Shown here in pieces: positions 1 through 33,995 of a stretch of 33,995 nucleotides of DNA. The notes under the pieces are model-generated. The model searched no databases. It was given only the letters and a program-made list of their open reading frames with translations, and had not been told where the DNA came from. The position numbers and the translations under genes were made by a program. The number at the start of each line of letters is the position of its first letter. Position 1 is the stretch's first letter. Source of the DNA: Deltaproteobacteria bacterium (GTDB taxonomy: Bacteria; Lernaellota; Lernaellaia; JACKCT01); contig JADLEX010000010.1 in the NCBI GenBank assembly GCA_020845895.1, positions 1 through 33,995 of the forward strand, given 5' to 3'.

Positions 1-2
1 AC

Positions 3-107
3 GAAGCCCGTTTCCGCGAACGTCAGATCAACTCCCTCAAACGCAGGGCCAAGGAACTCGGGCTTGAAATCCTCGGAGACTTGAAAACAACGACCGCTGT
101 TTCTTAG
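3..107 (+). CDS. C-terminal fragment of an unidentified protein, possibly a transposase
   Basis: An open frame enters from the left edge and ends at TAG 105-107, giving about 34 residues that are Arg/Lys-rich and include RRAKELGLEIL. Basic tails with an RRAKELG-like helix occur at the ends of some IS transposases, so a transposase tail is possible, but the fragment is too short to name a family. It converges on the TonB receptor gene. The start and any domains lie outside the window. Confidence 0.35.
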   Translation, partial: EARFRERQINSLKRRAKELGLEILGDLKTTTAVS

Positions 108-137
108 GAGCGAAGCGAAGGATCTGGCCCCTGCTTC
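107..137. repeat. relic of a dispersed GAGCGAAGCGAA intergenic repeat
   Basis: The 12-mer GAGCGAAGCGAA at 108-119 recurs at 31882-31893 inside the long hairpin repeat upstream of nadA. Here it is followed by GGATCTGGCCCC and GCTTCG, so a CGAAGC/GCTTCG pair can form. It sits between the two convergent genes at the left edge. It may be a degenerate copy of a short non-coding dispersed element. Confidence 0.3.
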
Positions 138-138
138 G

Positions 139-2760
139 TCAAAATCTCGCGGTCACAGTCGCCCGCGCGAAAAACGGCGTGCCCGCCGTGTAATGAATGC
201 CGTTCACCGTCTCGCCATTCGGCTCGGGGCGCGTCTCGTATGAAAACACCGCGTCTTCCCACTCGACGTCGAACACGTTGTCGATGGCCAGTTCCGCGCC
301 CCAGGTTTTCGCGTCGTAGCCGACGACCACGTCGGTCACGTAGTACGGGTCGGCGAAGTCGCCCTGATCCAGTTCGCGCTCGCCCATGTAGCGCCCCCGG
401 ATCATGCCCCGCCATCCGGCGAGATCCGACACGCCGATGCCGTTCGTCATCAGAAAGATCGGCCCGTTGGGAATGCGTTCGCCGGTGTCGGCGAAACGCG
501 CGTCCACATAGGCCGCGTCGGTCGCCAGATACAGCGGCTTCCAGGGCGACAGACGCACCTCGCCGTCCACGCCGCGCCGCTCGGTCTCGGCCTTGGTGGA
601 CGTGATCCCCGTTTGCGGATCGAAGACGAGATCGGTCTCCTTGTTTGCGAACCAACCCGATCCCGCGATGGTGAAGCGGTCGCCCCACGCCCACACGCGC
701 GAGCCGATCTCGCCGCCGCGCACCTTGGGGATGGTCGGCTCCGGGTCGTTCGCCATCTGCAAGCTGGTATTCGAGAAAAACCCCTCACCGTAGTTGACGT
801 AAATATTCCAGTCGGGCACCGGCGCGAAGATCGTCGAGATCTTCGGGCTCACGATCGAGGCGGTCTCGTTCCAGTCGCGCGGCACGTCCTGCCGGGTGTC
901 GGCCAGATTCGTGTAGATGTTGAAGAAGCGCTCGTCCTGCGTGCCGTCGCCCGCGTAGGCGATCGCGTCGAAGCGCGCGCCGGGCACCAGTGTCAGCCAA
1001 CGCGCGAGCCGCGCCTCTTCCTTCACCCACACGCCGATTTCGTTTTCCGTGAAACGCAGATCGTTGATGACGTTGAAACGCACGCGCTCCGTCGTGTTCG
1101 CGAGCACCTGATCCACATCGGCGAGCTTCCACTGCGCGCCCGCGCTCGAAATGAAACGCAGCGTCCCGGCCTTGTCCTCGCGCATGTAGCGCAGGTTCAT
1201 GCCGGCCGTGTCGCGGTTGTCGCGCATCTCCTGCTGATCCCCGAGAGTCGGGTTCAACAGATAGAACGTGTAGTTGGAGAAAATCGCGCTGCGCTTGTAG
1301 TCGAAATATCCCTGCGCGCGGATGCTCTGATTGCCCGCGTCGTGATCGAGTGTCGCGCTCACCAGATGCCGGTTGCTCGTCACGCGGTCCGACGCGTCCA
1401 TGCCGTCGAAGCGTCCGATGCGTCCGTCGTCCACCCACTTCGCGGGGATCACGTCGGCGGCCGCGCTGCGTTGGCCGTAATGCGCGCTCGTGAGATTGAG
1501 CGTGGTCGAACCCGGCAGCCAGGTGTGCGAACCGAAGCCGCGCGCCGCGTCGGCGAACCCGGGATCGGTGGTGCCCTCGGTGTGGTCGGTCTCGGCGGCG
1601 ATGTGCGCAATGTAGGGATCGGCCAATACGCCGCCGCCCGCATAGACACGCGCCGTACCGAACATCCCCGCCGTGGTTGAGATTTCGCGATGTTCGCTCG
1701 ATCGGCGCGGCACAAACACCACCGCGCCCGCCGTGGCGAAGTTGCCGAACTCGGGGTCGTAGGGGCCTTTGACGATGCGCATGGCGGCGACGGTCTCCGG
1801 AATCAGAAAGTGCAGATCGAGGTAGCCGTGGCCGTGCACCTGCGAGGATTCGTTCAGCGGTACGCCGTCGAAATACGCGGCGAGATCCTGCCCGTGCTCG
1901 GCGTCGAATCCGCGCAGGAAATATTGATACGCCTTCGCGCCGCCGGTGTGCTGCGACACGTGGATGCCGGGCACGAGACGCACCAGATCGCTTGGGTTCG
2001 CGTGGGGGAAGCTGCGGAAATCGCGGTCGCGCACGCTGTAGTCGCCCGCCGCGGACGTGGCGCGCCGCGCGCGGACCTCGACTTCTTCCAGCGCGCCGTC
2101 AGGCACGTCTGGTTCGGCCACGGCGTTTTCGGTCGCGGGTGGCGGCGTGCGGTCGCTGTCTTCGACCACCTCGCCCGCCACCACGCGTACACGGTGCTCG
2201 GGAAAGCCGTCGCGGTCACGGTCGTCGAGCACCGTGATCGACGAGCGCGACGCCTCGAAGTACGTCCAGCGGTCGAAGCGCCCGTCCAGATCCGTGTCCT
2301 GCTCGATCAGCGTCAGCGAACCCGCGTAGCCGTGATACGCCGCGTCGTAGAGCCCATCGTGGTTCGTGTCCACGCGCTGGCGGACGACGCTGCCGTCGCG
2401 GTATTCCTCGTCGGTATCCGCGCGCCCGTCGAAATCGCCGTCCATCTCGCCGCGAAACGGCTTGCCGGTCGCCGGTTCGACGTAGAGCCAGTAGTCGAGC
2501 CGCCCATCGCCGTTCAGGTCGCGCTCCTGCCGCGCGAGCCGCCCCGCCTCGTAGCGGTTCCAAAGATCGGGCACGCCATCCGCGTTCGAGTCTTCCTCGA
2601 CCGCGAGCAGCCGCCCCGCGCCGTCGAGTGTGACCTTCGCACCGGACGCGGGATTCGACGGATCGCCGACGAGTCCGGGCGCGACGCCGCCGTGGGCCAC
2701 GGACCAGCGGGGAATCACAAGGATCAGGAAACCCAGAAGCAGCGCCGATCGAATTCGCAT
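139..2760 (-). CDS. TonB-dependent outer-membrane receptor with N-terminal DxDxDG repeat array
   Basis: An 873-residue predicted outer-membrane receptor, energised by TonB, for uptake of an unidentified ligand (metal chelate, haem or other small molecule). The start at 2760 is chosen because it opens a signal peptide (MRIRSALLLGFLILVIP); an in-frame ATG at 2853 would add 31 residues before it. Residues about 57-188 hold six Asp-rich motifs spaced 24-26 residues apart (DSNADGVPD, DLNGDGRLD, DGDFDGRAD, DTNHDGLYD, DTDLDGRFD, DRDRDGFPE), which look like Ca-binding EF-hand or thrombospondin-3-like loops. The plug domain begins near residue 225 (LEEVEVRARR) and includes LRGFDAEHGQD and YFDGVPLNESSQVHGHGY. 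A beta-barrel follows and ends in an aromatic residue (TARF), as expected for BAM-dependent insertion. It is divergent from the Fur-family gene, with the dyad at 2902-2916 in the shared region, so metal or peroxide control is plausible but not shown. Receptor class is confident; ligand is unknown. Confidence 0.93.
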   Translation of the reverse strand: MRIRSALLLGFLILVIPRWSVAHGGVAPGLVGDPSNPASGAKVTLDGAGRLLAVEEDSNADGVPDLWNRYEAGRLARQERDLNGDGRLDYWLYVEPATGKPFRGEMDGDFDGRADTDEEYRDGSVVRQRVDTNHDGLYDAAYHGYAGSLTLIEQDTDLDGRFDRWTYFEASRSSITVLDDRDRDGFPEHRVRVVAGEVVEDSDRTPPPATENAVAEPDVPDGALEEVEVRARRATSAAGDYSVRDRDFRSFPHANPSDLVRLVPGIHVSQHTGGAKAYQYFLRGFDAEHGQDLAAYFDGVPLNESSQVHGHGYLDLHFLIPETVAAMRIVKGPYDPEFGNFATAGAVVFVPRRSSEHREISTTAGMFGTARVYAGGGVLADPYIAHIAAETDHTEGTTDPGFADAARGFGSHTWLPGSTTLNLTSAHYGQRSAAADVIPAKWVDDGRIGRFDGMDASDRVTSNRHLVSATLDHDAGNQSIRAQGYFDYKRSAIFSNYTFYLLNPTLGDQQEMRDNRDTAGMNLRYMREDKAGTLRFISSAGAQWKLADVDQVLANTTERVRFNVINDLRFTENEIGVWVKEEARLARWLTLVPGARFDAIAYAGDGTQDERFFNIYTNLADTRQDVPRDWNETASIVSPKISTIFAPVPDWNIYVNYGEGFFSNTSLQMANDPEPTIPKVRGGEIGSRVWAWGDRFTIAGSGWFANKETDLVFDPQTGITSTKAETERRGVDGEVRLSPWKPLYLATDAAYVDARFADTGERIPNGPIFLMTNGIGVSDLAGWRGMIRGRYMGERELDQGDFADPYYVTDVVVGYDAKTWGAELAIDNVFDVEWEDAVFSYETRPEPNGETVNGIHYTAGTPFFARATVTARF

Positions 2761-2884
2761 CGCATCCCGCCAAAAGCATACGTTTCTTACAGAAGTAATA
2801 CTGGCCGCGCAAGCCCAAAGGAGTAAGTTATGCGAAATGGCGACACAGCGCACGATTGAGGCCGGGTCGCGTTTCGAACGACTC

Positions 2885-2916
2885 TTGACACGAATCTTAG
2901 ATTAGACTAAGTCTAA
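2885..2916 (+). promoter_or_regulatory. promoter and Fur/PerR-type operator of the regulator gene
   Basis: A perfect 7-1-7 dyad, TTAGACT-A-AGTCTAA, lies at 2902-2916 and ends 4 nt before the ATG at 2921. It fits the TTAnnnTnAnnnTAA frame of PerR boxes. A second overlapping dyad, CTTAG/CTAAG, spans 2896-2911. TTGACA at 2885-2890 is a good -35 element, which puts the -10 region inside the dyad. A bound repressor would therefore block its own gene, and perhaps the divergent receptor gene. A related copy precedes the catalase at 3342-3356. Confidence 0.75.
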
Positions 2917-2920
2917 AGCC

Positions 2921-3319
2921 ATGCACCGCGTGATCGAAGACCTGCGCGCCCACGGAATCGCGCCGACCCCGCAGCGGATCGCCGTCGCCGAGTTCGTGCT
3001 GCGCACGCACGAGCACCCGACGGCGGACACGGTGTGGGACCGCGTGCGTGAGCGCATGCCCACCGTTTCGCGGGCGACGGTCTACAACACGCTCAATCTT
3101 TTCGTCGAAAAGGGCCTGCTGCGAACGCAGGTGCTCAAAGAAGGCACGGTCGTCTTCGATCCGCACGTCGAGCGGCACCACCATTTCATAGACGAAAAGA
3201 CCGGAGAGATCGTGGACATTCCGTGGAACGCTTTGCGTGTCGCGGGGGCGAACGCGCTCGATGGTTTCGATGTCCACGAGTTTCAGGTCGTGCTCAGAGG
3301 CACGCGCCGCAAGCGTTAG
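2921..3319 (+). CDS. Fur-family metalloregulator, PerR-like, lacking the CxxC zinc motifs
   Basis: A 132-residue transcriptional repressor of the Fur/PerR/Zur family. The N-terminal winged helix has HEHPTADTVWDRVRERMP followed by the recognition helix VSRATVYNTLNLFVEKGLL. The dimerisation half keeps FDPH, HHHF and EIVD, which align with the PerR/Fur regulatory metal site (Asp/His ligands). Both structural-zinc CxxC pairs are missing: the first position reads DEKTGE and the C terminus (VLRGTRRKR) has no Cys. Fur proteins without structural zinc are known but less common. The dyad upstream of this gene and its copy upstream of the catalase support autoregulation and peroxide-response control, so PerR-like is favoured over Fur or Zur. 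The ATG at 2921 gives a normal family N terminus, but no clear Shine-Dalgarno fits between the operator and the ATG. Confidence 0.9.
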   Translation: MHRVIEDLRAHGIAPTPQRIAVAEFVLRTHEHPTADTVWDRVRERMPTVSRATVYNTLNLFVEKGLLRTQVLKEGTVVFDPHVERHHHFIDEKTGEIVDIPWNALRVAGANALDGFDVHEFQVVLRGTRRKR

Positions 3320-3341
3320 GGAGAGTTTTTTTCACCGGAAT

Positions 3342-3388
3342 CTGGACGAAGTCCAATGATGGACCTCGTATAACCCTTGGGGAAGGAG
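3342..3388 (+). promoter_or_regulatory. PerR-type operator, -10 element and ribosome site of the catalase gene
   Basis: CTGGACG-A-AGTCCAA at 3342-3356 matches the dyad upstream of the regulator at 11 of 15 positions, with the core GAC-AAGTC conserved. TATAAC at 3369-3374 is a likely -10, so the dyad covers the -35 region. AAGGAG at 3383-3388 is a strong ribosome-binding site 6 nt before the ATG at 3395 and rules out the TTG at 3377 as the start. Confidence 0.7.
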
Positions 3389-3394
3389 ATCGAT

Positions 3395-4834
3395 ATGAAA
3401 CCAAAGACGCTCACCACCGCGGCGGGGATTCCCGTCGCCGACAACCAGAACGCGCTGACGGCGGGCCCGCGCGGGCCGGTGCTGGCGCAGGACTGGCAAC
3501 TGTTCGAAAAGCACGCCCACTTCAACCGCGAGCGCATTCCCGAGCGCGTCGTGCATGCCAAGGGCTCGGGCGCGTACGGCACGCTGACCATCACGCACGA
3601 CGTGTCGCGCTACACCAGGGCGTCGTTGTTCGCCAAGGTCGGCAAGACCACACCGTGCTTTTTGCGTTTCTCGACCGTCGCCGGTGAAAAGGGCGCGGCC
3701 GACGCCGAGCGCGACGTGCGCGGCTTCGCGCTGAAGTTCTACACCGACGAGGGCAACTGGGATCTCGTCGGCAACAACACGCCCGTCTTCTTCATCCGCG
3801 ACCCCTACAAGTTCCCGGACTTCATCCACACGCAAAAGCGCGACCCGCGCTCGAACCTGCGCAGCGCCACGGCGATGTGGGATTTCTGGTCGCTCTCGCC
3901 CGAGAGTCTGCACCAGATCACGATCCTGTTTTCCGACCGCGGCCTGCCGCGCAGCTACCGCCACGTCAACGGCTACGGCAGCCACACCTACAGCTTCGTC
4001 AACGCGGCGGGCGAGCGGTTCTGGGTGAAGTTTCACTTCAAGACCGCGCAAAAGATCCAGTGCGTGACCGATGAGGAAGCCGAAAAGATGGTCGGCGCGA
4101 ACCGCGAGACGCACCAGCGCGACCTGTTCGAGTCGATCGAGCGCGGCGAGTTCCCGCGCTGGAACATGAAGATCCAGGTGATGACCGAGGTCGAGGCCGA
4201 GAAGACCTCGTACAACCCCTTCGATCTGACCAAGGTCTGGCCGCACGCCGAGTTTCCGCTGATCGACGTGGGCGTGCTCGAACTGAACCGCAACCCCGAG
4301 AACTACTTCGCCGAGGTCGAGCAGGCGGCGTTCTCGCCGGGCAACGTGGTGCCTGGCATCGGCCACAGCCCCGACAAAATGCTCCAGTTCCGCATCGTGT
4401 CCTATGCCGACGCGCACCGCTATCGCCTGGGCGTGAACCACGAGTCGCTGCCGGTCAACAAGCCGCAATGCCCCGTTCACAGCTATCACCGTGACGGCGC
4501 GATGCGTTTCGACGGCAACGGCGGCGGGTCGGTGAACTACGAGCCCAACAGCTTCGGCGGCCCGGCGCAGGACGCGGCTTTTCGCGAGCCGCCGCTGCCG
4601 ATCGCCGGCGACGCGGACCGCTACGACCACCGCGACGGCAACGACGATTTCACGCAGGCGGGAAACCTCTACCGGCTGATGCCGCAGGCCGAGCGCGACC
4701 GCCTGCACAGGGCCCTCGCCGGCGCCATGCGCGGCGTGCCCGAGGAGATCACCCTGCGCCAGCTCGCGCATTTCGAGAAAGCCGACCCGGCGTACGCCGC
4801 CGGCATCCGCGCCGCGCGCAAAGCCCTGGGCTGA
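3395..4834 (+). CDS. katA: monofunctional haem catalase (small-subunit type)
   Basis: A 479-residue haem catalase, converting hydrogen peroxide to water and oxygen in the cytoplasm. Catalytic His54 lies in [12 protein letters not shown] and distal Asn127 in LVGNNTP. The block [13 protein letters not shown] and the signature [12 protein letters not shown] are intact. The proximal haem ligand is Tyr337 in [14 protein letters not shown]. The length fits the small-subunit class; there is no C-terminal flavodoxin-like domain. It lies 75 nt downstream of the Fur/PerR-like gene and has a matching operator, so it is very likely induced by peroxide through that regulator. A strong terminator follows. 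A long antisense frame on the other strand is a codon-bias shadow. Confidence 0.97.
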
Positions 4835-4870
4835 CGCGCGAAGCGCGCCCATCCTCCCTCCTTTTTCGCG

Positions 4871-4903
4871 CCCGGCGGCACCGATGCCGCCGGGAGTTTT
4901 TTT
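4871..4903 (+). terminator. intrinsic terminator after the catalase gene
   Basis: A perfect 10-bp GC-rich stem (CCCGGCGGCA at 4871-4880 with TGCCGCCGGG at 4885-4894) encloses a CCGA loop and is followed by AG and seven T residues. It lies 37 nt after the catalase stop and insulates the restriction cassette from catalase transcription. Confidence 0.93.
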
Positions 4904-4990
4904 AGCGAATCGCGAGGATGCGACCCCGACTGACGCATCGCGGGTGGAAATGTGGACGGGGCTGCGCCCTGGAGGATTTCCCTGTCGATG

Positions 4991-4999
4991 TGCTATAGA
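4991..4999 (+). promoter_or_regulatory. extended -10 promoter of the restriction-modification cassette
   Basis: TGCTATAGA is an extended -10 element (TGn followed by TATAGA). Its expected transcription start is at or next to the ATG at 5009, so the methylase mRNA would be leaderless or nearly so. No convincing -35 element or Shine-Dalgarno is visible. Confidence 0.5.
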
Positions 5000-5008
5000 A
5001 TCCCTAAC

Positions 5009-6178
5009 ATGGAATCCCCCGTCGCCATCAGACCGAATGGCCGCGCAAACGGTGCGGTCCAGCAACGTCAAGTGAGCGATCGAGACCCGAGGCCGGGCGC
5101 GTTTCGATTCATCGACCTCTTTGCGGGGATCGGCGGACTTCGAACCGGGTTCGAGGCCATCGGCGGTACATGCGTCTTCACGTCGGAGTGGAACGAGTAC
5201 AGTCGGCGAACCTACTTGGCCAATCACCGAGTGGATCATCCCATCGCGGGGGACTTAACGCGCATCCGGGAGAGTGAGATTCCCGATCACGACGTGTTGC
5301 TCGCGGGCTTTCCGTGCCAGCCGTTCTCGATCGCCGGGGTTTCCAAGAAAAATGCTCTGAAGAGACCGCACGGTTTTCAATGTGAGCTACAGGGGAATCT
5401 CTTCTTCGACGTTGCGAGGATTCTGGCTTTTCATCGACCGCGCGCCTTTCTCCTGGAGAACGTCAAGAATCTCGTCAGTCACGACGGCGGAAAAACGTTC
5501 CGCGTCATCCATCGGACGCTGACGGAGGATCTTGGGTACCGGATTCACTGGCGCGTCATCGACGCCAAGCCTTGGGTTCCGCAACACCGGGAACGGATCT
5601 TCATCGTGGGCTTTCGCGAGCCAAGCGACTTCTCATTGGACGATCTCCGCGCCCCGACCGCTTCGAGCGGACCGACGCTCTCCGCAGTCCTTCATCCGGA
5701 AGACGGAAGCGAAGTCGTCGAACCTCCGTACACCGTTGGACCTCGCGGTGCCGTCTCGCCGAAATACGGACTCAGCGAGCACCTGTGGAACTATCTTCGT
5801 GAATACGCCGAGAAGCATCGCGCGAAGGGCAACGGATTCGGATTCGGTCTCAACGGTCCGGGGGACGTCGCAAGGACTCTGTCCGCCCGATACTTCAAGG
5901 ATGGCTCGGAAATCCTGATACGGCGCGCGGGGAAGCAGACGCCGAGGCGACTTACGCCACGGGAGTGCGCCCGCCTGATGGGCTTCGACCGACCGGGGCG
6001 CGAACCGTTTGTCATTCCGGTGTCCGACACGCAGGCATATCGACAGTTCGGCAACGCCGTGGTCGTGCCCGTCGTGGAGGCCGTCGCAAGGTGCATGGCC
6101 CCGTATATCGGGGGTGAAGAGACGGTGTCGCCGCCGGTTCGGTCTCGACGGATACAACTGGGCTTGGGCATTGGCTGA
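5009..6178 (+). CDS. DNA (cytosine-5) methyltransferase, Dcm/M.EcoRII-like
   Basis: A 389-residue C5-cytosine methylase using S-adenosylmethionine. Motif I is [19 protein letters not shown] (about 34-52). Motif IV is [11 protein letters not shown] with catalytic Cys103. Motif VI is ENVKNL (150-155), motif VIII is [11 protein letters not shown] (192-202) and motif X is [12 protein letters not shown]. The stretches [41 protein letters not shown] and [15 protein letters not shown] closely recall Dcm and M.EcoRII, which methylate the inner C of CCWGG; that specificity is inferred. The start at 5009 is preferred over 4952 because the promoter lies between them. A GTG at 5072 is possible and would also keep every motif. 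The end overlaps vsr by 8 nt. It protects the host against the endonuclease two genes downstream. Confidence 0.95.
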
Positions 6179-6629
6179 CATTCTCGATCGTGCATCCAGA
6201 AGCCGTCTGATGTCGGGGATTCGTTCGAAAAATACCCGGATCGAGATCAGTCTCCGCCGGGGTCTGCACGCGCGGGGATTTCGGTATCGCCTCCATGACC
6301 CGAAGATCCCCGGCAGACCGGACCTCGCATTTCCGAAATACGGTGCGACGGTCTTCATCAACGGCTGCTTCTGGCACGGTCACGACTGCGAGTTGTACCG
6401 GCTCCCGAAAACCCGAACTGAATTCTGGCGAAAAAACATCGAAACGAATGTCCAACGGGACCATCGGGTAAAGACGGAATTGGCCAAGCTTGGATGGCGT
6501 CAATTCGTGATCTGGGAGTGCTCCATCCGCGGAACTGGTCGGAGGGATTTCGACGCCGTCATCGACAATGTCGCCGCGTGGTTGCGTTCCGTTCGCCACT
6601 TCGGGCAAATCCGGGGTCGCCGGACATGA
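6171..6629 (+). CDS. vsr: very-short-patch repair (T:G mismatch) endonuclease Vsr
   Basis: A 152-residue Vsr nuclease that nicks 5' of the T in T:G mismatches left by deamination of 5-methylcytosine. The TTG start at 6171 is chosen because it gives [22 protein letters not shown], the usual Vsr N terminus, and overlaps the methylase stop (6176-6178). With this start, residue numbers agree with E. coli Vsr as I recall it: catalytic Asp51 in GRPDLAF, His69 and Trp68 in CFWHGH, and zinc ligands Cys66, His71, Cys73 and Cys117 (IWEC). Position 64, His in the E. coli enzyme, is Asn here (FINGCFWH). It is translationally coupled on both sides, to the methylase and to the endonuclease (ATGA overlap). 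Confidence 0.94.
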
Positions 6630-7858
6630 CTGCCTCCCGCGAACTTCGAAGTTGGCTGGATGACATGTCAGGGATTCCGGCTGTATGGTTTTCGAAGCGC
6701 CTGTCCGCCAACGACACCAAGGCCTCGGGCGGCCATCAGGCGGGACCGTACCTCCCAAAGGACGTCTTCTTCCGCGTGTTTCCGGGTCTTCACCGCGAAA
6801 CGGACCTCAATCCGGAGACGTCGATCCGATTCGACATCGATTCCCATGCAGACACACGTCAAGTGAGAGCCATCTGGTACAATAACAAGTTCCACGGCGG
6901 GACGAGGGACGAAGCGCGGTTGACGCGCTTCGGGGGCGGCTCCTCAGCTCTGCTGGACCCCGACAACACGGGTGCGCTTGTTCTGTTCGCTTTCGTCGCC
7001 GCTGCCGACGGACAACACCTTCATTGCCGCGCATGGGTCTGCCGCTCAGCTGTCGAGGAAGAACACGCATCCGAAAGATTCGGCGTCGTGGACCCCGGAG
7101 AGTGGATATCGTGGACGACCGACGGAGTCTGGGCCGCACACGGTCTTCACACTCCCGGGACGGCCCGCGCAGACTGTCGCTTGACCCCGGCCGAGATTCC
7201 TCCCGAGTGGCTAAGAGGGTTTCCACGTGCGACGGAAATCGTTCGCCGGGCCGTCGAACTGCGCCCGTTACGTCATCTGGATGTTGACGCCCGGTTGCTG
7301 CGTCGCCGCGACTGTGAATTCGAGATTTTCCGCAGCCTGGAAGAAACCGTCGAGTTGCCCATCGTTCAGCGAGGGTTTCCGACACTCGATCAGTTCCTCG
7401 AACGCGCCCAGACGATCCTTCAACGTCGAAAGGCCCGATCGGGTCGGTCGCTGGAATTGCACGTGCGGGAAATCCTGATCGAGGAGGGCCTTCGGGAGCA
7501 CGAGGACTTTTCGTATCAACCCGAATCGGACCCAGGAAAACGGCCGGACTTCTTGTTTCCATCGGAGAGTTCTTACAAGAACGCGGCGTTTGACCCTCGC
7601 GCTCTGCGCATGCTGGCCGTGAAAACGACGTGCAAGGACCGTTGGCGCCAGATCATCAACGAGGCCGATAGGATTCCGCGAAAACACCTCCTGACCCTTC
7701 AGGAGGGCATTTCCGAAAACCAGTTTCGCGAAATCTCGGGTGCTGGTGTCACGCTGGTCGTTCCGACCGGTTTGGTCAAATCCTACCCGCCCGCGATCCG
7801 GGCGTCTCTCTTGCCTCTTTCCGCTTTCGTCGGCGAAGTTCGCCCTCCCTCGCGCTGA
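6626..7858 (+). CDS. type IIE restriction endonuclease, EcoRII-like
   Basis: A 410-residue restriction enzyme; from memory EcoRII has about 404 residues. The N-terminal effector DNA-binding domain (about 1-180) has KRLSANDT and GGHQAGPYLPK, then IWYNNKFHGGTRDEARLTRFGGGS and DPDNTGALVL. The C-terminal PD-(D/E)xK catalytic domain (about 270-410) has RRKARSGRSLELH (Glu277), KRPDFLFPS (Asp308) and LRMLAVKTTCKDRWRQI (Lys333), followed by TLQEGISENQFRE. Both domains recall EcoRII, which cuts before CCWGG and needs two sites. The ATG at 6626 overlaps the vsr stop by 4 nt. No frameshift is seen and the active-site residues are present, so the enzyme is probably functional. It completes a methylase-Vsr-endonuclease cassette. 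Confidence 0.94.
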   Translation: MTASRELRSWLDDMSGIPAVWFSKRLSANDTKASGGHQAGPYLPKDVFFRVFPGLHRETDLNPETSIRFDIDSHADTRQVRAIWYNNKFHGGTRDEARLTRFGGGSSALLDPDNTGALVLFAFVAAADGQHLHCRAWVCRSAVEEEHASERFGVVDPGEWISWTTDGVWAAHGLHTPGTARADCRLTPAEIPPEWLRGFPRATEIVRRAVELRPLRHLDVDARLLRRRDCEFEIFRSLEETVELPIVQRGFPTLDQFLERAQTILQRRKARSGRSLELHVREILIEEGLREHEDFSYQPESDPGKRPDFLFPSESSYKNAAFDPRALRMLAVKTTCKDRWRQIINEADRIPRKHLLTLQEGISENQFREISGAGVTLVVPTGLVKSYPPAIRASLLPLSAFVGEVRPPSR

Positions 7859-7985
7859 CGGGCATCCGATTCTTCCGCCGCGCACCTGGACACAGCCCGA
7901 AAACCCGTCCCGGTGACGCGCCTTTTCACCCCCGCCGCGCGGGAGTATGTTGTGTCCCCTCGTATCGAGGAAACTGGAGTGCGTC

Positions 7986-9545
7986 ATGATCCGTGAGGCG
8001 TGGGTGCGTTGGGCGGTGTTCGCCGTGGTTTCGATGATGGTGTTCGCGACCGGTTGCGGCTGCGGCGACGACGATGACGACCCTTCGACCGGCTCAGGGT
8101 CTGACGACGACGTTGCGGATGACGACGCAACCGACGACGACGCCGCGGACGACGATGCGACGGATGACGACGCCGGCGACGACGACACGTTTCCGCCGCT
8201 GCCGGACGACGACGATGACGCCGCCGACGACTGGGTCCCATCCGCCGTTTTGCCGATCGAGGTGCATCCGCTCCAGCGCGGGCTCGCCACGCTGCGCGGC
8301 CTGATCCACATGCACTCGGTCTATTCGCACGACGCGTGCGACGGCATGCCCTTCGTGGACGGCCACCCCAACTGGCCGTGCTTCAATCAGCTCCGCGTCG
8401 CGATCTGCACGACGAATCAGCAGTTCGTCTTCCTCACCGACCACAACGATCCCTTCGTCAATTACGAGTTCCCCGACGTGCTGCTCTACGTCGAGGAAGA
8501 GGGCGATGAACTCCTCTACGAGGACGGCGACCCCTTCGCCAACGTCATCACCTGCCCCGATGGCAACCAGGCTATTGTGACCGCGGGCAATGAGAACAGC
8601 CTGATGCCGCTCGGCCTGCGTCGCATGCCCGACGGCGATGCGAACGCGCGCAGCGCGATCCTCGACGGCGAAACCGTCGAAGCCATCAACGCAATGAAGG
8701 ACCTGGGCGCGATGGTCTTCGTGCCGCACTCCGAGGGCTGGACGACGGACCAGATCCTCGCGCTGCCGATCGACGGCCTCGAGGTCTACAACCTGCACGC
8801 GAACATCGACCCGAGTATTCGCGAGGACTATCTCGGCCTGCCCTCTCTGAGTTTCATCTTCGACATCCTGGACATGATCACGCCGCTCGACGAGGCCGCG
8901 CACGCCGACCTGTTCCTGCTCGCGTTCCTGAGCGAGAGCGCCCCCGCGCGCATGCACTGGGACAAGGTGCTCTTCGACCGCCGCACCGTCGCGAGCATTG
9001 CGACCGACGCGCACCGCAACGCGTTGCCGTTTCCGCTCCTGGACGGCGACCGCGCCGACAGTTACCGGCGCATGATGCGCTGGTTCGCCAACTACGTGCT
9101 CGTCGGCGAGCGCGACATCGAGACGATCGAGGAAGCCGTGCATCTGGGGCGCATGTACGGCGCGTTCCAGGTCTTTGGCGAGCCGGTGGGCTTCGACTTC
9201 CACGCCGAGGTCGGCGAGGAGATGTTCGAGATGGGCGACGAGGTTCCCGCGGGCGACAGCCCCATGCTCGTCGTGAAAGCGCCCACGATGATCAACATGC
9301 CGACCGACGCCGAGACGCCGGACATCACGATCAAACTGTGGCGCGCGAACGGCTCGGGGGGAGAATTGATCGAGTCTTCCGACACGGGCTCGATTGAAGT
9401 GCCCGCGGACGAGGCCGGCGCGTACTACGTCACGGCGACGATCGTGCCCAAACACCTCGCTCGGTGGCTGGGCGACGACGCCGACAAGTTCGTCCGCGAG
9501 TACCCGCTGATCTACGCAAACGCGATCTACCTGACGGCGGACTGA
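7986..9545 (+). CDS. PHP-domain phosphoesterase-like lipoprotein with Asp-rich linker
   Basis: A 519-residue predicted lipoprotein. The start at 7986 gives a hydrophobic signal ending at FATGC, with Cys24 the likely lipidated residue. Residues about 28-82 are an Asp-rich linker (DDDATDDDAADDD units, then DDDTFPPLPDDDDD). The folded part has PHP metal-binding motifs: LIHMHSVYSHDA (His108, His110), FLTDHND, GNEN, FVPHSEG and ATDAHRN. PHP domains hydrolyse phosphoesters with three metal ions. The cell-surface location implied by the lipobox is unusual for the polymerase/histidinol-phosphatase branches, but secreted PHP proteins exist. The substrate is unknown. The region after about residue 415 looks like a beta-sandwich. 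It is 30 nt upstream of another Asp-rich lipoprotein and probably co-transcribed with it. Confidence 0.85.
   Translation: MIREAWVRWAVFAVVSMMVFATGCGCGDDDDDPSTGSGSDDDVADDDATDDDAADDDATDDDAGDDDTFPPLPDDDDDAADDWVPSAVLPIEVHPLQRGLATLRGLIHMHSVYSHDACDGMPFVDGHPNWPCFNQLRVAICTTNQQFVFLTDHNDPFVNYEFPDVLLYVEEEGDELLYEDGDPFANVITCPDGNQAIVTAGNENSLMPLGLRRMPDGDANARSAILDGETVEAINAMKDLGAMVFVPHSEGWTTDQILALPIDGLEVYNLHANIDPSIREDYLGLPSLSFIFDILDMITPLDEAAHADLFLLAFLSESAPARMHWDKVLFDRRTVASIATDAHRNALPFPLLDGDRADSYRRMMRWFANYVLVGERDIETIEEAVHLGRMYGAFQVFGEPVGFDFHAEVGEEMFEMGDEVPAGDSPMLVVKAPTMINMPTDAETPDITIKLWRANGSGGELIESSDTGSIEVPADEAGAYYVTATIVPKHLARWLGDDADKFVREYPLIYANAIYLTAD
8067..8231 (+). repeat. GAY trinucleotide-rich tract encoding the Asp linker
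   Basis: A low-complexity run of GAC/GAT codons broken by single Ala, Thr or Gly codons. It encodes residues about 28-82 of the PHP lipoprotein. Similar tracts lie at 9696-9836 and, on the other strand, at 24404-24610. The shared DDDT(F/W)PPLPDDD segment ties this one to the next gene. Slippage here could change linker length. Confidence 0.8.
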
Positions 9546-9575
9546 GCCGCGCGGGCGCGTCGCGGGGAGGATCGC

Positions 9576-11921
9576 ATGACGGCAACCCGAATCGTCCAGG
9601 TCGTCAGCGCATTGGTCTTCGTGTTCGCGTTCAGCGGATGCGTGGCGGACGATTCCGACGAGGACGACGCGGCGAGCCGGCCGATTCCGAACGGCGATGA
9701 TGACGATGCCCTCGCCGACGATGATGCCGACGACGACACGTGGCCGCCGCTGCCGGACGACGATTCGTTTTCAGACGACGACGCATCCGACGACGACGCG
9801 GATGACGATGCCGACGACGACTCGGGCGACGACGACACGCTCCCCCCGAACGAGCCGAACCCGAACGCCAAAGCCGACGCGTTCAAGCTGTTTTATCGCG
9901 AGCGCGTGTCGCGCATCGCGCTGGCCTTCAACCGCTTCGCGCTTTCGGGCGACGCCGTGTTCGGCGCGGCGATCGGCAAGAATTTCGTCGCGCGCTCGGG
10001 CAACGAATACGAGGTGGTGCCCGGCCCCAACGACAACAATCCCATCGGCATGTCCACATGGGGCGCGTGGAAGCTCTATCAGGCCATCGGCGGGCGCGAT
10101 CTGGAACTCACGCTCATTCGCATGTTCGAAGGGCTTGCGTTTTATGAAGCGGTGACGGGCCACCCGGGCCTGACGGTGCGCGAGGCGCTGCCCGGCTGGA
10201 CCCGCGTGATGGACGGCGTGGCGGATACCGTGACGCGCACGCGCGACGGCGCGCCCATCGGCCTGCCCGATCCCAACGCTCCGGCGCTGGAGCAGGAAAT
10301 CCTCGACACGTTTTACGACGGCATCGTCGTGACCTATCGCGAGGACCCGCTCGAGTATTACTTCAACTTCAAGCCGGTCAACGAGGTCACGGAGTTTTCG
10401 ATCACGATGGTGTTCGAGGAACTGCCAAACTACCTGCGCATCAGCAACTGCTGTTCGTCCTGGATGCACACGCAAAAGGGCGACTGGATCGGCGCGTGGT
10501 GGGGCAACCACAATTCGCGCGACAACATGACCGACTACGTGATGGGCTACATCGCCGCGTTCGAGGCCGAGGCCGTGCGCGGCTTGCCCGCCGACCTTGC
10601 CGCCGCCGCGACGAAGGCCGCGAACGCCGCGCGCCGCGTGGGCGACACGACCGTGGCAAACGGCAACATCCAGATGACGGTGGACGAGCGCTTCGATTAC
10701 GAAACGCTCAGCCCCGCGGGCGAGGTCGGCCCCGACGGCCTGTCGAGCTGGCAGGATCTGGGCAGCATCAGCTCGTGCCCGATGGCGTATCTGGCCAGAG
10801 CGATTTCGACGCCGGGGCTCTCGTCGCCCGTGCCGGCGGTGCCGCTGCCCGGGGCGATCGAGCGCGACTGGCTGATCGACCTGTTCCACCAAATCGGCAT
10901 CGATCTGCCGCTGCCGGTTTGGGATTGCCGTTCGGTGGACGACGCGTTCGTCGGCCTGACCTGGGGCGACATCCTCACCATCGAAATCTTCGGCACGCCG
11001 CTGCCCGATGTGCTGCGCAATCTCGCGGCGGTCTTTCCCGACCTCTTCCCTGATCTGTTCGGCGGCATGATGGATGACTTCAAGGAACTCGAACTCGGCG
11101 CCGTGGGCCTCGCCGAATACGCCCAGCTTCGCGGCGACGCCGGGCTGTACGACGACGCGCGCCAAACGCTGTGGCACCTCATCGAGATCCAGCGCCTGCT
11201 CGCCGAGATCGTGTACGGACTGGGCGCCGACGCCGCTTTCGCCGCGCGATACGACACCGCGCGCGGGCCGGGGTCGCTCATCGCCACGATCGAACAGGGC
11301 CGCGAGATGATGTACATCGCGGCCATGTACGCGCGCATGTTCGACCTGCCCGGGCCGCTCGCCGATTTCGACGGCTGGTATCGCGGCGAGCAGAAGTCCA
11401 CGTGGCTCGAGACGCCGCTCGCCTGGGGCGACACCGCGCCGTGGGGACTCATCACCGACGAGCAGATCGCCGCGAGCGTCGAGGCCGCGCTGCCCGGCGA
11501 GGAAGCGCCTGTCATCCAGCGCTACCGCGACCGGTTCGGATACACCCGACCCGTGCGCCGCGCAGGCGACGGATACGAGCGCATCGGGCCCGACGGCGAT
11601 TGGGGCCCGGCCGAAAATCCGCGCCACCAGTGGTACGGCGATTTCCACCTGTGGTTCGAGGCGGCCCTGTGCACGCACGCCCCCGCCACGCTCGATTGCT
11701 CATGGGCTCGCGTGGGGTGCGCGGTCGCCGATCTCGACGGCGATACGGACGTGGACGCGGACGACCGGCAGATGATGGTCGAGGAATGGGCCGTATGGGG
11801 AACGGGCGCGTCGTGCGACGCGGGTAACGACTGGTGCGACGGCATCGATCTGGACCGCGACGGGACATTCGAGATCGAGGACCGCGATTTCATGGACGCC
11901 GCGCAGGGGTGCGTGATCTAA
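9576..11921 (+). CDS. large Asp-rich lipoprotein, helical Trp-rich domain plus dockerin-like C terminus
   Basis: A 781-residue protein of unknown function. The signal peptide ends in FAFSGC (Cys22, lipobox). An Asp-rich linker covers about 41-87 and contains DDDTWPPLPDDDS, nearly identical to the upstream lipoprotein. The main region is rich in helices and aromatic residues (STWGAWKLYQAIGGRDLELTL, GAWWGNHNSRDNMTDYVMGY), like (alpha/alpha)-barrel carbohydrate or peptidoglycan enzymes. Similar segments (HTSRDQYSGWWWGM) occur in the protein at 24404-25972. The last about 65 residues hold two Asp-rich loops, DLDGDTDVDADDRQMM and DLDRDGTFEIEDRDFM, in a dockerin-like pair. GGGAGG precedes the ATG at a good distance. 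The catalytic role, if any, cannot be assigned; a surface-anchored glycan- or protein-binding part is the best guess. Confidence 0.8.
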   Translation: MTATRIVQVVSALVFVFAFSGCVADDSDEDDAASRPIPNGDDDDALADDDADDDTWPPLPDDDSFSDDDASDDDADDDADDDSGDDDTLPPNEPNPNAKADAFKLFYRERVSRIALAFNRFALSGDAVFGAAIGKNFVARSGNEYEVVPGPNDNNPIGMSTWGAWKLYQAIGGRDLELTLIRMFEGLAFYEAVTGHPGLTVREALPGWTRVMDGVADTVTRTRDGAPIGLPDPNAPALEQEILDTFYDGIVVTYREDPLEYYFNFKPVNEVTEFSITMVFEELPNYLRISNCCSSWMHTQKGDWIGAWWGNHNSRDNMTDYVMGYIAAFEAEAVRGLPADLAAAATKAANAARRVGDTTVANGNIQMTVDERFDYETLSPAGEVGPDGLSSWQDLGSISSCPMAYLARAISTPGLSSPVPAVPLPGAIERDWLIDLFHQIGIDLPLPVWDCRSVDDAFVGLTWGDILTIEIFGTPLPDVLRNLAAVFPDLFPDLFGGMMDDFKELELGAVGLAEYAQLRGDAGLYDDARQTLWHLIEIQRLLAEIVYGLGADAAFAARYDTARGPGSLIATIEQGREMMYIAAMYARMFDLPGPLADFDGWYRGEQKSTWLETPLAWGDTAPWGLITDEQIAASVEAALPGEEAPVIQRYRDRFGYTRPVRRAGDGYERIGPDGDWGPAENPRHQWYGDFHLWFEAALCTHAPATLDCSWARVGCAVADLDGDTDVDADDRQMMVEEWAVWGTGASCDAGNDWCDGIDLDRDGTFEIEDRDFMDAAQGCVI
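9696..9836 (+). repeat. GAY trinucleotide-rich tract encoding the Asp linker
   Basis: GAC/GAT-dominated low-complexity sequence encoding residues about 41-87 of the large lipoprotein, with ADDD and SDDD units. It is the second of three such tracts in the window. Confidence 0.75.
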
Positions 11922-11942
11922 ACGCCAACGAAGGGGGCGACG

Positions 11943-12170
11943 ATGGAAGCAAAGGACAAGGCGGGACTCGCGGCGGTGCTGTCGTTTTTCCTGCCGGGGG
12001 TCGGCCAGCTTTATAACGGTGATTTCTGGCGGGCGATCTTCTGGTTCATCGTCACGCCTGGTTTGTGGATCGGCAGCGGCGGATTCCTCGGCTGGATCTG
12101 CCACATCATCGCCGCCTACACGGCGTATTCTCGGGCGACCGAGGCCGCGAGGATGAGCGGGGAGATGTGA
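11943..12170 (+). CDS. small membrane protein, TM2-like
   Basis: A 75-residue protein with two hydrophobic stretches. The first runs LAAVLSFFLPGVGQLYNGDFWRA and the second FWFIVTPGLWIGSGGFLGWI, with a polar tail after that. The PGVGQLYNG segment resembles the turn of TM2-domain proteins (GxGxFYxG). The gene lies 21 nt after the large lipoprotein, with a G-rich ribosome site, so it may be the last gene of that operon. Role unknown. Confidence 0.65.
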   Translation: MEAKDKAGLAAVLSFFLPGVGQLYNGDFWRAIFWFIVTPGLWIGSGGFLGWICHIIAAYTAYSRATEAARMSGEM

Positions 12171-12240
12171 AGAGGAGGATGAACGAAGGTGTGATTCGGT
12201 TGTCGCAGCCCGAGAAATCGCGCCTTTTCTTTCGGTGCGA

Positions 12241-12269
12241 TTGACCGATTGGCGGACGTATTTTAACCA
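12241..12269 (+). promoter_or_regulatory. possible promoter of the HEPN-ATPase operon
   Basis: TTGACC at 12241-12246 is a good -35 match. With a 17-nt spacer the -10 would be TAACCA at 12264-12269, a weak match in an AT-richer patch (ATTTTAACCAT). It lies about 40 nt upstream of the proposed start at 12310. It is plausible by position only. Confidence 0.3.
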
Positions 12270-12309
12270 TGCGCGCAAAACCATTCGCTCCGGAATCGAC
12301 GGGGTTTCC

Positions 12310-12778
12310 ATGTCGCGTCATCGCTGGCGGATTCGGCTGCATGCAGGGGTTCGTGGGGTGAACACAGATTTTGCCGATGCGGCGGGTCGACACTGGACCG
12401 ACGCCGAGACGCTCTTCGACGCGAAACGCTGGCCCAACGCCGATCAGCTCTACGGGTTCGCCGCCGAATGCACATTGAAGGCGATCATGGTCGGGCTCGG
12501 AATGAGTGTTGTAGCTGACCGACCTCAGTATCCAAGTCATCGAGTGCACATCGACAAGCTCTGGAATGAGTTCCGTACATTCGCAGCCGGGCAAGTCGAA
12601 TGGTGCCCGATACGCCGCGATGCTTCCCTCGGATAATCCCTTCAACGACTGGCTCGCAAGCCAGCGTTACTGGCATTCGCGCCATGTCGGTCAGCCAACC
12701 GCGATCGCTCATCGACAAGCGGCACGCGATATTCGGTCGATTTTCGACCAAGCGACAGTGGACGGGACAGAGCCATGA
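12310..12778 (+). pseudogene. HEPN-like domain protein, frameshifted in this sequence
   Basis: Two overlapping frames encode one protein. The first (12310-12636) has HWTDAETLFDAKRWPNADQL followed by YGFAAECTLKAIM, the pattern of HEPN helices. The second (to TGA at 12776-12778) continues as NGARYAAMLPSDNPFNDWLA and QRYWHSRH. Crossing over near 12585-12600 (removing one base around CAAGTCG) gives a continuous protein of about 155 residues. The second frame is supported because its stop overlaps the ATG of the next gene at 12775 (ATGA). HEPN proteins are often RNases or toxins; RYWHSRH could be an R-x5-H type motif but this is not certain. The indel may be a sequencing error, real decay or a programmed shift; I cannot tell which. 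It is the first gene of a three-gene operon. Confidence 0.65.
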
Positions 12779-14112
12779 ACATGCCCCCCATGACATTCGA
12801 CGCGATTCCCGACAGCCTGCGCGCTCTGGTATCGGAGCACCGGGATCGGCTCGGCGATCTTGAATGGATCGCCGCGATTCGCGATCTCTGGAGCCGAGTG
12901 CGGTTCGTCGTCCCGAAGCGGCCTGACGAGGATAGCGATCTCGGCCGGGCGCTGACCGCGTTTGCGGAAGAAGCGTCGCAACGCCTCGACCGACATGGCT
13001 ATCCAACCGGTCAGGCCATCCTCTACGCCGATGAAATGGCAATCGATTTCAATCCCGAGCAATTTCCCGGCATCACTCTCGATTGGGATGAACCAAGATT
13101 ATTCCTGATCGACCGGCAAGTCTCCGGGCTTTCCTGGGGAACCGTGAATCGAGATCCCGACGATACGTCGCCTGATTTTGTGCCGCCTCGTCGAATCGCG
13201 TTCTATTCCATCAAGGGCGGCGTCGGGCGTTCGACCTCGGCTGCTGTCGCCGCGTGGCATCTGGCGCGTGAAGGAAAGAACGTACTCGTCGTTGATCTCG
13301 ACCTCGAAGCGCCGGGCCTTTCGTCGAGCCTCTTTCCCCCGGCAAATCAACCTCCTTTTGGGATCGTCGACTGGTTTGTCGAGGACGCCGTAGGCCAAGG
13401 CGACACAGTATTGCCTGATATCTCCGCGAGGTCGCCACTCGCAACCAACCTGCCGGGATACATCCGGGTCGTGCCTTGTCATGGAGCGAACCCCACACAG
13501 TACCTCCCTAAACTCGGGCGCTGCTATCTCGACCTGCAGCGGGACGGAAAGCTCGAATCTTGGGAGCGGCGGTTGGGTCGTTTTATCGAAGCTCTCGAAG
13601 CCGTGCACAAACCCGATCTCGTGCTGCTGGACGCTCGCGCCGGGCTCTCGGACTTGGCTTCCGCGGTCGTAACGGACCTTCAGGCAGAGGTCTTCCTCTT
13701 CGCGATCGGAACGACGCAGACCTGGTCAGCCTATCGTCTGCTGTTTGAAGAGTGGCGAGGGACTCGCGCGATTCTCGACCTGCGTGAGCAGCTTCATCTC
13801 GTGGCGGCACTCGTTCCGGAAACGGATCGAGAATCCTATCTCACGCAGTTCCGACAAGAGGCGTGGGATCTCTTTCGCGATCATGCGTATGACAACGTTG
13901 AGCCAGACGCTCCTGCCGATGCAGACCTTTTCACCTTCGATCTCGATGCGGTAGACGGTCCGCATTCACCAATCCCCGTGTATTGGAACCGAGGTATCGC
14001 CGCACTGAGCAACCTCTCTGAGTTGGATCCGCAGCTAGTTGCCGCGTCGTACTCAACGTTTCTCAGCAGTCTGGATCGTTGCGTCGAGGCGATGCTCGGG
14101 GCGAGCAAATGA
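12775..14112 (+). CDS. ParA/MinD-like ATPase with KGGVGR variant Walker A
   Basis: A 445-residue protein. An N-terminal region of about 140 residues with no recognised motif (helical, then YADEMAIDFNPEQFPG) precedes a SIMIBI-type P-loop domain. The deviant Walker A is SIKGGVGRSTSA (Lys147 to about Ser153), where the usual KGGxGKS lysine is replaced by Arg. VLVVDLDLEAPGL supplies the Walker A' Asp, and DLVLLDARAGLSDL the Walker B-like strand. The Arg variant keeps the first (signature) Lys, so ATP binding is possible but hydrolysis may differ from ParA. It is flanked by 4-nt overlaps with the HEPN gene and with the next NTPase gene, so the three products are probably made in proportion. There is no parB-like gene or parS-like repeat, which argues against plasmid partition. 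Confidence 0.88.
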   Translation: MNMPPMTFDAIPDSLRALVSEHRDRLGDLEWIAAIRDLWSRVRFVVPKRPDEDSDLGRALTAFAEEASQRLDRHGYPTGQAILYADEMAIDFNPEQFPGITLDWDEPRLFLIDRQVSGLSWGTVNRDPDDTSPDFVPPRRIAFYSIKGGVGRSTSAAVAAWHLAREGKNVLVVDLDLEAPGLSSSLFPPANQPPFGIVDWFVEDAVGQGDTVLPDISARSPLATNLPGYIRVVPCHGANPTQYLPKLGRCYLDLQRDGKLESWERRLGRFIEALEAVHKPDLVLLDARAGLSDLASAVVTDLQAEVFLFAIGTTQTWSAYRLLFEEWRGTRAILDLREQLHLVAALVPETDRESYLTQFRQEAWDLFRDHAYDNVEPDAPADADLFTFDLDAVDGPHSPIPVYWNRGIAALSNLSELDPQLVAASYSTFLSSLDRCVEAMLGASK

Positions 14113-15592
14113 CGCCCTTTCAAGTTGACCCGAAGAGCGCCCGTCAGTCGATTCTGGAAACGATCCCTGACAGCACTTCACTTCATGGAAGACCGCCCGA
14201 GGTGCGTTTCAGCTACGTACCCGCATCCCACGCCAAGGCGCTCGACTTGGATACGCAGGTCGTCGTCGGCATGCGCGGCACTGGCAAAAGCTTCTGGCGG
14301 CGCTTCAGAGCGCCGAGCATCGATCTCTGCTCGCTCAGCGTTCCAGCCAACTGGGCATCGTGGAAAATGCCTCCATCGCCGCGGGGTTTGGCGAGGAACC
14401 GCAGCCCGATTGGTATCCGCAACGCGACGTGCTCCGTCAACTTCTCGATTCGAAATTCGAACCGCGACTCATCTGGCGCACGGTCATTCTACAAGCTCTG
14501 GCCGGGGGCGATCCGCAAGTGGTCGGCAGCGGACGGAGTTGGGCGGATCGAGTGACTCATGTGAAGCAGCAGCCCGAATGGATTGAGCGGTTTCTTTACG
14601 ATAGGGATCGCACGTTCGAGAGCGAAGGAAAGTCATGGGTTATCCTTTTCGATGCTTTGGATCGCACCGCCTCGGACTGGCCGACCATGAACGAGCTGGT
14701 TCGCGGGTTGCTTCAGGCGGTGCTCGACCTGAGGCCGTACCGTCGCCTACGAGCCAAGTGCTTCCTTCGCACCGACCAACTCAACGAGAGCGAAGTCGCA
14801 ACATTTCCAGATGCGTCCAAGCTCATGGCCGAAAAGGCTGAGCTCGACTGGCCTGCTAACGAACTTTACGGGCTGCTTTTTCAGTACATGGGAAATGCGC
14901 GCGATGGGGCCTTTCGTAAGGCGATCGAAAGCGAGTCTTGGTTTAAGTGGCCTCAGATCGAGGGAACGGACGAATCCGTCGCGTGGTTGCCGCCAAGCAG
15001 TCTCCGTCACGATGCAGAGCTTCAGCGCAGAGTGGTTCACACGATTACCGGCCCTTGGATGGGGCGAGACCGCCGTCGGGGTGATCCCTACACCTGGATT
15101 CCCAACCATCTGGCCGATTCGCAGGGCAAGACCAGTCCCCGATCCTTCTTGGCCGCACTGCGGCATGCTGCCGATGAAACGTCGAAACAATACCCGGAGC
15201 ACGAATACGCCCTCCACTATGAGAGCATCAAACGCGGCGTCCAGAAGGCGAGTGAGATTCGGGTTAGAGAGTTGCGCGAGGACTACCCATGGGTTGACAC
15301 GTTGATGAAACCCCTGAGGGGAAAGGTGGTTCCCTGCGATTTCGCCGAAATCGAGTCGGTTTGGGACGAAGTTCTCATGGAACTTCGGAGTCGAGTAGAG
15401 CAGCAGGTCGAGCGCCTTCCGCCCGCCCAACTCGCCGCAGGTGCCGAGGGCGTGCGCCGCGATCTCGAGAATTTGGGAATTTTTTTCAGAATCAAGGACG
15501 GCCGCGTGAATGTCCCGGATGTGTACCGACTTAGCTACAATATTGGGCGCAAGGGTGGCGTTCCGCCGGTGCGTCGAGCGAGTGCCGGCTGA
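14109..15592 (+). pseudogene. P-loop NTPase (STAND/KAP-like), frameshifted after Walker A
   Basis: A protein of about 494 residues read from two frames. From the ATG at 14109 (ATGA overlap with the previous gene) the frame runs through VVVGMRGTGKSFW, a Walker A with Lys60. It then derails into Arg-rich sequence. The frame that runs to 15592 reads, from 14297, AALQSAEHRSLLAQRSSQLG and continues with Walker B SWVILFDALDRTA and KCFLRTDQLNESE. Adding one G after the TGG at 14295-14297, or a -1 slip there, joins them smoothly. The FLRTD segment followed by ELDWPANELYGLLF resembles KAP/STAND-type ATPases. The C-terminal half has no recognised domain. It may sense or power the system; its effector is unknown. 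Confidence 0.7.
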
Positions 15593-15980
15593 TCGGCGCA
15601 AGACCCGAAATGCCGTTTTCGGGAGATTTGCACTTTTCGTGGCTTCTCTTCCTTGATCAGGTCTTCTCTCCCCGCCCCACTCATGTGCCCGGCGGTTCCG
15701 GCCGAAACGACCAAGAACACGGATCGAACGCCGGAGGACCCGGCGAGCCCACAAATCGGGGGTTTTCGGGCCGGAATTCGCTTCCGATTATGATCCGCGT
15801 CACGGCGGAAATCCCGCCGCTGGACTAAAAGGAATAGAAAATATAGAATCTAGTGCGCTTGGGGGGAGGTCGCGAACCCGGCCGGACGATCAAAAAGACA
15901 ACCCTCATCGTCCGCGGGAATCGCGCTTCGAAATCGTCTCGAACGAAAGAGCACGCGCCGTCGCGTGCGGAGGTGCCGCC
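15593..15980. other. 388-nt intergenic region with a weak promoter candidate
   Basis: No convincing gene: the short open frames here lack ribosome sites and have no coherent hydrophobic or domain pattern. GGCGG-AAATC-CCGCC near 15805-15819 forms a short hairpin without a T-run. TATAGA at 15842-15847 in an A-rich patch could be a -10 element for the radical SAM operon, with only a poor -35 (TGGACT at 15821). CGGAGG at about 15969-15974 is the ribosome site for the GTG at 15981. Confidence 0.4.
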
Positions 15981-17519
15981 GTGCGTAAGATCGTGTTTGC
16001 GGTTCCGCGCGAGGAAGACCCCGTCATCTTCGCCTATGCGCCGCTCGCCATTCTGAGTCTCGCCAAGCAGGTGAAGCTGGCCGGGTTCGAGCCCGTGATT
16101 CTCGATGCCAAGCAGATCAAGGACGACTTTCTCCCCCGGCTGGAGAAGGAGTTTCGCGACGACCCCGTGCTGCTGTGGTGCTCGGGCAAGACCGGCCGCC
16201 AGCTCAAGGACCTTTGCGACGCGGGCCGACTGGCGAAGCAGATCAACCCCGACCTGCCCGTCGTCTTCGGCGGCTGGCACGCGCAGATGGCGGTCGATTC
16301 CACGCTCAACACCCCGTACGTGGACTACGTGGTGAAGACGCAGGGCGAAACGACGCTGCCCGAGCTGGCGCGGCGTTTCGCGGCGCGCGAGGACGTGACG
16401 GGGATGGACGGCGTGTCGGGCAAGTCGCCGGACGGGCGCACGTGGCACGGCAAGGAGGTCGATTGGGTCCGCGAGCTGGACACCTTCGGCCCGCTGCCGT
16501 GGGAGATGGTGGACATGGAGTTCTACATCACCGGCGACAACGGCCGTTGCCAGCCGATGGTGGTGGGCGCCAAGCGCACGATCAACTACACCTACTCGCG
16601 CGGCTGCCACGGCATGTGCAGCTTCTGCCACATCACCGCGCTGTGGAACCGCGGGTGGTTTTCGCAGACACCCAAGTTCGTGCTCGACGAGATCGGCCGG
16701 CTCGTGAACGAGTTCAAGGTGGAAGGCATCGACTTCCACGACTCCAACTTCTTCACGGGCCAGAAGCGCGCCATGCAGATCGTGGACGGCATCATCGAGC
16801 GCGGCTACCAGTTCATCTGGAAGTGCTCGGTGCGCGCGGATCAGGTCAACGCGATGTCCGACAGCGAGATGGAACGCATCACGAAGGCCGGCTGCACCGA
16901 GTTCGCCATCGGCGCCGAGGGCGGCACGAACCGCGTCATGGGGCTCGTGGCGAAGGAGATCGTGCCCTCGGACGTCATCGAGTGCTCGCACCGGTGCGCC
17001 AAGTGGGGCATCCTGCCCGAGTACTCGTTCATGGTCGGTTTCCCCGACGAGAAGAATTGGGACGACTCGAAGGCGACGCTGGCGTTCATGGCGCGGCTGC
17101 GCCAGATCGCGCCGAACGCGCTGGCCGAGTACTTCTACTACACGCCGTTCCCCGGGACGCCGCTGTTCAAGGACTACGCCCAGCGCTTCATGCCCAAACA
17201 CGAGACGCTGGAGGACTACGTCAACTTCAGCACCTACGCGCCGAACATGCCGTGGGTTGACGACAAACTCCCCGTGCTACTAAAAATGGCCACGCGCTTT
17301 TATTTCAAGTTTGCGATCCCGAACTCGGACCTGCGACGTAAGATGGCCCAGAAGAACCTGATGGGCTTCGGGCTGCGGATGATGACTCGGATCTCGAACT
17401 GGCGGGTTCAAAAGCGCGTGTACGCCTTCCCGATCGAGTACCGGCTGGCACGGTTCGTCAAGGACGTGCTGATCGGCAAGCTCGGCGTGATGAAGAAGGT
17501 GGCACAGGAGGTGGCGTGA
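15981..17519 (+). CDS. radical SAM protein with N-terminal B12-binding-like domain
   Basis: A 512-residue radical SAM enzyme. Residues about 1-135 form a cobalamin-binding-like Rossmann domain (LLWCSGKTGRQLKDL, VVFGGWHAQMA). The radical SAM core starts at YSRGCHGMCSFC, whose Cys209, Cys213 and Cys216 bind the [4Fe-4S] cluster. Downstream are GIDFHDSNFF, SVRADQVNAM, EFAIGAEGG and EYSFMVGFPDE, typical of the B12-radical SAM class (BchE/methyltransferase-like, cd02068-type). It lacks the free-B12 DxHxxG signature in plain form. Substrate unknown: such enzymes methylate or rearrange lipids, antibiotics or cofactors. Start GTG at 15981 after CGGAGG. The 3' end overlaps the acyltransferase gene by 4 nt (GTGA), so the products likely act in one pathway. 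Confidence 0.92.
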   Translation: MRKIVFAVPREEDPVIFAYAPLAILSLAKQVKLAGFEPVILDAKQIKDDFLPRLEKEFRDDPVLLWCSGKTGRQLKDLCDAGRLAKQINPDLPVVFGGWHAQMAVDSTLNTPYVDYVVKTQGETTLPELARRFAAREDVTGMDGVSGKSPDGRTWHGKEVDWVRELDTFGPLPWEMVDMEFYITGDNGRCQPMVVGAKRTINYTYSRGCHGMCSFCHITALWNRGWFSQTPKFVLDEIGRLVNEFKVEGIDFHDSNFFTGQKRAMQIVDGIIERGYQFIWKCSVRADQVNAMSDSEMERITKAGCTEFAIGAEGGTNRVMGLVAKEIVPSDVIECSHRCAKWGILPEYSFMVGFPDEKNWDDSKATLAFMARLRQIAPNALAEYFYYTPFPGTPLFKDYAQRFMPKHETLEDYVNFSTYAPNMPWVDDKLPVLLKMATRFYFKFAIPNSDLRRKMAQKNLMGFGLRMMTRISNWRVQKRVYAFPIEYRLARFVKDVLIGKLGVMKKVAQEVA

Positions 17520-18712
17520 CGCCGTGGGACTTCCGGTTTGAACTGGTCGACAGACCGGAGCAGTTCGACAATCTGAAAACCGAATGGGATCGGCTGTTGA
17601 CGAATTCGACGGCCGATCCTTTGTTTTGTTCGCACGTGTGGATGCGAACGTGGTGGAACCATTTCGGCGACGACGGCGAGCTGCGGATCCTGACCGCGCG
17701 CGACGCCGAGGACGGCCGGCTCGTCGGTATCGCGCCTTTTTTCCTGAGGCGAATTGCGGCCGCCGAACTCGAAGCCGAGATGACCGGCGGCGTGCGTCCC
17801 ATCATTCCCACGCGCGGAATGAAACTGCGCGTCCTGCAACCGCTGGGGTCGGGCGAGGTCTGCGCCGACTTCGTCGGCTTCATCGCCGAGCGCGGGCGCG
17901 CGGACGAGATCTGGTCGGCGCTTTACACATATTTTTTGCGCGAGGTGGGCGAGTTCGACCTGCTCGACATGACGCACGTGCGCGACGACGAGCCGGGCTT
18001 CGAATCGCTTCAGTACGCGGCGATGGGCGGGCGCAATTGGCGCTACCGTCCCCTCTATCAGGCACCGTATTCGGAATTGCCCGAGGGGGGTTACGAGGCG
18101 TATCTGGAGTCGCTCTCGAAGAAGAGCCGCTACAACGCCCGCAAGAAGATCAAGGAGATCCGCATCTACCACAAGGTGGAGCACCGGTTTCACGACGACG
18201 CGGCGACGCTGCCCGAAGCGATGGACCGGTTCTTCGACCTTCACGCGCAGCGCTGGGCCGCCGAGGGGCAAACCGGCGTCTTCGCGTCGGAGAAGATGGC
18301 GGCGTTCCACCGCGATTTCGCCGCGCGCGCGCTTCGTCTCGGCTGGCTGCGGCTCGGCTTTTTGTCGCTCGACGACGAGCCGCCGATCTTCGCGACCTAC
18401 GCGTTTCACACGGGCGACGCGGTGTACCTGTACCAGCAGGGCAGCGCGCCGGTGTATCCCGAGTTCAATCTCGGCTACGCTGCGCTCGTGTTCGCGATTC
18501 AGGACGCATGCGAGCGGGGCGCGCGGCGATACGAGTTCTTGCGCGGCGAGGCCGACTATAAGCTGCACTGGGCGAAGAACGGCCACCCGCTGATCCAGTT
18601 TCTGGCGGGCGCGACGTTTCGGGGCACGCGGTTTTTCGCGCGCTCGTTCATCAACACCGATCCGCGCGTGCGCCGCGCGGTGAAACGGATTGTCCTGAGA
18701 GGTCGCCGTTGA
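17516..18712 (+). CDS. CelD/FemAB-like GNAT-family acyltransferase
   Basis: A 398-residue protein of the GNAT superfamily branch found in CelD, FemAB-like and BioF2-like proteins. The N-terminal half has FCSHVWMRTWWNHFGDDGELRI, typical of the family's first domain. The C-terminal half has SKKSRYNARKKIKEI, then DLHAQRW, FATYAFHTGDAVYLYQQGSA, NLGYAALVFAIQDACERG and YEFLRGEADYKLHW, which is the usual acyl-CoA or aminoacyl-tRNA fold signature. Likely transfers an acyl or amino-acyl group onto a sugar, lipid or peptide. Start GTG overlaps the radical SAM stop; its own stop overlaps the next start (TTGA). Confidence 0.88.
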   Translation: MTPWDFRFELVDRPEQFDNLKTEWDRLLTNSTADPLFCSHVWMRTWWNHFGDDGELRILTARDAEDGRLVGIAPFFLRRIAAAELEAEMTGGVRPIIPTRGMKLRVLQPLGSGEVCADFVGFIAERGRADEIWSALYTYFLREVGEFDLLDMTHVRDDEPGFESLQYAAMGGRNWRYRPLYQAPYSELPEGGYEAYLESLSKKSRYNARKKIKEIRIYHKVEHRFHDDAATLPEAMDRFFDLHAQRWAAEGQTGVFASEKMAAFHRDFAARALRLGWLRLGFLSLDDEPPIFATYAFHTGDAVYLYQQGSAPVYPEFNLGYAALVFAIQDACERGARRYEFLRGEADYKLHWAKNGHPLIQFLAGATFRGTRFFARSFINTDPRVRRAVKRIVLRGRR

Positions 18713-21066
18713 ACGCCGCCGCGCCGAAAACAGCCGCCATCAAGACCGGCCCGGTCCGCGTCTCCCCACCGCCGTCCCCCGCGCCGTGGATCACCCCCGC
18801 CACGTTCCTGATGGCGTGCGCCACGCTCGCCGCCGAGATCATCCTCACGCGCGTGTTCTCGGTGCTCATGTGGTACCACTTCGCGTTCCTCGCCGTGAGC
18901 GTTTGCCTGTTCGGGCTCGGGGCAGGATCGCTCGTCGTGCATCTGGCCGGGAGCAATTGGCGCGCGGGAGACCTTCCGCGACATCTGGGCCGTTGCGCAA
19001 TCGGCTTCGCCGCGGCGCAGCTCGTGTGCGTCGGCACGTTACGACTGCTGAAGCTCGGGACGCTCGACCTCAACCTCGTGTCGATCGCGCAGATGGGCGC
19101 GGCGTTTCTGGTCGCGGCGCTGCCGTTCACGTTCTCGGGCGCGTTCTTCGCGCTCGTCTTTTCGCGCGGATCCGAGCGCATCGGTCGTTACTACTTCGCC
19201 GATCTCGCCGGGGCCGCCGCCGGGTGCCTCGCCACGATTTCGCTGCTGACGCATTTCGGCGGCGAGGCGGCGATGGTCGCCACGGGCGCAATCGCGCTGT
19301 TGGCGGGGCTCGTCGTCACGCCCATGCGGCGCGAGGCCGCCACGTGGCGCGCGCAGCTCGTCGCGCTGGTCGTGGTCGTCGCCGTACTGGTCGCCAACCA
19401 TTGGTCACCGTTCCTGATGTTCCGCCACACCAAGGGCAACGACGAGCCCGAGCCGATCGCCGTGTCGTGGAACAGCTTTTCGCGCGTCATCGCGTATCCG
19501 CGCGCCGACATCGGCGACATCATGCTCGTCATCGACGGCATCGCGTTCACGCCGATTACGCCCTTTCACGGCGACGCGAACGCGACGCAGGACGCCATGG
19601 CGAACCTGCAGCGCCTGCCCTACGTTTTTTACGACAAGCCGTCGCTCCTCGTGATCGGTTCGGGCGGCGGCGAGCACATCCTCACGGGGCTGTCCGCCGG
19701 AGCGAGCGAGATCGTCGGCATCGAGATGAACCCGATCGTGCTCGACATGGTGAACAACCGCTTCGCCGACATTTCGGGTGGGCTCTTCACGCAGCCCGGC
19801 GTCACGGTGGAACTCGCCGAAGGGCGCTCGTGGGTGGCGCGATCGACGAAAAACTTCGACGTCGTCAACTTCACGCTCGTGGATACCTGGGCGGCGACGG
19901 CGGGGGGCGCGTTTTCGCTCACCGAGAATTACCTGTTCACCGCCCAGGCGTTCGGCGAATACTTCGACCGTCTCACGCCGCGCGGCATGGTGGCGGTGAA
20001 ACGCTGGAAGGACGCGCCGGAATACATCTACCGCACCGTCGCGCTCGCGCGGCACGTGCTCGACGCGCGAAAGACGAAGAACGTGGCATCGTGCTTCTAC
20101 GTCGTGCGCGACGGCGACTTCGCCAACGTGCTCATCAAGCCGTCGGGTTTCAGCGTCGAGGAGGTGCTGCGTCTCGAGGATCTCGTCAAGACGCTCGACC
20201 TGGAAATCATGTACTCGCCCTTCATGAAGCCGCACGACGAGACACTGGACGCCATGCTGCGCGCGGGGAACCTCGACGCGTGGGTCGCGACGCAGGAGTA
20301 CGACTACTCCGCGCCGACCGACGACCATCCGTTCTTTTTCTACACGCTTCGCCCCGCCGATCTTCTCAAGACATTCTCGCAGGACTACGCGGCCAAGATC
20401 CGCAACATCGGCGCGCTCATCGTCTTCGTGCTCGCGGCGCTCGTCTTCGCATTCGTGTCGATCATGATCCTCGGTCCGCTCGTGCTGGTTCGTCGCCATC
20501 GCATTCTGCTGCGCGGGCATCTGCGCGCGGCGAGCTATTTCGGGCTCATCGGGCTCGGCTACCTCACGGTCGAGATCGCGATGATGCAGTCGTTCATCCT
20601 CTACCTCGGCCATCCCACGCTCACGCTCTCGGTGTTTCTCGCGACGTTGCTCGTGATGAGCGGCATCGGCGCGGGGCTGTCGTCACGCATCGGCGCCGAG
20701 CGCCCGCGCAAGTCGCTCGCCCTCGTCACCGTGGCGCTCGTCGGCGTGGCGGCGGGGCTGCTGATCGTCTCGCCGAAGATTTTCGCGGCCACGCTCGGCG
20801 CGGCCACGCCCGTGCGCATCGCGGTGTCGATCGTGATGCTCGCGCCACTGGGCATTTTGATGGGAATGTTTTTCCCGATGGGTGTGCGCGCGGTGCGCGA
20901 GGACGGCACGGTGCCGTGGATGTTCGCGGTCAATTCCGCGGCCTCGGTGTTCGGCTCGGTCGCGGCGATGGCGATCGCACTGCTGGCGGGATTCTCGACG
21001 ACGGTCACGTTCGGCCTCGCGGCCTACGTCGTCGCGGCGATCATTTATCCGAGTGAAGACGAATAG
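18709..21066 (+). CDS. membrane protein with internal spermidine-synthase-like SAM domain
   Basis: A 785-residue fusion. The N-terminal part (about 25-225) has several transmembrane helices (TFLMACATLAAEIILTRVF, AAFLVAALPFTFSGAFFALV). Residues about 240-520 form a Rossmann domain of the aminopropyltransferase (SpeE) type: VIGSGGGEHILTGL (about 313-326), GIEMNP and the acidic NFTLVDTWAAT. The C-terminal part (about 560-780) has six further helices. Membrane-bound SpeE-like proteins are widespread, and their reaction is usually unknown. The start is TTG at 18709, overlapping the acyltransferase stop; this is weak as a start, and an ATG further in would lose N-terminal residues. The operon partners suggest it modifies or transports the same product. 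Confidence 0.85.
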   Translation: MNAAAPKTAAIKTGPVRVSPPPSPAPWITPATFLMACATLAAEIILTRVFSVLMWYHFAFLAVSVCLFGLGAGSLVVHLAGSNWRAGDLPRHLGRCAIGFAAAQLVCVGTLRLLKLGTLDLNLVSIAQMGAAFLVAALPFTFSGAFFALVFSRGSERIGRYYFADLAGAAAGCLATISLLTHFGGEAAMVATGAIALLAGLVVTPMRREAATWRAQLVALVVVVAVLVANHWSPFLMFRHTKGNDEPEPIAVSWNSFSRVIAYPRADIGDIMLVIDGIAFTPITPFHGDANATQDAMANLQRLPYVFYDKPSLLVIGSGGGEHILTGLSAGASEIVGIEMNPIVLDMVNNRFADISGGLFTQPGVTVELAEGRSWVARSTKNFDVVNFTLVDTWAATAGGAFSLTENYLFTAQAFGEYFDRLTPRGMVAVKRWKDAPEYIYRTVALARHVLDARKTKNVASCFYVVRDGDFANVLIKPSGFSVEEVLRLEDLVKTLDLEIMYSPFMKPHDETLDAMLRAGNLDAWVATQEYDYSAPTDDHPFFFYTLRPADLLKTFSQDYAAKIRNIGALIVFVLAALVFAFVSIMILGPLVLVRRHRILLRGHLRAASYFGLIGLGYLTVEIAMMQSFILYLGHPTLTLSVFLATLLVMSGIGAGLSSRIGAERPRKSLALVTVALVGVAAGLLIVSPKIFAATLGAATPVRIAVSIVMLAPLGILMGMFFPMGVRAVREDGTVPWMFAVNSAASVFGSVAAMAIALLAGFSTTVTFGLAAYVVAAIIYPSEDE

Positions 21067-21089
21067 CGGCATTTTCGGAGATCAACGTC

Positions 21090-21974
21090 GTGACGAAAAA
21101 AGTCTGTCTGGTGACGGGCGCGAATTCGGGCATCGGCAAGGTCACCGCGACGGCGCTCGCCAAGACCGGCGCGCACGTGGTGATCGTGTGTCGCGACATG
21201 GCCAAGGCCGAGGCCGCCGCCGCCGACATCCGGGTCCGTGCGGGCGCCGGCGCGGGCACGGTCGAGCCGCTCGCGTGCAATTTCGGCTCGATGGCGCAGA
21301 TCCGCGAGCTGGCCGCCGCGTTTCTCCGTCGCCACGACCGCCTGCACGTGCTCGTCAACAACGCCGGGGCGCTAATCGGCACGCGCACCAAGAGCGCCGA
21401 CGGACTCGAACTCACGTTCGCGGCCAACCACCTCGGGTATTTTCTGCTCACGAATCTGCTGCTCGATGTCCTCAAGGCGTCGGCCCCCGCGCGGATCGTC
21501 AACGTCGCGTCCGACGCGCATTACCGCGTCAAGCAGGGGCTCGATTTCGACGACCTGCAGAACGAGCGGCGCAAATACGAGGCGTTTCGCGTGTACTCCG
21601 AATCGAAGCTCGCGAACGTCTATTTCACGTACGAGCTCGCGCGGCGGATCGACGGTACGGGCGTGACCGCGAACTGCCTGCACCCCGGCGTCGTCGGCAC
21701 CAACTTCGGTCACACGGCCACGTGGTTCTGGAAGACGGCGATGGCGCTCGGCAGACTCGTGCTCATCACGCCCGAAGAGGGCGCGAAGACCTCGATCTAT
21801 CTCGCGACTTCTCCCGATGCGGCGGGCGTTTCGGGCAAGTATTTCGACAAGTGCAAGCCGCGACGCACATCCATCGTCTCGTACGACGAGGCCGCGATGC
21901 GCCGCCTGTGGGACGTGAGCGCCCGGCTCACGGGTTTGCCCCGAACCGCGAATGGAACCGGCGCGGGGAGCTGA
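21090..21974 (+). CDS. short-chain dehydrogenase/reductase, retinol-dehydrogenase-like
   Basis: A 294-residue NAD(P)-dependent SDR. TGANSGIG (residues 9-16) binds the cofactor, NNAG follows near residue 90 and VNVASDA holds the catalytic Ser strand. YSESK (Tyr near 169) is the active-site YxxxK. NCLHPGVVGTNFGH is the loop typical of retinol dehydrogenase/WW-oxidoreductase-like members. Start GTG at 21090 after a CGGAG site, 24 nt after the previous stop, so it may belong to the radical SAM operon. Substrate unknown. Confidence 0.88.
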   Translation: MTKKVCLVTGANSGIGKVTATALAKTGAHVVIVCRDMAKAEAAAADIRVRAGAGAGTVEPLACNFGSMAQIRELAAAFLRRHDRLHVLVNNAGALIGTRTKSADGLELTFAANHLGYFLLTNLLLDVLKASAPARIVNVASDAHYRVKQGLDFDDLQNERRKYEAFRVYSESKLANVYFTYELARRIDGTGVTANCLHPGVVGTNFGHTATWFWKTAMALGRLVLITPEEGAKTSIYLATSPDAAGVSGKYFDKCKPRRTSIVSYDEAAMRRLWDVSARLTGLPRTANGTGAGS

Positions 21975-21991
21975 GAACCCCTCGTGCGTCA

Positions 21992-22052
21992 TGTGGCACA
22001 GGCGCCCCCGCCTGTGCACTTCTTCCGCACAGCCGAGGGCGGCTGTGCCACA
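21992..22052. repeat. 61-nt two-hairpin palindromic intergenic element
   Basis: TGTGGCACA at 21992-22000 pairs with TGTGCCACA at 22044-22052. Inside are two perfect 9-bp hairpins: GCACAGGCG/CGCCTGTGC (21996-22004 with 22009-22017, CCCC loop) and GCACAGCCG/CGGCTGTGC (22027-22035 with 22040-22048, AGGG loop). It lies between convergent genes. It has the form of a REP/MITE-like dispersed element; no T-run, so a classical terminator is not supported. Confidence 0.75.
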
Positions 22053-22061
22053 CGTCCCATT

Positions 22062-22529
22062 TCACTCCGCGCGCGATTTCGCCCCGCGCGCCAGCACGAA
22101 CGCCACGCCGACGAGCACCGCCGATGCGAAGGCGTGCGCGCGCGGCGTCACCCACCGGCCCCAAGGAAACGCGACGATCTCCGGCGGATGCACGGGGAAC
22201 CCCTTGGGGTCGTAGAGCGAAAAGAACCACTCGTTTTCGAACAGAAGCGCGAGACCCAGCAGCAGCACCGCGAGGCCGAGCAGCGCCGTCGACGCGCCCT
22301 CCACACGAGCCGGCAAGTGTTCGCCGTGGCCGAGCAATTCCGCCGCGCGCGCGAGCGCCGCGAGACCCAGAATCGGCAGCGTCAGAAACACGCACAGCGG
22401 CGCGGCGACCTCGTGGTGAAGCCGGTAACTGATCGCACTGCCGAACAATTCCTTGAGCCCCGGCCACGCCGCCGCAAAGACCACGCCGGAGATCGCGAGC
22501 AGCGCGAGGGCACACGCGCGGCGCGTCAT
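22062..22529 (-). CDS. small integral membrane protein of unknown function
   Basis: A 155-residue protein with about four hydrophobic segments: an N-terminal ALALLAISGVVFAAAWPG, then VAAPLCVFLTLPILGLAAL, STALLGLAVLLLGLALLF and AFASAVLVGVAFVLARG. A conserved-looking loop, YDPKGFPVHPPEIVAFPWG, lies between the third and fourth. Its ATG overlaps the stop of the upstream membrane gene (ATGA), making it the last gene of a three-gene minus-strand operon. I do not recognise the family. Confidence 0.7.
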   Translation of the reverse strand: MTRRACALALLAISGVVFAAAWPGLKELFGSAISYRLHHEVAAPLCVFLTLPILGLAALARAAELLGHGEHLPARVEGASTALLGLAVLLLGLALLFENEWFFSLYDPKGFPVHPPEIVAFPWGRWVTPRAHAFASAVLVGVAFVLARGAKSRAE

Positions 22530-23197
22530 CGCCGATTCCTCAAACCAACGAAAACGAGCACCGCACCGATGACCACCGACGCGGCCAGCAGCGCGAGGCC
22601 TGTGGGATCGGCGAGCGGCGTTTCGCCGTTTCGCGCAAAGAAGTCGAGCAATCCTTCGGGCGCGAGCAACGAGCCGGCCATCACCGTGCGCGCGAGTTCG
22701 AGCGCGGCGACGAGGCCGAGCAGCAGCGCGAGGCGGCGCACCATCGCCGCGATGTCATCCACGCGAAACCACGCGAACCGGGACGCGGGCAGCGGCCCGA
22801 GCACGAGCTGAAACGGGCCGAGCACGAGCAGCAACAGGAACAGTCCCATCAGGAACATCTGCGCCGGAAACGTGGCGTGAAAGAGGATGTTGCCCGCGGT
22901 GGGCGGCAGCTCGCCGAGCAAATTGCCGATCTCGCCCCACGCGAGCCCCGCGCTGTAGAGAAAGCAGACGAATGCGACGAAGACCAGCAGCCACGCGGCG
23001 AGCACACCCATGAACGCGGCGAGCGCCACCGCCATGGTGAGCAGCCATCCGCCGATTCCCGTTTGTCCGGAGGTGAGCGCCGTGAGTGGATGCGCCCCGG
23101 CGCGCCGCCAATAGCGCGTGGCCAGCAGCGTGAGCACCACGAGCGCGAGAAACGCGGCGGCGTACCACACAACCGAGAAAAATGCCGACGCGGTCAC
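22526..23197 (-). CDS. integral membrane protein of unknown function
   Basis: A 223-residue protein. Start GTG at 23197 is chosen because it overlaps the upstream stop (GTGA) and opens directly on a hydrophobic segment (SAFFSVVWYAAAFLALVVL). A longer frame to 23359 would add an Arg-rich N terminus that lies inside the neighbouring gene. About five or six transmembrane segments follow. There is no motif that names a family. It is coupled to the propeller-like gene upstream and the small membrane gene downstream. Confidence 0.65.
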   Translation of the reverse strand: MTASAFFSVVWYAAAFLALVVLTLLATRYWRRAGAHPLTALTSGQTGIGGWLLTMAVALAAFMGVLAAWLLVFVAFVCFLYSAGLAWGEIGNLLGELPPTAGNILFHATFPAQMFLMGLFLLLLVLGPFQLVLGPLPASRFAWFRVDDIAAMVRRLALLLGLVAALELARTVMAGSLLAPEGLLDFFARNGETPLADPTGLALLAASVVIGAVLVFVGLRNRR

Positions 23198-24348
23198 GGT
23201 TCGCTCCGCGCTTTGAACGGGCGATCGGCCCAGGGCGCGAGCGTCGACGTCTCGAAAAAGCGGCGCGTGCCGTCGGCCGCGTCCGCGACCACGATCTTCG
23301 GCCCCTTGATCGCGAGGTCCGACGGCACCCCCGCGACGCGCGTCTCGCGGAGCGTCCATCGATGCGCACCGCGCGTCGCCGCGACGAGTCGGCGCTCGTA
23401 CTTCGAGATCGCGTACAGCGTGTCGCCCGCGAGGTCGACCCCCGTCACGCCGCGCCCCGCGGGCACGGGCGGCAACGCGGCGCCGGTGCGTGCGTCATAC
23501 GCCGCGATGTGCGACGAGCCCGGCGCGGCAACGAAGCACGCATCGGCGACGCACGCGAGATCCGCCGGCAGCGGCGGCGTCGGCACGCGAAACAACTCCG
23601 CGCCGTCCGCCGTGGCGATGGCGATCAACTCCTCAGACACGGCGGCGAGCACGTAGAGCCTTTCCCCGTCGGGAGACGGCACGAGCCGCCACGGGTGCGA
23701 GGTCTCCTCGTGCCAGATCGCCTTCGCGCGGTAGAGGTCGGCGTTCGGGCGATTTCGCGCGCCGACCGCGCCATCGAGCCGCGCGACGCCGAACTCGTAG
23801 CGCATCTGCGCGGGAATCAGCCAGGGGAATTTTTTCTTGCGTGTACGGTCGTGCACGCGGTCGTACCACGCCACGTACCACGCTCCGGAAAGAAACGTGG
23901 CCGCGGCGATCGTCGTGCGCCCGGGCATCACCACCGTGGCGGGTTTCACCGTCTTCTCGCGTGGGCCGAGCATCCACAGCCGGTCATCGACATAGGGAAT
24001 CACGGCGACGAGGCCGCCGGCGGCGATGGCCACGCCGTGCGCGGGGCGATCCAGGTCGATCCAGCGCGGCGGGCGGCCTTCATTCGAAACCCACGCCCGG
24101 CCGCTGTGCATCCCGACCCCGGCGACGTAACCCTCGCGCGCGGTGATGAAGCTGTCGCCCTGCCCGCGATCCTCGAGGCGCGCGCGGTGCGTGGGATTCC
24201 CGTCCGCCAAATGAAGGAACGCCGCGCAGGTCACCGCGAGCCACGCGAACGCGGCGACGCGTCCCACAATCGTTGCAACGCGCGGGCGCGACGGCATCGG
24301 CGGGTCGGACGGACGCGGGGCGGACGGGCGCGAGGCGGAGGTTGTCAT
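23194..24348 (-). CDS. membrane-anchored beta-propeller-like protein
   Basis: A 384-residue protein with one hydrophobic anchor near residues 25-45 (VAAFAWLAVTCAAFLHLA). The rest is a series of beta-rich repeats with blade-like pieces such as AHGVAIAAGGLVAVIPYVDDRLW, SPDGERLYVLAAVSEELIAIA, GVTGVDLAGDTLYAIS and DLAIKGPKIVVADAADG. These suggest an NHL/YVTN-like beta-propeller facing the periplasm. It heads the three-gene overlapping minus-strand operon, so it may interact with the two membrane proteins. Function unknown. Confidence 0.7.
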   Translation of the reverse strand: MTTSASRPSAPRPSDPPMPSRPRVATIVGRVAAFAWLAVTCAAFLHLADGNPTHRARLEDRGQGDSFITAREGYVAGVGMHSGRAWVSNEGRPPRWIDLDRPAHGVAIAAGGLVAVIPYVDDRLWMLGPREKTVKPATVVMPGRTTIAAATFLSGAWYVAWYDRVHDRTRKKKFPWLIPAQMRYEFGVARLDGAVGARNRPNADLYRAKAIWHEETSHPWRLVPSPDGERLYVLAAVSEELIAIATADGAELFRVPTPPLPADLACVADACFVAAPGSSHIAAYDARTGAALPPVPAGRGVTGVDLAGDTLYAISKYERRLVAATRGAHRWTLRETRVAGVPSDLAIKGPKIVVADAADGTRRFFETSTLAPWADRPFKARSEP

Positions 24349-24403
24349 GACCCCGCCAGACTATCGGGATTCGCTCCGTGCTCCAAGTGGAGCGACGATC
24401 AGG

Positions 24404-24610
24404 TCAGCACCCGCACCCGTCGTCGTCGTCATCGTCATCGTCGCCGAAGGCGGGGATGTCCGTGGACGAGTCGTCGTCGGACGCATCGTCATCCGACGTG
24501 TCGTCATCCGCCGCATCGTCGTCGGCATCGTCATCGGCATCATCGTCCGTCGCGTCATCATCGGCGTCATCATCCGTGTCGTCGTCGTCCGGCTCGATCA
24601 GGTCATCGTC
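24404..24610 (-). repeat. GAY-type low-complexity tract encoding the C-terminal Asp tail
   Basis: GTC/ATC-rich on the plus strand, encoding Asp runs on the minus strand and the final GCGC. It is the third such tract. On the plus strand it creates a false frame rich in Ile/Val/Arg and another rich in Ser. Confidence 0.75.
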
Positions 24611-25972
24611 GCCGAAGGGCCCGCCGCCGGGCAGGATGCCGTAGTACACGCCCATCCAGTAGCCGACGAGATAGTCCATGCCGGGACCGACGTAACGCGG
24701 GTCCTCGCCGTGATTGCAGCCCGCTTCGAAGGGCGTCGACTGCCAGTACATGTCCGTCCAGTGCCGGTCGTCCAGCTCGCGCGCCTCGGCGGTGATCGGG
24801 TCGATGTTGATGAGGTCGTTCAGCCACGGGTACTGGTTTCCCAATTCGTCGAGCAGCACCGACAGCGGATCGAGCGGCATGTCCGAGCACGTGCGTGCGC
24901 GCCGGTAGCTCGGCGCGGCCCAGTAGCGGCCCAGCGTGTTGAAGTGGTCGTCCTCGATCCAGTCGTAATCGTCCTCGTCGCAAACGCCGAGACGCAGGCA
25001 GCCGGTGACGTGCGTCGAATCGAACCACGGGTTGTGCGTGCGCTCCACGTAGGGACGGTTGTACGTCATCCACAGGTCGTAGAGTTCTTCCAGCCGCTCG
25101 CGGTCGGGCCACAGGCGAAACATCGCCTGAAAGTCCAGGTGGCGCAGGTTGTTGCCGTAGTACTCGGTGTACTTGTTGTAACCGGCCCAGATGTCCACCG
25201 CGAGCACGGGCCGCCACAGGTTGTATTGCTGGTCGAGCAGTTCCCAAATCTCGGGCGTGTCGATCACGTACGCGGCCTGCACGAGCCACGCGATGCGCTT
25301 CATCGGGCCGATCCACGCCGCGCCGTTGCCCGTGTATTCGCCGTTCTGGTCGGTGATGTTCCAGTCGTTCGTGGTGAGCATCTCGATCACGTCGATGATG
25401 TCGTCGCGGATTCCCTGGCGCACGTCCTCGTGTTCGGCAAGCCCTTCGAGCGCCTCATACGAGAGCACCATGCCCCACCACCAGCCGCTGTATTGGTCGC
25501 GGCTCGTGTGATCGACCCAGTACAGCCCCGCGAACTCGCCTTCGCCGTGGTTCTTCCAGTCGTTGTCGTCGCCCTGGCCGCAGTTCCACGGCGCGATGTC
25601 CTCGCCCGCGAAGCGCGGGATGTAGCCGAGCGTCTGCGTGATCGCCATGGCGGTGCGCATGTATTCGACGACGCGCAGCACCTCGTCCAGCGCGCCTTCC
25701 TCGCCGGTGGCCATGTAGCGCAGCGCCTCGGCGCCGAGGTACATGCCGGTCCAGATCATGCTGTCGCCCTGGTGGTGCAGGCAGCCGATCTCGGTGCGCG
25801 TTTCGTCGGTGAACTCCACCGCGCCGGTGAGCGCGCCGAGACTGCCGTTGTGCCAGGTCTCGATCCACTCCTGATACGCCTCGGCCTTGGCGTGCAGATC
25901 GGGGTCGAAGTCCGCCGGGGCGGTGGTCGCGGCGGCGAACAGAATCAACAGGGATGTCAGAAGGCGTCGCAT
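24404..25972 (-). CDS. secreted helical Trp-rich protein with Asp-rich tail ending GCGC
   Basis: A 522-residue exported protein. The start at 25972 gives the signal peptide MRRLLTSLLILFAAATTAPA; an in-frame ATG at 26017 would bury it. The body is rich in Trp, Tyr and His motifs (HHQGDSMIWTGMYLGAEALRY, YWVDHTSRDQYSGWWWGM, HWTDMYWQSTPFE), as in (alpha/alpha)6-barrel hydrolase-like proteins. Related segments occur in the protein at 9576-11921 (NHNSRDNMTDYVMGY), so the two may be distant paralogues. The last about 65 residues are an Asp-rich tail (DDDADDDATDDD units) that ends DDDDDDDDGCGC and stop. In the two plus-strand lipoproteins such tracts follow a lipobox Cys, whereas here the tract is terminal. 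A cell-surface or sorting role for the tail is only inferred. Confidence 0.85.
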   Translation of the reverse strand: MRRLLTSLLILFAAATTAPADFDPDLHAKAEAYQEWIETWHNGSLGALTGAVEFTDETRTEIGCLHHQGDSMIWTGMYLGAEALRYMATGEEGALDEVLRVVEYMRTAMAITQTLGYIPRFAGEDIAPWNCGQGDDNDWKNHGEGEFAGLYWVDHTSRDQYSGWWWGMVLSYEALEGLAEHEDVRQGIRDDIIDVIEMLTTNDWNITDQNGEYTGNGAAWIGPMKRIAWLVQAAYVIDTPEIWELLDQQYNLWRPVLAVDIWAGYNKYTEYYGNNLRHLDFQAMFRLWPDRERLEELYDLWMTYNRPYVERTHNPWFDSTHVTGCLRLGVCDEDDYDWIEDDHFNTLGRYWAAPSYRRARTCSDMPLDPLSVLLDELGNQYPWLNDLINIDPITAEARELDDRHWTDMYWQSTPFEAGCNHGEDPRYVGPGMDYLVGYWMGVYYGILPGGGPFGDDDLIEPDDDDTDDDADDDATDDDADDDADDDAADDDTSDDDASDDDSSTDIPAFGDDDDDDDDGCGC

Positions 25973-25988
25973 TTCAGACCTCGCGATT

Positions 25989-26327
25989 TCACGGCAAGCC
26001 CGGGAAGTTCTCGACAAACTGAATCTTCAGATCGGGGAAGGAATCGACGTACTGCACTTTCAGTTCGGGGAAGTTTTCGACGAACTGCCATTTGCCGCAC
26101 GCATCGGGGAAGTGCTCGACGTGTTTGACCTTCAGGTCGGGGAACGACTGCACCGTCTGGATTTTGATGTCGGGAAAATTCGAGACGATCTTGACCTTGC
26201 CGTAGAGCTTGAAGCCCTTGTACGTGCAGTCGGGACCGACCTTCTTGTCCGACGAACCCGCCGACGTCGCCACGAGTGCCAGTGCGACGGCGATCCCCAA
26301 GAGCCGAACGTACGCACGAAGACGCAT
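25989..26327 (-). CDS. small exported protein built of FPDhK repeats
   Basis: A 112-residue protein. The start at 26327 follows GGGAGGA and opens a signal-like N terminus (MRLRAYVRLLGIAVALALVA). After CTYKGFKLYGKVKIV come tandem units of 11-12 residues: SNFPDIKIQTV, QSFPDLKVKHV, EHFPDACGKWQFV, ENFPELKVQYV, DSFPDLKIQFV and ENFPG. Each unit looks like one beta-strand plus turn, so a small beta-solenoid or sheet is likely. I have a memory of similar uncharacterised proteins with FPDFK-type repeats in other bacteria, but no function. It lies 16 nt upstream of the Asp-tailed secreted protein and is likely co-transcribed with it. Confidence 0.75.
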   Translation of the reverse strand: MRLRAYVRLLGIAVALALVATSAGSSDKKVGPDCTYKGFKLYGKVKIVSNFPDIKIQTVQSFPDLKVKHVEHFPDACGKWQFVENFPELKVQYVDSFPDLKIQFVENFPGLP

Positions 26328-26483
26328 ATTCCATCCTCCCCAAGCGCTGGAAGTTTTCCAGAACGCGGGCGGATTGTCCATGAGGGCGGGAGGACGGGTG
26401 CGCAGCATTGCCGATGACACACCTGCTACGGTATTCGACCGATCGGAGGAAGCCGGCCGGAATGGATGAACGCTGATATACCT

Positions 26484-26515
26484 GTATAACCGTTTAAACG
26501 GTTATGCGGTTATAC
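26484..26515. promoter_or_regulatory. triple half-site operator-like palindrome
   Basis: A perfect 20-bp palindrome, ATAACCGTTTAAACGGTTAT, lies at 26486-26505. A third half-site, CGGTTATAC at 26507-26515, is the exact inverse of GTATAACCG at 26484-26492. The region 26328-26612 is otherwise without a gene. It lies about 160 nt upstream of the FPDhK-repeat gene and about 100 nt downstream of the DUF523-DUF1722 gene. AT-rich, so not a terminator; binding of a regulator with TAACCG half-sites is the best reading. Confidence 0.6.
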
Positions 26516-26612
26516 AACTTGACCGCATTTTCGAATCGGTTGCGTCGAGATCCATGCGATTGTGGGATTGCGTCTCTGCGAAAACCCGGGAGGCAACGGA
26601 GCGTCCGGAGAC

Positions 26613-27620
26613 TCAGATCTCGCCGCGTCCCTTCGCGGAATCCGTCAGATCGATCAGCTCCGCGGGATACGGACGCAGCAGGCTCTGGCGGCGCAGGTAG
26701 TCGTATCCCTCGCGCTCGGACCACGAGGCGAGCAGGGCGATGGGCGCGGCGAGCGGCGCGCGGCGTTCGCGATAGCGTCGCACGAGCTGCACGTAGTTCT
26801 TTTTTTCCGCGGGGGAGAGGGACTTCTTGAAGAAGCCGAATGCGTGCTCGAGCGCGTTGATGACCGCTCCGCGCCGCCACGGGGCGTCGAACACACCGGC
26901 AAGGACCTCGGCGTACGCGGCGAACACACCGTCCGGCGCAAGGCCTTCGCGGTTCGCCACGATGTTGCCCAGCCGGCGCATCGCCGACTCGCGCGCGGCC
27001 ATGAGCAGGAACTTGTGACGGGCGTGGAAATCGACGAGCTCGCTCATCCGGCCCGTTGCCCGCGCGGCACGCAGCTCGGCGAACGTAAAAACGCGAATGA
27101 GGAAGCGTTCGCGGATCACGAAGTTCGACAGCCGCCCCTCGTCCTCGACCGCGCCCTCGCCGAACCTTTGCAGCACTTGGGCCGCAAACAGCCCCGGTCC
27201 CTTGGCGGAAGCCATCGCGTCGGGGTTGGCGTCGGCGTAGTGCTTCACGTCGCGCGGCCCGCACGAGGGCGAGCGCGACTTGAGAATGAAGCCGTCGATC
27301 GGACCAAGCGAATCGAGCGTCGCGTCGGTCCACGCCCGCATTGCGTCGGTCAGATCGCGGCCCGATTCGGGCTGCACCAGTCGGGGTTCCGCGCCGCGCA
27401 GGGCGATCCGCACCGGCGGACGCGGCGTGCCCAGACCGATTTCGGCCTCCGGGCAATGCGTGACGAGGTCGGCGTGCGCCGCGAGTCGCTCCGACAGATC
27501 GTCGCGCAGCATGGCCCCATCCCACCGGCAGGCTTCGAAGCCCAGGCACCGGCTGACGAAGATCCGGGGACGCGCGAAGGTCGGTTCGCCGGGTTCCGGC
27601 GAGGTCGTGTGCTCGGTCAT
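26613..27620 (-). CDS. DUF523-DUF1722 fusion protein (TudS-YbgA type)
   Basis: A 335-residue two-domain protein. Residues about 17-160 are DUF523, the family of the [4Fe-4S] thiouracil desulfidase TudS, with Cys25 (SRCLGFEACRWDG), Cys31, Cys56 (HCPEAEIG) and Cys120 (KSRSPSCG). Residues about 185-310 are DUF1722 (YbgA-like) with FHARHKFLLMAA and YVQLVRRYRERRAPLAAPIALL. The fused form is common in bacteria; the fused protein may act in thiouracil or thionucleobase detoxification, or in stress. Start ATG at 27620; divergent from the tat genes with the promoter region between. Confidence 0.92.
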   Translation of the reverse strand: MTEHTTSPEPGEPTFARPRIFVSRCLGFEACRWDGAMLRDDLSERLAAHADLVTHCPEAEIGLGTPRPPVRIALRGAEPRLVQPESGRDLTDAMRAWTDATLDSLGPIDGFILKSRSPSCGPRDVKHYADANPDAMASAKGPGLFAAQVLQRFGEGAVEDEGRLSNFVIRERFLIRVFTFAELRAARATGRMSELVDFHARHKFLLMAARESAMRRLGNIVANREGLAPDGVFAAYAEVLAGVFDAPWRRGAVINALEHAFGFFKKSLSPAEKKNYVQLVRRYRERRAPLAAPIALLASWSEREGYDYLRRQSLLRPYPAELIDLTDSAKGRGEI

Positions 27621-27684
27621 GTGCGCCTTTTAGCGCGAACACCGTTCGGATGCGAGCACGCCACCGATGAAAGGTCCGTTTTCA

Positions 27685-27712
27685 TTGACACCACGGGGCG
27701 CGCCGTTAACAT
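27685..27712 (+). promoter_or_regulatory. promoter of the tat operon
   Basis: TTGACA at 27685-27690 is a perfect -35, followed by a 16-nt spacer and TAACAT at 27707-27712 (4 of 6 matches). The untranslated leader to the ATG at 27778 is about 60 nt and contains GGAGGG at 27761-27766. Confidence 0.55.
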
Positions 27713-27777
27713 CATCGCGCGTCGTCCAATCGGCGCGACGCATGCAATCGGCGCAACGCAGGAGGGCGCGCTCGCCC

Positions 27778-28218
27778 ATGTTCGACGTCGGCGGTTCCGA
27801 AATCCTGCTGATTCTCTTTCTCACGCTGCTCGTGATGGGGCCGAAGAATATCCCCAAAATCGCGCGCACGCTGGGCAAGACCATGCAGCAGGTCCGTCGC
27901 GTCACCAACGAATTCAAGCACGCGATGGAAGACGAGATCCGGGTGCTGGAACTCGAGGAACTCAAGGCCGAACGCGCCTCGACCGTCGCCAAACGCCCGA
28001 CCGAACCCGTCGCCGCGAGAACCGCCACGGCCGAATCCGATTCCGCGTCTCCCTCGCCCGCGACGTCGACGGAGCGTGTGGAGTCCCCCGTGGAGACCGT
28101 CGAGACCATCGATCCGGCGGCCGATATCCCCGTCGAGCGCGAGCGCACGGGCGCGCGTCCGGTCGTGCCGTCGACCGAGACGGTGGCACGCGGCGCGGAC
28201 GATGGAGGTGCGGCGTGA
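27778..28218 (+). CDS. tatB: Sec-independent (Tat) translocase protein TatA/TatB
   Basis: A 146-residue protein. It starts MFDVGGSEILLILFLTLLVMGPKNIPKIART, which is the N-terminal membrane helix, Pro/Gly hinge and amphipathic helix of TatA/B. The length, the MFD start and the polar Glu/Thr/Pro-rich tail fit TatB better than TatA, but the two are hard to separate by eye. The ATG at 27778 is chosen over 27667 because upstream residues are Arg-rich and would spoil the membrane N terminus. It overlaps tatC by 4 nt. Carries folded proteins, such as Fe-S enzymes with twin-Arg signals, across the inner membrane. Confidence 0.87.
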   Translation: MFDVGGSEILLILFLTLLVMGPKNIPKIARTLGKTMQQVRRVTNEFKHAMEDEIRVLELEELKAERASTVAKRPTEPVAARTATAESDSASPSPATSTERVESPVETVETIDPAADIPVERERTGARPVVPSTETVARGADDGGAA

Positions 28219-28997
28219 CCGGGCGCGACGGCGAGCTCGCCGGCCACATGACGCTGACCGAGCACCTGACCGAGCTGCGCAAGCGGCTGCTGTGGTGCGC
28301 CGGGGCGATCGGCGTGTGCTTTTTCGCCGCATGGAATTTCGCGCCGCGCATCTTTGCGCTCTTCATGGAGCCGCTCACGCGCGTGCTGGGCGAGGGCCGG
28401 CAGGTCGTGTTCACCTCGCCCGCCGAAGCCTTCATCACCTACATGAAGGTCGCGGTCACGGTCGGCGTCTTCGCGTCGGCGCCGGTGATCTTCTGGCAGA
28501 TCTGGCGCTTCGTCGCGCCGGGACTGTACAAGCGCGAACGTGCGTATTTCGGCGCGGTGGTGATCGTCGGTTCGTTCTTCTTCGTGGGCGGCGCGCTGTT
28601 CGGCTACTTCGGCGTGTTCCCCGTCGGCTTCGCCTACTTCATCAAGACGTTCGAGACCGAAACGATCCGCGCCATGATCAGCGTGAAGGAGTACTGGAGC
28701 TTCGCGCTGACGATGCTCGTGTGCTTCGGCATCGCGTTCGAGCTTCCCGTTTTCGTATTCTTTCTGGCGCGCGTCGGCATCGTCACGCCGCAGTGGCTGT
28801 GGAAAAACTTCCGCTACGCCGTGCTCGTCATCTTTATCGGGGCGGCGATCTTCACGCCGCCCGACATCATTTCCCAGATCACGCTCGGCGTGCCGCTCGT
28901 CATACTCTATCTGCTCGCGACCGGGGCGGCGTATCTGTTCGGCTCGCGCGGCAAAACGGCCGACGCGACAAACGCCGCCGACATGGCCGAAGAGTAG
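28215..28997 (+). CDS. tatC: Sec-independent protein translocase TatC
   Basis: A 260-residue polytopic membrane protein, the twin-arginine signal receptor. It has MTLTEHLTELRKRLLW at the N terminus (the conserved E-L-R-R/K-R region) and the signature FTSPAEAFITYMKVA. Next come QIWRFVAPGLYKRER and, in the later helices, FGIAFELPVFVFFLARVGIVT and AAIFTPPDIISQITLGVPL. Six helices are expected. Start GTG at 28215 overlaps the tatB stop and has GGAGG at 28203-28207; an ATG at 28249 is an alternative but less well placed. It ends 6 nt before the convergent rhomboid gene. Confidence 0.96.
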   Translation: MTGRDGELAGHMTLTEHLTELRKRLLWCAGAIGVCFFAAWNFAPRIFALFMEPLTRVLGEGRQVVFTSPAEAFITYMKVAVTVGVFASAPVIFWQIWRFVAPGLYKRERAYFGAVVIVGSFFFVGGALFGYFGVFPVGFAYFIKTFETETIRAMISVKEYWSFALTMLVCFGIAFELPVFVFFLARVGIVTPQWLWKNFRYAVLVIFIGAAIFTPPDIISQITLGVPLVILYLLATGAAYLFGSRGKTADATNAADMAEE

Positions 28998-29003
28998 TCG
29001 CCT

Positions 29004-29648
29004 TCAGCGCTTGCGGACACGGCCCGTGCTCACCGCCCACCAGCCGTAGGCGAATCCGCCGATGTGCGCCCACCACGCCACGCCCGGGGCGAGCGGATCG
29101 CTCATGATCGAGCCGAAGATCTGCAAGGCGAGCCATAGGCCGATGAAGATTTTCGCGCGCCACACGAAAAAGATCGGGTAGATGATGATGAGAAAGAACC
29201 CCTTGATGCGCGCCGACGGAAACATGTGCAGGTACGCGCCCAGCACCGCCGCCACCGCGCCCGACGCGCCGACCATCGGCACGCGCGATCCCGGCTGCAC
29301 GACCGCGTGCGCGAGGCACGCGACGAGCGCCGCGACGAGATAGAAGCGAACGAACGCGCCGCGCCCCAGCCGGTCCTCGACGTTGTCGCCGAAGACCCAC
29401 AGGAACACCATGTTTCCCGCGAGGTGGGCGATACCGCCGTGTAAAAACGCGCTGGTGATCGCGGTGACGGGCGTCAGGATCGAGTCCCACGCCCAGGGGT
29501 GCAGGATCTGATACGGCACCGCCGCGAAGCGAAGGCCCGAATCACGCACGCCGAGCTGCCACACGAACGCGGCGATGTTCGCGGCGATCAATAGCGTTGT
29601 CACGACCGGCGCGCGACGCGTGGGATTGAGATCGCGATAGGGAATCAT
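29004..29648 (-). CDS. rhomboid-family intramembrane serine protease
   Basis: A 214-residue membrane protease cutting transmembrane segments of other proteins. The catalytic Ser is Ser129 in VGASGAVAAVLGAYL and the His is His195 in WWAHIGGFAYGWW. The HLAGNMVFLWVFGDNVED segment (Asn79) is a typical rhomboid motif. Six hydrophobic segments follow the family. It is convergent with tatC, and the genes are not an operon. Substrate unknown. Confidence 0.94.
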   Translation of the reverse strand: MIPYRDLNPTRRAPVVTTLLIAANIAAFVWQLGVRDSGLRFAAVPYQILHPWAWDSILTPVTAITSAFLHGGIAHLAGNMVFLWVFGDNVEDRLGRGAFVRFYLVAALVACLAHAVVQPGSRVPMVGASGAVAAVLGAYLHMFPSARIKGFFLIIIYPIFFVWRAKIFIGLWLALQIFGSIMSDPLAPGVAWWAHIGGFAYGWWAVSTGRVRKR

Positions 29649-29712
29649 GTCCGGGCAGGATTAGCACATCGGTGGTCCCACGGGGAACGCCCGGGGCGGG
29701 GTGATCGTGCGA

Positions 29713-31593
29713 CTAGGAGTCCGGATGCGCGGCGTTGAGCGCGTCAAGCAGCTTTCGTGATTCCGGGTGACTCGGCACGTTCTCGAGCGCCTTCTCCAGC
29801 AGATCTCGCGCTTCGTCGTACCGATGTTCGCGGATGCGGATCTTGGCCAGCGCACTGTACTTTCGCGCGTCACGGTCGGGCGCCACGTCAATGGCCTTCG
29901 CGAGCATGGACTCGGCTTCCTTGGTTCGTCCCTGGCGGAGATACGAGAGCCCGAGCCCTTCGTACGGGCACGGGAAAGCCCCGGGGGCCACATTCGCGGC
30001 GCGTTTGAACGCGTCACCGGCGTCGTCGAAACGGCCACGATTGAGGGCGAGAATTCCGAGCTGATTCACCACATACGGATTGTCGGGGTACAACTTCGCC
30101 AGTTTCGCCAATGCGACTTCGGCTTCGTTATATCGGCGAAGACCCGTGAGCGACGTCACCCGTGCCATGCGGGCGAAGAAATTGTTGGGGACTTGGCGAA
30201 CCAGCGTATCGAGGAACGGGAGAGCTTCGGCGTGACGCGCTTGGGCCGAGTAGGTCCATGCGAGGCCGAGCAGCGCCATCTCGTGAACGAACGCGCGAGA
30301 TCGATTGTAATCGTTGTAAGGCGTCACAAGAAAGGCGACGTGGGGAATCGTGACCGGACGAAGCGCTCGGGCGAATCGCCGTTCGGCGTCATCGAATTTT
30401 TTCTCGGCGAGTGCGTAATGCCCGGCCACGACATCCCGGGCCACCGCGGCGTCCAGACCCAGCCAACGAGCGACCACGCCGACTTTGAGCGGTTCCTCGT
30501 TGAGAAGCGCAAGCGCGTCCTCGTCCCGATCGAGAGCGAGCAATACGAGCGCCTTGAGGGCGACATTGGTGGAGGAGGTTTCGAGTTCCACCGCTCTTTC
30601 GGCGAATGGGAGCGCGCGTTCGAAATGTCCGCGTCGATACGCGCGGATCGCCGCGTCTTCCTGCGCGAAATCCCAGTAGTGGTCGAGCTCCGCGGCTTTG
30701 ATCCGGTTTTCGGTTTCGTCGTCGAACCTGCCGACCTTGCCGTAAAGCTGACCGAGCGCCTGGAACGCGCACCCGGAATACGAACGGCTCAACCGCGAGT
30801 TCAGAAGCTCTTCCGCATGGCCGGTTGAGTTCTTCATGAAGTCGATCGCCTCGTCGTTTCGGCCCTTCTTCGCCAGTATGCGGCCGAGCGCGAGATTCAC
30901 ATCGGCGACGACAAAGGGATCGCGGGTTGGTGAATCCGAAGCGAGGTAATTTCGAAAGACGGTTTCCGCGATTTCCGGCTCGTCCAGGGTCCTGAGTATC
31001 ACGCCGAGCGTGGTGACCACGTTGTCGTCATCGGGATTCAGTTCGATGGCCCGAAGATACGACGTTTTTGCGCGTGCCAGCCAACCGATGTCGTTCCAGA
31101 CCTCGCCGTTCTTCGCCCAGAGAGGCTGTCGATCGGGAGCGCGCCGAAGGGCGGCGACGTAAGAGCGGTGCGCTTGAAACGCCCACCAGCGACGGCAGAA
31201 CCACGAGTTCAGCGTGAACTCCCGCGACACGCGAAGGTAAGCGTCGCCGGCGACTTCGGCGGCTTCGGGCGACTCCGGGTGGCAGATCCTCAGGTGCTTC
31301 GCCATGACGCGAAGGCGGATGTCCAACGTGGGGATCAATGTCGGGGGTTCATCTAGGAGAGTGCGCGCTTCGCGGACGTCAGAGCGGACATCCCCGCACT
31401 CGATCGTGTCGCCATCGCCGATTCGGCCCTGATATACGGCGGTTTCGAGAGAGAGGATCGAAATCCCGATCACGGAGGACATCGCGAACGCCACCGCAAG
31501 GATCCTCATGCGAGGACTTCGCTGGACTCCGACGACGAGCGCCCTCATCCGCGACTTCGCTTTGGTCCAGTGCGCTCGGGCCCATCTCGCCAT
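29713..31593 (-). CDS. large membrane-anchored TPR-repeat protein
   Basis: A 626-residue protein. The N terminus is basic, followed by one hydrophobic segment (ILAVAFAMSSVIGISILSL). The rest is a long series of TPR-like helical pairs, e.g. KTSYLRAIELNPDDDNVVTTLG, FERALPFAERAVEL, YNEAEVALAKLAKLYPDNP and YDEARDLLEKALENVPSHPE. TPR solenoids bind partner proteins; there is no enzymatic motif. The start at 31593 is the first ATG; ATGs at 31548 and 31512 are possible and would keep the membrane segment. Probably acts in an envelope complex; no operon partner is visible. Confidence 0.82.
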   Translation of the reverse strand: MARWARAHWTKAKSRMRALVVGVQRSPRMRILAVAFAMSSVIGISILSLETAVYQGRIGDGDTIECGDVRSDVREARTLLDEPPTLIPTLDIRLRVMAKHLRICHPESPEAAEVAGDAYLRVSREFTLNSWFCRRWWAFQAHRSYVAALRRAPDRQPLWAKNGEVWNDIGWLARAKTSYLRAIELNPDDDNVVTTLGVILRTLDEPEIAETVFRNYLASDSPTRDPFVVADVNLALGRILAKKGRNDEAIDFMKNSTGHAEELLNSRLSRSYSGCAFQALGQLYGKVGRFDDETENRIKAAELDHYWDFAQEDAAIRAYRRGHFERALPFAERAVELETSSTNVALKALVLLALDRDEDALALLNEEPLKVGVVARWLGLDAAVARDVVAGHYALAEKKFDDAERRFARALRPVTIPHVAFLVTPYNDYNRSRAFVHEMALLGLAWTYSAQARHAEALPFLDTLVRQVPNNFFARMARVTSLTGLRRYNEAEVALAKLAKLYPDNPYVVNQLGILALNRGRFDDAGDAFKRAANVAPGAFPCPYEGLGLSYLRQGRTKEAESMLAKAIDVAPDRDARKYSALAKIRIREHRYDEARDLLEKALENVPSHPESRKLLDALNAAHPDS

Positions 31594-31677
31594 GACGTCG
31601 GGCTTGCCTTTCCGCGAAAACGTCCGCCCCCGGAGGCACTCGCCCCGTGGGTGCGTTTTCGCGCTTAAGATTTCTTA

Positions 31678-31705
31678 TTCATATCATATCATGACCATCG
31701 GTCAA
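31678..31705 (-). promoter_or_regulatory. promoter of the TPR-protein gene
   Basis: On the minus strand, TTGACC (31705-31700) is followed by a 16-nt spacer and TATGAA (31683-31678), a good sigma-70 type pair. It lies about 85 nt upstream of the start at 31593. The AT-rich patch also repeats ATATCATGA (31687-31695 and 31733-31741). Confidence 0.5.
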
Positions 31706-31816
31706 GATTTTGGTGTCGTCCGAAAGGTTCCCATATCATGATAACTTCCGGGTCGAGCGAGCGCTGGAAGGTGCGTCGCCGACGACTGGGCCGCATACGC
31801 GACATCGCATGTCGGG

Positions 31817-31845
31817 TTGACGCCGCGGCTGCTCGTGACATAGAT
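31817..31845 (+). promoter_or_regulatory. tentative promoter for nadA
   Basis: TTGACG at 31817-31822 is a good -35 match; the candidate -10 (CATAGA/ATAGAT near 31839-31845) is weak. If real, the transcript would carry the palindromic repeat in its leader. Confidence 0.3.
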
Positions 31846-31863
31846 GTGGCGCGATTTAGCCCT

Positions 31864-32000
31864 TGTCATTCCGACCGGAGTGAGCGAAGCGAACGCAGTG
31901 GAGGAATCCCTTACGGGTTGAAGTCTTAAGGGATCCCTCGACTCGGCCTGACGGCCTCCCTCGGGATGACAGGGGGCATGGCCTCCCTCGGGATGACAGG
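31864..32000. repeat. long-hairpin dispersed repeat with a duplicated end
   Basis: The outer arms TGTCATTCCGA (31864-31874) and TCGGGATGACA (31961-31971) pair with one mismatch. The inner arms GAGGAATCCCTTA (31901-31913) and TAAGGGATCCCTC (31927-31939) also pair with one mismatch. The 21-nt right end at 31953-31973 is repeated exactly at 31980-32000, 27 nt on. The GTCATTCCGA...GGAATCCC outline is a known kind of intergenic dispersed repeat. It fills the space just before the nadA ribosome site (AGGAG at 32014-32018). The whole interval 31594-32022 has no gene. Confidence 0.7.
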
Positions 32001-32022
32001 CCGGCCCGCAGCCAGGAGCGAT

Positions 32023-33075
32023 ATGTCCATTGCCGCGACGACCGTGAACGAGATGTTTGAGCGCATGCGCGAGCGCCTGGCGCGACTCGTGCCCGAGGCC
32101 GAACTGCGCCTCAAGGCCGAGATCGCGTTCGAGGTCAACCGCATCAAGGCCGAGCGCGGGGCGATCATCCTGGGCCACAACTACATGGAGCCGGCGCTCT
32201 TCCACTCGGTCTGCGACGTGGTCGGCGATTCGCTGGAACTTTCGCGACGCGCCGCAGCGGCGAGCGCGGACCCCATCGTGTTTTGCGGCGTGCGTTTCAT
32301 GGCCGAAACCGCGAAAATCCTGAACCCCGAACGCACCGTGCTTTTGCCCGCGAAAAAAGCCGGTTGCTCGCTCGCCGACGGCATCACCGCCGAAGATGTG
32401 CGCCGGTTGCGCGAGGCGTATCCCGGCGTGCCGATCGTCACCTACATCAACACCTACGCCGACGTGAAGGCCGAGGTGGATGTGGTCTGCACGTCGGGCA
32501 ACGCGGAGCGCGTGGTGAACGCGCTCGACTCCGACCTCGTGATTTTTTTGCCCGACGAATACCTGGCGCGAAATGTCGCGGCCGAAACGGGCAAGACGAT
32601 TCTCGTGCCGAGCGGCGAGTTCGACGCGCTCGAAGACGTGCGCGCGCGCGGCATCGGCATGATCGGCTGGCGCGCGCGCTGCGAGGTCCACGAAAAATAC
32701 ACGGTGGATGACATCGCGAACGTGCGCCGCCAGTTCCCCGACGTGTACGTGCTCGCGCACCCCGAGTGCAGCCCCGAGGTCGTCGCGGCGTCCGACTATT
32801 CGGGCAGCACCACCCAGATGGTGCGTCAGGTGAAGGAACACGACGCGGCTCATTACCTGCTGCTCACCGAATGCAGCATGGGCGACAACATCATCGCCGA
32901 AAATCCCGAGCGCGACATTTTGCGGATGTGCTCGGTGCGTTGCCCGCACATGAACGAGATTACGCTCGAGAACGTGCTCGACTCGCTGCGCCACGACGTC
33001 GAGATGATCGAGGTCGAGGAGTCGGTGCGCGTGCGGGCGAAGAAATCACTCGACCGCATGCTGGCGATCGGGTGA
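32023..33075 (+). CDS. nadA: quinolinate synthase A
   Basis: A 350-residue [4Fe-4S] enzyme that condenses iminoaspartate with dihydroxyacetone phosphate to form quinolinate, for de novo NAD synthesis. Motifs include GAIILGHNYMEPALFHSVCD, FCGVRFMAETAKIL, KKAGCSLADG (Cys115), YINTYADVKA, VVCTSGNA, LPDEYLARNVA, HPECSPEVV and the Cys303/Cys307 tail MCSVRCPHM. Cluster ligands are expected among Cys115, Cys220 (RARCEVHEKY) and Cys303/307. The start ATG at 32023 follows AGGAG; an upstream ATG at 31966 would read into the repeat and is rejected. nadB and nadC are not in the window. Confidence 0.96.
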   Translation: MSIAATTVNEMFERMRERLARLVPEAELRLKAEIAFEVNRIKAERGAIILGHNYMEPALFHSVCDVVGDSLELSRRAAAASADPIVFCGVRFMAETAKILNPERTVLLPAKKAGCSLADGITAEDVRRLREAYPGVPIVTYINTYADVKAEVDVVCTSGNAERVVNALDSDLVIFLPDEYLARNVAAETGKTILVPSGEFDALEDVRARGIGMIGWRARCEVHEKYTVDDIANVRRQFPDVYVLAHPECSPEVVAASDYSGSTTQMVRQVKEHDAAHYLLLTECSMGDNIIAENPERDILRMCSVRCPHMNEITLENVLDSLRHDVEMIEVEESVRVRAKKSLDRMLAIG

Positions 33076-33143
33076 GGCGGGGCGTCGAAACCTGAGGCTG
33101 GCGATGGCGACCACGGCTTGTCGAGTGATGTCAAAGTCTGTAG

Positions 33144-33812
33144 ATGATGCATGATTCACTGGGGAAGCTCGTGAAAGAATTTCGACAACCCGTTTATCTT
33201 TCTGAAAAAGACGAACCGACCCAAAGGATCCGCTGTCCCGTCCACGGCTTTATTCGATTCTCGAAGAGCGAAAAAGCGGTTATCGACCACCCATACTTTC
33301 AGCGGTTGCGTGACATCAAGCAGTTGGCTTTGACCGACCTGCTCTATCCCGGCGCTAACCACACGCGATTCGAGCACTCCCTCGGCGTGATGCACGTCGC
33401 CACGATGGCATTCGACTCCCTGTGCCAGAAAAAGGGAAGCACGATCGAATCCATCGCGAAAGAGGACGAGGCATTCGCAGATACCCCGCTGGCGAAGAGC
33501 CGTCAGGCCCTTCGCCTCGCCGCGCTGCTTCATGATGTCGGACACGTCGCATTTTCCCATGCCGCGGAACGCGTCATCCTCGGAAAGTGGGGCAAACAAA
33601 CGCACGAGGAACTGACGTCTCTGATCGTGGAAAAGAGCAGTCTTCAACGCGGGATCGACGGATTATTTTGGCAAGGATGCGCGAAAACCGTTGGGGAAAT
33701 CATTCGAGGCGCCAAAGAGTCGCCGCCGCAGCGGAAGTTTCTCTGCGACCTGATCTCCGGAGAAATGAGCCTGTCCCATTCTCCGTGGAAAGTGGATCGG
33801 CGGTTCGGTTAA
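33144..33812 (+). pseudogene. HD-domain phosphohydrolase (SAMHD1/dGTPase-like), truncated by an insertion
   Basis: The first about 207 residues fit an HD-superfamily protein. They contain CPVHGFIRF, HPYFQRLRDIKQL, LLYPGANHTRFEHSLGVMHVA and the metal site AALLHDVGHVAFSHAAE. The family goes on with ISGELDADRMDYL or similar, but here the frame reads LISGEMSLSHSPWKVDRRFG and stops at 33812. The switch comes near 33765, where an IS end begins, so the gene is cut short and its C-terminal half would lie beyond the element. The last 16 residues are coded by the insertion. Start ATG at 33144 has no clear ribosome site. Confidence 0.82.
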
Positions 33813-33995
33813 ACATGGTTACGCCACGCCCTCTTTCCGGTCAAGCTCCGCGCCCGCATTGAGGGCGGCCTGAAGCATCCACAGGTCCTTGTAGCCCATC
33901 ACCTTGCGGAAGCGCTTTTCGTGCTCCAGCAGCGCCGTCGCACACCAGCGCAGCGTCATCGCGGGATCGCGCCACCGGCTCACGCGTCGGGTCCG
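33765..33995 (-). mobile_element. left end of an insertion sequence (partial)
   Basis: The HD gene loses its family pattern at about 33765. From there the sequence (ATGAGCCTGTCCCATTCTCC and on) looks like an IS end, and a minus-strand transposase tail follows 54 nt later. The other end and the target duplication lie outside the window. Confidence 0.65.
33819..33995 (-). CDS. transposase, C-terminal part
   Basis: A 58-residue C-terminal fragment, open at the right edge, with stop TAA at 33821-33819. It reads SRWRDPAMTLRWCATALLE, HEKRFRKVMGYKDLWMLQAA and a short polar tail. WRD-x-MTLRWCATALLE-HEKRFRKVMGYKDL is the kind of ending seen in DDE transposases, where the final helices read RW-ALLEAEK-FRRxRGY. 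The family is not fixed. It belongs to the element that interrupts the HD gene. Confidence 0.75.
   Translation of the reverse strand, partial: RTRRVSRWRDPAMTLRWCATALLEHEKRFRKVMGYKDLWMLQAALNAGAELDRKEGVA

Follow-up and report, generated by a model that had tools for sequence, protein, structure and literature searches.

A TonB-dependent receptor with six DxDxDG loops ahead of its plug: a possible nickel receptor with a calcium-stabilised periplasmic repeat domain

A TonB-dependent receptor encoded in the window (the whole stretch of DNA that was analysed, 33,995 nt) carries six regularly spaced DxDxDG loops in front of its plug domain (Table 1). The repeat unit of this array is already known, and its fusion to a TonB-dependent receptor looks new; only three genomes, all from a single class, were seen to have it. 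We suggest, with a probability of roughly 50%, that the protein imports nickel and that calcium stabilises its repeat domain in the periplasm.

The gene is read from an ATG at 2760, and an alternative in-frame GTG at 2853 would give a receptor of 904 aa. Both the plug and the TonB-dependent barrel exceed the curated Pfam cut-offs, and the N-terminus ahead of the plug has no significant Pfam match. Cleavage of the predicted signal peptide before H23 would produce a mature N-terminus His-Gly-Gly; A22-H23-G24-G25 are identical across the three orthologues considered below. In the TonB-box-like LEEVEV, which is assigned by motif only, E226, V227 and V229 are invariant in the same three proteins. 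As LEEVEV comes after the array, the array is N-terminal to this putative TonB box and occupies the slot of the signalling domain of FecA.

Table 1. Features of the receptor gene and its divergent neighbour (window positions; residues refer to the 873-aa receptor).
Feature	Position	Strand	Basis
TonB-dependent receptor gene, 873 aa	139..2760	-	Pfam Plug E 2.4e-13; TonB_dep_Rec_b-barrel E 5.6e-23
Predicted signal peptide, residues 1–22	2695..2760	-	read from sequence
Six-loop DxDxDG array, residues 57–188	2197..2592	-	motif count and conservation
Loop 1 DSNADGVPD, residues 57–65	2566..2592	-	motif
Loop 2 DLNGDGRLD, residues 81–89	2494..2520	-	motif
Loop 3 DGDFDGRAD, residues 107–115	2416..2442	-	motif
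Loop 4 DTNHDGLYD, residues 131–139	2344..2370	-	motif
Loop 5 DTDLDGRFD, residues 155–163	2272..2298	-	motif
Loop 6 DRDRDGFPE, residues 180–188	2197..2223	-	motif
Putative TonB-box-like LEEVEV, residues 224–229	2074..2091	-	position and motif
Plug domain, residues 242–346	1723..2037	-	Pfam
Plug stretch 271–317 with family-wide His 271, 289, 309 (317)	1810..1950	-	84, 84, 85, 74 of 85 receptors
Beta-barrel match, residues 425–829	274..1488	-	Pfam
Fur-family regulator, divergent (PerR/Irr-like)	2921..3319	+	neighbour of receptor
Perfect palindrome TTAGACTAAGTCTAA	2902..2916	+	4 bases before ATG of Fur-family gene

The strict motif D-x-[DN]-x-D-G occurs six times, starting at residues 57, 81, 107, 131, 155 and 180 (spacings of 24, 26, 24, 24 and 25 residues), and nowhere else in the protein. 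Shuffling of residues 30–215 yields 0.065 motifs on average, two at most, and six were reached in none of 20,000 shuffles. The strict count and the shuffles confirm the initial annotation, which had described six loops at residues 57–188 with a spacing of 24–26 residues; its placement of a regular array of acidic loops in the N-terminal position holds as well, the array preceding LEEVEV. In all six loops, the Dx[DN]xDG calcium motif is followed by an acidic ligand residue at loop position 9 (D or E). The net charge of the array is –15 to –22, it contains no Cys, and there is hardly any His in the loops. Carboxylate-rich loops suit Ca2+ or lanthanides rather than Ni2+ or Co2+. Structure prediction for the array alone gave an unusable model (pLDDT 35).

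Orthologues were searched for in 60 genomes, the window's own (G000) included. Full-length orthologues with 58–60% identity, both with the array, have been found in two further genomes, G004 (L004) and G003 (L005), that is, the array receptor is present in three of the seven genomes listed from the window's class; in G001 and G002 from the window's family no orthologue of it was found. In either orthologue a single loop is degenerate (loop 5 for G004, loop 1 for G003). Over the three array receptors, ligand-type positions (D1, x3, D5, G6, D9) are invariant in 21 of 30 cases, compared to 20 of the 103 remaining sites of the array (Fisher p = 4.6e-7), and the mean pairwise identity is 44% in the array, 79% in the plug and 63% in the barrel. 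As the identity of the array is below that of the plug and barrel and its ligand sites are kept, the array evolves faster than the rest of the receptor, with the loop ligands held. Loss of the repeats in orthologues, which would have spoken against the initial annotation, is not observed, the array being kept in all three genomes that bear the receptor.

A profile built from the three arrays has matches in 56 of 386 genomes, mostly in stand-alone proteins, so the unit itself, for which the initial annotation had proposed a profile search, is not new. For example, L129 (832 aa) and L128 (390 aa) are pure arrays of 24-residue units, and by eye the repeat is fused to zinc-ribbon, membrane or thioredoxin-like parts in L030, L165 and L163. 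Two stand-alone proteins consisting almost wholly of the 24-residue repeat, L129 and L130, are probably secreted. Among 58 array-bearing frames in the fetched loci (duplicates included), plug and barrel are present only in those of G000, G003 and G004, and no spaced array was observed in any frame of the loci of 80 named relatives, a few of which are truncated by the end of a contig. The family's receptors in Nitrospira moscoviensis and Hymenobacter are likewise without it. In a second phylum, the receptor family is present in 130 of 195 genomes; among the matches listed there, none reaches further towards the N-terminus than query residue 147, and the array profile has no match in the 38 loci that were examined (L206–L208 repeat L171–L173). 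Scans of viral contigs and of plasmids found no array relatives. Hence the repeat is indeed a known and widespread one, but it is not a domain common in TonB receptors, as the wider receptor family lacks it; the search for receptors with the same N-terminal array, also suggested by the initial annotation, was successful in just three genomes belonging to one class.

The 24-residue unit, D-x-N-x-D-G followed by an aromatic/Gly half, is shared with Lsa25.6 (NCBIfam NF050087), by its name a leptospiral adhesin, which unlike the receptor has no plug or barrel. The Lsa25.6 model matches stand-alone arrays up to E 9.8e-40 and the receptor at E 6.6e-4 (19.3 bits), every match, including that of the receptor, being below the curated cut-off of 150 bits. 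In Pfam, L129 passes the FG-GAP_3 cut-off (33.0 vs. 26.9 bits) and stand-alone arrays have sub-threshold matches to DUF6802, MORN_2 and RHS, those to RHS and MORN_2 hinting at a beta-strand repeat; none of FG-GAP, RHS and MORN_2 matches the array of the receptor. The array also weakly matches lanmodulin and EF-hands through its DxDxDG loops (6mi5, E 0.0013). A lanmodulin-like or lanthanide reading was rejected, as this match reflects the spacing of Asp and Gly in the loops and loop position 12 is unsuitable: it is N, L, E, Y, T and V in loops 1–6, i.e., acidic in one of six. Pfam detects no EF-hand in the receptor. The motif Dx[DN]xDG is characterized as calcium-favouring in the accessible part of PMC3123361.

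Among TonB-dependent receptors, the CarboxypepD_reg-like extension of Bacteroidota receptors lies in the same slot as the array; the window protein has no Pfam match to CarboxypepD_reg, and a stretch resembling this extension is seen by eye in one relative, L055. The accessible parts of PMC11247825 and PMC7689651 name the NikR-linked nickel receptors FrpB4, FecA3 and NikH, which, likened by description only, are tied to nickel genes like the array receptor, and whose descriptions in these parts do not mention an array. The initial annotation knew of no receptor class with this layout, and we found none in Pfam or in a literature search short of full texts, which also returned no TonB receptor carrying such repeats.

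The gene context of the receptor family points to nickel. Among the 80 named relatives, 14 have a NikR gene in the locus that was fetched (eight from Nitrospirota, two from Acidobacteriota, one from Rokubacteria, two from Bacteroidota and one from another bacterium), and the immediate upstream genes sampled (n = 57) comprise five encoding NikR and eight encoding urea transporters. In G004, the locus order is receptor, His-rich lipoprotein, CbiM, CbiQ, CbiO, and in G388, a sister without the array, the receptor–lipoprotein pair is divergent from NikR, CbiM, CbiQ and CbiO. Linkage to nickel or NikR genes was found for the family, the sisters and G004, and not around the receptor in the window. 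G000, G003 and G004 each have one CbiM and one NikR, with CbiM not adjacent to the receptor in G000 and G003; neither was found in G001 or G002, and both are present in G005 and G006, where no close receptor was found. Moreover, NikR-box-like sites (GTRNYAC-N13-GTRNYAC, at most one mismatch) are located ahead of the receptors in G003, G004, G388, G389 and L032, while a search of the window's own promoter gave only chance similarity. The p-values of this promoter test are optimistic for G003, G004 and L105, where the motif had been partly spotted by eye before testing. A separate search with a regular expression yielded eight sites against a background mean of 1.04 (maximum 4). The near-invariant plug histidines (His271, His289 and His309; Table 1) would fit a metal cargo. 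Small His-rich proteins are encoded directly upstream of the receptors in L037, L046, L050, L074, L075 and L097, and may be a metal-handling partner.

A His-rich lipoprotein that matches nothing in Pfam or NCBIfam is encoded after the receptor in G003, G004, L032 and L033, and a distant form of it, behind the receptor of G034; structure prediction for the L032/L033 lipoprotein gave an unusable model (pLDDT 32). The copy in the window's genome (55–58% identical) begins some 240 bases short of the end of contig C50, which would join the window start with the lipoprotein in the expected orientation; transposase-like coding seen by eye at the window start may explain the contig break. In G394 (L191:1279–3078), receptor and lipoprotein share one reading frame, possibly a fusion or an assembly fault.

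The lipoprotein-partnered receptors differ from their relatives in the barrel. His662 is absent in all six of them and present in the other 79 of 85 receptors; in newly fetched loci it is absent in seven of seven partnered receptors (two of which repeat L032 and L033) and present in 24 of 28 unpartnered ones, the four that lack it all being divergent. At positions 307 and 311, most relatives carry His and Gln, respectively, and the array clade carries Gln307 and His311. The absence of His662 together with the 307/311 swap indicates that the metal site has been reworked in this branch. Judging from sequence and gene context, the barrel family appears linked to nickel; given the reworked site, the cargo of the receptor itself is likely, not certainly, nickel. 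In a tree of 85 receptors built by a quick method, the three array receptors cluster in a single clade (support 99), which is sister to L032 and L033 (support 99), where the lipoprotein is present and the array absent; hence the link to the lipoprotein is probably older than the array, for which a single gain within the window's class seems the best explanation.

As for the window neighbourhood, the divergent Fur/PerR-like gene is followed by a catalase-like gene (2902–4834), possibly forming a peroxide-response operon. The palindrome TTAGACTAAGTCTAA (one match, 0.04 expected by chance) is about 140 bases from the receptor and only 4 bases from the Fur start, and is therefore better read as self-control of the Fur and catalase genes. 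Control of the receptor by its Fur-like neighbour was set aside, given this position of the palindrome and the fact that neither the Fur-like nor the catalase-like gene adjoins the receptor in G003 or G004. Further along the plus strand are an EcoRII-type restriction-modification cluster (4952–7858) of C5 cytosine methylase, Vsr endonuclease and EcoRII, and a ParA-like ATPase with, downstream of it, a gene that Pfam does not match (12775–15592), together a possible two-gene system. Lipoprotein-like products of this genome with long poly-Asp tracts directly after the lipobox Cys are encoded at 7947–9545 and 9576–11921, as well as at L121:11957–12832.

In the reading that we prefer, the six loops would bind Ca2+ in the periplasm, and this would make the repeat a stiff, defined domain acting as a calcium-dependent spacer or as a docking module for the lipoprotein, TonB or the envelope, with nickel held by plug and barrel histidines rather than by the array. 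Binding of the cargo by the array, which the initial annotation had considered together with calcium binding and sensing, is the less likely option, as the loop chemistry favours Ca2+ and the gene context, nickel or cobalt. The location of the array on the periplasmic side just ahead of the plug, its six sites and the His-rich lipoprotein partner would also suit a metal buffer or relay that takes up imported metal leaving the barrel and passes it to the lipoprotein, but we consider this unlikely, given loops rich in carboxylates and poor in ligands for Ni2+ or Co2+, and the absence of the array from sister receptors with the same lipoprotein. Signalling is another conceivable function: FecA/FpvA-type transducers share with the array receptor an extra periplasmic domain ahead of the TonB box (accessible part of PMC11658791), and the array could report cargo or calcium to an inner-membrane partner, as the domain of FecA does. 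The receptor differs from these transducers in having a repeat array, not a compact signalling fold; Pfam finds no STN domain in it up to E 1, the FecR-like proteins of G000, G003 and G004 are encoded on other contigs and none is linked to the receptor, and no regulator is common to the neighbourhoods of the three receptors, which makes a signalling role improbable.

The cargo may be not nickel, but cobalt, zinc, copper, haem/iron or PQQ. By sequence, the closest relatives of solved structure are YncD/PqqU (a PQQ transporter), PhuR, FecA and BtuB, the receptor has weak NCBIfam haem and B12 matches far under the cut-offs, catalase-like and PerR-like genes adjoin it in the window, and the array clade, lacking the family's His662 and having Gln307 and His311, may differ in cargo from the rest of the family. 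Still, we regard a different cargo as somewhat unlikely, since NikR and CbiMQO adjoin sister and orthologous receptors, NikR-box-like sites precede those of G003 and G004, and the plug histidines hardly vary. That the array is a neutral, dispensable decoration gained by domain shuffling would agree with its occurrence in only three of the seven genomes of the class, its absence from the wider family and its weaker conservation compared to the barrel; this seems improbable, however, as the ligand sites have been selectively kept while most other array positions changed. Finally, the array might be a calcium-controlled gate or sensor, folding only with Ca2+ and coupling nickel import to outside calcium via the TonB box. 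We find this hardly probable; if true, it would define a new class of N-terminal control domains of TonB receptors.

If the reading of a nickel receptor with a calcium-stabilised repeat domain is right, the array would be a third type of N-terminal module for TonB receptors, besides STN and carboxypeptidase-like domains, and a receptor of predictable cargo would offer a setting to test the role of a widespread repeat. The analysis also delineates a subfamily of nickel-linked receptors that are partnered with a His-rich lipoprotein and show a corresponding change in the barrel.

Follow-up and report, generated by a model that had tools for sequence, protein, structure and literature searches.

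A conserved gene string of Lernaellota combining a B12-binding radical-SAM protein, a tandem-GNAT transferase and a membrane protein with a predicted spermidine-synthase fold

Described relatives and layout of the gene string

The ER-resident protein NHMT (AN4663) of Aspergillus is a seven-transmembrane (7TM) N-terminal histidine methyltransferase that methylates a secreted protein (PMC10349129). It is genetically needed for this methylation, its 7TM domain was found in fungi only, and its authors took the lost acid of the GxG(D/E)G motif to argue against spermidine synthesis, as aminopropyltransferases need the Asp or Glu at this position for dcSAM binding (PMC10349129). SpeE2 of Pseudomonas is a membrane-anchored spermidine-synthase-like protein encoded in the ISS locus, an 11-gene plant-interaction locus (PMC7298707). 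The literature on bacterial membrane spermidine-synthase-like proteins provided these two as the only useful precedents, and no relevant precedent was found in that on periplasmic methyltransferases. Among the class-B radical-SAM enzymes, most methylate and some form or rearrange rings; HpnI, HpnK and HpnJ produce the BHT cyclitol ether via glycosyltransferase, deacetylase and radical-SAM steps.

The stretch of DNA analyzed here (the window, 33,995 nucleotides) is contig C10 of a 4.98-Mb genome in 171 contigs, which belongs to the candidate phylum FEN-1099, a GTDB phylum that we take to be the one now named Lernaellota. Four genes and two overlaps make up the string under study:

15981..17519, + strand: gene A, cobalamin-binding radical-SAM protein (class B type), 512 aa, with C209-x3-C213-x2-C216
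17516..17519, + strand: GTGA, 4-nt overlap of the A stop and the B start
17516..18712, + strand: gene B, tandem-GNAT transferase (Acetyltransf_6, FemX/CelD-like), 398 aa
18709..18712, + strand: TTGA, 4-nt overlap of the B stop and the C start
18709..21066, + strand: gene C, membrane protein with a predicted spermidine-synthase-fold domain, 785 aa, TTG start
21090..21974, + strand: gene D, short-chain dehydrogenase/reductase (SDR), 294 aa, Pfam adh_short 4e-31

All four reading frames and both overlaps agree with a preliminary description of this DNA, except that the gap between C and D comprises 23 nt (21067-21089) instead of 24. The gene identities given there are backed by Pfam for A, B and D, and by a confident structure model together with Foldseek for the fold of C. 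Scans for promoters and terminators gave no excess over shuffled sequences.

Conservation of A-B-C in the phylum

Conservation of the string was assessed in seven genomes of the phylum (G000 to G006), with G000 being the genome of the window. A, B and C are contiguous in five of them (G000, G002, G004, G005, and G006), and B and C are adjacent in six, across two families; the 4-nt overlap of B and C is also present in G001, G002, and G006. G001 has an intact B-C pair and an A ortholog (68% identical) on a separate contig, while the trio is missing from G003, which is without a B ortholog and carries a C homolog of only ∼34% identity. In G002, A and C are interrupted by frameshifts or stops, perhaps as a result of sequencing errors. 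The A orthologs are 49-68% and the B orthologs 43-60% identical (five genomes each). Since other genera and a second family retain the string, with proteins that are 43-68% identical and with different flanking genes, its occurrence goes beyond chance, and the A-B-C operon is a real, conserved unit in Lernaellota. That the first three genes are tightly coupled, as had been proposed from the window, is thus confirmed by the relatives. Separation of the genes in related genomes, which had been named as the finding that would speak against such a unit, was seen for A in one of six genomes (G001) and for the SDR gene D in all relatives.

D adjoins A-B-C only in this window, and its best homolog (60% identical, in G006) is unlinked to the trio. 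D was therefore ruled out as a member of the conserved unit, and its inclusion in the coupled operon has to be abandoned.

No A-B-C neighborhood was detected outside the phylum, either in ∼380 further genomes searched with profiles of A, B and C each or at 78 named C loci. The parts of A-B-C are known, and their combination is new.

Genes A and B and a putative role in surface-glycan tailoring

A matches the Pfam families B12-binding (3e-14) and Radical_SAM (8e-11), the domains of class B, and the cluster cysteines C209, C213, and C216 of its Cx3Cx2C motif are invariant. The nearest curated models are BchE, ApyD, and HpnJ, a group in which A finds its top scores and which has the same domain order. 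However, the gene context of this group is unlike that of A, and all cut-offs are far from being reached: the best curated score of A is 110 bits versus a BchE cut-off of 481, and no named equivalog assignment results. Since class B mostly methylates and some of its members act on rings, sequence does not tell which reaction A catalyzes. Outside the phylum, the strongest homolog of A (E 5e-82, in G315) is homologous over nearly the full length. Its gene comes after a MurJ-type flippase gene, and the same cluster encodes a Wzz-like protein, a Wzy_C ligase, a GT4 glycosyltransferase, a GNAT, and a polysaccharide deacetylase. Apparent sugar-nucleotide genes surround several further A homologs, as judged by eye from N-terminal sequence. 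A thus marks a branch of B12-radical-SAM proteins without an assigned role, members of which are sited among polysaccharide genes.

B belongs to the Pfam family Acetyltransf_6 (6e-26; 91.7 bits versus a gathering cut-off of 22). Three sequences went into its AlphaFold2 model, which has a low confidence (pLDDT 66), and the top solved matches of this model are FemX enzymes, followed by other tandem GNATs; a sequence search of the PDB with B gave no significant match. B therefore shares the Pfam family, the tandem-GNAT model and the FemX top match with FemX/FemABX and CelD-type Acetyltransf_6 proteins, but its identity to FemX is only ∼12%, with the low-confidence model underlying the comparison, and its gene context is not that of peptidoglycan synthesis. 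Several distant B homologs sit near GT4 genes.

The genes around A-B-C differ between the two families. In G004, G005, and G006, which form one family, C is followed by a gene for a Polysacc_synt/MATE-type Wzx flippase, after which comes a GT4 glycosyltransferase gene in G004 and G006, while the GT4 ortholog of G005 lies elsewhere. A deacetylase-like gene is found further downstream in all three genomes. The Wzx and GT4 orthologs of G000, G001, and G002 lie side by side, as a pair unlinked to A-B-C. Strong orthologs of both are present in exactly six of the seven genomes, namely those with B-C, and G003 is without them; this co-occurrence is no more than suggestive, with the shared pattern resting on one absence because only seven genomes were available. 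No Wzy or Wzz was recognized beside A-B-C. The likeness to Wzx/Wzy-dependent clusters (for example G315, locus L239) accordingly consists in the Wzx, GT4 and deacetylase-like genes near A-B-C in G004-G006, and the full Wzz/Wzy/Wzx cluster of G315 holds an A homolog but neither a B nor a C ortholog.

The presence of Wzx, GT4 and deacetylase-like genes behind A-B-C in one family, together with the location of the closest outside homolog of A in a Wzz/Wzy/Wzx cluster, leads us to give roughly even chances to the reading that Lernaellota use A-B-C as a module to tailor a lipid-linked surface glycan, either an exopolysaccharide or an O-antigen-like polymer. Among the products considered when the string was first described, a modified lipid or glycan is consequently the best-supported option. 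In such a pathway, either the glycan or the lipid that carries it would undergo a cobalamin- and radical-dependent reaction by A in the cytoplasm, most likely a C-methylation or a ring rearrangement, and B would add an acyl or aminoacyl group. The GT4 glycosyltransferase would extend and Wzx flip the intermediate; their genes are neighbors of A-B-C in one of the families and lie at other sites in the second. At the membrane, C may act on the intermediate as a SAM-dependent methyltransferase. What the analysis shows is the domain content, the conserved linkage of A-B-C, the presence pattern common to Wzx and GT4, and the lack in C of what conventional aminopropyltransferases require; the substrates, the sequence of steps and the status of C as an active methyltransferase are inferred. 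With surface-glycan tailoring, the operon suggests a first possible pathway in which the substrate of C might be sought.

Several observations count against the glycan reading. The Wzx-GT4 pair is unlinked to A-B-C in G000, G001, and G002, and A is unlinked from B-C in G001. The deacetylase-like protein is without the usual histidine motif of CE4, and C homologs in other phyla have no recurring neighbors.

Two other readings of the trio start from the nearest named relatives of A and B. HpnJ is among the nearest characterized relatives of A, the HpnI/HpnK/HpnJ route uses the same kinds of steps that the GT4 and deacetylase-like genes downstream in G004 and G006 and A itself might provide, and one may imagine that a membrane lipid receives an amino sugar from the GT4 enzyme, that the deacetylase-like protein then deacetylates it, and that A rearranges the sugar ring to a cyclitol before B and C decorate the product. 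We consider this unlikely, as A scores only 77-86 bits against the HpnJ cut-off of 578, the histidine motif is missing from the deacetylase-like protein, and in the other family no deacetylase-like gene was observed next to the Wzx-GT4 pair. It is equally improbable that the trio modifies a protein or peptide, with A acting on a ribosomal peptide or an exported protein in the manner of ApyD, B ligating an amino acid, and C methylating the exported product. The proximity of ApyD to A by score, the resemblance of B to the aminoacyl-tRNA-dependent FemX and the methylation of secreted protein by the fungal NHMT would fit; however, the gene calls around A-B-C, which do not extend to very short reading frames, contain no conserved small precursor, and it is glycan genes that adjoin A-B-C in G004-G006.

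Predicted fold and orientation of the membrane protein C

The family of C, apparently outward-facing proteins with a SAM fold, is the main interest of the locus. C has no match in Pfam and only a weak NCBIfam match to aminopropyltransferases. A model and residue counts were based on an alignment of 65 homologs. The model (pLDDT 89.8, pTM 0.91) consists of seven helices, a soluble domain (about residues 251-545), and about seven further helices. In a Foldseek search, the top matches of the soluble domain were the aminopropyltransferases 1uir, 3anx, and 1inl, with E values down to 1.5e-8, so that a spermidine-synthase fold of this domain is supported by the model.

Alignment to 1inl shows that the GxG(D/E)G motif reads GxGGG in C: the dcSAM-binding acid corresponds to G320, which is glycine in all 65 homologs, as are the other SAM-motif glycines G317, G319, and G321. 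E339, the acid after strand 2, is kept in 64 of the 65, and the same holds for R373, D392 and E406 (each in at least 64). Without gaps, T389 (S in 54 of 65) stands where strand 4 ends and the catalytic Asp would be expected; given a slight shift, D392 (64 of 65) could take the place of this Asp. The loop that follows strand 4 is kept (D392, T393, A396, G400, A401, and E406) and looks catalytic. The active-site check by structure modeling that had been suggested for this SpeE-like domain hence supported the fold and revealed the loss of the dcSAM acid along with the retention of E339, D392, and E406.

The polyamine option raised in the preliminary description did not withstand this analysis. 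SpeD was detected in none of the seven phylum genomes, while the control search was positive in 8 of 14 known genomes. With SpeD missing and the dcSAM acid replaced, C does not qualify as a normal aminopropyltransferase; any activity of this type is very unlikely, and we infer methyl transfer as the likeliest one.

C resembles NHMT in that seven helices precede a domain of the kind annotated as spermidine synthase, and in the loss of the GxG(D/E)G acid. In contrast to C, NHMT is fungal, has no second helix bundle and carries Ile instead of Gly at the acid position. SpeE2 likewise shares with C a membrane anchor and altered active-site acids, but its helices are reported as N-terminal only and its replacements are T556, E624, and P627 (PMC7298707). 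Both proteins were compared with C by description only.

For the topology of C, the helix limits were taken from the model, and K+R were counted per loop in the 65 homologs, with no control protein. The loops on the K-rich/R-rich side contain on average 2.1, 2.2, 1.4, and 2.2 K+R in the N-terminal half and 3.3, 2.2, 2.1, and 1.0 in the C-terminal half, versus 0.0, 1.0, 0.3, 0.1, 1.6, and 0.3 on the opposite side. K+R are higher on the first side in all 65 homologs, and in 62 of 65 when the domain flanks are added to the opposite side. By the positive-inside rule, this alternation suggests that the SAM-fold domain probably faces the periplasm, in keeping with the scarcity of cysteine in the soluble domain (0.20% versus 1.06% in the membrane part). 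Five near-invariant charged residues are located in or at the helices (E43, R48, H57, D165, and E622) and might constitute a conduit or substrate site.

From this orientation one might extrapolate to a reading in which C and its relatives are outward-facing SAM-dependent methyltransferases, with the SAM domain in the periplasm, membrane bundles that carry SAM or methyl groups across, and methylation of flipped glycans, lipids and secreted proteins outside the cytoplasm. We put this forward tentatively, as possible though on balance doubtful. To our knowledge, SAM is not known to be available outside the cytoplasm. If the C domain is indeed periplasmic, the family would represent a general bacterial route to methylation outside the cytoplasm. 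The position of the domain between two polytopic halves and the near-invariant charges of the helices would also suit a transporter or flippase with a regulatory, inactive, SAM-like domain of spermidine-synthase fold; this has little likelihood, given that the SAM-motif glycines, E339 and the catalytic-looking loop are all kept and that the 7TM protein NHMT is genetically needed for methylation. A polyamine pathway with C as the aminopropyltransferase and with A and B modifying the resulting polyamine, to which the fold of C and the GNAT nature of B might have pointed, is scarcely credible and was rejected on the absence of SpeD and the lost acid, in addition to the T or S at the catalytic-Asp position of most homologs.

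At E<=1e-60, 69 of the 386 genomes sampled carry a C homolog. Such homologs are spread over many named phyla, one cultivated carrier being the cyanobacterium Argonema antarcticum (L159), and despite this wide spread such proteins are easily mistaken for spermidine synthases. Beyond a few small clusters, no recurring neighbors of C homologs were found in other phyla. At one C locus outside the phylum (L227), a weakly similar radical-SAM gene lies close by.

Restriction-modification and candidate defence genes

The window carries the following genes outside the string that begins with gene A, the B12 radical-SAM protein gene:

4952-7858, + strand: restriction-modification pair resembling EcoRII, made up of a C5 cytosine methyltransferase gene and the gene of an EcoRII-type nuclease
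12775-15592, + strand: PDC-M28B and PDC-M28C matches, a PADLOC candidate defence pair
12775-14112, + strand: PDC-M28B match (PADLOC)
27778-28997, + strand: TatC and a preceding small ORF, ordinary genes
32023-33075, + strand: quinolinate synthase NadA, an ordinary gene

Since the PDC-M28C match starts at 14109 on the + strand, where a Walker A motif (GMRGTGKS) is found, while its remainder lies in a different frame of the same strand (ORF 14360-15592), this gene appears to be frameshifted. Judged by eye, the small ORF ahead of TatC resembles TatA/TatB.

Radical-SAM genes elsewhere in the genome

Across the whole genome to which the window belongs, 46 places resemble gene A, so that its B12/radical-SAM gene set is unusually large. 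Outside the window, at 54222-59315 of contig C17, four radical-SAM matches share a single open frame 2371 codons long, whose product may be a giant protein in which radical-SAM domains stand in tandem; a comparable case (2077 codons) was observed on contig C158.

Deacetylase-like proteins of the relatives

Polysaccharide-deacetylase-like genes are present in three related genomes (G004-G006):

L046, 5594-6313, - strand: deacetylase-like gene
L047, 5847-6548, - strand: deacetylase-like gene
L048, 6772-7470, - strand: deacetylase-like gene

Their products lack the usual CE4 histidine motif, with GCEIAxMTDxxxDPW in its place, and are therefore perhaps not deacetylases.
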